Shown in pieces: positions 1-45,638 of a stretch of DNA of 45,638 nucleotides. The position numbers and the translations under genes are program-made. The stretch spans positions 1 to 45,638 of the forward strand of contig JAIOXV010000006.1 in the NCBI GenBank assembly GCA_021741465.1, read 5' to 3'. The notes below the pieces were generated by a model. The model was not told where the DNA came from and ran no database searches. It was given only the letters and a program-made list of their open reading frames with translations. Source of the stretch: Paracoccaceae bacterium. GTDB lineage: Bacteria; Pseudomonadota; Alphaproteobacteria; Rhodobacterales; Rhodobacteraceae. Position 1 is the stretch's first letter; every line of letters starts with the position of its first letter.

Positions 1-542
1 GCCCCGGCCCTTTGTTCAGGCGTTTTGTTCTGACCCAGCTTCCAAGTGCCTTCGACCCCCTCAATGACCAGACGAAAGGGCAGAATCATCCGCATCATGC
101 GCTCCATCGCGCCTTCGGACATCTTGGCACTGGTCCATGGCTTTTTGGGCAAAAGACGTGCTTCGAAAATCGCCGACAGGTCATCAGCCATGGGGCGCAG
201 CGCTTCGGGCGGCAGGGGTTCCAGCCGTCCTCGCAGATGCACGGCGACATAGTTCCACGTCGGCACCTGATCCACCGCGCCATACCAATCGGGCGAGATA
301 TAGCTTTCCGGCCCCGTCACGGCGATCACAGCGGGCGTCGGCAAGGCAGCGCGCGCAAGGGCATTGGACCGCGCAAGGTGAATCAGCGCGCAAAGCCCGT
401 CGGTTTCGTCGAACAGAAACGGGACATGGGCCATCAACGGCCCCGCCTCACCATTGATCGACAACGTGCCAAAGCCGCGGGCGCGGGCAAAGGCCAGACT
501 TTCATCGGCAGGAACCTGACGGAAGGCGGGGTTGGGGTGCAT
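1..542 (-). CDS. FMN-binding negative transcriptional regulator, PaiB family (partial, C-terminus cut by window edge)
   Basis: About 180 codons are visible, reading leftward from an ATG at 540-542 and running off the left edge without a stop. The ATG has a good AGGAG ribosome site (549-553) six bases upstream. The protein starts MHPNPAFRQV and carries the conserved PaiB blocks: HVPF at residues 39-42, YISPDWY at 81-87 and VPTWNY at 93-98. PaiB-type proteins have a split-barrel flavin-reductase-like fold of about 200-210 residues. The Bacillus member was described as a negative regulator of degradative-enzyme and sporulation genes, but for most homologues the job is unknown, so a flavin-binding protein with unproven regulatory role is the safe reading. 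Roughly 25-30 residues are missing. Confidence 0.85.
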   Translation of the reverse strand, partial: MHPNPAFRQVPADESLAFARARGFGTLSINGEAGPLMAHVPFLFDETDGLCALIHLARSNALARAALPTPAVIAVTGPESYISPDWYGAVDQVPTWNYVAVHLRGRLEPLPPEALRPMADDLSAIFEARLLPKKPWTSAKMSEGAMERMMRMILPFRLVIEGVEGTWKLGQNKTPEQRAG

Positions 543-565
543 GGACCACTCCTTTGCGTAAAAAT

Positions 566-596
566 GAAAAAGCCGCCATGGGTTTACCCCGGCGGC
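566..596 (-). terminator. Rho-independent terminator after rpmJ
   Basis: On the minus strand GCCGCC (596-591) pairs with GGCGGC (577-572). An inner GGG/CCC pairing is possible, and a T-rich tail (TTTTTCATTTTT) follows directly. It lies about 25 bases downstream of the rpmJ stop codon and just before the start of the paiB-like gene, separating the two. Confidence 0.8.
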
Positions 597-621
597 CCTG
601 TCATGCTTGCTGGCGCAACAC

Positions 622-747
622 TCAGCCCTGACGGGCCTTATAGCGCTTTTGCGTCTTGTTGATCACATAGACGCGGCCCTTACGGCGCACAATCTGGCAA
701 TCGCGGTGACGCGTCTTCAGCGAGCGGAGCGAGTTCGCAACTTTCAT
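622..747 (-). CDS. rpmJ: 50S ribosomal protein L36 (zinc-free type)
   Basis: A 41-codon gene starting [17 protein letters not shown] and ending KRYKARQG, the typical size and ends of bacterial L36. L36 is a small basic protein of the large ribosomal subunit. Zinc-binding L36 uses a C-x2-C-x12-C-x4-H set. Here only Cys17 is present, so this is the C-minus (YkgO-like) form that does not bind zinc. It lies just downstream of tRNA-Val on the same strand, and a strong hairpin terminator follows. Upstream AGGAGAAGGCCG provides the ribosome site. It is short enough to be missed by length-filtered gene calls. Confidence 0.95.
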
Positions 748-794
748 CGGCCTTCTCCTGTTCGCGGCGCGTCTGCGCCGATTGAAAACAACGT

Positions 795-810
795 GCCTCT
801 TTGCAGAGGC
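795..810 (-). terminator. Hairpin terminator after tRNA-Val
   Basis: On the minus strand GCCTCT (810-805), loop GCAA and AGAGGC (800-795) form a six-pair stem followed by ACGTTGTTTTC. It sits immediately downstream of the tRNA 3' end, so it probably ends the tRNA transcript. Readthrough into rpmJ remains possible because the T tract is interrupted. Confidence 0.55.
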
Positions 811-816
811 GGTGAA

Positions 817-891
817 TGGTGGGCGGTACTGGGATCGAACCAGTGGCCACTACGATGTCAACGTAGTGCTCTACCGCTGAGCTAACCGCCC
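817..891 (-). tRNA. tRNA-Val (anticodon GAC)
   Basis: A full cloverleaf can be read on the minus strand. Acceptor GGGCGGT (891-885) pairs with ACCGCCC (827-821). The D arm is GCTC/GAGC. The anticodon stem CTACG/CGTAG encloses the loop TTGACAT with anticodon GAC at 859-857. The T arm is ACTGG-TTCGATC-CCAGT. The discriminator base is A (820) and the CCA end (819-817) is encoded. GAC reads GUC and GUU valine codons. Confidence 0.97.
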
Positions 892-958
892 ACGTTTCAG
901 ACTGATTCCACCTGCGCCCAAAGAAAAGGACGCGGGCGGAACCGCGTCGGATGGGGGG

Positions 959-987
959 GCTATAAACAGAGTCGCTGACACGTTCAA
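959..987 (-). promoter_or_regulatory. Sigma-70-type promoter for tRNA-Val
   Basis: On the minus strand TTGAAC (987-982) and TATAGC (964-959) are separated by exactly 17 bases. This is a good housekeeping promoter and lies about 70 bases upstream of the mature tRNA 5' end. No other gene on this strand starts between it and the tRNA. Confidence 0.6.
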
Positions 988-1054
988 GGGGTTTCGATGA
1001 CGGAAAGCCTATCAACCCGCGCTGTTTTGCCCTTATATCAAGGATCTGAGCAAT

Positions 1055-1933
1055 GTGCATGTGGCTTTCCCGATGACCGCAGGGGTTTTTCGTCTTCATC
1101 AGCCCACCCGGCAGGAAACGCCGGTCATTTTCGCCTCTCCGCACAGTGGGGTGGCCTATGACCCCATGTTTCTGGAACAGTCGGTTTTGACGACCCTGCA
1201 GATTCGGTCTTCGGAAGATGCCTATGTGGATCAACTGTTTGCAACGGCGCCGACCCGTGGCGCGGCCTTGCTGTTGGCTGAAGTGCCGCGCGCCTATCTG
1301 GATTTGAACCGCGCCCCGGATGAGCTTGACCCGGCGGTTATCGAAGGGATCGTACGGGCGCCCCACAATCCGCGTGTTTCTTCGGGTTTGGGGGTGATTC
1401 CGCGTGTTGTGTCGGGCGGCCGGGCGATCTATCGGGGCAAACTGCCGCTGGCCGAGGCTGAGGCGCGCATCGCGCGCTATTGGCACCCCTATCATCGGGC
1501 GTTGCGGGAATTGGTTGAAAGCACCCATACGCAGTTCGGCCAAGCCATCTTGATTGATTGCCACTCGATGCCACACGAAGCGATAGAGCATCACGCGCGG
1601 CCCGGGCAGATCTTGCCACAGGTGGTCTTGGGGGACCGCTTTGGTGCCGCGGCCGCACCTTGGGTGATGGCGGCGATCGAAGCCGCCTTTGAAGGAGAAG
1701 GCTTTTTGGTTGCCCGCAATGCGCCATTCGCAGGCGCGTTTATTGCCCAGAGCTATGGCAGGCCTTCAGCGAACCGGCATGTCGTTCAAGTTGAAATTGA
1801 CCGCTCGCTTTATATGGATGAGACGACGATCACGCCGCTGCCGGTGTTTGATGACTTTGCCGCACGTATGGCGAGCGTGGTCGAACGACTGGTGGGGATT
1901 GGCCAGCAGGAACTGCCCCTGGCGGCCGAATGA
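1055..1933 (+). CDS. N-formylglutamate amidohydrolase family protein
   Basis: 292 residues of the FGase family, which hydrolyses N-formyl-L-glutamate to formate and glutamate at the end of one histidine-degradation route. Family motifs are visible: ASPHSG at 27-32, SSEDAYVDQLF from 52, YLDLNRAPDELDP near 81-93, IDCHSMP at 167-173 and VEIDRSLYM near the C-terminus. The likely metal and catalytic residues are H30, D168 and H170 by family analogy. The chosen GTG start has AAGGA (1040-1044) ten bases upstream; an ATG at 1073 is an alternative. No hut genes are nearby, so the true substrate may be another N-formyl or N-acyl amino acid. It converges on dinB; a short GGGCC/GGCCC stem (1955-1968) lies between the two stops but has no T tract. 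Confidence 0.85.
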   Translation: MHVAFPMTAGVFRLHQPTRQETPVIFASPHSGVAYDPMFLEQSVLTTLQIRSSEDAYVDQLFATAPTRGAALLLAEVPRAYLDLNRAPDELDPAVIEGIVRAPHNPRVSSGLGVIPRVVSGGRAIYRGKLPLAEAEARIARYWHPYHRALRELVESTHTQFGQAILIDCHSMPHEAIEHHARPGQILPQVVLGDRFGAAAAPWVMAAIEAAFEGEGFLVARNAPFAGAFIAQSYGRPSANRHVVQVEIDRSLYMDETTITPLPVFDDFAARMASVVERLVGIGQQELPLAAE

Positions 1934-1973
1934 TCGCGCCAGCCTTTCAACCTCGGGCCGCTCGGCCCAGCAA

Positions 1974-3227
1974 TTACCGCAGTGACCGACCCTTGACGAT
2001 TGCATTCGCACCGAACCGGGCGCGGATGGCATCTGCCGCGCGTTCGGCTTTGGCGCGTTTGCCCGCCTCTGGATCCAGCAGATCGCCCATCTGATCGGCC
2101 TCACTTTCGGGGGCCAGATCGGCAATACCAACCCCGATCAGGCGGAAAGGACCCCGCCCCACCTCGGCGCGGAATAGGTCCTGAGCGGCGCGATAGATGC
2201 GGTCGGTCAACTGGGTGGGGTCGCTCAGCGCGTGGCGGCGCGAGATAAGTTGAAAGTCGCCCTTCTTCAGCTTTAACGTCACTGTTCGGCCACTTAGAGC
2301 CTTTGCTTTCGCGCGGTCTGCCACCTGTTCGGCAAGCCGCCACAGATGCCCGTCAAGCACATCGGGGTCAGATGTGTCTTCAAAGAAGGTGGTCTCTTTG
2401 GAAATGGATTTCAGCTTTTCATCACGGCTGACGCGCCGCTGATCCTCGCCCCGCGCCAGATGCCAAAGCCTGTCGCCCATGCTGCCAAACCGCGCCACCA
2501 GATCTGCCCGATCCCACCGCAAAAGATCTGCGATGGTACGGATACCGGCCTTTTCAAGGCTGGCCTGCGTTGCGGCCCCCACGCCCCAGATGATCCGAAC
2601 CGGCTTGGGGCGCAGAAAATCTGCCGTCTCGGCACGCCCGATCACCGAAAACCCGCGCGGTTTATCCAGATCAGAGGCGATCTTTGCCAAGAATTTGTTG
2701 TGCGACAGGCCGATTGACCCGGTCAGGCCAAGCTCTTGCTCCATGCGCATGACAAGGCGCGCAAGCACCGCCGCCGGCGGCGCACCGTGCAATCTTTCGG
2801 TGCCTGTCAGGTCAAGAAACGCCTCGTCCAGCGACAAGGGTTCGATCGCGGGGGTCAAATCCTCCATCATCGCACGAATGGCGCGGCTGACCTGAACATA
2901 AACCGCCATCCGCGGCTTAACCACGGTGGCCTGCGGACAGAGTTTCAGCGCCTGAAACATCGGCATTGCGGATCGCACCCCATGGATGCGTGCCAGATAG
3001 CAGCAGGTCGAAACCACACCCCTTTGCCCACCACCAACGATGACCGGAACGTCCCGAAGGGCCGGATTGTCACGTTTTTCAACACTGGCATAAAACGCAT
3101 CACAGTCCATATGGGCGATGGACAGGCTGTTCAATTCGGCATGGGTCAATGTCCGCGGGCTGCGGCAGGCGGGGCAGCGCGCGCCGGCATCAAACGGGGT
3201 AAGACAATCGCGGCAAAGGCTGGGCAT
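1974..3227 (-). CDS. dinB: DNA polymerase IV (Y family) with N-terminal CxxC/CxxC extension
   Basis: 417 residues of an error-prone translesion polymerase. The catalytic carboxylates lie in MDCDAFYASVE (D41) and SLDEAFLD (D134, E135). The little-finger part with KLKKGDFQLISR follows near residue 310. It lacks the usual start near the MDCDAF block: about 35 extra residues precede it, with Cys5, Cys8, Cys18 and Cys21 in a CxxC-N9-CxxC pattern that looks like a small zinc ribbon. AGAGGA lies eight bases before the ATG and supports the long start. It is divergent from the SPFH gene. Y-family polymerases bypass lesions and are often under SOS control; I did not find a clear LexA box in the short upstream gap. 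Confidence 0.93.
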   Translation of the reverse strand: MPSLCRDCLTPFDAGARCPACRSPRTLTHAELNSLSIAHMDCDAFYASVEKRDNPALRDVPVIVGGGQRGVVSTCCYLARIHGVRSAMPMFQALKLCPQATVVKPRMAVYVQVSRAIRAMMEDLTPAIEPLSLDEAFLDLTGTERLHGAPPAAVLARLVMRMEQELGLTGSIGLSHNKFLAKIASDLDKPRGFSVIGRAETADFLRPKPVRIIWGVGAATQASLEKAGIRTIADLLRWDRADLVARFGSMGDRLWHLARGEDQRRVSRDEKLKSISKETTFFEDTSDPDVLDGHLWRLAEQVADRAKAKALSGRTVTLKLKKGDFQLISRRHALSDPTQLTDRIYRAAQDLFRAEVGRGPFRLIGVGIADLAPESEADQMGDLLDPEAGKRAKAERAADAIRARFGANAIVKGRSLR

Positions 3228-3337
3228 GGCGAATTATCCTCTGCATCGCAGGCTCTGTCCATGCTGGTTTCCACCAGTTCCCCTTGCACGCCAACCGCAA
3301 CTTGCCCATCTTGATGGCAGATTTCACGGAGGCACCA

Positions 3338-4219
3338 ATGGATTACGAACAAGTTGCTGGCAGCGGCCCGATTTACCTGGCGGTAGCGCTTTTCATCATC
3401 GTCGCGATCTTCAAGGCGGTGCGCATCGTGCCGCAATCTGAAAAATTTGTGGTTGAACGCTTTGGCAGGCTTCGGTCAGTTCTGGGGCCGGGCATCAACT
3501 TTACCGTACCCTTTCTTGACCGTGTGGCCCATAAGGTTTCGGTGCTGGAACGGCAGCTTCCCAACGCGCGCCAAGATGCAATCAGCGCCGACAACGTGCT
3601 GCTGCAGGTGGAAACATCGGTGTTTTACCGGGTGACCGAACCGGAAAAGACAGTCTACCGTATTCGTGATGTCGATGCTGCGATTGCAACCACCGTCGCG
3701 GGCATCGTGCGCAGCGAGATCGGCAAGCTGGAGCTGGATCAGGTGCAGTCCAACCGTGCGCAATTGATCGAACGGGTCCGCGAACAGGTCAAGGCCATGG
3801 TCGATGACTGGGGAGTCGAAGTTACCCGCGCCGAGATTTTGGACGTAGCCCTGGATGAAGCGACCCGCAACGCCATGCTGCAACAACTGAACGCCGAACG
3901 CGCCCGCCGCGCGCAGGTGATGGAAGCCGAAGGCAAGAAGCGCGCGGTTGAACTGGCCTCGGATGCAGAGCTTTATGCCGCCGAGCAACAGGCCAAGGGC
4001 CGCCGAATCACCGCGGACGCCGAGGCCTATGCCACCGGGGTAATTGCCGTGGCGATCAAGGAAAACGGGATGGAAGCCGCGCAGTTTCAGGTGGCGCTGA
4101 AGCAGGTGGAAGCCTTGCAAGCCATTGCTTCGGGTCAGGGCAAGCAGACGATTCTTGTGCCCGCCAATGCGCTTGAAGCCTTTGGTGACGCCTTCAAGAT
4201 GCTGAAAGGACGTGGATAA
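3338..4219 (+). CDS. SPFH/Band 7 (stomatin/QmcA-like) membrane protein
   Basis: 293 residues from the ATG at 3338, chosen because GGAGGC (3329-3334) sits just upstream; an in-frame ATG at 3284 would add 18 unlikely residues. An N-terminal membrane segment (about residues 8-26) is followed by the SPFH core: VPQSEKFVVERFGRL, the GPGINFTVPFLDRV block, and LERQLPNARQDAISADN. A long Ala/Glu-rich helical region runs from RRAQVMEAEGKKRAV onward and likely forms a coiled coil. Such proteins oligomerise into large cages on the membrane and influence membrane protein quality control, often with an NfeD partner. That partner is encoded directly downstream, starting one base after this stop codon. Confidence 0.92.
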   Translation: MDYEQVAGSGPIYLAVALFIIVAIFKAVRIVPQSEKFVVERFGRLRSVLGPGINFTVPFLDRVAHKVSVLERQLPNARQDAISADNVLLQVETSVFYRVTEPEKTVYRIRDVDAAIATTVAGIVRSEIGKLELDQVQSNRAQLIERVREQVKAMVDDWGVEVTRAEILDVALDEATRNAMLQQLNAERARRAQVMEAEGKKRAVELASDAELYAAEQQAKGRRITADAEAYATGVIAVAIKENGMEAAQFQVALKQVEALQAIASGQGKQTILVPANALEAFGDAFKMLKGRG

Positions 4220-4220
4220 G

Positions 4221-4487
4221 ATGTGGAACGTCTGGTGGGTCTGGATCGTTGCGGGCTTTGCTTTGGGCGTCTTGGAGATCCTTGCGCCCGGCTATATCTT
4301 CCTTGGCTTTGCCTTGGGGGCGCTGCTGACCGGGGTGCTTTTGGGCATTGGCGTTCTGGGGGGATCTTTGCCGTCGCTGCTTTTCGTCTTTGCCGCGCTG
4401 TCTTTGGTCACCTGGCTTGTTCTACGCCGGGTCATGGGGGTGACCGCCGGTCAGACGAAAATCTGGCACAAGGATATCAATGACTGA
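4221..4487 (+). CDS. NfeD-like membrane protein, membrane part only
   Basis: 88 residues with about three hydrophobic segments (5-24, 30-50, 52-72) and a polar tail ending HKDIND. Position directly behind the SPFH gene and the glycine-rich membrane hairpins fit NfeD1b/YbbK-type partners of stomatin-like proteins. Typical NfeD partners continue into a soluble OB-fold domain; here the frame stops right after the last membrane segment, so that domain is missing. The ATG at 4221 is preferred over the GTG at 4212 because AAGGA (4206-4210) is correctly spaced only for the ATG. Its end overlaps the next gene by eight bases, so the three genes are probably cotranscribed and coupled. Confidence 0.75.
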   Translation: MWNVWWVWIVAGFALGVLEILAPGYIFLGFALGALLTGVLLGIGVLGGSLPSLLFVFAALSLVTWLVLRRVMGVTAGQTKIWHKDIND

Positions 4488-4908
4488 TTTCGTCGGCGCG
4501 AAAGCCGCCCTTTTGTGCGGTGACCGCATTCTGACCTATCAGCGTGACACTCGGCCCGGCCTGCCTTGGCCGGGGTTGTGGGATCTGCCGGGTGGTGGAC
4601 GAGAAATGTCTGAATCCGCCGAACAGTGCCTTATTCGAGAGGTTTGGGAAGAGTTTGGCCTGCGCCTTGACCCAAGGCATCTGCTTTGGCGAAACGAGTT
4701 TCCCGCCATGCAGGACGCGGCCAAACGATCCGTTTTCTTTGCGGCGCGAATCAGCGCGCAGGAGGTGGCACAGATTCGCTTTGGCACGGAAGGTCAGCGC
4801 TGGCAGATGATGACCTTGTCCGAATGGCTGAACCACCCGTCCGCAATTCCAGCCCTGCAGCATCGCACAGCGCTGGCGCTTGGCGGACTGGCGCAAAACA
4901 CCGCCTAG
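4480..4908 (+). CDS. Nudix hydrolase
   Basis: 142 residues with a complete Nudix box at 39-61 (Gx5Ex7REUxEExGU: G39, E45, R53, E54, E57, E58, G60). The residues that bind the catalytic Mg2+ are all present. Nudix enzymes hydrolyse nucleoside diphosphates linked to another moiety (oxidised dNTPs, ADP-ribose, dinucleotide polyphosphates). The substrate cannot be told from the sequence; the short single-domain form resembles MutT/NUDT-type housecleaning enzymes. It overlaps the NfeD-like gene by eight bases and converges with the ion channel gene, sharing four bases at the stop codons (4905-4908). Confidence 0.9.
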   Translation: MTDFVGAKAALLCGDRILTYQRDTRPGLPWPGLWDLPGGGREMSESAEQCLIREVWEEFGLRLDPRHLLWRNEFPAMQDAAKRSVFFAARISAQEVAQIRFGTEGQRWQMMTLSEWLNHPSAIPALQHRTALALGGLAQNTA

Positions 4909-5351
4909 TGCGACCGGGCGTTGCGGTGTTCGACCTGCCCAATGCGAACCTGACGCAGCGCCTCGATCAAGAGGGCGGTCAGCAGGCCAAAGTGCAAAAA
5001 CCCGTTGGTTGCCGTCATCCCCGCCAAAATCCGCCAACTGTGCGGCAAAAGCACATCACCAAAACCTAGCGTGGTGAAGCAGACCAGCGAAAAATACACC
5101 GCTTCTTCCAAGGTTCCGAAAGCTCCCAGCCAAAGATAGGCGATTGCCCACAGCCATACGCCGGCCGTGATCATGCCAAGAACCCAAAGCGAAACACCCG
5201 CAATCATCACAACCAGCTTTGGGCGGTGCGGCTCGGTCAGCATCCAGCCGTGACCACGCTGGAACAAGACCTCAAGCAACATGGCGGCCACCGCCGTGAA
5301 CAGAATGTTGGTCAGCAAAACCACTGTGCCGACTGCGATTTGCAGGAACAT
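4905..5351 (-). CDS. Small potassium-channel-like (Ion_trans_2) protein
   Basis: 148 residues from the ATG at 5351, which has a purine-rich GGGGGTGGGA ribosome site. A longer frame to 5471 overlaps the start of smpB and is unlikely. Hydrophobic segments lie at about 5-28, 46-73 and 103-130. The re-entrant pore loop contains TTLGFGDV at about 93-100, a variant of the K+ selectivity filter TVGYGD with Phe in place of Tyr, as seen in many real channels. No cytoplasmic RCK/TrkA-N domain follows. The extra N-terminal segment before the two-helix pore unit is unusual. Probable role is a cation leak or K+ channel of the inner membrane; gating is unknown. Confidence 0.8.
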   Translation of the reverse strand: MFLQIAVGTVVLLTNILFTAVAAMLLEVLFQRGHGWMLTEPHRPKLVVMIAGVSLWVLGMITAGVWLWAIAYLWLGAFGTLEEAVYFSLVCFTTLGFGDVLLPHSWRILAGMTATNGFLHFGLLTALLIEALRQVRIGQVEHRNARSH

Positions 5352-5402
5352 TCCCACCCCCTTCTGGACTTGGGGGCCGCAACCCCCTATTTCGATTGAA
5401 CC

Positions 5403-5882
5403 ATGGCCAAGATGTCTGACCCCAACAACAAACTGATTGCCGAAAACCGTCGCGCGCGGTTCGATTATCACATCGAATCCGATCTGGAAGCAGGGATCAT
5501 GCTTCTGGGCTCGGAAGTGAAGAGCCTGCGACAGGGCGGATCGAACATTGGCGACAGCTATGCTTCGGTTGAAAATGGCGAATTATGGCTGATAAACAGC
5601 TATATCGCGCCTTATCTGCAGGCCAAGACCTGGGGGCATGAAGAGCGCCGCCATCGCAAGCTTCTGGTCTCGCGCAAGGAATTGGGCCGGTTGTGGAATG
5701 CGATTGGGCGCGAAGGCATGACGCTGGTGCCGATGAAGTGGTACTTCAATGATCGCGGCATGGTGAAGGTCAAGCTTGGCATCGCCAAGGGCAAGAAAAT
5801 GGCCGACAAACGCGAAACCTCTGCCAAGCGCGACTGGGACCGGCAAAAGGCCCGCCTTCTGAAGCAAGGCGCGCGCGACTGA
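5403..5882 (+). CDS. smpB: SsrA-binding protein SmpB
   Basis: 159 residues, the normal length. SmpB binds tmRNA and delivers it to stalled ribosomes for trans-translation. Signature stretches are [11 protein letters not shown] near residue 16, [15 protein letters not shown] at 31-45, [12 protein letters not shown], and the basic C-terminal tail with [11 protein letters not shown] and [13 protein letters not shown] that enters the mRNA channel. An internal ATG at 5412 is a possible alternative start; neither has a strong ribosome site. It diverges from the channel gene across about 50 bases. The tmRNA gene itself is not in this window. Confidence 0.96.
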
Positions 5883-6016
5883 GGCTGCGGCGGTCGGTTG
5901 GATGCGCGCGCAAGGTTAACGATCTTGCAGAATTCCCCCTATCCGGTTGGCCAATGCGCGGCCTAATGACCCGGTGACGGGCCCCAAAAGGGGCGCAGAG
6001 GGAAAGGACGCGTATC

Positions 6017-6310
6017 GTGGAACTTATCATCCAATTGATTGCCGGTGCCATCGGCGGAAATGCTGCTGGCGCTGTGCTTAAGGGCCAAAGCCTTGGGACA
6101 TTGGGCAACTCGATTGCCGGTGTTTTGGGCGGTGGTCTGGGCGGGCAGATCCTGGGCATGCTGGGCGGCGGCGCCATGGCGGCCGGCGGCGCTGCGGCGG
6201 GTGGTCTTGATCTGGGCGGCATCGTGAGCGCGCTTGCTTCGGGCGGCGTGGGCGGTGGGGCGCTGATGGCCATTGTCGGCGTGCTGAAAGGCATGATGGC
6301 CAAGCAATAA
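6017..6310 (+). CDS. Small glycine/alanine-rich protein of unknown function
   Basis: 97 residues starting at GTG 6017 with GGAAAGGA (6001-6008) eight bases upstream. The protein is nearly all Gly, Ala, Leu, Ile, Val and Met, with repeated GxxxG and GGxLGGQ patterns (for example AGVLGGGLGGQILGMLGGG) and only a few charged residues. This resembles glycine-zipper membrane or assembly proteins more than a globular enzyme. There is no clear cleavable signal peptide; MELIIQLIAGAIGG could be a first membrane helix. The good ribosome site and coding-strand codon pattern support a real gene. Function unknown. Neighbours smpB and sseA give no hint. Confidence 0.7.
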   Translation: MELIIQLIAGAIGGNAAGAVLKGQSLGTLGNSIAGVLGGGLGGQILGMLGGGAMAAGGAAAGGLDLGGIVSALASGGVGGGALMAIVGVLKGMMAKQ

Positions 6311-6318
6311 ATTTGCAC

Positions 6319-6341
6319 GCGGGCGTATCGGATGCGCCCGC
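6319..6341 (+). terminator. Possible weak hairpin terminator
   Basis: GCGGGCG (6319-6325) pairs with CGCCCGC (6335-6341) around a nine-base loop, nine bases after the stop of the glycine-rich gene. No T tract follows, so it may be a factor-dependent terminator or RNA-stabilising stem rather than a classic terminator. Confidence 0.35.
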
Positions 6342-6403
6342 GCCACCCTTGCGGCAAAAGCCCCTTCGGGTTAGGTGCGTCTTATCCCTAGCAGGAGACG
6401 CCG

Positions 6404-7261
6404 ATGACCGCCTTCACCGACGATCCAAGAACCCTTGTGTCCACCGATTGGCTGGCCGCCCATCTGAAAGACCCCGATCTGCGGGTCATTGATGCCAGTT
6501 GGTATCTTCCCGACACGGCCCGCGATGCCAAGGCCGAATATCAGGCCGCCCATATTCCCGGCGCGCGGTTCTTCGACATTGACGAAATCACCGACAGCCG
6601 GTCAAACCTGCCCCATATGGCCCCGCCGCCCGAAAAATTCGTGGCCCGGATGCGCGCCATGGGAATTGGCGACGGCCATCAGGTGGTGGTCTATGATGGC
6701 GCCGGCCTGTTTTCAGCCGCCCGCGTCTGGTGGACGTTCCGGTTGATGGGCAAGATGGATATTGCCGTTCTTGATGGTGGTTTTCCGAAATGGCAGGCCG
6801 AAGGGCGCGAGGTGGAAGACATGCCGCCCGTCATGCGCGACCGCCACATCATGGTCAGCCGCCAGAACCATATGGTCAAGGACGTGACGCAGGTTGCCCA
6901 TGCCGCCAAACTGGGCGAGGCCGAAATCATCGACGCCCGCGGGCCTGCGCGGTTCAAAGGCGAGGTCCCCGAACCCCGGCCCGGCCTGCGCCAAGGCCAT
7001 ATTCCGGGGTCACGGAACGTGCCTTTCGCCACGCTGCTGAACGCCGACGGCACGATGAAATCTGTTGCCGATCTGCGCGCCACCTTCGAGGCGGCGGGCG
7101 TCAACCTTGCCAAGCCTGCCATCACCACCTGCGGATCAGGTGTAACCGCCGCCGTCCTGTCGCTGGCGTTGGAGCGGATGGGCCACAGAAACCACGCGCT
7201 TTATGATGGCTCTTGGGCCGAATGGGGCATGTATGAAGATCTTGCCGTCGAGAAAGGCTGA
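6404..7261 (+). CDS. sseA: 3-mercaptopyruvate sulfurtransferase
   Basis: 285 residues with two rhodanese domains. The N-terminal, inactive domain includes VIDASWYLPD near 28-37 and the GARFFDID block. The C-terminal domain has HIPGSRNVPF and the active loop CGSGVTA with nucleophile Cys243. CGSGxTA is the signature of mercaptopyruvate sulfurtransferases, whereas thiosulfate sulfurtransferases have CRxGxxA-type loops. It moves sulfur from 3-mercaptopyruvate to thiol acceptors. An AGGAGACGCCG ribosome site precedes the ATG. It lies three bases upstream of an aminotransferase, and transamination of cysteine makes 3-mercaptopyruvate, so the pair could act in sequence; this link is inference. Confidence 0.93.
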   Translation: MTAFTDDPRTLVSTDWLAAHLKDPDLRVIDASWYLPDTARDAKAEYQAAHIPGARFFDIDEITDSRSNLPHMAPPPEKFVARMRAMGIGDGHQVVVYDGAGLFSAARVWWTFRLMGKMDIAVLDGGFPKWQAEGREVEDMPPVMRDRHIMVSRQNHMVKDVTQVAHAAKLGEAEIIDARGPARFKGEVPEPRPGLRQGHIPGSRNVPFATLLNADGTMKSVADLRATFEAAGVNLAKPAITTCGSGVTAAVLSLALERMGHRNHALYDGSWAEWGMYEDLAVEKG

Positions 7262-7264
7262 AGA

Positions 7265-8443
7265 ATGCTGGAAACCCTGAACCCGCAGCCGCAGGACAAG
7301 ATCCTGCAACTGATCGCGATGTTCCGTGACGACCCGCGGACGGACAAGATCGATCTTGGTGTTGGCGTCTACAAAGACGCAACCGGCCTGACCCCGGTCA
7401 TGCGGGCCGTGAAAGCCGCCGAGAAGAAGCTGTGGGAAACGGAAAAGACCAAGACCTATACCGGCCTTGCGGGGGAACCCGCCTTCAACGCCGCCATGGT
7501 CGAGATGATTCTGGGCACGGGTTTTGCCGACCGCGCGGCGTCGATCGCAACGCCCGGTGGCACAGGGGCCATTCGTCAGGCGCTGGAGCTTGTGAAAATG
7601 GCTGCCCCCGACGCAACGGTTTGGCTTTCGGCCCCCACCTGGCCGAACCACCCTTCGATCATCAAATATCTCGGCATGCCGATGGCCGAATACCGCTATT
7701 TTGATGCCGCAACCCGGGGGATCGACTTTGCCGGGCTGATGGAGGATTTGGCCAAGGTGAAAGCGGGTGATGCGGTGCTTTTGCACGGCTGCTGCCACAA
7801 CCCGACCGGCGCGAACCTGACGCTGGAGCAATGGGAAAAAGTGGTTGAACTGCTGGCTGCCAAAGGTGCCGTGCCTTTCGTTGACCTTGCCTATCAAGGC
7901 TTTGGCGACGGGCTGGAAGAAGACGCGGCCGCAACCCGCCTTGTGGCCGCCAAATTCCCCGAAGTGCTGATTGCCGCCTCTTGTTCGAAGAACTTTGGCA
8001 TTTACCGCGAACGCACCGGCGTGTTGATCGCGCTGACCAGCCCCGACCGCAAGGCTGTGGTGCAGGGCAATCTCGCCTTCCTTAACCGGCAAAACTATAG
8101 CTTCCCGCCCGATCACGGCGCGCGGCTTGTGACGATGATCCTGGAAGATGATGCGCTGCGCGCCGATTGGAAGGCGGAACTTGAAGAGGTGCGGCTGAAC
8201 ATGCTGTCCCTGCGCCAGCAGCTTGCCGCCGAGTTGCGCAAGGCGACCAACTCCGACCGTTTCGACTTTGTTGCCAACCACCGCGGCATGTTCAGCCGCC
8301 TTGGTCTGACCGAGGCAGAGGTGAATGTGCTGCGCGAAACCCACGGGATCTATATGGTCGGTGACAGCCGGATCAATATCGCTGGGCTGAACGCCAAGAC
8401 CGTGCCGATTCTGGCCGCGGCCATCGCCTCGGTTGCCGGGTAA
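7265..8443 (+). CDS. tyrB: Aromatic amino acid / aspartate aminotransferase (class I, PLP)
   Basis: 392 residues that look very close to the Paracoccus aromatic aminotransferase: IDLGVGVYKDATG near 30, TYTGLAGEPAF, the LLHGCCHNPTGANLTLEQW block with the Asn that contacts PLP, DLAYQGFGDGLEEDA, and the PLP Schiff-base Lys242 in SCSKNFGIYRERTG. It moves amino groups between aromatic or dicarboxylic amino acids and 2-oxoglutarate. It starts three bases after the sseA stop, so the two are cotranscribed, and the EamA transporter follows after another three bases. Confidence 0.93.
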   Translation: MLETLNPQPQDKILQLIAMFRDDPRTDKIDLGVGVYKDATGLTPVMRAVKAAEKKLWETEKTKTYTGLAGEPAFNAAMVEMILGTGFADRAASIATPGGTGAIRQALELVKMAAPDATVWLSAPTWPNHPSIIKYLGMPMAEYRYFDAATRGIDFAGLMEDLAKVKAGDAVLLHGCCHNPTGANLTLEQWEKVVELLAAKGAVPFVDLAYQGFGDGLEEDAAATRLVAAKFPEVLIAASCSKNFGIYRERTGVLIALTSPDRKAVVQGNLAFLNRQNYSFPPDHGARLVTMILEDDALRADWKAELEEVRLNMLSLRQQLAAELRKATNSDRFDFVANHRGMFSRLGLTEAEVNVLRETHGIYMVGDSRINIAGLNAKTVPILAAAIASVAG

Positions 8444-8446
8444 AGC

Positions 8447-9325
8447 ATGCTCGCCGTCCTGTTGTCGCTGGGGGCGGCGGCTACCTTTTCGCTGTCGGCC
8501 ATGGCCGTTAACGCGGTTGCGGGCCGGGTTGGCGTTTGGCAGCTTGGCCGCTGGCAAATGGGGATTTCCTTTGTTCTGACCGCCGGTGCCGCGACGCTTG
8601 TCGGCGGGTGGGCCAGCGTGCATCCGTGGCAATTCGGGCTGCTTGCCGCCTCGTCCGCCGCGGGCATCATGCTGGCGACCACAACTTATTTGGCCGCCAT
8701 TCACGCCGCCGGTCCGCGTGTTACGGCGCTTTTGTTTTCGCTCGCCTCGCCTTTTGCGGTGGTGGAGGGCTGGCTTTTTCTGGGCGAAAGCCTGAGCGCG
8801 GCGCAGCTTTCCGGCATCGGCCTGATCCTTTTTGGCATTGTGCTGGCCATTCTGGCCGAACATGACCCCCATCCGGACGACAGGCCGACAAAGCCGCTGT
8901 GGATCGGGGTTGTGCTGGGCATCATCACGTCGGTTGGTCAGGCAACCGGCAGCTTGCTGGCGCGCCCCGCGATGGAGGCAGGGGTAGAGCCCTTTACCGC
9001 CATGGCCATTCGCTCGGGGCTCGGCGGGCTGTTCTTTCTGGCGCTCTTGGCCTTTCCCTTTGCCCGCGCAAGCCGCCTGCCTGCCGCGAGCGATCTGCGA
9101 TATGTGTCTCTATCTGCCTTTTTCGGCATGTTTTTGGGCATGTCTTTGATGATGGCCGCGCTGGCCAATGGCGATGTTGGCATCGTCTCGACGCTGACCT
9201 CGACCACGCCGATTCTGATCTTGCCGATGATCTGGTTCACCACCCGGCGCGCGCCGGGTTTGCCCGCATGGATTGGCGCCGGTATCGCGGTTGCGGGCAC
9301 CGCCCTTATCAGTCTTTCGGCCTGA
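8447..9325 (+). CDS. EamA/DMT-family transporter (copy 1)
   Basis: 292 residues with about ten hydrophobic helices in two EamA repeats (roughly 1-140 and 150-290). Typical blocks are VTALLFSLASPFAVVEGWLFLGE at the end of repeat one and VSTLTSTTPILILP near the end of repeat two. DMT proteins export or import small metabolites such as amino acids, sugars or nucleobases; the substrate is not predictable. Being third in a tight sseA-tyrB run, an amino-acid-related solute is a reasonable guess. A strong hairpin terminator lies just downstream. Confidence 0.88.
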   Translation: MLAVLLSLGAAATFSLSAMAVNAVAGRVGVWQLGRWQMGISFVLTAGAATLVGGWASVHPWQFGLLAASSAAGIMLATTTYLAAIHAAGPRVTALLFSLASPFAVVEGWLFLGESLSAAQLSGIGLILFGIVLAILAEHDPHPDDRPTKPLWIGVVLGIITSVGQATGSLLARPAMEAGVEPFTAMAIRSGLGGLFFLALLAFPFARASRLPAASDLRYVSLSAFFGMFLGMSLMMAALANGDVGIVSTLTSTTPILILPMIWFTTRRAPGLPAWIGAGIAVAGTALISLSA

Positions 9326-9333
9326 GCCAACGA

Positions 9334-9360
9334 AAAAGGCCCGCGCAAGGCGGGCCTTTT
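9334..9360. terminator. Bidirectional rho-independent terminator
   Basis: AAAAGGCCCGC (9334-9344) pairs perfectly with GCGGGCCTTTT (9350-9360) around the loop GCAAG. The A run on one side and T run on the other make it work in both directions. It separates the converging EamA gene (end 9325) and amtB (end 9382). Confidence 0.88.
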
Positions 9361-9381
9361 CTTGAAGCTGCCGCCTTTGGA

Positions 9382-10722
9382 TCAGCCGTGATACGCCTGT
9401 TCGCCATGGCTGGTCAGGTCAAGACCCTGGCGTTCGGTATCGGTGTCGACCCGCAGACCGATAACCATATCGACCAGCTTGAAGGCAACAAAGGACACAA
9501 CGGCCGACCACACGACGGTGATGGCAACGCCCTCGATCTGGATCAGAAGCTGCGCGATCATGTCATAGTCGTCGCCCTTGACCCCACCCAGCGCACCTGC
9601 CGAGAACACACCGGTCAGAACCGCACCTATGATGCCGCCAACCCCGTGAACACCAAAGACATCAAGGCTGTCATCATACTTCAGCTTGTTCTTCACAACC
9701 GTCACGAAGAAGTAGCAGACCGCTGCCGCAATCGCGCCAAGGGCGATGCCGCCCATCGGGCCAACCGTTCCACAAGCCGGGGTGATGGCCACAAGACCCG
9801 CCACCATACCCGAAGCTGCCCCGAGCATCGACGCCTTGCCACGCTGGATGCTTTCCAGACCCGACCAGACCAAAGTCGCCGCCGCCGTGGCGATAAAGGT
9901 GTTGATCATCGCCAGCGTCGCGCCGCCATTGGCTTCAAGGTTCGAACCGACGTTGAAGCCAAACCAGCCGACCCACAGCATGGATGCGCCGATCATCGTC
10001 ATCACCATCGAATGCGGTGCCATGTTTTCCTTGCCATAGCCGACGCGCTTGCCGATCACGATACATCCGACCAGCGCCGCGATACCGGCATTGATGTGCA
10101 CCACCGTGCCGCCAGCAAAGTCGATCGCGCCTTTGGCAAAGAGATAGCCGCTTGCGTCCCAGACCATGTGGGCGATGGGGAAGTAGGAAAAGGTCACCCA
10201 CAGCAGCGAAAAGGCCAGAACGGCGCTGAACTTCACCCGCTCGGCAAAGGCGCCGATGGTCAGCGCAGGGGTGATGGCGGCAAAGGTCATCTGGAACACG
10301 ATGAACAGGTATTCCGGGATGACATAGCCCGCCGAGAAGGTGGCCGCCATGCTGTCCGCCGTAACGCCTGACAAGAAGAGTTTTGAGGTACCGCCCCAGA
10401 ATGGGCTGGTCGACCCGCCGAAGGTGACGGAATAGCCATAGACCACCCAAACCACCATCATCAGGCAGGCGATGATCGTGGTTTGCATCAGGATCGACAG
10501 CATGTTCTTGCTGCGCACCAGACCGCCGTAGAACAGGGCAAGTCCGGGCAGGGTCATGAACAGCACCAGCACGGACGAAATCATCATCCAGCTGACATCG
10601 CCCTTGTCCATGATGGGCGCTGCCGCGTCGACGACGGCGGCGGCGGTTTCGGTGGTGGCTTCTTGCGCCAACGCGGGCAGGGCCGCGAACAGGGAAGCCG
10701 TGGAAAGCATAAGTTTCTTCAT
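9382..10722 (-). CDS. amtB: Ammonium transporter
   Basis: 446 residues from the ATG at 10722, preceded by AAGGGGGAAAAGG. An open frame reaching back to 10893 only reads through glnK and is not used. A signal peptide (MKKLMLSTASLFAALPALAQ) is followed by a family-typical eleven-helix Amt body: GLALFYGGLVRSKN near 63, FAGGTVVHINAG in the middle (conserved His of the pore) and DVFGVHGVGGIIGAVLTG (second pore His). It conducts ammonia/ammonium across the inner membrane and is blocked by GlnK when nitrogen is plentiful. glnK lies 13 bases upstream in the same operon, the standard arrangement. Confidence 0.96.
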   Translation of the reverse strand: MKKLMLSTASLFAALPALAQEATTETAAAVVDAAAPIMDKGDVSWMMISSVLVLFMTLPGLALFYGGLVRSKNMLSILMQTTIIACLMMVVWVVYGYSVTFGGSTSPFWGGTSKLFLSGVTADSMAATFSAGYVIPEYLFIVFQMTFAAITPALTIGAFAERVKFSAVLAFSLLWVTFSYFPIAHMVWDASGYLFAKGAIDFAGGTVVHINAGIAALVGCIVIGKRVGYGKENMAPHSMVMTMIGASMLWVGWFGFNVGSNLEANGGATLAMINTFIATAAATLVWSGLESIQRGKASMLGAASGMVAGLVAITPACGTVGPMGGIALGAIAAAVCYFFVTVVKNKLKYDDSLDVFGVHGVGGIIGAVLTGVFSAGALGGVKGDDYDMIAQLLIQIEGVAITVVWSAVVSFVAFKLVDMVIGLRVDTDTERQGLDLTSHGEQAYHG

Positions 10723-10735
10723 CGCCTTTTCCCCC

Positions 10736-11074
10736 TTAAAGCGCATCATCGTCGGCTTCGCCGGTGCGCACGCGCAGGGCTTTGGCCACATCGAGAACGA
10801 AAATCTTGCCGTCGCCGATCTTGCCGGTCCGGGCGGTGTTGGTGATGGTGTCCACCACGGTTTCGGCCATGCTGTCCGCGACCACGATTTCAAGCCGCAT
10901 CTTCGGCACGAAATTCACGGCATATTCAGCGCCGCGGTAAATCTCGGTATGGCCAGATTGCGCGCCAAACCCCTTGATTTCCGTCACCATCATCCCCCGA
11001 ACGCCAATCGCGGTGAGCGCCTCGCGCACCTCGTCCAGCTTGTAAGGCTTGATGGCGGCAATGATCATCTTCAT
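10736..11074 (-). CDS. glnK: Nitrogen regulatory protein P-II (GlnK)
   Basis: 112 residues, the full P-II length. The T-loop carries Tyr51 in EIYRGAEYAVNF, the site of uridylylation by GlnD. The second signature TGKIGDGKIFV is near residue 83-93. It binds ATP/ADP and 2-oxoglutarate and controls AmtB, NtrB and GlnE. A strong AAAGGGGTGCGAC ribosome site precedes the ATG. Pairing with amtB identifies it as GlnK rather than GlnB. The operon is expected to answer to nitrogen status; a palindromic site lies about 150 bases upstream (11221-11239). Confidence 0.96.
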   Translation of the reverse strand: MKMIIAAIKPYKLDEVREALTAIGVRGMMVTEIKGFGAQSGHTEIYRGAEYAVNFVPKMRLEIVVADSMAETVVDTITNTARTGKIGDGKIFVLDVAKALRVRTGEADDDAL

Positions 11075-11220
11075 GTCGCACCCCTTTATCCTTGTCCCCG
11101 ACCCAAAGGCGGGCCGCTGAGGAAATCAGGCGGCCTTCGCAGGTGCAGCACAAGTTTGCCGCGCGGCAGAATCGGCTGAGAAGGGTGATTTGGCGGCATC
11201 TGCTGCATAAATTTGCGCCA

Positions 11221-11239
11221 TTGCCTGAATATTAGGCAA
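11221..11239. promoter_or_regulatory. Imperfect palindrome between glnK and the PBP gene
   Basis: TTGCCT (11221-11226) and AGGCAA (11234-11239) form an inverted repeat with an A/T-rich seven-base spacer (GAATATT). It sits in the 262-base divergent gap, about 150 bases upstream of glnK and about 100 upstream of the penicillin-binding-protein gene. Spacing and symmetry fit a dimeric regulator such as NtrC, whose enteric sites also have two arms around an A/T-rich centre, but the match is not exact. No clear sigma-54 element was found. Confidence 0.4.
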
Positions 11240-11336
11240 CAAGCATAGGCGAATCATCGCCCGCGACCCTTCGCAAACCCCGCCAAAGCCGTTAAGGTGG
11301 CCAATAACAAGATCACGCAAGACGGGTCGGCAAGGC

Positions 11337-13514
11337 ATGGCGGGAACAGGCAAAGGGCAACGCCCCATGGTGGCGGACAGGCGCTATGGCGCGCCCAAAA
11401 CCACACGCAAGCCGACCAGCGCCCCGCCCCCGCCACGCAAGCGCCGCACGCCCAGGCCAAAGCGTCGGGGTGGGCTGATCTCACGGTTTTTCGGGTTCAT
11501 CTGGCGGCTGATCTTCGGGATCATCTGGCGCATCACCGCCGTAACCGCGCTGATCTTTGCTGGCATCGTCTTTTACTTTTATGCTCAGCTGCCCCCCGTC
11601 AACGATCTACTTGATGGCCGCGCCCGTGGTTCGGTCACGCTGCTAGACCGCAATGATCGGGTCTTTGCCTGGCGCGGCGAAACCTTTGGCGGGCAGATCA
11701 CCGCCAACAACGTTTCGCCCTATCTTCTGAATGCGGTCGTCGCGACCGAGGACAAGCGGTTCTATCGACATTTCGGCGTTTCCCCGCGCGGCATCGCCAG
11801 CGCGGTGCGCATCAACCTTGCCGAAGGCCGGGGGCCGCTTTCGGGGAATGGCGGTTCAACCATAACCCAGCAGGTTGCAAAACTGCTGTGCCTTGGCGTC
11901 GCCTATGACCAGGCAAAGTGGAAATCGGAAGCCGCATACGAAGAAGATTGCCGGTCAGGTGGTGTGGCGCGCAAGCTGAAGGAACTGCCCTTCGCCGTGG
12001 CGATGGAGGTGAAATACACCAAGGAAGAGATCCTGACGATCTACTTCAACCGGGCCTATCTTGGGGCGGGGGCGCGCGGGTTTGAAGCCGCGGCCCAACG
12101 CTATTTCGGCATTTCCGCAAATGCCGTGAACCCGGCCCAAGCCGCCATGCTGGCCGGGCTTTTGAAGGCGCCCTCGCGCTATGCGCCGACAAACAACCTT
12201 GGCCGGGCACAAGACCGGGCCAATATCATCATCGGGTTGATGGAAGAGCAGGGCTATCTGTCTGCGGCCGAGGCGAATGAAGCCCGCGCCAACCCCGCAC
12301 AGCTTTCCACAGCCGCGCAAACCAAATCGGGCGGGTTCTTTGCCGATTGGGTGATGGAAACCGCGCCATCCTTCCTGACCTCTGAAACCATGGAAGACGT
12401 GGTCATCCGCACAACGCTTGATACCATAATGCAAAAGCGGGCCGAAGAGGGCCTTGCCTGGGTCTTCGAAAACAAGGTCAAGGAAGGGTCAAACGCACAG
12501 GCCGCGATTTTGGTGATGAGCGCGGACGGTGCCGTGCGCGCCATGGTCGGGGGCCGCAAGATAGAGGCGGCAGGCAGTTTCAACCGCGCGACGCAGGCTT
12601 TGCGGCAGACCGGGTCTTCCTTCAAACCCTTTGTCTATGCCGCAGCGCTTGACCAAGGCTGGAGCCCGATGGACTTTGTCGAAGACACGCCTTTGACCAT
12701 GAATATTCCCGGCTCTGGCCCATGGACGCCAAAGAACTATGACGGGGAATTCAAGGGCCTCATCACGCTGACACAGGCGCTGGCCGAAAGCCGCAACATT
12801 CCGGCGGTGCGCGTGTCCGAAGCGGCGGGCCGCGAAAACGTTCGCAACATCGCGGCCGATTTCGGCATCGCCTCTGACATGGCGGCAGGTCCGGCACTGG
12901 CGCTGGGGGCCAGTGAATCAACCCTGATCGAGATGACAGGTGCCTATGCGGGCATTCTGAACGGCGGCTCGTCGGTTTCGCCTTATGGCATCCGCATTCT
13001 GGAAGTGCCCGGCAATGAAGAGCTGAACATGTTCACCGAAACCGGCATTGGCGAACGGGTGATAAGCGAAGAGGCCGCCCAAAACCTGATCTACATGATG
13101 GCGCAGGTTGTGAATGACGGTACCGGCCGCCGCGCGGCGCTGGATGGGCGCCCGGCAGCGGGCAAAACCGGCACAACCTCGGCCGGGCGCGATGCGTGGT
13201 TCATCGGGTTTACCGCCGATTATGTCGCCGGCGTCTGGATGGGCAATGACGATAACACGCCCTTGAAAGGGGTCACGGGCGGCGGGCTGCCCGCTGAAAT
13301 CTGGCATGAGGTGATGACGCGGATCCACGAAGGCCTGCCTGTTACCGAATTGCCGATGCGGGTGCCTTCCCCCCGAGATGCCCCGGCACAAGGTGGGCTG
13401 TTCCAAAGCCCGGATACTTCACTTGGCGGTGGCGCGCGCATCGGCGGCGGCCAGACCACCGCCCCCACCAGCGAGGACGATGTGTTAGAAAAGCTGTTGC
13501 AGGAACTCCGTTAG
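11337..13514 (+). CDS. Class A penicillin-binding protein (PBP1A-type, transglycosylase/transpeptidase)
   Basis: 725 residues. A basic, proline-rich cytoplasmic tail (1-46) precedes a membrane anchor (about 62-84). The GT51 glycosyltransferase domain has TEDKRFYRHFG with catalytic Glu138 and GGSTITQQVAK at 172-182. The transpeptidase has SSFK (Ser427 to Lys430), SRN (485-487) and KTGT (610-613). It polymerises lipid II and cross-links peptidoglycan in the periplasm. Between AKLL and RKLKELPFA an insertion at about 185-210 carries two cysteines (C185, C205) not usual at this place. An internal ATG at 11367 is another possible start, with AAAGGG upstream. It stands alone, divergent from glnK. 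Confidence 0.95.
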   Translation: MAGTGKGQRPMVADRRYGAPKTTRKPTSAPPPPRKRRTPRPKRRGGLISRFFGFIWRLIFGIIWRITAVTALIFAGIVFYFYAQLPPVNDLLDGRARGSVTLLDRNDRVFAWRGETFGGQITANNVSPYLLNAVVATEDKRFYRHFGVSPRGIASAVRINLAEGRGPLSGNGGSTITQQVAKLLCLGVAYDQAKWKSEAAYEEDCRSGGVARKLKELPFAVAMEVKYTKEEILTIYFNRAYLGAGARGFEAAAQRYFGISANAVNPAQAAMLAGLLKAPSRYAPTNNLGRAQDRANIIIGLMEEQGYLSAAEANEARANPAQLSTAAQTKSGGFFADWVMETAPSFLTSETMEDVVIRTTLDTIMQKRAEEGLAWVFENKVKEGSNAQAAILVMSADGAVRAMVGGRKIEAAGSFNRATQALRQTGSSFKPFVYAAALDQGWSPMDFVEDTPLTMNIPGSGPWTPKNYDGEFKGLITLTQALAESRNIPAVRVSEAAGRENVRNIAADFGIASDMAAGPALALGASESTLIEMTGAYAGILNGGSSVSPYGIRILEVPGNEELNMFTETGIGERVISEEAAQNLIYMMAQVVNDGTGRRAALDGRPAAGKTGTTSAGRDAWFIGFTADYVAGVWMGNDDNTPLKGVTGGGLPAEIWHEVMTRIHEGLPVTELPMRVPSPRDAPAQGGLFQSPDTSLGGGARIGGGQTTAPTSEDDVLEKLLQELR

Positions 13515-13542
13515 GGCCGGTTGGCTTCCGTCGCGGCGCAGC

Positions 13543-14418
13543 TTAGGCGGCAGATGTTCTTAACCGTGCCATTTGAACCGCAAGAATTCCCAAAGCCGCA
13601 ATTGCCACGCCCGCCATATCAAGGCGACTGACAGTTTCATCCAAGAGAACGGCCGCAATCAGCACGCCGAAGAACGGGTTAAGAAAGTGGAAGGCCGAGG
13701 CTTTGACCGCGCCAACCCTGCCGACCAAGTGAAACCAGATCACCGTGGCCACAAGGCCCGGCACCACAATCTGATAGGCAAAGGCCGCCAGAAGACGCCA
13801 GGTGAGCGTGATGGCAAAGGGTTCCACGGCCAAAGCCACAAGCGCCAGCGCCGCCGAACCGACCAGCATCTGCAGGCCCACAACCATCAAAAGGTTGCCC
13901 CCCGCACTCGCGCCACGCACCGTCAACGTCGCCACCGCAAGCGCGGTTGCCCCGACAACGCAAAGCAGAACCGAACTTGGGTCCGCGCCTGACTGAAGGC
14001 GGCTGCCCATGACAAGCGCCACACCGGCAAAGCCCGCAAACATTCCGCCAATGCCAAGCGGTGCCAAACGCTCTCCGCGAAACGCCCATCCCAAAGCCGC
14101 CACGATCAAAGGCATCGCCGACGCGATGATGGAGGCCAACGACGCCTCGATCTGCTGCATCGCGACGAAGAACAGGCCAAGATAAAGCGCGTTTTGACAA
14201 AGACCAAAAATCACCACCGCGCGCGCCTGCGCAGGCCCAAGCCGCCAGCTTTGCCCCAATGCGCGCGCGACGCCAATCGCCAACCCGCCCGAGATCATGA
14301 ACCTTAGCGCCAGCGCCCAAAGAGGCGGCGCGTCCAGCAGGATGATCCGCGCCGAGGCAAAGGCCGATGACCACATCACCGCGAAGGCCAGTCCCAAAGC
14401 TATGGCACGAATATCCAA
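13543..14418 (-). CDS. EamA/DMT-family transporter (copy 2)
   Basis: 291 residues, about ten hydrophobic helices in two EamA repeats. Blocks include FAVMWSSAFASARIIL at the start, GLCQNALYLGLFFVAMQQIEASLASIIASAMPLIVAALGWAF-type helices ending repeat one, and GAVKASAFHFLNPFFGVLIAAVLLDE ending repeat two. The last block is typical of the RhaT/YdcZ-like exporter branch. Substrate unknown. It converges on the PBP gene and is followed upstream (on its strand) by the hup terminator, so it has its own transcript. Confidence 0.88.
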   Translation of the reverse strand: MDIRAIALGLAFAVMWSSAFASARIILLDAPPLWALALRFMISGGLAIGVARALGQSWRLGPAQARAVVIFGLCQNALYLGLFFVAMQQIEASLASIIASAMPLIVAALGWAFRGERLAPLGIGGMFAGFAGVALVMGSRLQSGADPSSVLLCVVGATALAVATLTVRGASAGGNLLMVVGLQMLVGSAALALVALAVEPFAITLTWRLLAAFAYQIVVPGLVATVIWFHLVGRVGAVKASAFHFLNPFFGVLIAAVLLDETVSRLDMAGVAIAALGILAVQMARLRTSAA

Positions 14419-14436
14419 CTGACCCTCCTCCAGCGA

Positions 14437-14462
14437 AAAGGGCCGCCCGAAGACGACCCTTT
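14437..14462 (-). terminator. Rho-independent terminator of the HU gene
   Basis: On the minus strand AAAGGGTCG (14462-14454) pairs with CGGCCCTTT (14445-14437) with one G-T pair, around the loop TCTTCGGG, and a T run follows. It lies 23 bases downstream of the hup stop codon. Confidence 0.75.
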
Positions 14463-14485
14463 CCCCATTCCGTCAAAGACGCAAA

Positions 14486-14773
14486 TCAGGCGTTGACGCT
14501 GTCTTTCAGCGCCTTGGCGATCGAGAATTTCACCTGCTTGTCAGCGGCTTTCTTGACCATTTCATTGGTGGCCGGATTGCGGACCATACGCTCAGCGCGC
14601 TCACGGCAGACAACCTTGCCAAGACCCGGAAGCGTAACCGAACCACCCGCCGCAACTTCCTTCGCGACAACAGCGGCAATAGCGTCAAGCGCTGCGCCAG
14701 CGGTTTTCTTGTCGGCACCCATCGCATCAGCAAGTGCAGCCAACAGTTGGGTTTTGGTCATCGGTTTGGTCAT
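14486..14773 (-). CDS. hup: HU-family DNA-binding protein
   Basis: 95 residues of the histone-like HU/IHF family. The dimerisation helices cover about 7-45, GSVTLPGLGKVVCRERAERM forms the saddle, and the beta arm carries RNPATNE with the DNA-intercalating Pro. The last helix ends LKDSVNA. A short MTKP extension precedes the usual start. HU bends and compacts DNA without strong sequence preference. An AGAGGAATG ribosome site fits the ATG at 14773. A single gene with its own leader and terminator. No IHF-specific features (ihfA/ihfB) are seen. Confidence 0.95.
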   Translation of the reverse strand: MTKPMTKTQLLAALADAMGADKKTAGAALDAIAAVVAKEVAAGGSVTLPGLGKVVCRERAERMVRNPATNEMVKKAADKQVKFSIAKALKDSVNA

Positions 14774-14794
14774 TTTGACATTCCTCTGTTAGGG

Positions 14795-14810
14795 CCGGAT
14801 CCGTATCCGG
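14795..14810. promoter_or_regulatory. Inverted repeat in the hup 5' leader
   Basis: CCGGAT (14795-14800) and ATCCGG (14805-14810) surround CCGT. It lies about 22 bases before the hup start codon, beside a possible -10 (TATATC on the minus strand at about 14812-14817). It could be a stabilising stem at the mRNA 5' end or an operator. No further support. Confidence 0.35.
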
Positions 14811-14911
14811 TGATATACTGCCTTACGGCGACGATTTGGCTTCCCATGTTTTAAGCCAGTTGTGCAAGAGGTTTTTCCTTGGATTTTACGCTTTTTGCCG
14901 TTCGCGAAGCG

Positions 14912-16390
14912 TCAAAGAAACGCAGTTTCCTCAAAACTGCGCAACTTTCGGCTGTGAATGCGCGCAATCGGGGTTTCGCGCAGCCGCTCCATTGCCCGAA
15001 TACCGATTTGAAGATGGCGACTTACCTGGGTCTTGTAAAAGTCGCTGGCCATGCCCGGCAATTTCAATTCACCATGAAGGGGCTTGTCGCTGACACACAA
15101 AAGCGTGCCATAAGGCACCCGAAAGCGAAAGCCGTTTGCTGCAATTGTCGCGCTTTCCATATCCAGCGCAATCGCGCGGCTTTGGCTAAGCCGCCGCACG
15201 GGGCCGGACTGATCGCGCAATTCCCAATTGCGGTTGTCGATGGTGGCCACGGTGCCGGTTCGCATGATGCGCTTCAACTCATAGCCTTTCAGCTTGGTAA
15301 CCTCGGCCACGGCCTCTTCCAGCGCGATCTGAATTTCGGCCAAGGCCGGAATGGGCACCCAGACAGGCAAGTCATCGTCAAGCACGTGATCTTCGCGCAG
15401 ATAGGCATGGGCCAAGCAGAAATCGCCCAGGCTTTGGCTGTTTCTAAGACCCGCGCAATGGCCCACCATAAGCCAGGCATGGGGGCGCAAAACCGCGATA
15501 TGATCGGTTGCGGTTTTGGCGTTCGAGGGGCCCACCCCGATGTTGACCAGCGTGATCCCCTGCCCATCGGCACGTTTGAGGTGATAGGTGGGCATCTGCG
15601 GCATCTTGGCGGGCTGAAGGATCACCCCGTCTGGCGTCGAGATCTCTTGATTTCCGGTGGCGACAAAACTGGTGTAGCCTTGCGACTTGTCTGCAAGGGC
15701 CGCCCGGGCAAAGGTTTCGAACTCATCAACATAGAACTGGTAGTTGGTAAACAATACGTGGTTCTGGAAATGGGTCGCATCTGTCGCGGTGTAATGTGAC
15801 AGCCGGGCAAGCGAATAGTCGACGCGTTGCGCGGTAAAGGGGGCCAGCGGCATCGCGCCATCTTCGTTCTTGGTACGCGTGCCATTGACGATATCATCGT
15901 TGGTCGTGGAAAGATCCGGCACATCGAAGACATCGCGCAGCGAAAACTCCAGCACGCCCTCATGCGGGACGGCAACAGAGGAATTCCCCGCCACGGCAAA
16001 ATGCACCGGGATGGGCGTGTTCGAAGGGCTGATCTGCACCGTCACGCCATGATTTTCCATCAAAAGAGCGATCTGCTGGGTCAGATAGGCCCGGAAAAGA
16101 TCCGGGCGGGTGATGGTCGCGGCATAGGTGCCGGGCCCGGAAACATGGCCAAAGGAAAGCCGGCTGTCGACTTCGGCATGGCTGTTCACCGTCAGGCGAA
16201 TTTCGGGGTAAAAAGCCCTGATCCTTGTGGCGGGCTTGCCGGTGCTTACCGCTTTGATGAAGTGGCCGGCCAAAAAGGCTGTTGCCTGCTCATAAAGCGT
16301 TTCAAGCCGCGCCACGGCAAGTGCCGCGTCGCTGAAGGCTTCTGGCGTGGGGTGATCCGGGGTCAGGACCGGGGCTGTATCATCTTGCAT
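14912..16390 (-). CDS. amn: AMP nucleosidase
   Basis: 492 residues from the ATG at 16390, which has GGAAGAAATTTGG upstream; a frame reaching 16507 overlaps the neighbouring gene's end and is not used. The enzyme cleaves AMP to adenine and ribose 5-phosphate and so tunes adenylate pools. The Amn-specific N-terminal region includes TRIRAFYPEIRLTV near 60-75 and SFGHVSGPGTYAATIT. The phosphorylase-like C-terminal domain has NIGVGPSNAKTATDHIAVLRP and ALDMESATIAANGFRFRVPYGTLLCVSDKPLHGE, with the nucleoside-binding Glu in MESAT. Length matches E. coli Amn (484). Separate transcript. Confidence 0.93.
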   Translation of the reverse strand: MQDDTAPVLTPDHPTPEAFSDAALAVARLETLYEQATAFLAGHFIKAVSTGKPATRIRAFYPEIRLTVNSHAEVDSRLSFGHVSGPGTYAATITRPDLFRAYLTQQIALLMENHGVTVQISPSNTPIPVHFAVAGNSSVAVPHEGVLEFSLRDVFDVPDLSTTNDDIVNGTRTKNEDGAMPLAPFTAQRVDYSLARLSHYTATDATHFQNHVLFTNYQFYVDEFETFARAALADKSQGYTSFVATGNQEISTPDGVILQPAKMPQMPTYHLKRADGQGITLVNIGVGPSNAKTATDHIAVLRPHAWLMVGHCAGLRNSQSLGDFCLAHAYLREDHVLDDDLPVWVPIPALAEIQIALEEAVAEVTKLKGYELKRIMRTGTVATIDNRNWELRDQSGPVRRLSQSRAIALDMESATIAANGFRFRVPYGTLLCVSDKPLHGELKLPGMASDFYKTQVSRHLQIGIRAMERLRETPIARIHSRKLRSFEETAFL

Positions 16391-16463
16391 CCAAATTTCT
16401 TCCGTTTTGATCGGGCATCTAAACCGGAAGCAGGGCGCCTTCGCAAGTGACGTCTTCGTAACG

Positions 16464-17117
16464 TCAGACTGCGCGGAACAAGACCACCTGCGCGCGGTCA
16501 TTCGCATGACTTTGGTCTATGGCGGCCGCAGCGCTGCCATAGACCTCGACCTCGATCAGCTGCAGGGCCGTGATCTGGCCCTGCGCCCGCATCGCGTCCA
16601 AAGCGGTGTCAAACCCGCGCGCCTTCCAAACCCGCATGTTGACCGAAAGCGCAAATTGAGCGCCGGGAAGGGCCAGCGCCAGAAGGTTCGGCAGAGCCTC
16701 GGGGCCGACATGGCCGGCGGTGAAGGTGCCGGAACTGACGATGCCACCGTATTGGCGCGGCAAGGGGATAGGCTGGGTGATATCAGCCTGTGCAAGGGTG
16801 CGGTAAAGCCCTTTGCGCGCGGCCTGTGCCAGCATATCGGCCGAAAAATCCACCGCGTCGAGCGGTCCTTCCTGGCCCATGGCGCGCAAACTTTCCGCCA
16901 AAAGCCCGGTGCCCGCACCAATATCCAGAACGGGGGTGCCTCCGCCCGCGGCCCCAAAGGCGGCGGCGACATGGGCGGGCAAAAGATACTCCATATCTTT
17001 GGCAAATCCCGCATCATAGCTTTCGGCCCACGCCCGATAGAGCGAAAGGCAAGCGTCAGGGCTGGTAAGTGCCAGCGCGGTGGTGAGGTCAGCATCAGAC
17101 ATGTCGCAGGTTTGCAT
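16464..17117 (-). CDS. Class I SAM-dependent methyltransferase
   Basis: About 217 residues. Motif I is VLDIGAGTGLLAE near residue 63, followed by the acidic residue in LDAVDFSADML and the LAQADITQPIP loop, the standard Rossmann fold of small-molecule methyltransferases. LYRAWAESYDAGF at the N-terminus is common in UbiE/tellurite-resistance-like members. Substrate is unknown. Starts are uncertain: GTG 17120, ATG 17117 and ATG 17102 are in frame and none has a good ribosome site. It diverges from the epimerase gene across about 57 bases. Confidence 0.82.
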   Translation of the reverse strand: MQTCDMSDADLTTALALTSPDACLSLYRAWAESYDAGFAKDMEYLLPAHVAAAFGAAGGGTPVLDIGAGTGLLAESLRAMGQEGPLDAVDFSADMLAQAARKGLYRTLAQADITQPIPLPRQYGGIVSSGTFTAGHVGPEALPNLLALALPGAQFALSVNMRVWKARGFDTALDAMRAQGQITALQLIEVEVYGSAAAAIDQSHANDRAQVVLFRAV

Positions 17118-17174
17118 CACAGGCGCAAACGATCAAGCCTTGTCGCGGCCCTGCAGGGCAATGATACTGAGGCG

Positions 17175-18008
17175 ATGAACACGCTTTTGTCCCTTGGCCA
17201 CGGCTACACCGCCAGCGCCCTTGCCGCCCGGCTTATCCCAATGGGATGGGCCGTCATTGGAACCTGCCGTGATGCGGCGCGGGTTGCGGGTTTGCGCACC
17301 TTGGGGGTTGAGCCGCTGATGTGGCCCGGGGATCTGACAGATGCGCTTGCCCGCGCGACCCATGTGCTTGCCTCGGCAGCGCCAGATGCGGCTGGCGATC
17401 CCTTTCTTCAGGCGGCAGGGCCTGCGCTGGCGCCCGCGCGGCCAGACTGGGTGGGCTATCTGTCAACCACGGCCGTTTATGGCGACCATCAGGGCGGCTG
17501 GGTCAGCGAAGACACGCCCGCCACGCCGCAATCTGCACGGGCCCGACAACGCGTTTTGGCAGAAGAACAATGGCTTGCAACCGGCCTGCCCGCCCATGTC
17601 TTTCGCCTTGCCGGCATCTACGGACCGGGGCGGGGCCCGTTTGAAAAGGTGCGTGACGGTTCGGCCCGGCGCATCATAAAGCCGGGTCAGGTGTTCAGCC
17701 GTATCCATGTTGCCGATATCGCCACGACGCTGATCGTCTCCATGGCCAAGCCCAACCCAGGCCGGATCTATAACCTTTGCGATGATGAGCCAGCCCCGGC
17801 CGAAGATGTGCTGTCCCATGCGGCCCACCTGCTTGGCCTGCCCGATCCGCCTGCCGTGGACTTCGATCAGGCACAGATGAGCCCGATGGCCCGTAGTTTC
17901 TATTCCGAGTCAAAGCGCGTGCGGAATGACCGCATCAAGACAGAACTGGGTGTCCGCCTGCAGTTCCCCGATTACCGCGCTGGCCTTGCCGATATTTTGG
18001 CTGGATGA
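17175..18008 (+). CDS. YeeZ-like NAD(P)-binding epimerase/dehydratase (extended SDR)
   Basis: 277 residues from the ATG at 17175; the long open frame upstream to 16407 is only antisense to the methyltransferase. The N-terminus LLSLGHGYTASALA is a shortened Rossmann glycine motif as in the YeeZ branch, followed by VIGTCRD, DWVGYLSTTAVYGDHQGGW and the substrate-binding part FRLAGIYGPGRGPF. No clear YxxxK follows the STTAVYG block at the usual distance, so classic SDR catalysis is doubtful. Function of this branch is not established. The XRE regulator follows after 45 bases that hold the palindrome. Confidence 0.8.
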   Translation: MNTLLSLGHGYTASALAARLIPMGWAVIGTCRDAARVAGLRTLGVEPLMWPGDLTDALARATHVLASAAPDAAGDPFLQAAGPALAPARPDWVGYLSTTAVYGDHQGGWVSEDTPATPQSARARQRVLAEEQWLATGLPAHVFRLAGIYGPGRGPFEKVRDGSARRIIKPGQVFSRIHVADIATTLIVSMAKPNPGRIYNLCDDEPAPAEDVLSHAAHLLGLPDPPAVDFDQAQMSPMARSFYSESKRVRNDRIKTELGVRLQFPDYRAGLADILAG

Positions 18009-18015
18009 CTGAAAG

Positions 18016-18037
18016 TTTCTTGCAAATTTGCAAGAAA
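18016..18037 (+). promoter_or_regulatory. Perfect 22-bp palindrome, likely operator of the XRE-cupin regulator
   Basis: The left arm TTTCTTGCAAA (18016-18026) is followed without a spacer by its exact reverse complement TTTGCAAGAAA (18027-18037). It begins eight bases after the epimerase stop and ends 16 bases before the start codon of the regulator gene. XRE-cupin regulators commonly bind such symmetric sites at their own promoter, so autoregulation of the regulator/VOC-bicupin pair is the natural reading. It is also A/T-rich relative to its GC-rich surroundings. Confidence 0.75.
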
Positions 18038-18053
18038 TCTTCATCTTGGCGGC

Positions 18054-18635
18054 ATGAATGAGCTTGGCCCGAAAATCCGCGCATTGCGCCTGCAACGCCA
18101 GCTTTCGCTGGCCGATCTTGCGGCCAGCACCGGCGTGTCCGAAGCCACGATGAGCCGTATAGAGACTGGTTCAAGCCAGGTTTCCGCGCCACATCTTTAC
18201 GGTTTGGCACAGGTTTTTGGCATCGAAATCGCCGACTTCTTTACCGAACCCAGCGCCTTGGGGGGCCGCCGCAGCCTGACCCGGGCCGGTGGCGGTGCGC
18301 CCTTCACCTCGCCCCGGCTGCAAGCGCAACTGATTGCGGGCGATTTGCGACACAAGGCGATGCATCCCTTCGTGAATCGCACCACCGCGCATGACCTTTC
18401 ACAGGTTGGCGGTCTGCTTGCCCATGCGGGCGAGGAATACCTGCACGTGTTGCAAGGCCCGCTGGTCTTTCACAGTGCCGCCTACGAACCGCTGCGCCTG
18501 AACGGGGGTGACGCGCTGTATTTTGATGCCTCTGACCCGCACGCCTATTTGACCGACAAGGGATCAGAGGCCGTGTTTCTTGTGGTGTCTTCCGCCACCT
18601 CTCCCCATCCCCTTGCCAAGGACACGATCCCATGA
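18054..18635 (+). CDS. XRE-family transcriptional regulator with C-terminal cupin domain
   Basis: 193 residues. The helix-turn-helix covers about 5-62 (IRALRLQRQLSLADLAASTGVSEATMSRIE, with SEATMSRIE as recognition helix). A cupin sensor domain covers about 115-185 (HAGEEYLHVLQGPLVFH, LNGGDALYFDASDPHAYLT), with a partial metal-site set of E, H and H. This architecture (PuuR/SutR-like) senses a small metabolite in the cupin pocket. The gene overlaps the next one by ATGA (18632-18635), so regulator and enzyme are translationally coupled. The weak GGCGG upstream is the only ribosome site. A perfect palindrome just upstream suggests autoregulation. Confidence 0.9.
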   Translation: MNELGPKIRALRLQRQLSLADLAASTGVSEATMSRIETGSSQVSAPHLYGLAQVFGIEIADFFTEPSALGGRRSLTRAGGGAPFTSPRLQAQLIAGDLRHKAMHPFVNRTTAHDLSQVGGLLAHAGEEYLHVLQGPLVFHSAAYEPLRLNGGDALYFDASDPHAYLTDKGSEAVFLVVSSATSPHPLAKDTIP

Positions 18636-19729
18636 CCGACGCCATTCTTGCAGAAATCTTGCTGCCCACCACAGAGCTGCGCAACGACTTGCCGTTCTAT
18701 ACAAAGACCCTTGGCATGCGGCTGGAGAACATCTTTCCGGCCGATAACCCTTCGGTGGCGTCATTGTCGGGCCATGGCTTGCGGGTGCGGATCGACAAAT
18801 CGGCCAAGGTCAGCCCGGGCAAAATCCGCATTCTTACCGATGATCCGCAGAATTTTGCAGGCGGGCAGCGCCAGCTTGTTGCCCCGAATGGCACGGAAAT
18901 CGAAGTGGTGCCGCTGTCGCCGCAATTGGTGCAGCCCGAAACCTCGCATGAATTCGGCGTGCGGCGGCTTAAGGATTCCGCGCCTTGGGTGATTGGCCGT
19001 GCGGGAATGCAGTACCGCGATCTGATCCCTTCGCGGCTTGGCGGCTCGATCATCGCCAGCCACATCCGCATTCCCGATGGCGGGCCGGTGCCTGACGTGG
19101 TGCATTACCACACCGTCGGTTTCCAGCTGATCTATTGCTACAAGGGCTGGGTTGATGTGATGTATGAAGATCAGGGTGATGGAATGATGCGGCTTTCGGC
19201 TGGCGATTGCGTCATTCAGCCGCCCGAAATTCGCCACCGTGTCTGCCATGCCTCACCCAATATCGAGGTGATCGAGATTGGCGTTCCGGCTGAACACATC
19301 ACGACGATTGACCATGATATGACCCTGCCTAACGGCCAGGGCGACCCCGCCCGCGAATGGCAGGGACAGCGCTTTGTCCACCATGTGAAAGATGCCGCCA
19401 TCTGGCAGCCTTTCCGCATTCCGGGCTTTAGCGCCCGCGATACCGGAATTGCCGCGGGAACCAAGGGGATTGCCAACATTCAGATCGCGCGGTTCGAAGG
19501 CCCTACCCCCCCGGCCACGCTTCATGACACCGACATCCACTTTACCTTCGTTCTGGAAGGCACGATGACCCTGCGCGCCAAAGGCCAGCCCGACAAAGAG
19601 CTTGCCGCGGGCGATGCCTTTGTCATTCCGCCTGGTCTGGCGGCGCGATATTGCGACTGTTCGGCGGATCTGGAGCTGTTGGAGGCCACCCTGCCGGCAG
19701 GGTTCACCACAACCGTGACAACACTTTAA
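18632..19729 (+). CDS. VOC (glyoxalase-like) plus double-cupin fusion protein
   Basis: 365 residues. The first about 105 form a vicinal-oxygen-chelate half-module (AEILLPTTELRNDLPFYTKTLGMRL at the start, VAPNGTEIEVVPL at the end). A first cupin spans about 120-225 (VHYHTVGFQLIYCYKGWVDVMYE, LSAGDCVIQPPEIRHRV) and a second about 275-358 (HDTDIHFTFVLEGTMTL, LAAGDAFVIPPGLAARY). Histidines in the first cupin (HYH, RHR) could bind a metal. The second keeps HDTDIH but lacks the last His. Likely an oxygenase, isomerase or lyase acting on an unknown ligand that the upstream cupin regulator also senses. Coupled to that regulator by a four-base overlap. Confidence 0.8.
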   Translation: MTDAILAEILLPTTELRNDLPFYTKTLGMRLENIFPADNPSVASLSGHGLRVRIDKSAKVSPGKIRILTDDPQNFAGGQRQLVAPNGTEIEVVPLSPQLVQPETSHEFGVRRLKDSAPWVIGRAGMQYRDLIPSRLGGSIIASHIRIPDGGPVPDVVHYHTVGFQLIYCYKGWVDVMYEDQGDGMMRLSAGDCVIQPPEIRHRVCHASPNIEVIEIGVPAEHITTIDHDMTLPNGQGDPAREWQGQRFVHHVKDAAIWQPFRIPGFSARDTGIAAGTKGIANIQIARFEGPTPPATLHDTDIHFTFVLEGTMTLRAKGQPDKELAAGDAFVIPPGLAARYCDCSADLELLEATLPAGFTTTVTTL

Positions 19730-19751
19730 CGCCAGGTGTTGACGCTGGGCT

Positions 19752-20621
19752 TTAAGGCCGGCGCGACAAGATCAAGATGCCGCAGCCGACGATCATCACA
19801 GACCCGATGATCGTCGCCAGATCTGGTCTTTCGCCGAACAGTGTCATCCCCAGCACCATCGCGAACAGCAATCGGCTGTAGCGGAACGGCGTCACAGCCG
19901 AAACCTCGCCCGTCCGCATGGCGCGTGTGAGAAAACTATAGCCCAAGATGCCAAAACAGGCGGCACCCAATGCCTTGGCAAGGGGCAGCGTGTCGGCCGC
20001 AACCGGGCCACCCTGAAAGGCCAGAATAACCGCGCCCGACAGCGCCAGAACGGCAAATCCGGCAACACCCAACTGCGCGTTCGAAAGCGTCCGCGGCGCG
20101 GCACGGGTGGCCAGATCACGGCCAGCAAAGCCGATCAACCCGATCAGGGCCAAAAGTGACAGCGCATCAAAGCCTGCCAAACCCGGCCGCAGAATCACCA
20201 GAACACCGGCAAAGCCAAGGGCGGTTAACGCCCAGCGCCTTGCCCCGACCTTTTCACCAAAGATCACCGCCGCACCGGCCACCACCACCAAAGGCGTGGC
20301 CTGCAAGATGGCCGAGGCCACCGACAGAGGCGTCAAGGCAATGGCAAGCGCGTAAAACAGACGCCCCACCAACTCAAACCCAGATCGAACCACCATCACG
20401 CGCGATCGCAACGCTGCCGGAAGCGCTGGCTGACCCGCGCGCCGGGCCATGATGCCGAACCAAAGCACGCCAAGCCCACCCATCAACACCAGCACCTGCC
20501 CCAAAGGCATCGCGCGTGCTGCGGATTTGATGAACATGTCTTCCACGGCGAAGCCCGCCATGGAAAGCACCATGAACAGGCTGCCGCGCTGGTTATCGGT
20601 CATGCGAACCATTTGTTGCAT
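19752..20621 (-). CDS. EamA/DMT-family transporter (copy 3)
   Basis: 289 residues, ten predicted helices in two repeats. Start ATG 20621 has AGGA ten bases upstream; ATG 20603 is an alternative. Blocks: SMAGFAVEDMFIKSAA at the N-terminus, FYALAIALTPLSVASAILQATPLVVVAGAAVIFGEKVG ending repeat one, and EVSAVTPFRYSRLLFAMVLGMTLFGE ending repeat two. Substrate unknown. It converges with the VOC-bicupin gene and lies downstream of dapA on the same strand with a 51-base gap, so it may be cotranscribed with dapA. Confidence 0.88.
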   Translation of the reverse strand: MQQMVRMTDNQRGSLFMVLSMAGFAVEDMFIKSAARAMPLGQVLVLMGGLGVLWFGIMARRAGQPALPAALRSRVMVVRSGFELVGRLFYALAIALTPLSVASAILQATPLVVVAGAAVIFGEKVGARRWALTALGFAGVLVILRPGLAGFDALSLLALIGLIGFAGRDLATRAAPRTLSNAQLGVAGFAVLALSGAVILAFQGGPVAADTLPLAKALGAACFGILGYSFLTRAMRTGEVSAVTPFRYSRLLFAMVLGMTLFGERPDLATIIGSVMIVGCGILILSRRP

Positions 20622-20672
20622 TCGGCGCCCGTCCTGAGTTCAAAAAGAGCGCCGGAATGGCAACGGCGAGAG

Positions 20673-21545
20673 TCAGATCAGGCCGGCGTGCTGCATGGCC
20701 GCCTTGATACGGGCCTTTGTGCCATCGGTCAGGCCGACCAAGGGCAGGCGCACATCTTCCGAACAGCGCCCCAGCAACGAAAGGCCATACTTGGCCCCGG
20801 CCAGACCGGGCTCGATGAAAATCGCTTCATGCAGCGGCATCAGCTTGTCTTGATAGGCAAGCGCCGTCTTGTAATCACCTGCCAGCGTCGCGGTCTGGAA
20901 TTCAGCGCAAAGGCGCGGGGCAACGTTGGCCGTGACTGAAATGCAGCCAACGCCGCCATGGGCGTTAAAGCCAAGCGCGGTGGCATCTTCGCCCGAAAGC
21001 TGGATAAATTCGGCACCACATGCGGCGCGCTGCATCGACACGCGTTCAATCTTGCCGGTGGCATCCTTGACCCCGATGATCCGGGGCAGCTTTGCCAAGG
21101 TGCCCATGGTGTCGGGCAGCATATCCACCACCGAACGGCCGGGGATATTATAGATGATGATCGGCAAATTGCAGCAATCGTGCAGCGCGGTGTAATGCGC
21201 CACCATGCCGGCCTGCGTTGGCTTGTTGTAATAGGGGGTTACCACCAAGGCGGCATCAGCCCCGACCTTTTCCGCAAAGCGCATCAGCGAAATGCCTTCG
21301 ACGGTGTTGTTCGAACCCGCCCCAGCGATCACCGGCACACGGCCGCGGGCGGTTTTCACCACAACTTCGATGACGGTTTGATGCTCTTCATGGCTGAGGG
21401 TCGGGCTTTCGCCGGTGGTTCCCACCGGCACAAGGCCCGTCGAGCCTTCTTCAATGTGCCATTCGACCAGGTGTTTGAGCGTATCAAGATCCAGCTCGCC
21501 GTTCTTGAACGGCGTCACCAGGGCTGGAATGGACCCATTGATCAT
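20673..21545 (-). CDS. dapA: 4-hydroxy-tetrahydrodipicolinate synthase
   Basis: 290 residues, the usual length. The enzyme condenses pyruvate and aspartate semialdehyde in the lysine/diaminopimelate pathway in the cytoplasm. Visible marks are [14 protein letters not shown] (42-55, the Thr-Thr pair), Tyr132 in YNIPGRS, the Schiff-base Lys160 in IGVKDATGK, and [14 protein letters not shown] is well placed before the ATG. It diverges from slt across about 150 bases that hold both promoters, which is meaningful as diaminopimelate feeds the peptidoglycan that Slt processes; the pairing itself may be chance. Confidence 0.96.
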
Positions 21546-21695
21546 GACACGTCTCCTTGTGGAATGGGCTTTTGCGCCCAGTTACGAACGGTGTCTCATT
21601 AACCGGGCAAGGGCGAAATGCCAAGCATTGGTGATAAACCTCTCATCACGGGGGTTTGGGTTGTGAGATGCCGGGGTGTCTGGCAGAATCAGGCG

Positions 21696-23636
21696 ATGAA
21701 ACGCTTTGCCCTTCTTCTTCCGCTTATCGCCGCTCTTGCCCTTCCCGCCCATGGCGGACCGGCTGAAGACGCCCTGCAAAAGGGCCTGAAACTGGCCTCT
21801 GAAAAAGACTGGGCCAATGCGACTGCCGCCGTGTCGGGGGTGGGGGGCGTTGCCGCTGACCTGATTGAATGGCAGCGCCTTCGCGGCGGGGATGACGCGG
21901 CGCGGCTTGGCGATTACGAGGCTTTTCTTGCCAAGCATCCCGATTGGCCGGGCCTTGGGCTTTTGCGGCAAAAGGGCGAAGTTGCTGTCGCCCGCTCTAC
22001 CGATGCAGAGCGTGTGATCCGCTATTTCGGCGCCGAAAAACCGCAGACCGGCCAAGGCGCGGTGGCCCTGGTTTCAGCACTGATGGCCACTGGCAAACCG
22101 GGCGAGGCCGAGGCAGAGGCCCATCGCGCCTGGTCGGTGGCACGGTTCAGCGACACTGAAGAAAAGGCCATGCTGGCCCTGCAAGGCGCGGCGATGAATG
22201 TCGCGCATGAGGTTCGGCTGGATAACCTGTTGTGGGATGGCAAACGCTCTGCCGAGGCGTTGCGGATGTTGCCGCGCATCTCGGCCGGATGGCAGGCTTT
22301 GGCACAGGCGCGGATGGCTTTGCGGGCCGACAAACAAGGCGCAAGCGCGCTGATCGAGACGGTGCCCGCGGCCCTGAAAGACGACCCCGGCCTTGCCTAT
22401 GAACGCTTCTTGTGGCGCATGCGGCGCGACAATTACCCCGATTCTGTCGCCCTGCTGCTGGACAGATCCGACAGCGCCGTGCGGCTTGGGCGACCAGAGG
22501 CTTGGGCAGACCGCCGGGCGCTTTTGGCGCGCTGGCTGATGCGAAACGGCAAGGCAAAAGACGCCTATCGACTGGCGGCCGGGCATCATCTGACCCAAGG
22601 CGAAGGCTTTGTTGACCTGGAGTTTCTGGCCGGCTTTGTGGCCCTGCGAAAGCTGAACGATCCCGACACAGCCTTGCGCCATTTCAGCGCGCTGAAGGCT
22701 GCGGTTCAAACCCCGATAAGCCTGTCGCGGGCCGAATATTGGACCGGCCGCGCCTTGGAAGCCAAAGGCGATTCGGCGGCGGCCGATGCCGCTTACCGCA
22801 ACGCCGCCCGCCATCAAACCGCCTATTACGGGCAATTGGCGGCAGAGAAGCTGGGCCTGTCGCTGGACCCTGCGCTGGTGCAGGTGGGCGAACCGCAGCG
22901 CAGCTATAAAACCGCGCCTTTTGCAAATTCCAGCGTTTTGCAAGCCGCCCGGCTGCTTGAGGCTGTGGATGACCGGCCCACGGCAAAGCGGTTTTTCCTG
23001 CATCTGGCCGAAGGGCAGGACCGGGCCGGGCTGGAGGCGCTGTCAGATCTGGCGCTTTTGCTGGATGAACCCCACATCGCACTTGTCGTAGCCAAACAGG
23101 CTGCGGAAAAGGGGTGGATCCTGCCACGCGCCTATTACCCGGTCCCGGCCATGGTGCCCGAAAATCTGGCTGTCAGCCGCGCATTGGCACTGGCAATCAG
23201 CCGGCGGGAAAGTGAATTTGACCCCGCTGCGCGCAGCCATGCCAATGCGATGGGGTTGATGCAATTGCTGCCCGAAACCGCCGCAAGAATGGCAAAAACC
23301 TTGGATCTGGCCCATAGCACGCCGCAGCTGACCAGCAATCCGACCCATAACGCAACTCTGGGGGCTGCCTATCTGGCAAGGATGGTCGAAGAGTTTGGCC
23401 CTTCGGTTGCGATGGTCGCCTCCGGCTATAATGCCGGGCCGGGGCGTCCGCGAAAATGGGTGAACGAATTTGGCGACCCACGCCGCGATGACCCGGTGGA
23501 TTGGGTGGAAACCATTCCGTTTTCTGAGACCCGGACCTACGTCATGCGGGTGACGGAAAGCCTGGTGATCTATCGCCAGCGCCTCAAGGGGCAGGCGGGG
23601 CCGCTGCGGATCATGTCGGAATTGACGGGCCGATAG
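21696..23636 (+). CDS. slt: Soluble lytic murein transglycosylase
   Basis: 646 residues from the ATG at 21696. A signal peptide (KRFALLLPLIAALALPAHG) directs it to the periplasm. The long middle part is alpha-helical superhelix (TPR/SLT-ring-like) with repeats such as AEYWTGRALEAKGDSAAADAAYRNA. The C-terminal goose-lysozyme-like SLT domain has catalytic Glu505 in SRRESEFDP, then NAMGLMQLLPETA and VASGYNAGPGRPRKWV. It cuts glycan strands to make anhydromuropeptides. The 3' end overlaps the converging EamA gene by 26 bases (23611-23636), giving antisense 3' ends. Confidence 0.93.
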   Translation: MKRFALLLPLIAALALPAHGGPAEDALQKGLKLASEKDWANATAAVSGVGGVAADLIEWQRLRGGDDAARLGDYEAFLAKHPDWPGLGLLRQKGEVAVARSTDAERVIRYFGAEKPQTGQGAVALVSALMATGKPGEAEAEAHRAWSVARFSDTEEKAMLALQGAAMNVAHEVRLDNLLWDGKRSAEALRMLPRISAGWQALAQARMALRADKQGASALIETVPAALKDDPGLAYERFLWRMRRDNYPDSVALLLDRSDSAVRLGRPEAWADRRALLARWLMRNGKAKDAYRLAAGHHLTQGEGFVDLEFLAGFVALRKLNDPDTALRHFSALKAAVQTPISLSRAEYWTGRALEAKGDSAAADAAYRNAARHQTAYYGQLAAEKLGLSLDPALVQVGEPQRSYKTAPFANSSVLQAARLLEAVDDRPTAKRFFLHLAEGQDRAGLEALSDLALLLDEPHIALVVAKQAAEKGWILPRAYYPVPAMVPENLAVSRALALAISRRESEFDPAARSHANAMGLMQLLPETAARMAKTLDLAHSTPQLTSNPTHNATLGAAYLARMVEEFGPSVAMVASGYNAGPGRPRKWVNEFGDPRRDDPVDWVETIPFSETRTYVMRVTESLVIYRQRLKGQAGPLRIMSELTGR

Positions 23637-24510
23637 CAAGCGCCCGCGCGCGCACCCGTTGCCGCCAGATCGTGAACAGACCTGCCGCAACCACAATCCC
23701 CGCGCCAAGTGCGACGTTCCAGCGCAAAACCTCGCCGAATATGGCGATCCCAAAGCCCGCAACGAACACCAGTTGCAAATAGGCAAAAGGCTGCACGGCG
23801 CTGGCCTCGGCCACCTCATAGCAGCGGATCAAAAGCCAATGGCCGATAATACCGGTGCAGCACAGGGTAAGCATCCAGAAACTGTCAGCTGTGGTCATCG
23901 GGCGCCAAAACCACAGGCCGGGTATGGTTAGAATCACAGCCCCGACGATGCCCATCCAGAAGAAGCTGACCGCGCTGGTGTCGGCGCGGCCAACGTAACG
24001 GGTCAAAAGGCCATATAGGGCGTAAAGAAATGCCCCCAGCAGCGGAACCAGCGACCAAAGCGAGAAAACCCCGGCACCCGGCTTGAGAATAACCAGCACA
24101 CCAACGCAGCCCGCGCCAATGGCCGCCCAGCGCCGCCAACCCACCTTTTCGCCCAAGATGGGGCCGGACAGTGCCGCAACCATCAGCGGCGCGGTGGTAA
24201 AGACGGCATGGCTTTCGATCAGGCCCAGCCTGACGAAAGCCAATTGCATGATGCAGATTTGCGCCACCAGCAGGACGCCGCGAAACACCTGCCGTAGGGG
24301 ATAGGGTGTCGCAAGAACCGGTTTCAGCGACCCAAAGCTGCGCCACACAAGGAAAACGCCGAAACCCGAAAAAACCCAGTAACGCAGCATCACGATCGAA
24401 AAGACATTGTAATGGCTGCCAAGGTGGCGCGAAATGCCATCCTGTGCGGCGAAGACCAGCATCGCGGCGCACAAAAGCAAGGCGCCAAGGCGGTTGTTCT
24501 GCTCAGCCAT
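23611..24510 (-). CDS. EamA/DMT-family transporter (copy 4, tandem paralogue)
   Basis: 299 residues from the ATG at 24510; a frame back to 24618 only reads through the gene before it. Ten helices in two repeats. AAMLVFAAQDGISRHLG at the N-terminus and EVAEASAVQPFAYLQLVFVAGFGIAIFGE before the last helix are nearly matched by the neighbouring copy 5, so the two arose by duplication. Its start overlaps the stop of copy 5 by eight bases (24503-24510). Substrate unknown. The C-terminal residues are coded antisense to the end of slt. Confidence 0.88.
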   Translation of the reverse strand: MAEQNNRLGALLLCAAMLVFAAQDGISRHLGSHYNVFSIVMLRYWVFSGFGVFLVWRSFGSLKPVLATPYPLRQVFRGVLLVAQICIMQLAFVRLGLIESHAVFTTAPLMVAALSGPILGEKVGWRRWAAIGAGCVGVLVILKPGAGVFSLWSLVPLLGAFLYALYGLLTRYVGRADTSAVSFFWMGIVGAVILTIPGLWFWRPMTTADSFWMLTLCCTGIIGHWLLIRCYEVAEASAVQPFAYLQLVFVAGFGIAIFGEVLRWNVALGAGIVVAAGLFTIWRQRVRARALAIGPSIPT

Positions 24511-25372
24511 CTTGTTCGACCCTTTCACTCCACAGCGCGCATAGGCCGCCGATGATGACCAGGGCAACCCCGATCGCCACGGCAATCGATAGGCTTTCGC
24601 CAAAAACCAGAATGCCAATCAGCGCGATAAAGACGAATTGCATATAGGCAAACGGCTGGACAGAGCCTGCTTCAGCGATTTCATAGGTGCGCAGCAAAAG
24701 CCAGTTCGACACCACCGCCACCGCAGCATAGCCCAGCATAAAAGGCCAATCCCCAGCCGCCACAGGTTGCCATTTTACCACGCCAACCACCGCCATCAGC
24801 GCAGCACCGATGACCGCAGGCCAAAAGAAGGATGGAAAGCTGGGCTCGGCCCGCGCGGTCAACCGCGTCAGCACAGTAAAAATCGAAAACAACAGCGCCG
24901 AGGCCAAGGGAAGCAAGATTGGCCAAGTGAAAAGCCCGCTTCCCGGCCGCAAAATCACCAGAACACCCGCAAATCCAATCGCAAGGGCCACAAGCCGCCA
25001 ACGGTTAAGCTTTTCGCCCAAGACCGGCCCCGAAAGCATCACCACAAGCAAAGGGCAGGTCGCGAACATGGCATGCGCTTCGATCAGCCCGATCAGGGTA
25101 TAGGCCCAGATGATGATGGCAATTTCTGCGACAAGGATCACCGCCCGCAGCACATGAATGCCCAGCCGCGTCGAATGGATTGCGGCCCGAAACCCTTCGG
25201 GCCGGCGGAATGCCAAAATCAGGACATATGCTGCAAAGACCCAATAGCGAAAGGCCACGACCATGGGGGTGTTGTAGGTTTCGGCAAGATATCGAGACAG
25301 CCCATCCTGCACCGAAAACGACGCCATCGCAGCCACCATCATCAGTATGCCGGCGCGGCGCGTTGGTGTCAT
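24503..25372 (-). CDS. EamA/DMT-family transporter (copy 5, tandem paralogue)
   Basis: 289 residues from ATG 25372, which forms an ATGA overlap with the mnmD stop; a GTG at 25381 is possible but less likely. Marks shared with copy 4: AAMASFSVQDGLSRYLAE, LIGLIEAHAMFATCPLLVVMLSGPVLGEK and EIAEAGSVQPFAYMQFVFIALIGILVFGE. The two copies lie head to tail and may form a heterodimer or transport related solutes. The operon order is mnmD, copy 5, copy 4. No functional link to tRNA modification is known. Confidence 0.88.
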   Translation of the reverse strand: MTPTRRAGILMMVAAMASFSVQDGLSRYLAETYNTPMVVAFRYWVFAAYVLILAFRRPEGFRAAIHSTRLGIHVLRAVILVAEIAIIIWAYTLIGLIEAHAMFATCPLLVVMLSGPVLGEKLNRWRLVALAIGFAGVLVILRPGSGLFTWPILLPLASALLFSIFTVLTRLTARAEPSFPSFFWPAVIGAALMAVVGVVKWQPVAAGDWPFMLGYAAVAVVSNWLLLRTYEIAEAGSVQPFAYMQFVFIALIGILVFGESLSIAVAIGVALVIIGGLCALWSERVEQDG

Positions 25373-26034
25373 TCCAGACACCCGATGGTCATATGACGTT
25401 TGCGCCCATGGCCTGGGCGGCGTTCAACGCGAAAGCCAGCGCTGGCCAAGGCCCGCCGAACATGACCCGCCGCCGTATAGGTGGCAAAGCTGCCGCCGGG
25501 CGCGGTATGGCGGCCAACCTCGGCCATCAGGTCTTCTGCCCACATTTCCGGATTTTTGGCGGGCGAAAAGCCATCCAGAAACCACGCATCGGCGCGGCCT
25601 TGCCATGCCGGCAGGGTCTGGCGGGCATCGCCAATGATGATTTCAGCCTTGATAGAGCCGATTTCAAAGCTGCTCTGGCCTGCTTCGAACGCATCCAGCA
25701 TCGGCTCGGCCACGGCACGCGCTTGGGGGAAATGGTCAAGGGCGCGGGCCATTTCGGGCGCGGTCAAGGGGAAGGCCTCAAAACTGGTGAAACGCAGCGC
25801 AAGGGCCGGATTGGCAAGATGCAGCGCCAAAAGGTTCAGCCCCGTGCCAAAGCCCAGTTCGGCAATGTGAAAGCCGGGACCAAGCCGTGCGGGAAGGTCG
25901 TTTCCCGCCAGAAAGACGTGACGCGTTTCGGACAGGCCATCGTTCAGCGAAAAATAGGGGTCATCAAAGCGCCGCGACACAGGGATGACGCCGTCGCGCC
26001 AATCCAAGCCCTGCCCCTGTTCCCCGCCGGTCAT
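25369..26034 (-). CDS. mnmD: tRNA (5-methylaminomethyl-2-thiouridine)-methyltransferase, stand-alone MnmD
   Basis: 221 residues from ATG 26034 with GGAG nearby; a longer frame to 26259 is antisense to the next gene. It matches the N-terminal half of MnmC: DWRDGVIPVSRRFDDPYFSLNDGLSETRHVFLAGN is the family entry block, followed by HIAELGFGTGLNLLAL (SAM motif I) and WFLDGFSPAKNPEMW with the catalytic Asp (D-G-F-S-P). It methylates nm5(s2)U34 in tRNAs reading split codon boxes, using SAM. The partner oxidoreductase domain is not fused but appears as the divergent gene next door. First gene of a three-gene overlapping run with two EamA transporters. Confidence 0.92.
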   Translation of the reverse strand: MTGGEQGQGLDWRDGVIPVSRRFDDPYFSLNDGLSETRHVFLAGNDLPARLGPGFHIAELGFGTGLNLLALHLANPALALRFTSFEAFPLTAPEMARALDHFPQARAVAEPMLDAFEAGQSSFEIGSIKAEIIIGDARQTLPAWQGRADAWFLDGFSPAKNPEMWAEDLMAEVGRHTAPGGSFATYTAAGHVRRALASAGFRVERRPGHGRKRHMTIGCLE

Positions 26035-26080
26035 CTGTCGTAACTCCTGAACGCGCGGACCATGGGGAAGGCAGGACGGA

Positions 26081-27109
26081 ATGGCAAGAGTTGATCTGAC
26101 GGTGCGGGGCGGCGGCATCTTTGGTCTATCCTGCGCTTGGGAAGCGGCCCGTCGCGGCGCCCGCGTTCGACTGATTGAAACCACCCGGATCGGCGCTGGA
26201 TCCTCTGGCGGCATTGTCGGCGCGTTGTCGCCGCATGTGCCGGAAAACTGGAATCCCAAGAAGGCGTTTCAACTTCAAAGCCTGCTGATGGCCAAAGATT
26301 TCTGGGCCGAGGTCGCCTTGGTCTCTGGCCTGCCAACGGGCTATGGCCGACTTGGCAGGCTGCAACCGCTGGCCGACGCCGCAGCGGTTGATCTTGCCCG
26401 CGCGCGCAGCGAAACGGCACGCGACCTTTGGCAAGGCCATGCGTCGTGGAACGTAATCCCCGCAACCGGGGCAGACTGGGAACCCACCTCGCCTTCGGGA
26501 TGGCTGGTGCAAGACACACTTTGCGCGCGCCTGCATCCAAGGTTGGCAGGTGACGCCCTGGTTGCAGCAATTCGCGCCAAAGGCGGTGAGGTGGTGATCG
26601 GTCAGGCCCAAGACGAAGGCCCGGTGATCTGGGCCACAGGAATGGCGGGGCTTGGGGATCTGTCAGCCGATCTTGGGCGCGACATCGGTGGTGGCGTGAA
26701 GGGGCAAGCGATCAGCCTTCGCTTCAACGCCCCGACTGCGCCACAGCTTTTCGTCGATGGGCTGCATGTCATTCCGCATGCGGATGGAACCGTGGCAATC
26801 GGCTCAACCAGCGAAAACAACTGGGTTGATGATCATGGCACTGATGGCCAATTAGAGACTGTTTATGGCCGTGCGATCGCCGCGTTGCCGGTGCTGAAAG
26901 ACGCCCCGGTTCTTGAAAGATGGGCGGGCATTCGCCCGCGCGCCAAAACCCGCGCACCCATTTTGGGGGCTTGGCCGGGCAGGCCGGGGCAGTTTGTGGC
27001 CAATGGCGGCTTCAAGATCGGGTTCGGCATGGCCCCGATGGTGGCAAAGGTCATGATTGATCTGGTGTTAAACGGGCAGGACGCCATACCCGATGGCTTT
27101 CGCCTTTAA
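26081..27109 (+). CDS. FAD-dependent oxidoreductase, probable stand-alone MnmC oxidoreductase domain
   Basis: 342 residues. Rossmann FAD motif GGGIFG at 10-15, then GSSGGIVGALSPHVPENWN near 43-60 in the position of the substrate-side loop, IPHADGTVAIGSTSE, and a C-terminal GIRPRAKTRAPILGAWPG block followed by FKIGFGMAP. DAO-family enzymes oxidise C-N bonds; in MnmC the oxidase part removes the carboxymethyl group from cmnm5U34 to give nm5U, the substrate of MnmD. Position 46 bases from mnmD, divergent, makes that role likely. A plain glycine or D-amino-acid oxidase is the alternative. AGGACGG precedes the ATG. Confidence 0.78.
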   Translation: MARVDLTVRGGGIFGLSCAWEAARRGARVRLIETTRIGAGSSGGIVGALSPHVPENWNPKKAFQLQSLLMAKDFWAEVALVSGLPTGYGRLGRLQPLADAAAVDLARARSETARDLWQGHASWNVIPATGADWEPTSPSGWLVQDTLCARLHPRLAGDALVAAIRAKGGEVVIGQAQDEGPVIWATGMAGLGDLSADLGRDIGGGVKGQAISLRFNAPTAPQLFVDGLHVIPHADGTVAIGSTSENNWVDDHGTDGQLETVYGRAIAALPVLKDAPVLERWAGIRPRAKTRAPILGAWPGRPGQFVANGGFKIGFGMAPMVAKVMIDLVLNGQDAIPDGFRL

Positions 27110-27148
27110 CTGCTTGCCCCACGCCCGCACCTGCCGCATCTTGGCCGC

Positions 27149-27988
27149 ATGCGTCGTTTTGTTCCCCCCAATCTGCTTGCGGCCTTTTGGCGTTTTTACC
27201 GGCGGACCGAACAGGCAGAGCTTGACCTGATCGCGGCAGGGGTCGCGTTTTATGCCTTTCTGGCGATATTTCCGGCAGCGGCTGCGGTCATTGCGATCTG
27301 GGGCTTTGTCTCTGACCCCTCGGTCATTCGGCAAGAGTTGGAGGTGCTGCGCCCGGTGTTGCCGCCAGATGTTCTGGCGTTGATTGTCGCGCAGGTCGAA
27401 GGCCTTTTGACCGCCACCTCGTCCAATCTGGGGCTGACAACATTTCTTTCAACCGCCTTTGCCCTGTGGTCGGCACGGGCGGGCGTGGCCGCGCTGATCC
27501 GCGGCCTGAATGTCATTCACCAAAGACCGACCCGCTCGGGCTATTGGCACCAGCTGCGCGCAATCGCGCTGACCTTCGTGCTGGTCGGTCTGGTACTGGC
27601 GGCTTTGGTCCTGGCGGTCATTTTGCCTTTGATCGTCGCGTTTCTGCCTTTGGGTGTTTATGGGCTGCAAGCGCTGCAAGGCACCAATATGGCGCTGGGT
27701 CTGGGGTTGGGCATGCTGGCAATGGCGCTGGCCTATCGGCTGGGCCCGAACCACGGGCAAAACCCGCCGCCATTGCTTAGCTGGGGGTTGTTGCTTGCGG
27801 TGGTGCTTTGGGTCGTGGCAACGCGGGGGTTCATGCTTTATCTGGAGAATTTCCCAAGCTACAACCGCATTTATGGTTCTATCGGTGCCGTCGCGGCGCT
27901 TATGATGTGGCTTTACGTATCCGCCTATGCGGTCTTGCTGGGCGCGGCTTTCGATGCAGAAAGGCACAGGCGCAAACCGCGTCAGTAG
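27149..27988 (+). CDS. YihY/BrkB-family inner-membrane protein
   Basis: 279 residues with about six membrane segments. Family marks: AAGVAFYAFLAIFPAAAAVIAI near 29-50, the SSNLGLTTFLSTAFALWSARAG helix and ALIRGLNVIH near 116, and GSIGAVAALMMWLYVSAYAVLLGAAFDAE at the C-terminus. The family was once called ribonuclease BN by mistake; the real function is not established, and transport or envelope roles are proposed. It converges with tamB and overlaps it by seven bases (27982-27988). Confidence 0.9.
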   Translation: MRRFVPPNLLAAFWRFYRRTEQAELDLIAAGVAFYAFLAIFPAAAAVIAIWGFVSDPSVIRQELEVLRPVLPPDVLALIVAQVEGLLTATSSNLGLTTFLSTAFALWSARAGVAALIRGLNVIHQRPTRSGYWHQLRAIALTFVLVGLVLAALVLAVILPLIVAFLPLGVYGLQALQGTNMALGLGLGMLAMALAYRLGPNHGQNPPPLLSWGLLLAVVLWVVATRGFMLYLENFPSYNRIYGSIGAVAALMMWLYVSAYAVLLGAAFDAERHRRKPRQ

Positions 27989-30900
27989 TCTTTTTCGAGA
28001 AAAACACCAAACCCGGTGTTGCCATCTGTGCTGGTGCTGCCACGCAGGGTGATGCTGTCGGTCAGGTCAAGGTTCAGGTTGATCTGGCTTTTGCCATTCT
28101 GCCCAACTGTCACTTCGGAATAGACGTTTTTGCCAATGTATTTGCCCGCCGTAACCTCGGTGCCGCCTTCGGTGGTGGTCTTGACATCAAGGTTGTCCAG
28201 ACCCACGCCCTTGCGCAGTTTGGCCATCACGCCTTCACCGCCGCGCCCGGCCAAGGTTGCCACCGCGCTGGCCAGTTGCAGCGCCTGAAGCGCTGAAAGG
28301 TTTTGCAAACCCTGACCGAAGAGAAGCTGCGAGATCACTTCTTCTTCCGGCAGTTCGGGAACCGAGGTGAAGCTGACTTTCGGATCATCGGCCCGTCCTT
28401 CGATAAGGATATTCGAAACGATGCCACCGTTTTCCGTGCTGGCGCGCACCCGCAAGAAGGGCACAAGATTGCCTTCAAGCTGCAACAGCGCTTCATCAAG
28501 ATCAAAGCGCTTGCCCAAAATCTCCAGCCTGCCGCGCACAAGGTTGAAAGCCCCAGAGGGTTGAAGGTTGGACAAGCTGCCGCGCAACTGAATCTCGCCG
28601 CCGAGTTCGGCGTCCAATGCCCGTCCGCGCAGGAAAATTCGGTTTGGCGCAGAAACGATGATATCCAGCGCCAGGTCGCTGCCCCCCTGCCGGCCTGATT
28701 GTGCAGGTTTATCCAACAGCCCCGCGCGGCCACGGGTGGCCCTTACGGCAGCCGGTTCGTTTGTGTGGCGCAGATCAGGCAAGCCCGCCGCCCCACCAAA
28801 CCCCGTGGAAGGCACGCGCAATTCGGTTTCCAGCAACTCGACCTTGCCTGACAGGATCGGGTTTTGTGACAATGGCCCAACCAGCCGAAGCGCGCCCTGC
28901 AACCGAGCGTCGTAAAGATCGGGGTCTCGCAAGCCTATCGCCTGCAGATCAAGGTCAAGCGCTGCAATATATGGCTCTATCAGGCCAATAGTGCCTGAAA
29001 CGGTGATCCTGCCATCCGTCGTCAACGGCAGGGTTGCGGCAATGCGCGCCTGCCCTGCGCCAAGATCGGCACGGGCAGAAATGCCGTCAAACCCAAAGCC
29101 AAGCGCTGGGTCAGAATACCGCCCGTTTTCAAGACTTACCCGCCCCACCAGTGACGACGCCTGCAACGGGCCGTTCAGCCGCAGATCAAAGTCAACGCCA
29201 CCCGTGATGGCGCGCGGAGTGATAAAGGCATTCGCCAAACCGGCCTGCGCCCTGCCTTTGATGGCCAGATCGCCCCGGCCCGCCGCAATGCGCCCGGTCA
29301 CGGCCGCATCAATGCCGCCGGGGCCTTTGCCAAGAAGATCCACCCGCGCGCCAGTCGCATCGTTGACCACCTGTCCTGAAATCGACAACGGTCCGGGAAA
29401 TTCTGGCAGCAGCACGGCAAGGTTTCGAACCTGCGCCATAACGTCCAAAACCTGCTGGCCCCCGCTGACCAGCCCCCTCACGGTTCCCGTCAGTTCAGCG
29501 TTTGAAAAGCTTGCGCTGTCGATGCGAACGGCCCCATCCTGCAACCCAAGTTCCGCCGAAAGCTGGCTTTTGCCACCAAGAAGTTTGTCCAATTGTGGGT
29601 TTCCAACCCGCAAGCCCTGCCCCACGGCATTGGCAAGAATGCGAGAATTGTTCAGCGGCCCGGTCAATTGCGCCTCAGCCGTGATCGCGCCGCCAAATCC
29701 GGCAATCACCGACATATCTTCCAGCTGCACCTTGGCAGACAGGTCACTGGCCGCGCTGGCAAGAAGGCCTTGCAACTCGGCTTTCAGCCCTTTGGCGGAG
29801 AGATGGGCAGCCCTGATATGGGTTCCCGTCTGATCGCGGGTCAAATCGGCCGAGGCGGTTGCCGTGCCAGCCAGCAGCGCATCCACAACCGGGATGCCAA
29901 GGGCTATGTCCTGACCGGTAACAGCCGACGAAATGTCAAAAGCCCCTGTCAAAGGCCCATAGCTGCCCGATGCCGACACGCCGGCCGCCCCCGCAATGGG
30001 CCGCTTGGCAAGCTGCGAGAACCGGGACAGGTCTGAAAGATCGGCGGCCAAATTGCCGCTGAGCGTAAACCCTTTTGCCAAGCCCTCTATCCGGCCGCCA
30101 AAGACCTTTGCACCATAATCTTCGCCCGAAAGCGTCAGCCGGGAAATCGCCAAGCCGCCATCCTTGGCCGCATAAGTCAACACTGCGTCCCCGGAAAGGA
30201 TTGAACCGATCGCTTCGCCCAGCGCAGCATCTGTAAATTCCAGCCCTTCGGCATCAAAGCGCAGCGTGGCGCCAAACTGGCCCTTTTTTATCCGCCCCGA
30301 CCCCGCCAAAATCAGGCTTGAGGCGCGGAAAGCTTGGCGGTCGATGCCGGTTATCTTGGCCTGCGCCGTCCACCCTTCGCCCTTGCTTCGGTCATACCCA
30401 AGGGTCAGATCAGCGCTTTGCACCCAAAGCGGCGAAGTCGTGGCCCAGGGCAGCAAAACCGGCGCGGCGTCGTCATGTGCTATCCGTGCAGTAAGGTTGA
30501 ACTGCGACGGGCTGCTATCGGCCCCAAGGCCCAGCGTGCCCTTCAAACTTAATGCCCGAGAGTCGATTTGAAGCTGGGACAGATCGACACGGCCGTCGAA
30601 AAACGCCTTGCCAGTCGCAGCCAAACTGACCCGATCGCCGAAGAATTCGGCATAGTCTGGAAGAAACAAGGGCGCGATGTTTCCTGACAGGTTGGCCGAA
30701 AACCCGGTGTCCTTGCCCGAAGACTGGGTCATCACCCGGCCCGCCAATCGGCTTTGGCCGTCGGTGGCAAGCGTTACATCAGCAGAAAAGTCTCTAAACG
30801 GCCCTTTGCCACTGATATTCAGGGCCACAGCAGGTTGCCCCGGAAGCTTCAGCGCCTGCGAGATCAGGCCATTTGCCGCCTCTTCCGCCACAAGATCCAG

Positions 30901-31485
30901 TGACAAGGACTGCAAGGTGTTCGAATAGCTGGCGGTCAGGGCGATGCGGCCGCTGGGGCCTTCGTCTGTGCGTTCCAGCACCAGATCTGCGCTGCCCTCA
31001 CCCCCGGCCAAGGTCATTGCCGCCTGAAAGGTGCCTTCGACCGGCTGGCCAAGAACAGCGGCATCCAGAACGATCTTGTCGGCAGAAATACGGTTGATGG
31101 CGATAGAGACCGGTATGTCTGGCAAGGCAAAGCTGCCCGCCTCGGGCGCAGGAATGCCTGTGTCGGCAGAGCGGGGCGGTCTGGCCATGATGATTTCGGC
31201 CGCAGAAAGCTCATTGATCGCGATTTTGCCCGACAGCAAAGCCCCGCGGTTCCAATCAAGCACCACATCGCGCAATGTCAGCCAAACGCCGATGTCATCG
31301 GCAAGGGTAAGCTCGGTCATCCGGGCCTGCGACGACAAGGCGCCTTCAAAGCCGGTGATCGTGACCTGCCGCCCGGCCGAGGACAGATTGTCTTCAAGAA
31401 AGGCAGTCAGATAGCCGCGATCCCCTTCGTCAGCCAGGGCTGGCAGGGGCACAAGGCACAGGGCAAAGGTGGTGCGTCGCAACAT
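27982..31485 (-). CDS. tamB: Translocation and assembly module subunit TamB
   Basis: 1167 residues from ATG 31485; the open frame back to 31620 only reads through tamA. A cleavable or anchoring N-terminal signal (LRRTTFALCLVPLPALA) is followed by a very long beta-rich taco-shaped region with many repeats of alternating hydrophobic strands, and the conserved DUF490 C-terminal domain (from about 870: NRIFLRGRALDAELGGEIQLRGS, SFTSVPELPEEEVISQLLFGQGL, ending FGVFLEKDY). TamB spans the periplasm, works with TamA and is also tied to phospholipid transport to the outer membrane. Its ATG shares one base with the tamA stop (TGATG at 31483-31487), so the pair is coupled. Confidence 0.93.
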   Translation of the reverse strand: MLRRTTFALCLVPLPALADEGDRGYLTAFLEDNLSSAGRQVTITGFEGALSSQARMTELTLADDIGVWLTLRDVVLDWNRGALLSGKIAINELSAAEIIMARPPRSADTGIPAPEAGSFALPDIPVSIAINRISADKIVLDAAVLGQPVEGTFQAAMTLAGGEGSADLVLERTDEGPSGRIALTASYSNTLQSLSLDLVAEEAANGLISQALKLPGQPAVALNISGKGPFRDFSADVTLATDGQSRLAGRVMTQSSGKDTGFSANLSGNIAPLFLPDYAEFFGDRVSLAATGKAFFDGRVDLSQLQIDSRALSLKGTLGLGADSSPSQFNLTARIAHDDAAPVLLPWATTSPLWVQSADLTLGYDRSKGEGWTAQAKITGIDRQAFRASSLILAGSGRIKKGQFGATLRFDAEGLEFTDAALGEAIGSILSGDAVLTYAAKDGGLAISRLTLSGEDYGAKVFGGRIEGLAKGFTLSGNLAADLSDLSRFSQLAKRPIAGAAGVSASGSYGPLTGAFDISSAVTGQDIALGIPVVDALLAGTATASADLTRDQTGTHIRAAHLSAKGLKAELQGLLASAASDLSAKVQLEDMSVIAGFGGAITAEAQLTGPLNNSRILANAVGQGLRVGNPQLDKLLGGKSQLSAELGLQDGAVRIDSASFSNAELTGTVRGLVSGGQQVLDVMAQVRNLAVLLPEFPGPLSISGQVVNDATGARVDLLGKGPGGIDAAVTGRIAAGRGDLAIKGRAQAGLANAFITPRAITGGVDFDLRLNGPLQASSLVGRVSLENGRYSDPALGFGFDGISARADLGAGQARIAATLPLTTDGRITVSGTIGLIEPYIAALDLDLQAIGLRDPDLYDARLQGALRLVGPLSQNPILSGKVELLETELRVPSTGFGGAAGLPDLRHTNEPAAVRATRGRAGLLDKPAQSGRQGGSDLALDIIVSAPNRIFLRGRALDAELGGEIQLRGSLSNLQPSGAFNLVRGRLEILGKRFDLDEALLQLEGNLVPFLRVRASTENGGIVSNILIEGRADDPKVSFTSVPELPEEEVISQLLFGQGLQNLSALQALQLASAVATLAGRGGEGVMAKLRKGVGLDNLDVKTTTEGGTEVTAGKYIGKNVYSEVTVGQNGKSQINLNLDLTDSITLRGSTSTDGNTGFGVFLEKDY

Positions 31486-33296
31486 CAGAAAGCCTGTCCC
31501 AAACCAAGATAAAGCTGCAATCCGCTGCCTGTGTCGCCGCCGACAGGCGCCGCCAGATCCAGCCGCAACGGCCCGACACCCGTGGCATAGCGCAAGCCCA
31601 GGCCTGCGCCTGCGTGCCAATCCCCAGCCGAATTGAAGAACCCGCCAACGTCGATCCGGCCCATGTCGATAAATCCGACAACGCCAAGGGATTCGGTGGC
31701 TTTGACGCGCGCTTCAAGCGATGCCCCCAGAAAGTGCGACCCGCCGATCGTGGTCGCCAGACCGCCGCGCAGCAGGCTGACCCCCAACGACTGATAGGGC
31801 TGCCCCCGCACCGTGCCCGCACCGCCAGAATAGAAAAGGTCATCGCGCGGCGTGCCCAAAAGTGAGGCGCCAGAGATGGCCCCAGCTTGCAGGCGCGCGG
31901 CGAAAATCAGTCTCTGTTCGGCATCCAGAGCCTTATATCCCCGGATGTCCAGCTTGGAGCGAATGCCGCTATCAGTGATGCCAAAGCCCTTGAACGGCTT
32001 GACCTCGGCATCCACGAAAAAGCCATTCTTGGCGTCGGTCTTGTTGTCGCGGCGGTCCCAAGTCAGACCCAAAGGCAGGGCAAGATGGCGATAAGTGGAT
32101 TTGCCCAGCGCATCTGTTATCGCAGAATGGCCATAGGACAAGCCCGCCCTGCCCGTCAGGCTGTCTGAAAACACATGGCTCAGCGTGACCGAAGCAAGGG
32201 CGAAATTGGAATCAAAATCAGCGTCGTTGCGCTGGCCGACATCAAGCGCAAAGCCAAGATTTGTATCGGCTGTGAAGGTGGCGGGGCGGTCCAGTTTTGC
32301 CCCGATGACATAATCAACCCCGCTGGATTGTGCCGCGATGTTGCTGACCTCGGCCCCAAGTTCCAGCCTTTCGGCCCCGCCCATGAGATTGCGGTGCAGC
32401 CAGCTTGCCGACAGGGTCATACCGTCAAGGCTGGCCACCTCTGCTCCAAAGCTGTAGCGGCGCGGTTTTTGTTCAACCACTGTGGCGGTGATGCCCAGAA
32501 GGTCGGGGCGGGTTATCGCCTCATCCTCGGTCAGGCTGACAGAGGCGAAGACCCCGGTCCGCCGCAACCTTTCTGCGGCGCGGTCAAGCTTGGCCGGATC
32601 AAAACGTTCGCCCTCGGGCAGTCCGGCGATCTTGCGAATGCGGTTTTCGCGCATGCGGTCCTGGCCTTTGATGGCCAGGTGGCCGAAGCGCAGTACAGGG
32701 CCGGGATCAACCTGAATGTCGGCGGACACTGTGGCGCTGGCGTGATCGGCGACCAGATCCTGCGCGGAGATGCGAGCCTTGGCGTTGCCCTCGGCGCGCC
32801 AGCCCTTCACCCCAGCGCTGGCGGCGGCGATAATGACACCGCTTTCGGCAACGGCACCCACGCGAAAGTCTTCGGGCAGGTCCGGGCGGGCGGGCAAGGG
32901 GCGCACCACAGCGCGCGACAGGGCAAAGCGGCGGCCCGGATCAACGGTGACCTTGATACGGTCAATGTTGGCGGGGCTGTCCAAGGGCGGAATGGAAGCC
33001 ACTTCACGCCCATCAACAAAGACATGGATCACCGCAGAATAATGCCCATAGGCATAAAGCGTGTTCAAAAGGGCGGCATATTCGGCCCGCCCGTTGGACA
33101 GGATATCCTGGGCATCCTGCCCCTGGTCTTTTTCGGCGCGCAACAAAACCGACGCGGCACGCAACGCCTGCGAAAGCGCCCTGTCTTCAGAGGCAACCTG
33201 AAAGTCAACCTTTTCAAACGCCTCGGCACCAGTCGACACAAGAACAAGCGCCAAGAGCCCTGCGCGACCCAATCTTGGGATCGTTGCGGCAGCCAT
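31485..33296 (-). CDS. tamA: Outer-membrane autotransporter assembly protein TamA (Omp85 family)
   Basis: 603 residues from ATG 33296 with a G-rich ribosome site; an upstream frame to 33440 is not coding. Signal peptide ends near STGAEA. Periplasmic POTRA domains cover about 20-270 (LNTLYAYGHYSAVIHVFVDGREV; GHLAIKGQDRMRENRIRKIAGLPEG), then a sixteen-strand barrel with GLTWDRRDNKTDAKNGFF, GAGTVRGQPYQSLG (the conserved VRGF/Y-type loop six motif) and a terminal Phe, the usual Omp85 sorting end. Helps insert autotransporter-like proteins into the outer membrane. Forms the tamA-tamB operon. Confidence 0.93.
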   Translation of the reverse strand: MAAATIPRLGRAGLLALVLVSTGAEAFEKVDFQVASEDRALSQALRAASVLLRAEKDQGQDAQDILSNGRAEYAALLNTLYAYGHYSAVIHVFVDGREVASIPPLDSPANIDRIKVTVDPGRRFALSRAVVRPLPARPDLPEDFRVGAVAESGVIIAAASAGVKGWRAEGNAKARISAQDLVADHASATVSADIQVDPGPVLRFGHLAIKGQDRMRENRIRKIAGLPEGERFDPAKLDRAAERLRRTGVFASVSLTEDEAITRPDLLGITATVVEQKPRRYSFGAEVASLDGMTLSASWLHRNLMGGAERLELGAEVSNIAAQSSGVDYVIGAKLDRPATFTADTNLGFALDVGQRNDADFDSNFALASVTLSHVFSDSLTGRAGLSYGHSAITDALGKSTYRHLALPLGLTWDRRDNKTDAKNGFFVDAEVKPFKGFGITDSGIRSKLDIRGYKALDAEQRLIFAARLQAGAISGASLLGTPRDDLFYSGGAGTVRGQPYQSLGVSLLRGGLATTIGGSHFLGASLEARVKATESLGVVGFIDMGRIDVGGFFNSAGDWHAGAGLGLRYATGVGPLRLDLAAPVGGDTGSGLQLYLGLGQAF

Positions 33297-33373
33297 GTTT
33301 ACCCCCCTTGGCGGTAACAAAGTATCGCAAGCCTTGGGGCCGGGCGCAATCACACCCGGCAAGAAATCGCGCG

Positions 33374-34111
33374 TCAGCGTTTGACGCTTGCCGTCACGTA
33401 ATTGACGGAAAGATCGCGGTCCGAAAGCGCCCAGCGCCACGACACCGGGTTGAAAACCATGCCCTTCTTGTCAACCGGGTCCAGGCCCGCTTGGCCGATC
33501 AGCGCACAAAGCTCATCAGGGGTTATGAACTTGGCCCAGTCATGCGTGCCCTTTGGCAACCAACGCATCACCCATTCTGCCCCGATAATCGCCATCAGGA
33601 ATGACTTAGGGTTTCGGTTCAGCGTTGAACAGATCATCAGCCCGCCGGGCTTTAGCAGCTGCTGGCAGGCCGTAAGATAGGCCAGCGGATCGGCCACATG
33701 CTCCACCACTTCCATGTTCAGCACTGCATCAAACTGCTCGCCCGCTGCGGCCATATCCTCGGCAGTGGTGAAGCGGTAATTGATGGTCAGACCGGACTGT
33801 TCGGCATGCAGCTGCGCGACGGGAATGTTGCGCGCCGCCGCATCAGCGCCCACCACATCAGCCCCCAGCCGGGCCATGGGTTCAGACAAAAGACCGCCAC
33901 CGCAGCCGATGTCCAAGATGCGCAGGCCCTTGAAGGGCTGCGGGCCGGTCAAATCGCGGCCAAACTCGGCCGCGATCTGGGTGGTGATATAGTCCAGCCG
34001 GCAAGGATTCATCAAATGCAGCGGCTTGAACTTGCCATTTGGGTCCCACCACTCGGCGGCCATGGCTTCGAATTTGGCCACTTCGGCGGGGTCTATCGTG
34101 GTGGTGGTCAT
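33374..34111 (-). CDS. ubiG: Ubiquinone biosynthesis O-methyltransferase
   Basis: 245 residues. UbiG carries out both O-methylation steps of ubiquinone synthesis at the inner membrane. Marks: [23 protein letters not shown] near 14-36, SAM motif [14 protein letters not shown] at 66-78, [14 protein letters not shown] and STLNRNPKS. An AGGAGTTCCGC ribosome site precedes the ATG. It diverges from pip across about 60 bases, and an antisense frame of pip that reaches back into ubiG was ignored. Downstream, tamA is on the same strand after 77 bases, so readthrough is possible. Confidence 0.95.
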
Positions 34112-34172
34112 GCGGAACTCCTTGCACGCGGGCGTAATGCAGCGCAGTCTTTGGCCACTATATAGGACGATG

Positions 34173-35141
34173 ATGGACCAGAGATCAGGCCAAAAGCGCG
34201 CAGTCGACTACCTTTATCCTACGATTGAACCCTTTGACCAAAGGGTGATCGAAGTGAGCGACGGTCATCGGGTGTTTGTCGAGCAATGCGGCAACCCGCA
34301 GGGCGTGCCGGTGCTGGTATTGCACGGGGGGCCCGGGGGTGGGTGCAGCCCGGCAATGCGCCGGTATTTCGACCCCAGCCATTACCGCGTGGTTCTGTTT
34401 GACCAGCGCGGCTGTGGCCGTTCACGCCCGCATGCCAGCGTCGAGGCGAACACAACTTGGCATCTTCTGGACGATATCGAAACCATTCGAAATCTGCTTG
34501 AAATAGACCAATTCGTTCTGTTCGGGGGGTCTTGGGGTGCAACACTGGCCCTGATCTATGCGATCAAATTCCCCGAACGGGTCTCTGCGATGGTTTTGCG
34601 CGGCGTGTTCTTAATGACCCAAGCCGAGTTGGACTGGTTTTATGGCGGCGGTGCGGGGGCTTTTTACCCAGAGCTTTGGCAGCGTTTTCTGGCCCCTATC
34701 CCGGACGACGCGCCGACACGCCCGATTGACGCCTATCACCGCTTGCTGTTTTCAGGAAACCTTGCCGAAGAAATCCGCGCCGGGCGGGCATGGAGCGGTT
34801 GGGAAAATGCGCTGGCTTCGGTGCATGGCGACGGCACCATGATGGACGGGCCCGCCGAATACGCGCGCGCCTTTGCTCGGCTTGAGAATCATTATTTCGT
34901 CAATGGCGGATTTCTGGAAAGCGATGGCTGGATTTTGGCCAATGCCCCAGCCATCGCACATATTCCCGCAACCATCGTTCAGGGCAGGTTCGATATGATC
35001 TGCCCGCCCACCGCTGCCTGGAAACTGGCGCGGCTTCTGCCAAAGGCGCGGCTGCATATGGTTCCCATGGCCGGGCATGCGCTTTCAGAGCCGGGCATCT
35101 CTGAAGCGCTTGTTCACGCGATGAACAACCTGCGCGGCTAA
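34173..35141 (+). CDS. pip: Proline iminopeptidase (alpha/beta hydrolase, S33)
   Basis: 322 residues from ATG 34173, chosen because AGGA (34164-34167) is better spaced for it than for the adjacent ATG 34170. It removes N-terminal proline from peptides. Marks: [22 protein letters not shown] (oxyanion region HGGPGGG), [15 protein letters not shown], nucleophile Ser in [23 protein letters not shown] with the catalytic Asp, and the His in AGHALSEPG. Length matches bacterial Pip enzymes (about 310-320). Cytoplasmic, no signal peptide. Confidence 0.95.
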
Positions 35142-35192
35142 AATCGTCTTTTCGGGGGTTGAATTGCCGATCGCGCTCTCCATCTTAAGCAA

Positions 35193-35310
35193 GCGGACCG
35201 GGCCCCTCTGACGTGAGAACGTGATGTCGGACCGCATCGAGCGCGCTCGATGTCATGCCCGGACCTTCGGACAAGACCTTCGGCGCCCCCATGCGAGAAA
35301 GGTCTGAGCT
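35193..35310 (+). promoter_or_regulatory. Structured 5' leader of the terC-family gene with RBS-sequestering hairpin (candidate riboswitch or RNA thermometer)
   Basis: Four elements follow each other. GCGGACCG (35193-35200) pairs with CGGACCGC (35228-35235) with one A-A mismatch, enclosing ACGT-GAGA-ACGT (35211-35222, a GNRA-type loop). ATCGAGCGCGCTCGAT (35236-35251) is a perfect palindrome. The nine-base sequence GACCTTCGG occurs twice (35262-35270 and 35275-35283). AGACCTT (35274-35280) pairs with AAGGTCT (35299-35305), which contains the terC ribosome site AAAGG, eight bases before the GTG. The first GACCTT copy could pair with the same AAGGTC, giving two alternative folds. TerC-family genes often have a manganese (yybP-ykoY) riboswitch, but its GGGGAGUAG signature is absent here. 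Confidence 0.55.
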
Positions 35311-36294
35311 GTGGAATTCCTAACGTCTGTGTTTCTGGGTACGCCGGTCTGGATGTGGCTTACCTTCATCAGTCTGGTCATTGGCCTGTTGGTGCTTGAT
35401 TTGGGCGTTCTGCACAAAGACGGCGCGCAAGAGATTGGCGTGGCCGAAAGCCTGAAGCTGTCTTCCATGTATATCGCCCTTGGCCTTGGCTTTTCCGGCT
35501 TTGTCTGGTGGCAGATGGGCTGGGATGCCACCGCAAATTATGTGACGGCCTTTGTCGTTGAAAAGACACTGGCGCTGGACAACATCTTTGTCATCGCGCT
35601 GATCTTCGGGTTCTTCGCCATTCCGCGCGCCTATCAGCACCGGGTGCTGTTCTGGGGAATCTTGGGGGTGATCGTGTTGCGCGGGATCATGATCGGTCTT
35701 GGGGCAACGCTGGTGGCGCAGTACAGCTGGATTCTGTACATCTTCGCTGCCTTCCTGATCTTCACCGGCATCAAGATGCTGCTGATAGCCGATAAAGAGC
35801 ATGACATCGGCGAAAACGGCATGGTTCGGCTGCTGCGCCGGCTTTTCAATGTCACCGAAGGGCTGCGCGGAACGGCGTTCTTTGTCACCGAGCCAGACAA
35901 GACCGGCAAGCTGACCCGTTTTGTCACGCCGCTTTTTCTGGCGCTGGTGATGATCGAGTTTGCCGATCTGGTCTTCGCCGTTGATTCGGTGCCGGCTGTT
36001 TTCACCATCACCACCGATCCGTTCATCGTTTACACCTCGAACATCTTTGCGGTCCTTGGCTTGCGCGCGCTTTATTTTGCTTTGGCGGCCATTCTGCACC
36101 GCTTTGCCTATTTGAAATATGCCCTGGCGGTTCTGCTGATCTTTATCGGGTCCAAGGTTTTCGTGGCGGATCTGATGGGCTGGGCAAAGTTTCCGCCGTC
36201 TTTGTCGCTCAGCATCACTTTTGCCATCCTTGCTGCCGGATTTGCGGTTTCCATGTGGAAAACCCGCGGGCAGTTGGCGGTTCAAAAGGACTGA
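35311..36294 (+). CDS. TerC-family integral membrane protein (Alx-like, probable metal-ion handling)
   Basis: 327 residues from GTG 35311 with AAAGG at 35298-35302. About nine membrane helices. Family marks with acidic residues inside helices: VVEKTLALDNIFVIALIF near 87 and EFADLVFAVDSVPAVF near 214, the two symmetry-related metal-binding stretches; also HRVLFWGILGVIVLRGIMI and YLKYALAVLLIFIGSKV. Members such as Alx and MeeF/MeeY export manganese or assist metal loading of exported proteins. The leader in front suggests control of translation by a ligand or ion. It is the only gene of its transcript before aroC, 66 bases on. Confidence 0.92.
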   Translation: MEFLTSVFLGTPVWMWLTFISLVIGLLVLDLGVLHKDGAQEIGVAESLKLSSMYIALGLGFSGFVWWQMGWDATANYVTAFVVEKTLALDNIFVIALIFGFFAIPRAYQHRVLFWGILGVIVLRGIMIGLGATLVAQYSWILYIFAAFLIFTGIKMLLIADKEHDIGENGMVRLLRRLFNVTEGLRGTAFFVTEPDKTGKLTRFVTPLFLALVMIEFADLVFAVDSVPAVFTITTDPFIVYTSNIFAVLGLRALYFALAAILHRFAYLKYALAVLLIFIGSKVFVADLMGWAKFPPSLSLSITFAILAAGFAVSMWKTRGQLAVQKD

Positions 36295-36360
36295 AGCGCG
36301 CATAACCCCTTTCCCCGCAGACCGGTTCGGCCTATGCGGGGGAAAAGCGCGGAGGCAAGG

Positions 36361-37461
36361 ATGAGCTTCAACACCTTTGGCCATATGTTCCGGGTGACCA
36401 CCTGGGGAGAAAGCCATGGCCCAGCCATTGGCTGCACGGTTGACGGTTGCCCTCCGGGGCTTGCGCTAAGCGAAGCCGATCTGCAGCCTTGGCTTGATGC
36501 GCGTAAACCCGGCACGTCGAAATTCACCACCCAGCGGCAAGAGGCCGATCAGGTGCGCATCCTGTCAGGGGTTTTCGAAGGGCTCACCACCGGCACGCCC
36601 ATTCAGTTGATGATCGAAAACACCGACCAACGATCAAAAGACTATGGCGACATCGCGCAGGCCTTTCGTCCGGGCCATGCCGATATCACCTATCATCAGA
36701 AATATGGCCTGCGCGATTATCGTGGGGGCGGGCGGTCTTCTGCACGTGAAACCGCGGCGCGGGTCGCAGCGGGTGGCGTGGCGCGGGCGGTTATTGCAGC
36801 GCTTGCGCCGGGCATGACCTTGCGCGGCTATATGGTGCAGATGGGCACCAAGCCGATCGACCGCGCTCGGTTCGATACGGCCCAGATCGGGGAAAACCCT
36901 TTCTGGTGCCCTGATCCGGTCATGGCAACCGAATGGGCGGCCTATCTTGATGATCTGCGCCTGTCGCACAATTCCGTCGGCGCGGTGATCGAGGTTGTGG
37001 CCGAAGGTGTGCCCGCCGGTCTTGGCGCACCGCTTTATGGCAAGCTTGATGGCGATCTGGCCGCCGCGATGATGTCGATCAACGCGGTAAAGGCGGTAGA
37101 GATTGGCGATGGTATGGCCTCTGCCAGCCTTACCGGCGTTGAAAACGCTGACGAAATTCGCATGGGTGCGAACGGGCCAGAGTTTCTGTCCAACCATGCT
37201 GGCGGGATCTTGGGGGGCATTTCCTCGGGTCAGCCGGTGGTGGTGCGTTTTGCGGTCAAGCCAACCTCTTCAATCCTGACACCGCGGCACACCGTCAACG
37301 CTACGGGCAAGGAATTGGATCTGGTCACCAAGGGCCGCCACGACCCGTGCGTCGGCATCCGTGCCGTCCCGGTGGGCGAGGCGATGATGGCCTGCGTTCT
37401 GGCCGACCATTTGCTGCGCGACCGTGGCCAAACCGGCGGGCTGCGCGGCAAGATCGGCTAG
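36361..37461 (+). CDS. aroC: Chorismate synthase
   Basis: 366 residues from ATG 36361, which has GGAGGCAAGG directly upstream. Catalyses the last step of the shikimate pathway, anti-1,4-elimination of phosphate from EPSP to chorismate, needing reduced FMN. Signatures: [18 protein letters not shown] at 16-33, [22 protein letters not shown] near 120-141 and [15 protein letters not shown] near the C-terminus. Start further upstream (36334) would add nine residues without support. Stands between the TerC gene and iolG, all in one direction. Confidence 0.97.
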
Positions 37462-37586
37462 GGCCGGCAAAGCCAGGGCCTGACCGCGCCGCGCCAAAGG
37501 GCAAAATGCCAAATACGGGCGCCAGAAGACCAAATTTACCTATAGTGCCCGACTATTTTTCAAGACTGAGCCAAGGAAAACACCCC

Positions 37587-38588
37587 ATGACACTTCGTTT
37601 CGCCATTCTTGGTGCTGGCCGCATCGGTCAGGTTCACGCCCGCGCGGTTGCAGGCACCCCAGGTGCCAAGCTGGTGGCAATTGCCGATCCGGTTGCCGCA
37701 GCGGCCGAGGCGGTCAAGGCCGCATATGGTTGCGATATCCGTACCATCGACGCGATTGAAGCTTCGGCAGATATCGACGCTGTGGTGATCTGCACCCCAA
37801 CCGACACCCATGCCGAACTGATCGAACGGTTTACCAAGGTTGGCAAAGCGGTGTTCTGCGAAAAGCCGGTCGATCTGTCGCTTGCTCGGGTCAAAGCCTG
37901 CCTTGCGGTCGTTGCAGCGAACAAGGGCAAGGTCATGGTGGGCTTCAACCGCCGTTTTGATCCTGACTTCATGGCGCTTAAGGCGGCGATCGATGCCGGA
38001 TCTGTCGGCAACGTGGAAATGGTCACCATCACCAGCCGTGATCCCGGCGCACCGCCTGCTGACTATATCCCCCGTTCCGGCGGCATTTTCCGCGACATGA
38101 CGATCCATGATTTTGACATGGCCCGCTGGCTTTTGGGCGAAGAGGTGGAAACCGTTCAGGCCGCTGCCTCGGTTCTGACAGACAAGAAAATCGGGGAATT
38201 GGGCGATTTCGATAGCGTGAACGTCATCCTGCGAACGGCGTCAGGCAAGCAGGCGATCATCACCAACACCCGGCGCGCCACCTATGGCTATGACCAGCGG
38301 ATCGAGGTTCTTGGCTCCAACGGCATGGCCTATGCCGAAAATCAGGGCGAGAACCGCGTTGTAATCGCCGACAAATCCGGCTTCCGGTCTGCGCCGCTTT
38401 TGAACTTCTTCATGTCACGCTATGTGGCTGCCTATGCCAATGAAATTGCAGCGTTTATCGCGGCGGTTGAAAATGGCACAGACACGCCGACGACAACCCA
38501 CGATGGCCTGATGGCGCTGGCTTTGGCCGAAGCTGCGCTGAAGTCCGTGGCCGAAAGCCGGACGGTCAAACTGGCCGAAATCATCTGA
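37587..38588 (+). CDS. iolG: Inositol 2-dehydrogenase-like oxidoreductase (Gfo/Idh/MocA)
   Basis: 333 residues from ATG 37587 with AAGGA (37573-37577) at good distance; an upstream frame through aroC is not used. NAD-binding FAILGAGRIGQVHAR at 5-19, then the EKP motif with Lys93, and DMTIHDFD with the Asp-x3-His pair, matching the Lys/Asp/His triad of myo-inositol dehydrogenase (oxidises myo-inositol to scyllo-inosose). GFNRRFDPDF and ITNTRRATYGYDQR are also typical. No other iol genes are in view, so it is either part of a scattered inositol pathway or acts on another sugar or inositol isomer. Confidence 0.85.
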   Translation: MTLRFAILGAGRIGQVHARAVAGTPGAKLVAIADPVAAAAEAVKAAYGCDIRTIDAIEASADIDAVVICTPTDTHAELIERFTKVGKAVFCEKPVDLSLARVKACLAVVAANKGKVMVGFNRRFDPDFMALKAAIDAGSVGNVEMVTITSRDPGAPPADYIPRSGGIFRDMTIHDFDMARWLLGEEVETVQAAASVLTDKKIGELGDFDSVNVILRTASGKQAIITNTRRATYGYDQRIEVLGSNGMAYAENQGENRVVIADKSGFRSAPLLNFFMSRYVAAYANEIAAFIAAVENGTDTPTTTHDGLMALALAEAALKSVAESRTVKLAEII

Positions 38589-38599
38589 AAACCCAAATG

Positions 38600-38634
38600 G
38601 GCAGGGGCGCGGGAACTTCTTTTTCGCCCCTGCC
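38600..38634. terminator. Hairpin between converging iolG and SDR genes
   Basis: GGCAGGGGCG (38600-38609) pairs perfectly with CGCCCCTGCC (38625-38634) around a 15-base loop containing TTCTTTTT. Ten perfect pairs between two converging genes fit a shared terminator, but there is no T run outside the stem, so efficiency is uncertain. Confidence 0.5.
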
Positions 38635-38654
38635 GTCCCCAGCCCTTTGGCGCG

Positions 38655-39383
38655 TTACTGCTTTTTCTCGGCCGCAGGAACCAGGGCCGCCACGGGCTGA
38701 CGCGTCGGCAAAATGTCAAACCGGGCGACATCGACATGCGGCGGCATGTTCAATACCGCCATGACCATTGACGCCACATCTTCAGGCTGCACCGCGTTTT
38801 GACCAGCATACATGGCCGCCCGGGCTTCCAGCGACAGCACATCCTTGTAAAGCGGGCTTTCCACCCGCCCCGCCACGATTTCGGTCACCCGAACACCCGA
38901 AGGCGACAGATCCAACCGCAGGCTTTGCGCAAAGCCGCCAAGGGCCGCCTTGGTGGCGGCATAAACCGCCATGTTGGGGTAAGGCGTATGTCCGGCAATC
39001 GAGCCGGTGAAGAACACATGCCCCCTGCCGCGCGCGCGCATGCCCGGCGTGATCGCATGGCTGACCAAAAGCGCCGATGTCAGGTTGGTGGCAACCGTGC
39101 GCAGGATGTCAGAGGCCTGCATGTCGCAAAAGTTGCCCGGCGGGGAAACCATGCCTGCGTTGTTGACCAGAATATCGGTTTCATGGCCGGCAAGCGCCTC
39201 GGCTATTCCTTCGGCAGAGCCAAGGTCCAATTGCAGGGGCGTGATGCCCAGCGCCGCAAGGTCCGCCAGGGCGGCAGCATTGCGACCAATGGCTAAAACC
39301 TCATGTCCGGCGGCCTTCAGCAAGAGCGCCACCGCCCGGCCAATGCCGCTTGTTGCCCCGGTTACGATCGCTTTGCCCATCAT
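38655..39383 (-). CDS. Short-chain dehydrogenase/reductase (classical SDR)
   Basis: 242 residues. Cofactor motif VTGATSGIGRAV at 7-18 (TGxxxGxG), NNAG in DILVNNAGMVSPPG, a catalytic Ser in FTGSIAGH and YxxxK in YAATKAAL. ATLP-like tail residues after SPLYKDVLSLEAR give the substrate lid. The YdfG/serine-dehydrogenase-like branch (SDR acting on 3-hydroxy acids) looks closest, but this is only a guess. Last gene of the hyu/DAO run, 12 bases after the LysR gene, with a purine-rich ribosome site AGGGGTGGG. Two adjacent ATGs (39383 and 39380) are possible starts. Confidence 0.88.
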   Translation of the reverse strand: MMGKAIVTGATSGIGRAVALLLKAAGHEVLAIGRNAAALADLAALGITPLQLDLGSAEGIAEALAGHETDILVNNAGMVSPPGNFCDMQASDILRTVATNLTSALLVSHAITPGMRARGRGHVFFTGSIAGHTPYPNMAVYAATKAALGGFAQSLRLDLSPSGVRVTEIVAGRVESPLYKDVLSLEARAAMYAGQNAVQPEDVASMVMAVLNMPPHVDVARFDILPTRQPVAALVPAAEKKQ

Positions 39384-39395
39384 CCCACCCCTTTT

Positions 39396-40319
39396 TCAGT
39401 CTTCAATCTGATCACTTGCCCAGTCCTCGGCAACCAACCACTGACAAAACGCCGATATCGATTTTATCCGCCGATGCGATTTTGGCAAAACCAGATAAAA
39501 GCCCGGAACCTGCTGGCTGGGCATGTCGTGCAAAACCTCAAGCCCGAAGGGCGCCTCGATCTTGCCAGTTTTCAGGTCTTCGGCGGCATCGATGATCGAA
39601 TTCAGGCCAACTCCCAGCCCAGCCAAAGTTGCGCGGCGCATGGTGGCCGCGTCATGGAATTTCATGTCGCTGGGCTGCGCACTGCGCTCTACCCCAAGAT
39701 GGGCCAAGACATTGCCCCAAAGCCCCGTGGCCAAAAGCGGATGCAGCAGCGGCAGCTTGGCCAGATCGGCCGGCGTTTGCAGCTTGGCGGCCAATTCAGG
39801 CGTGCAGCAAATGATCTTTTCATCTCTGCGCAACAGCGTGTGATCCAGCCCCTTCCAATCGCCAAAGCCCCATTGAATGGCAACATCCACATCGTCGCGC
39901 ACGAAATCTGGCAAATCCACCATCGTCGTCAGCCGAAGATCGGCATCCGGCATCAGGTCGCGAAACCGCGACAGGCGGTCAAGCAGAAAGCGGGTGGCGA
40001 AATAGGGGCTGGCGTTCAGATTGATGCGATTGCGCGTGATTGTCTTGGAAATGCGACGAACCCCTTCGGCCATTTCGTCAAATCCGGCCTGAACGTAATG
40101 GGCCAGAAGGATTGCCTGTTCGTTCGGCTCTATCGCGCGGCCTTTGCGCAGGAACAATTCCTGACCCAGCGTTTCTTCCAACAGCTTTATCTGCTGACTG
40201 ACCGCTTGGGGTGTGACCAGCAACTCTTCGGCCGCCGCTCGAAAGCTGCGCTGCCGCACGACCGTCTGAAACACCCGCAGCGCGTTCAGGGGGGGCAGGC
40301 GTGCGGCGCGATCGGCCAT
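39396..40319 (-). CDS. LysR-family transcriptional regulator (GcvA-like)
   Basis: 307 residues. The winged helix-turn-helix covers about 9-68 (LNALRVFQTVVRQRSFRAAAEELLVTPQAVSQQIKLLEE), the PLNALR start and QAVSQQIK recognition helix being those of the GcvA/AmpR group. The effector-binding domain covers about 95-295 (DADLRLTTMVDLPDF; LGVGLNSIIDAAEDL). It begins one base after the stop of the FAD oxidoreductase gene, inside the operon rather than divergent from it, so it most likely controls the whole hyu-DAO unit and itself. The inducer is probably a pathway substrate or product. Confidence 0.92.
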   Translation of the reverse strand: MADRAARLPPLNALRVFQTVVRQRSFRAAAEELLVTPQAVSQQIKLLEETLGQELFLRKGRAIEPNEQAILLAHYVQAGFDEMAEGVRRISKTITRNRINLNASPYFATRFLLDRLSRFRDLMPDADLRLTTMVDLPDFVRDDVDVAIQWGFGDWKGLDHTLLRRDEKIICCTPELAAKLQTPADLAKLPLLHPLLATGLWGNVLAHLGVERSAQPSDMKFHDAATMRRATLAGLGVGLNSIIDAAEDLKTGKIEAPFGLEVLHDMPSQQVPGFYLVLPKSHRRIKSISAFCQWLVAEDWASDQIED

Positions 40320-40320
40320 A

Positions 40321-41529
40321 TCAGATCACGGCTTTTTCAAGGAAGGGCCGCCCTTCCACGATACGCTCATAACCGACTTCCGACAGATCAAGGCTGCGGA
40401 AGCCACCATAAACGATCAGTTCTGAAACTCCGCGCCCGGCAGCGGGCCCTTGCTGCAGGCCATGGCCCGAAAACCCGTTGGCGAAGATGAAGTTCGTCAC
40501 CTCAGGGTGGCGGCCGACAATCAGATTGTGGTCAAGCGTGTTGAAATCATAGTGGCCCGCCCATTGGTTGACGAGTTTGATCGCCTCAAACCCGGCGGAT
40601 CTGCTGGCAAGGCTTGGCCAGACGATTTCTTCGAACTCTTCCCAGCGCGGGGCAAAATCATCCCAATCGGCAGCGGGGTCTTCAACGGGTGGGCAACCGG
40701 CCAGAAAATACCGACCCTCTGGGCGACAGAACGTGCCCGAAGTGTCGATCATCAGCGGCAAACGCCCCCCATTCACCCGCGCAGACCCTTCTGGCGTCTT
40801 GGCGCAATCAAAAACGAAAAGCGTGCGCTTGCGCGGTTCTACCGGAACATCCAGCCCAGCCATCCGCGCCGTCAGCGCGGCGCGCGGCCCCGAAGCGTTC
40901 ACCACCGTTCCCGCCTGCACAACCGCACCAGATTTCAAGGTGACACAGGTCACATGATTGCCCTCGCGCCCAATCGACACCACCGCATCATGGACGTAAT
41001 CGGCCCCAAGGGACCGGGCCTTGGCGCGAAACCCGTTCATCAGCCCGGTGTTGGAAAACCACCCCTCGCCCGACTGACCGTAAGAGGCCAGCGTGATGTC
41101 ATCGACATTCAAATGCGGAAATGCCTGGGCCAATTGCTCTTGGTTCCACAGCACGACATCGGCCCCGCAAGCCTTTTGCACGGCATGGTTTTCGCGCAGC
41201 ACCTGTTCCTGATCGGGCGTTGCCGCCAAAAACAGATACCCGCCGGGATGGAAATTCAGATCCGGCGCGGCCTCGCCTTCGACCTGCATCGTCTTGGCGA
41301 AATCTTGAATGAAGGTCGAACCGAACTGGCTGATCTTGACGTTGATCGCATTGGAAAACTGCGTGCGGATTGACGCGGCTGACAGCGAGGTGGAGGCCTG
41401 CGAAAAGGTCGGATCGCGCTCGACAATCAGGACAGAGCCTTTGAAATCTGGGTTGGCCATAAGGAAATAGGCCGTTGCCGAACCAATTACGGCCCCACCA
41501 ACAATCACCACATCATAGCTGGATTTCAT
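40321..41529 (-). CDS. FAD-dependent oxidoreductase, DAO family (FOXRED1/sarcosine-dehydrogenase-like)
   Basis: 402 residues. FAD motif VVIVGGAVIGSATAYFL at 7-23; the third Gly of GxGxxG is Ala, as in many relatives of this branch. VERDPTFSQASTSLSAASIRTQFS near 38-62 and the C-terminal FANGFSGHGLQQGPAAGRGVSELI are typical of FOXRED1-like and sarcosine/dimethylglycine-type enzymes, which oxidise secondary or tertiary amines such as N-methylglycine. No signal peptide and no corrinoid or folate domain. It overlaps the upstream SDR-like gene by ATGA (41526-41529). In this operon it would act on an amino acid freed by the hydantoinase-like step. Confidence 0.88.
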   Translation of the reverse strand: MKSSYDVVIVGGAVIGSATAYFLMANPDFKGSVLIVERDPTFSQASTSLSAASIRTQFSNAINVKISQFGSTFIQDFAKTMQVEGEAAPDLNFHPGGYLFLAATPDQEQVLRENHAVQKACGADVVLWNQEQLAQAFPHLNVDDITLASYGQSGEGWFSNTGLMNGFRAKARSLGADYVHDAVVSIGREGNHVTCVTLKSGAVVQAGTVVNASGPRAALTARMAGLDVPVEPRKRTLFVFDCAKTPEGSARVNGGRLPLMIDTSGTFCRPEGRYFLAGCPPVEDPAADWDDFAPRWEEFEEIVWPSLASRSAGFEAIKLVNQWAGHYDFNTLDHNLIVGRHPEVTNFIFANGFSGHGLQQGPAAGRGVSELIVYGGFRSLDLSEVGYERIVEGRPFLEKAVI

Positions 41530-42344
41530 GCTTTTGCCTCATCATCAGGATGTCCAAGATCGACGAACCAGCCGCCGATATGCTGCACGGCAGGGGCCGT
41601 CGGATCGGGTGGCGGAAGGCGCGCTTCCAAATCTGCGCGGAACTTTTCGGTAGAGTCCTTTGGCGCCCAGCCCAAATGCGCCGACAACCGGTTGTCCACC
41701 GCCTTGACGGCATTGTCCGAAATGCCGTGCGCGACGGTAAAACCAACGCGTGGCGCGATCAGGGCGGCGCTGACCAGACCAATGCAATCGTCGAACGACA
41801 GCCAAGACCACAGCATGCGGCGGTCTGCCGGTTCCGGGAAGGATGAAAAGATCCGCAGTGCCGCCGTTTCGATGCCGAACTTGTCCCAGTAAAGCCGCCC
41901 AAGGTCTTCGACAAAGCACTTTGACAGGCCATAAAGCCCGTCAGGCCGATGTGGCGCGCTGGCGTCGATCTGGTCTTCTATCCGGTGATAGCCGATGGCG
42001 TGAACCGAGCTTGCATAAACCACCCGCTTCACCCCGGCTTTTCGGGCGCCTTCATAGATGTGATAGCTGCCGCGGATATTCGCGTTCAAAATGGCGTCCC
42101 AGCTTCGTTCGAGTGGTATGCCGCCAAAATGCACGATGGTATCAACGCCTTGGCAGGCGCTATGCACGGCCGCTTCATCTGCCAGATCAAAGCAAAGCCC
42201 CTCTTCATTCGGCTGAATATCGGTGATTTCAACCCTGTCAGCCAACCGCAGTTTGCGCGCCAGAGGGGCAAGACCGCGGCGCAGTTCGGTTCCCAGCCGG
42301 CCTGCGGCGCCGGTTATCAATAGGGTGTCAAACCGCGGGATCAT
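41526..42344 (-). CDS. NAD-dependent epimerase/dehydratase, uronate-dehydrogenase-like
   Basis: 272 residues from ATG 42344; a frame back to 42593 runs through other genes and is not used. Rossmann motif LLITGAAGRLGTELRRGL at 8-25, DTIVHFGGIPLERSWDAILNANIRGSYHIYEGARKAGVKRVVYASS, catalytic YxxxK in YGLSKCFVEDL, and FPEPADRRMLWSWLSFDDC, all close to bacterial uronate dehydrogenase (oxidises galacturonate or glucuronate at C1). GGAG near the start is the ribosome site. It overlaps neighbours by ATGA at both ends. Substrate in this operon is uncertain; NAD(+)-dependent oxidation of a sugar acid or aldehyde is the family norm. Confidence 0.85.
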   Translation of the reverse strand: MIPRFDTLLITGAAGRLGTELRRGLAPLARKLRLADRVEITDIQPNEEGLCFDLADEAAVHSACQGVDTIVHFGGIPLERSWDAILNANIRGSYHIYEGARKAGVKRVVYASSVHAIGYHRIEDQIDASAPHRPDGLYGLSKCFVEDLGRLYWDKFGIETAALRIFSSFPEPADRRMLWSWLSFDDCIGLVSAALIAPRVGFTVAHGISDNAVKAVDNRLSAHLGWAPKDSTEKFRADLEARLPPPDPTAPAVQHIGGWFVDLGHPDDEAKA

Positions 42345-42505
42345 TGGACATCTCCGGACAAGGCGCACATGACGCGTGAGATGCGAGCCGTGGCTTCGAT
42401 CCAAACTGCGTCTGCCGTTGCGGTCGATAAGCGGAAAACCGGCGAAACGCCAGAGCGGGCGGTTGCAGGACTGGCTGATGCCACGCTGTCTGCGACACGG
42501 GTCAT
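42341..42505 (-). CDS. 54-residue ORF of unknown function, coupled by ATGA overlaps at both ends
   Basis: The frame starts at ATG 42505, overlapping the hyuB stop by four bases (42502-42505), and ends at 42341, overlapping the next gene's ATG by four bases (42341-42344). The sequence begins MTRVADSVASASPATARSG and ends MCALSGDVQ. It is Ala/Ser/Thr/Val-rich with one Trp and one Cys. There is no obvious membrane helix, signal peptide or known motif. It may be a small subunit or chaperone of the HyuAB enzyme, or a leader-type coupling ORF. The exact junctions are the main evidence that it is translated; no family was recognised. Confidence 0.55.
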   Translation of the reverse strand: MTRVADSVASASPATARSGVSPVFRLSTATADAVWIEATARISRVMCALSGDVQ

Positions 42506-44115
42506 GACTTGCCCCCGGTGACATAGCCCTTGGCGCAATCTTCGTCGCGGGCGTCTTTTGCTCTTGCGGCCGGATCACCATATCCGCCGCCACCCGGCAG
42601 ATTCAGAACAAGGCGTTGGCCTGCGGGCACGCTTTGCCAGCCTTTGGGGTTTAGCCGCGTTCCATCGCTCAACACTGCCGCCCCCGTTGCACCGGGCTTG
42701 CCCCCCTCGCGCCCAAGGGCGGGATGGCCCGTGCGGTCGAACATGGCAGAAAACTCGAACTCATGTCCTGGAAGCGCTTCGATCTCGATCACCTGGCCAA
42801 GCCCGCCACGAAAGGTTCCGTCTCCGCCGCTGTCAGGCCGCAAGGCCTTGCGCCAGACCACCACCGGGCCGGTCTGTTCGGTCGCTTCGATCGGCATGGT
42901 CATGACGCCCGAGGGGAAGGCCGTTGCCGAAAGACCGTCAAGCCCCGGCCGCGCCCCCATACCGCCCGAGTTGAACATGAGTATTTCTGCCCTTCGGCCA
43001 ATCTGTCCTGCCACAGGTCGCACCGACATGTGAATGTTCCACAGCGCCGCCGCGCCTTCGGCAAGGACCTGCCCGGGCAGGGCCTGTGCAAGCGCGCCAA
43101 GAACCAGATCCGGCACCAGATGCCCAATGACATGGCGCACGGCAACCGGGGCGGGACGCGGGGCGTTCAGAATATTGTTGGGCGATGACACCGTAAATGG
43201 CGCAAGCGAGGCCCAGTTGTTGGGAACATCTGGTGCGATCACGCATTTCAACGCATAGCAGGCATAGGCTTTGGTATAGACGACCGGCACGTTAATGCCC
43301 CAGCGACTGACCGGGGCACTGCCAGCAAAGTCAACATTCACCGCATCGGCAGATATCGTCACCGCACAAACCAGACGAACCGGCTGATCGTAGCCATCCG
43401 TATCCATCGCGTTCTGCCACACCCCTTTCGGCAGGCCGGCAATCCGTTTTTGCAAGGCGGCCTGGGTGCGCGCAAAAATGAACTCTGACAAAGGCTCCAG
43501 ATCGCACAAGGCCGCCTCTTGCATCATCGCGATCAGGCGTTGGTGGCCGACATCATTGCAAGCCGCCAGGGAATAGAAATCACCCACGACCTGATTGGCT
43601 TCGCGCACATTGGCCCGCAGGATGTTCACCAGATCGCGGTTTACCACCCCGCGGTCGGCAAATTTCATGATCGGGATCTGGATGCCTTCTTCATAGACCG
43701 ACTTTCCGTCTGCGCCAAACCCGCGCCCGCCCACATCTACAACATGCGCGGTGCAGGCGAAAAACCCGACCAGCGCATCGTCTTTGAAGCTTGGCGAAAC
43801 CATGGTGATGTCATGCAGATGGCCAGTGCCCTTCCAAGGATCATTGGTGACATAGGTATCGCCGGGAAACATGTTGTCGCGGCCAATTTCCGCGATGAAG
43901 TGCAAAACAGCCTCGGCCATGGTGTTCACATGCCCCGGCGTGCCGGTCACCGCCTGCGCCAGCATCCTGCCTTGCGCGTCGAAAACCCCAGCCGAAAGAT
44001 CACCAGCTTCGCGAACACTGGTGGAAAACGCAGTGCGCAAAAGCGTTGTCGCCTGCTCTTCCACAACGGAAATCAGCCGGTTCCACATCACTTGCATGCG
44101 AATTTCGTCAGTCAT
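42502..44115 (-). CDS. hyuB: Hydantoinase B / 5-oxoprolinase-like subunit
   Basis: 537 residues of the HyuB family. Early blocks MWNRLISVVEEQATTLLRTAFSTSVREAGDLSAGVFD and GTPGHVNTMAEAV, then YVTNDPWKGTGHLHDI with the conserved ND-P-Y/W motif, and near the end the glycine-rich NLPGGGGYGDPAAR. HyuA and HyuB together form an ATP-dependent amidohydrolase acting on cyclic amides (N-methylhydantoin, 5-oxoproline, caprolactam) or, in other branches, acetone and acetophenone carboxylases. Nothing marks a carboxylase (no third small subunit of the acetone type is recognisable). Overlaps hyuA and the small ORF by ATGA. Confidence 0.93.
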   Translation of the reverse strand: MTDEIRMQVMWNRLISVVEEQATTLLRTAFSTSVREAGDLSAGVFDAQGRMLAQAVTGTPGHVNTMAEAVLHFIAEIGRDNMFPGDTYVTNDPWKGTGHLHDITMVSPSFKDDALVGFFACTAHVVDVGGRGFGADGKSVYEEGIQIPIMKFADRGVVNRDLVNILRANVREANQVVGDFYSLAACNDVGHQRLIAMMQEAALCDLEPLSEFIFARTQAALQKRIAGLPKGVWQNAMDTDGYDQPVRLVCAVTISADAVNVDFAGSAPVSRWGINVPVVYTKAYACYALKCVIAPDVPNNWASLAPFTVSSPNNILNAPRPAPVAVRHVIGHLVPDLVLGALAQALPGQVLAEGAAALWNIHMSVRPVAGQIGRRAEILMFNSGGMGARPGLDGLSATAFPSGVMTMPIEATEQTGPVVVWRKALRPDSGGDGTFRGGLGQVIEIEALPGHEFEFSAMFDRTGHPALGREGGKPGATGAAVLSDGTRLNPKGWQSVPAGQRLVLNLPGGGGYGDPAARAKDARDEDCAKGYVTGGKS

Positions 44116-45638
44116 GCCGCGCGCGCCTTTCGGATCAACAAAAGGCTGCGGTCGTCTTGCATCACCACATCAAAGGCTGACGTGACGACAGTTGAAGTTT
44201 CCCGCTCCACAATGATCGCGGGCCCCGAAATCCGCGCACCCGCACCAAGACTTTCCCGATCAATGATGGCGCTGGGCAGGGTCTTTCCTGCGGCGGGATC
44301 AAAGACCGCGCGTGAAAGCGTGGCTTCTGGCTGCGCATTGCCCAGCGTAAGACGCTGGCGCTGCGGTTCAGGGCAAATCTCGAGTGCTTTGACAGAGAGT
44401 GTGACGATTTCGATTGCAAGCCCGTCAATCGCGCGGCCGAAAAGGCGGGCATAATTGGTGCGGAAGCGGTCTCCCAGCTGGGCCGCGTCTTCTGGTCCGA
44501 ACGGCCGGTCTGGCAGGGGTACCGGGATTTCCCATCCTTGTCCGACATAGCGCATGAAAGCCGTAATTTCGCGCTGCACCGGCCCCCGCGCCCCGGCGCG
44601 CACAAACCCTTCAACCGTAGCGGCAAGCCCCGCAATCAGCGCATTGACCTGATCGGCTTCAAAGGTTGAAAGCTGGACAGGCTTTGAGACAAGCGCCTCA
44701 TAGCTGAAAGGCGCCTTCAAGAACCCGATGGCAGAGCCGACGCCCGCACCGGGCGGGATAAGGCAGCGCTCAATGCCCAGCTTTTCGCAAAGCCGCGCGG
44801 CGTGCAGGGGTGCGGCACCGCCGAAGGCAATCATCAGATTGTCCGAGATGTTCTTGCCGTTTTCCACAGCGTGCACGCGCGCGGCATTGGCCATGTTTTC
44901 ATCGACCACTTCGCAAATGCCAAACGCAGCGGCCTCGGCCACAAGGCCCAAACCGTCACCAACCTGGCCCAATATCGCCGCCTTTGCCTTGCCAACCGAA
45001 AGCCTGATGGCCCCCCCGGCGAAATTTTCGGGGTCAAGCTTGGCCAAGACAAGATCGGCATCGGTGATGGTGGGGTGTGGACCGCCGCGCGGGTAACAGG
45101 CCGGCCCCGGATCGGACCCAGCGCTTTCGGGGCCGGTCTGAATACGGCCCATGGCATCGACCCAAGCGATGGAGCCGCCACCAGCCCCGATTTCGATCAT
45201 CTCGATCACCGGGATCGAGATCGGCATGCCAGAGCCTTTGGCAAACCGGGCGCTGCGGGCAACTTCAAAGCTGCGCGCAGTCTTTGGCTGGAAGTCTTCG
45301 ATCAGACAAATCTTTGCCGTGGTGCCGCCCATGTCATAGCTGACCACCCGGTCAAGGCCGAAGCTTTGGGCCACATGCGCCGCAAAGATCGCGCCACCCG
45401 CAGGCCCGCTTTCGACCAGCCGCACCGGGAACTCTGCCGCCGTTTCAATGCTGATAAGCCCGCCGCCGGAATGGATCATGTAAACCGCGCAGCCCGCGCC
45501 CAGTTCTTTCAGACGCAGCTTCAGTCGGGCAAGATATTGGGCCAGTTTCGGGCGCACATAGGCGTTGGCGCAGACGGTGTTGAACCGCTCGAACTCGCGC
45601 ATCTGCGGCGAAACTTCGGACGAAATCGAAATCGGGAT
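44112..45638 (-). CDS. hyuA: Hydantoinase A / 5-oxoprolinase-like subunit (partial, N-terminus cut by window edge)
   Basis: 509 codons are visible; the frame runs open through the right edge and the first in-window ATG (45602) is only an internal Met, in the PQMREFERFNTVCANAYV block that lies well inside HyuA proteins. The nucleotide-binding motif VVSYDMGGTTAKICLI, then EIGAGGGSIAWVDAMGRIQTGPESAGSDPGPACY, and GGAAPLHAARLCEKLGIERCLIPPGAGVGSAIGFL are all present and intact. HyuA supplies the ATP-using half of the HyuAB enzyme. About 160-190 residues with the N-terminal ATPase lobe lie outside the window. It ends in an ATGA overlap with hyuB. Confidence 0.93.
   Translation of the reverse strand: MPISISSEVSPQMREFERFNTVCANAYVRPKLAQYLARLKLRLKELGAGCAVYMIHSGGGLISIETAAEFPVRLVESGPAGGAIFAAHVAQSFGLDRVVSYDMGGTTAKICLIEDFQPKTARSFEVARSARFAKGSGMPISIPVIEMIEIGAGGGSIAWVDAMGRIQTGPESAGSDPGPACYPRGGPHPTITDADLVLAKLDPENFAGGAIRLSVGKAKAAILGQVGDGLGLVAEAAAFGICEVVDENMANAARVHAVENGKNISDNLMIAFGGAAPLHAARLCEKLGIERCLIPPGAGVGSAIGFLKAPFSYEALVSKPVQLSTFEADQVNALIAGLAATVEGFVRAGARGPVQREITAFMRYVGQGWEIPVPLPDRPFGPEDAAQLGDRFRTNYARLFGRAIDGLAIEIVTLSVKALEICPEPQRQRLTLGNAQPEATLSRAVFDPAAGKTLPSAIIDRESLGAGARISGPAIIVERETSTVVTSAFDVVMQDDRSLLLIRKARAA

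Follow-up and report, generated by a model that had tools for sequence, protein, structure and literature searches.

The window, the whole stretch of 45,638 nucleotides analysed here, contains a terC/alx gene whose product scores 381.4 bits against TIGR03718 (cut-off 246.4). The elements of its leader are collected with the gene in Table 1. A tRNA gene lies at 820-891 on the minus strand (RF00005, 69.9 bits).

Table 1. The terC/alx gene of the window and the elements of its leader.
Feature	Coordinates	Strand	Details
terC RNA aptamer-like domain	35190-35239	+	Rfam RF03067, model positions 1-59 of 59
Helix P1	35195-35233	+	GGACCGG (35195-35201) with TCGGACC (35227-35233), A-A mismatch inside; Rfam consensus structure
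Helix P2	35211-35222	+	ACGT (35211-35214) with ACGT (35219-35222), loop GAGA
Hairpin P3	35234-35253	+	GCATCGAG (35234-35241), loop CGCG, CTCGATGT (35246-35253)
Alternative helix P1alt	35198-35262	+	CCGGGC (35198-35203) with GCCCGG (35257-35262); excludes P1
Duplicated nonamer GACCTTCGG	35262-35283	+	Copies at 35262-35270 and 35275-35283
Shine-Dalgarno sequestering hairpin	35274-35305	+	AGACCTT (35274-35280) with AAGGTCT (35299-35305); predicted fold
terC/alx, TerC/Alx family membrane protein	35311-36294	+	GTG start; TIGR03718, PF03741

The leader belongs to the orphan family RF03067

To identify the leader element, the whole window was searched with cmscan. RF03067, the terC RNA, matched at full length with 50.7 bits (E 5.9e-6), above the gathering score of 39.9 bits that defines membership. 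The leader also qualifies by compensatory changes in P1 and P2 (alignment of 32 leaders) and by location, with a TerC-type gene on the same strand 3' of the RNA. In a permissive Rfam search of 34900-35500 up to E 10, RF03067 was the sole match, and a narrower Rfam search of the leader added only sX9, at 14.6 bits against a cut-off of 44. The manganese-sensing yybP-ykoY family (RF00080) was matched neither in 34900-35500 up to E 10, nor in the window at its gathering score, nor in the source genome (82% complete), which holds one RF03067 match. Membership in yybP-ykoY is ruled out by these searches, bearing out an earlier note on this DNA that had found the yybP-ykoY signature missing. That note's suggestion of a different class did not hold, because the segment is RF03067, a catalogued cis-regulatory candidate and no new class; the leader is a new member of this orphan family, in a form richer than the Rfam model, and probably acts as a switch on a gene for metal or ion transport.

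The founding paper of the terC RNA is reportedly Weinberg et al. 2017. A literature search that reached few subscription papers returned nothing on RF03067, and nothing on "terC motif" together with riboswitch. The likeness of the leader to the terC RNA lies in the full-length match, P1 and P2, the conserved loops and the place before a TerC-family gene, whereas P3, the partner competing for P1 and the Shine-Dalgarno hairpin are additional to the 59-position model. With yybP-ykoY the leader shares its position and target family, as a leader of alx/terC-type genes, and, according to PMC9603457 on E. coli alx, a proposed role as an ON switch for an ion-handling membrane protein. The pH-responsive leader of E. 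coli alx, which is cited in PMC5770649 and PMC9603457, is placed by the latter in yybP-ykoY; the window leader, by contrast, falls outside that family, which precedes mntP in the same bacterial family.

Conservation of the RNA with terC/alx and of its structure in relatives

RF03067 occurs in 35 of 198 genomes of the same family. Full Alx genes above the TIGR03718 cut-off number 14, in 13 of these genomes, and by coordinates the terC RNA lies directly 5' of 13 of them, with 69-118 bases between the RNA and the first profile-matched Alx residue. The sole full Alx gene without the RNA is a second copy in one genome (G021). The leader is therefore conserved with its gene, contrary to the outcome that the earlier note had named as refuting its reading (terC kept while the segment is not). 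At genus level the RNA is present in 3 of 4 genomes and at class level in 52 of 385 sampled genomes. As a control, the laboratory strain of Caulobacter vibrioides also gave an RF03067 match.

Related loci were collected by two routes, the Rfam model and the pattern CCGGGCCCCTCTG-N-GATGTCGG. Since the pattern fixes the motif letters, their invariance is partly by construction; among the best-scoring 59 loci fetched by the Rfam model, window apart, the loose motif is absent only in L175. We call leaders of the window's form, with P3, type B. A loose filter passed 59 leaders, 35 of which had a recognisable TerC start, and removal of two with an unclear P3 (L016, L142) left 33 type B Alx leaders. 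The P3 ends of L008 and L010 and the start of L100 were set by hand. Alignment A1 (32 leaders) omits L173, which has a long P2, and alignment A2 of the platform omits L126.

Across the 32 leaders, P1 is paired in 100% of cells, with a double change at 2 of 6 pairs in one sequence each (L008 and L021); P2 is paired in 96.7%, with double changes at 5 of 6 pairs, and P3 in 98.9%, with double changes at 3 of 6 counted pairs. Taken together, 98.6% of cells are paired, compared with 21-38% in slid controls, and 10 of 18 pairs show a double change, with 38 double-change cells versus 7.8 in shuffles. The compensating base changes that the earlier note had wished to see in related leaders are thus present. 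Its eight-base-arm stem with one A-A mismatch was confirmed by computed check and is P1 prolonged outward (GCGGACCG at 35193-35200 with CGGACCGC at 35228-35235), and its 16-base palindrome (ATCGAGCGCGCTCGAT, 35236-35251) is contained in P3, within the 5' arm of which the Rfam model stops. By comparison with relatives, where its loop has 3-9 bases, the predicted P3 is a conserved extra hairpin outside the Rfam model. A covariance model that includes P3 gives the window 83 bits, partly by construction, the window being among the model's sequences.

Folding energy alone sets no part of the leader beyond chance: z was -1.32 for 35185-35330 (18 of 200 shuffles as good), 0.06 for the platform at 35240-35330 (97 of 200) and -0.82 for the Shine-Dalgarno hairpin region (38 of 200). 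What raises the segment above chance, on comparative grounds, is the RF03067 match together with the compensatory changes in the 32 related leaders.

A predicted alternative helix would compete with P1

In 30 of the 33 type B Alx leaders, a P1alt partner with at least 6 contiguous pairs is present, versus about 7 expected from shuffles; some leaders carry variants (GGGUCCGG or GGGGUC) with complementarity kept. The control strand showed no excess (percentile 0.537). Folding energy prefers P1alt to an enforced P1, or rates the two equal, in 31 of 33 leaders (mean advantage 6.9 kcal/mol), and the minimum energy fold of the window contains P1alt. For growing transcripts of the window, the predicted probability of P1 is approximately 0.75 at the completed aptamer and then falls unsteadily during the emergence of P3; after GCCCGG has been transcribed, the probability of P1alt climbs to 0.99. 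Over the 33 leaders, mean P1 is 0.46 with the aptamer alone and 0.13 through P3, where it exceeds 0.5 in a single leader; P1alt exceeds 0.5 in 22 leaders once its partner is out. Cognate pairing of P1alt gave z -1.13, with an aptamer strand, CCGGGC, that is invariant, partly by the search pattern; covariation is uninformative for this helix because of that invariance. Among a further 19 leaders with P3, counting the weak hairpin of L142, the partner shows no enrichment (8 with at least 6 pairs, 5.2 expected).

The earlier note had drawn its two exclusive folds from the duplicated GACCTT within a nine-mer. The nine-mer repeat is there (Table 1), but 79 of 2000 dinucleotide-shuffled leaders also contain an exactly duplicated nonamer, which is near chance, and in the congeners L024 and L200 the nonamer is not exactly repeated. 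The two folds are accordingly not a conserved feature, the nonamer is ruled out as the key element, and it probably has no function of its own. The better supported alternative is the pairing of CCGGGC with GCCCGG against P1.

The Shine-Dalgarno hairpin and its proposed link to the aptamer

The predicted seven-pair hairpin that buries the Shine-Dalgarno sequence, present as the earlier note had described it, holds AAGG before the GTG at 35311 with a stability of -12.9 kcal/mol. In the 33 leaders, cognate arms pair at a mean of -14.74 kcal/mol versus -12.36 kcal/mol for exchanged partners (z -5.24, 0 of 2000 permutations); P2 as a control gave z -0.15 in the same test. Against their own shuffles, the mean percentile is 0.244, with 13 of 33 leaders under 0.05, and in 26 of 33 the Shine-Dalgarno sequence is less open than the mean of the shuffles. 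The window's own percentile of 0.19 is unremarkable as a single case, whereas the group of 33 is not. RNAalifold found no consensus structure in the sequence-based platform alignment A2.

Does the choice between P1 and P1alt reach the ribosome site? Enforcing P1 rather than P1alt hardly changes Shine-Dalgarno opening (0.298 versus 0.284); the mean difference is approximately 0.013, with P1 giving more opening in 11 of 33 leaders and less in 2 (Wilcoxon p 0.024). An antisequestor that would link the aptamer to the Shine-Dalgarno sequence, GUCA.GCC with GGC.UGAC (drawn in the window as GUC..CCGG with UCGG..GAC), was rejected, with cognate z -0.53, percentile 0.392 and 0 of 33 leaders under 0.05. 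As a translational riboswitch, then, the leader has support for P1 versus P1alt and for the Shine-Dalgarno hairpin each, while their coupling is unsupported in the cognate and enforced-fold tests. We infer the coupling of the aptamer to the ribosome site, and by its anatomy the leader is likely to switch translation. Of the layout proposed in the earlier note, a translational riboswitch or thermosensor, the structured and probably translational cis-regulatory leader stands; the long unpaired stretches of the aptamer, invariant from one bacterial class to another, make a pure thermosensor unlikely.

Leaders without P3 and a probable pseudoknot

Leaders without P3, which we call type A, number 136 distinct sequences. 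A limit on loop length left 125 of these, and 52 of 57 type B leaders, for a test of P2-loop complementarity. In type A, the P2 loop tends to be complementary to a downstream segment (mean percentile 0.369, standard error 0.026; 23 of 125 under 0.05, about 6 expected), whereas type B shows no such complementarity (0.481, 0 of 52 under 0.05). In L015, L116, L169, L037, L033 and others without P3, a segment a short way ahead of the ribosome site complements about 7-9 bases of the P2 apical loop, for instance CUUGCGAC with GUCGCAAG in L015 and CUCUGCGG with CUGCAGAG in L116, where the segment adjoins the Shine-Dalgarno sequence. A cognate pairing test gave z -6.64 for type A, a value inflated because GC-rich genomes are compared with GC-poor ones, so that the own-shuffle test is the fairer figure. 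The P2-loop pairing of type A is likely to be a pseudoknot absent from the Rfam structure line, and it looks like an output that is replaced in type B.

Six terC RNAs before Alx-type genes come from Pseudomonas records (L032, L084, L090, L094, L097 and L105). Their P2 loops may pair over the Shine-Dalgarno sequence and start codon; the comparison of cognate (-10.95) with non-cognate (-9.69) pairing of P2 loop and Shine-Dalgarno sequence is suggestive only.

Target genes and the manganese question

A downstream ORF could be assigned for 174 of 181 leaders and fell into 26 clusters; near-identical leaders were kept in these counts, and another gene may lie ahead of an assigned ORF. From a Pfam scan of one representative each of 21 clusters, the targets are TerC/Alx (81 ORFs), DUF475 (25), a second TerC type (9), DAGK/YegS (7), DUF4112 (7), Zn-ribbon TFIIB (7), BI-1 (4), Na/Ca exchanger (4), TerB (4 plus two single cases), MnhE (2), DUF2076 (2), Tim44 (2), DUF465 (1) and NhaA (1, behind a small ORF); the rest have no assignment. 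Three clusters with TerC-matching representatives hold 115 of the 174. The small ORF followed by NhaA lies behind the terC RNA of L061, and in L009 the RNA stands before an MnhE-type Na+/H+ antiporter subunit gene. Together, Na+/H+ antiporters, Na/Ca exchange and Alx would point to cation or alkaline stress.

The gene mntP was found by tblastn in none of 190 distinct terC-RNA downstream stretches of up to 1500 bases; as a positive control, each of the five query loci was recovered by the others. Among the 198 same-family genomes, 5 carry RF00080, one match being below its cut-off, and it precedes mntP in all five. Two genomes hold both RNAs before different genes, the terC RNA standing before DUF475 in G092 (L023) and before alx in G150 (L013). 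The two RNAs thus share out genes, which hints at different signals and, for the terC RNA, at one other than manganese. The hint is a weak one, since two RNAs may sense one ion yet control different genes. In E. coli, the leaders of alx and mntP are jointly responsive to Mn2+ and alkaline pH (PMC9603457).

Proposed mechanism and alternatives

We consider it fairly probable that the leader of the terC/alx mRNA carries an RF03067 candidate riboswitch in a Rhodobacteraceae-type Alx form with the Shine-Dalgarno hairpin as output. An ion or pH signal would hold the P1/P2 fold during RNA synthesis; without the signal, GCCCGG would invade P1 as soon as it is transcribed, giving P1alt. The choice between the two would be passed on, in what we infer as the connecting step, to the Shine-Dalgarno hairpin and would set translation of TerC/Alx. 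Most likely the signal would turn the switch ON, as with E. coli alx; that signal is probably a cation or an alkaline condition, perhaps not Mn2+. More tentatively, the family as a whole could be a riboswitch class for a non-Mn2+ signal (alkaline pH, or monovalent or divalent cation stress) that serves a scattered ion-homeostasis regulon (TerC/Alx, DUF475, NhaA, MnhE, Na/Ca exchanger, BI-1, TerB) beside the Mn riboswitch. It would use two output platforms, a P2-loop pseudoknot near the ribosome site or, as in the window, P3, a P1 competitor and a Shine-Dalgarno hairpin.

That the terC RNA forms a second class of manganese riboswitch, one increasing TerC/Alx at Mn2+ excess in the role of yybP-ykoY in alphaproteobacteria, seems possible but somewhat doubtful to us. 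TerC family genes are also yybP-ykoY targets (E. coli alx, PMC9603457), and TerC-matching clusters make up most of the assigned downstream ORFs. This is opposed by the absence of mntP from the terC-RNA downstream stretches, by its consistent place behind RF00080 in the same family and by the two genomes that carry both RNAs before different genes. To our knowledge, NhaA, MnhE, the Na/Ca exchanger and BI-1 are not typical Mn genes either, which we count against a manganese signal.

That P1alt is instead the native fold, part of a three-way junction with an extended P2 and P3 in a constant, static or protein-bound element that does not switch, is rather improbable, even though its energy advantage over, or tie with, P1 in nearly all leaders and its place in the window's minimum energy fold would suit such a junction. 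P1 is a curated Rfam helix, its complementarity is kept through the double changes in L008 and L021, and leaders of the other type keep P1 though they have no partner to compete with it. We regard an RNA thermometer, in which heat melts the Shine-Dalgarno hairpin, as very unlikely: the moderate stability of that hairpin and the retention of its pairing in relatives would fit, but the invariant aptamer (CCGGGCCCCTCTG ... GATGTCGG) and P3 would be left unexplained, and Rfam searches of the leader up to E 10 returned no thermometer family. Least credible of all is an operator in the DNA, bound by a transcription factor, in place of an RNA hairpin. The palindrome is perfect over 16 bases in the window, but in relatives the arms covary, and the loop varies in length as noted above and is mostly not palindromic, as is expected for a hairpin.

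For the favoured riboswitch reading, the target list, the absence of mntP and the explicit output structures make both ligand and mechanism testable in a culturable alphaproteobacterium. The comparison gives the terC RNA, an orphan riboswitch candidate, a P3 for its Rfam structure and a likely output hairpin.

Further occurrences of the terC RNA

Divergent pairs of terC RNAs, on opposite strands and approximately 100-130 bases apart, occur at L161 and L170 (G236:C2:1489503-1489712 and G325:C9:125403-125616) and at G324:C157:2785-3024; in L161 and L170, one RNA of the pair is directed towards TerC/Alx and its partner towards a DUF4112 gene. In G324, G460 and G543, as many as four RF03067 matches per genome were seen. 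The terC RNA pattern also appears in eight stretches of a viral contig collection (L201-L208).
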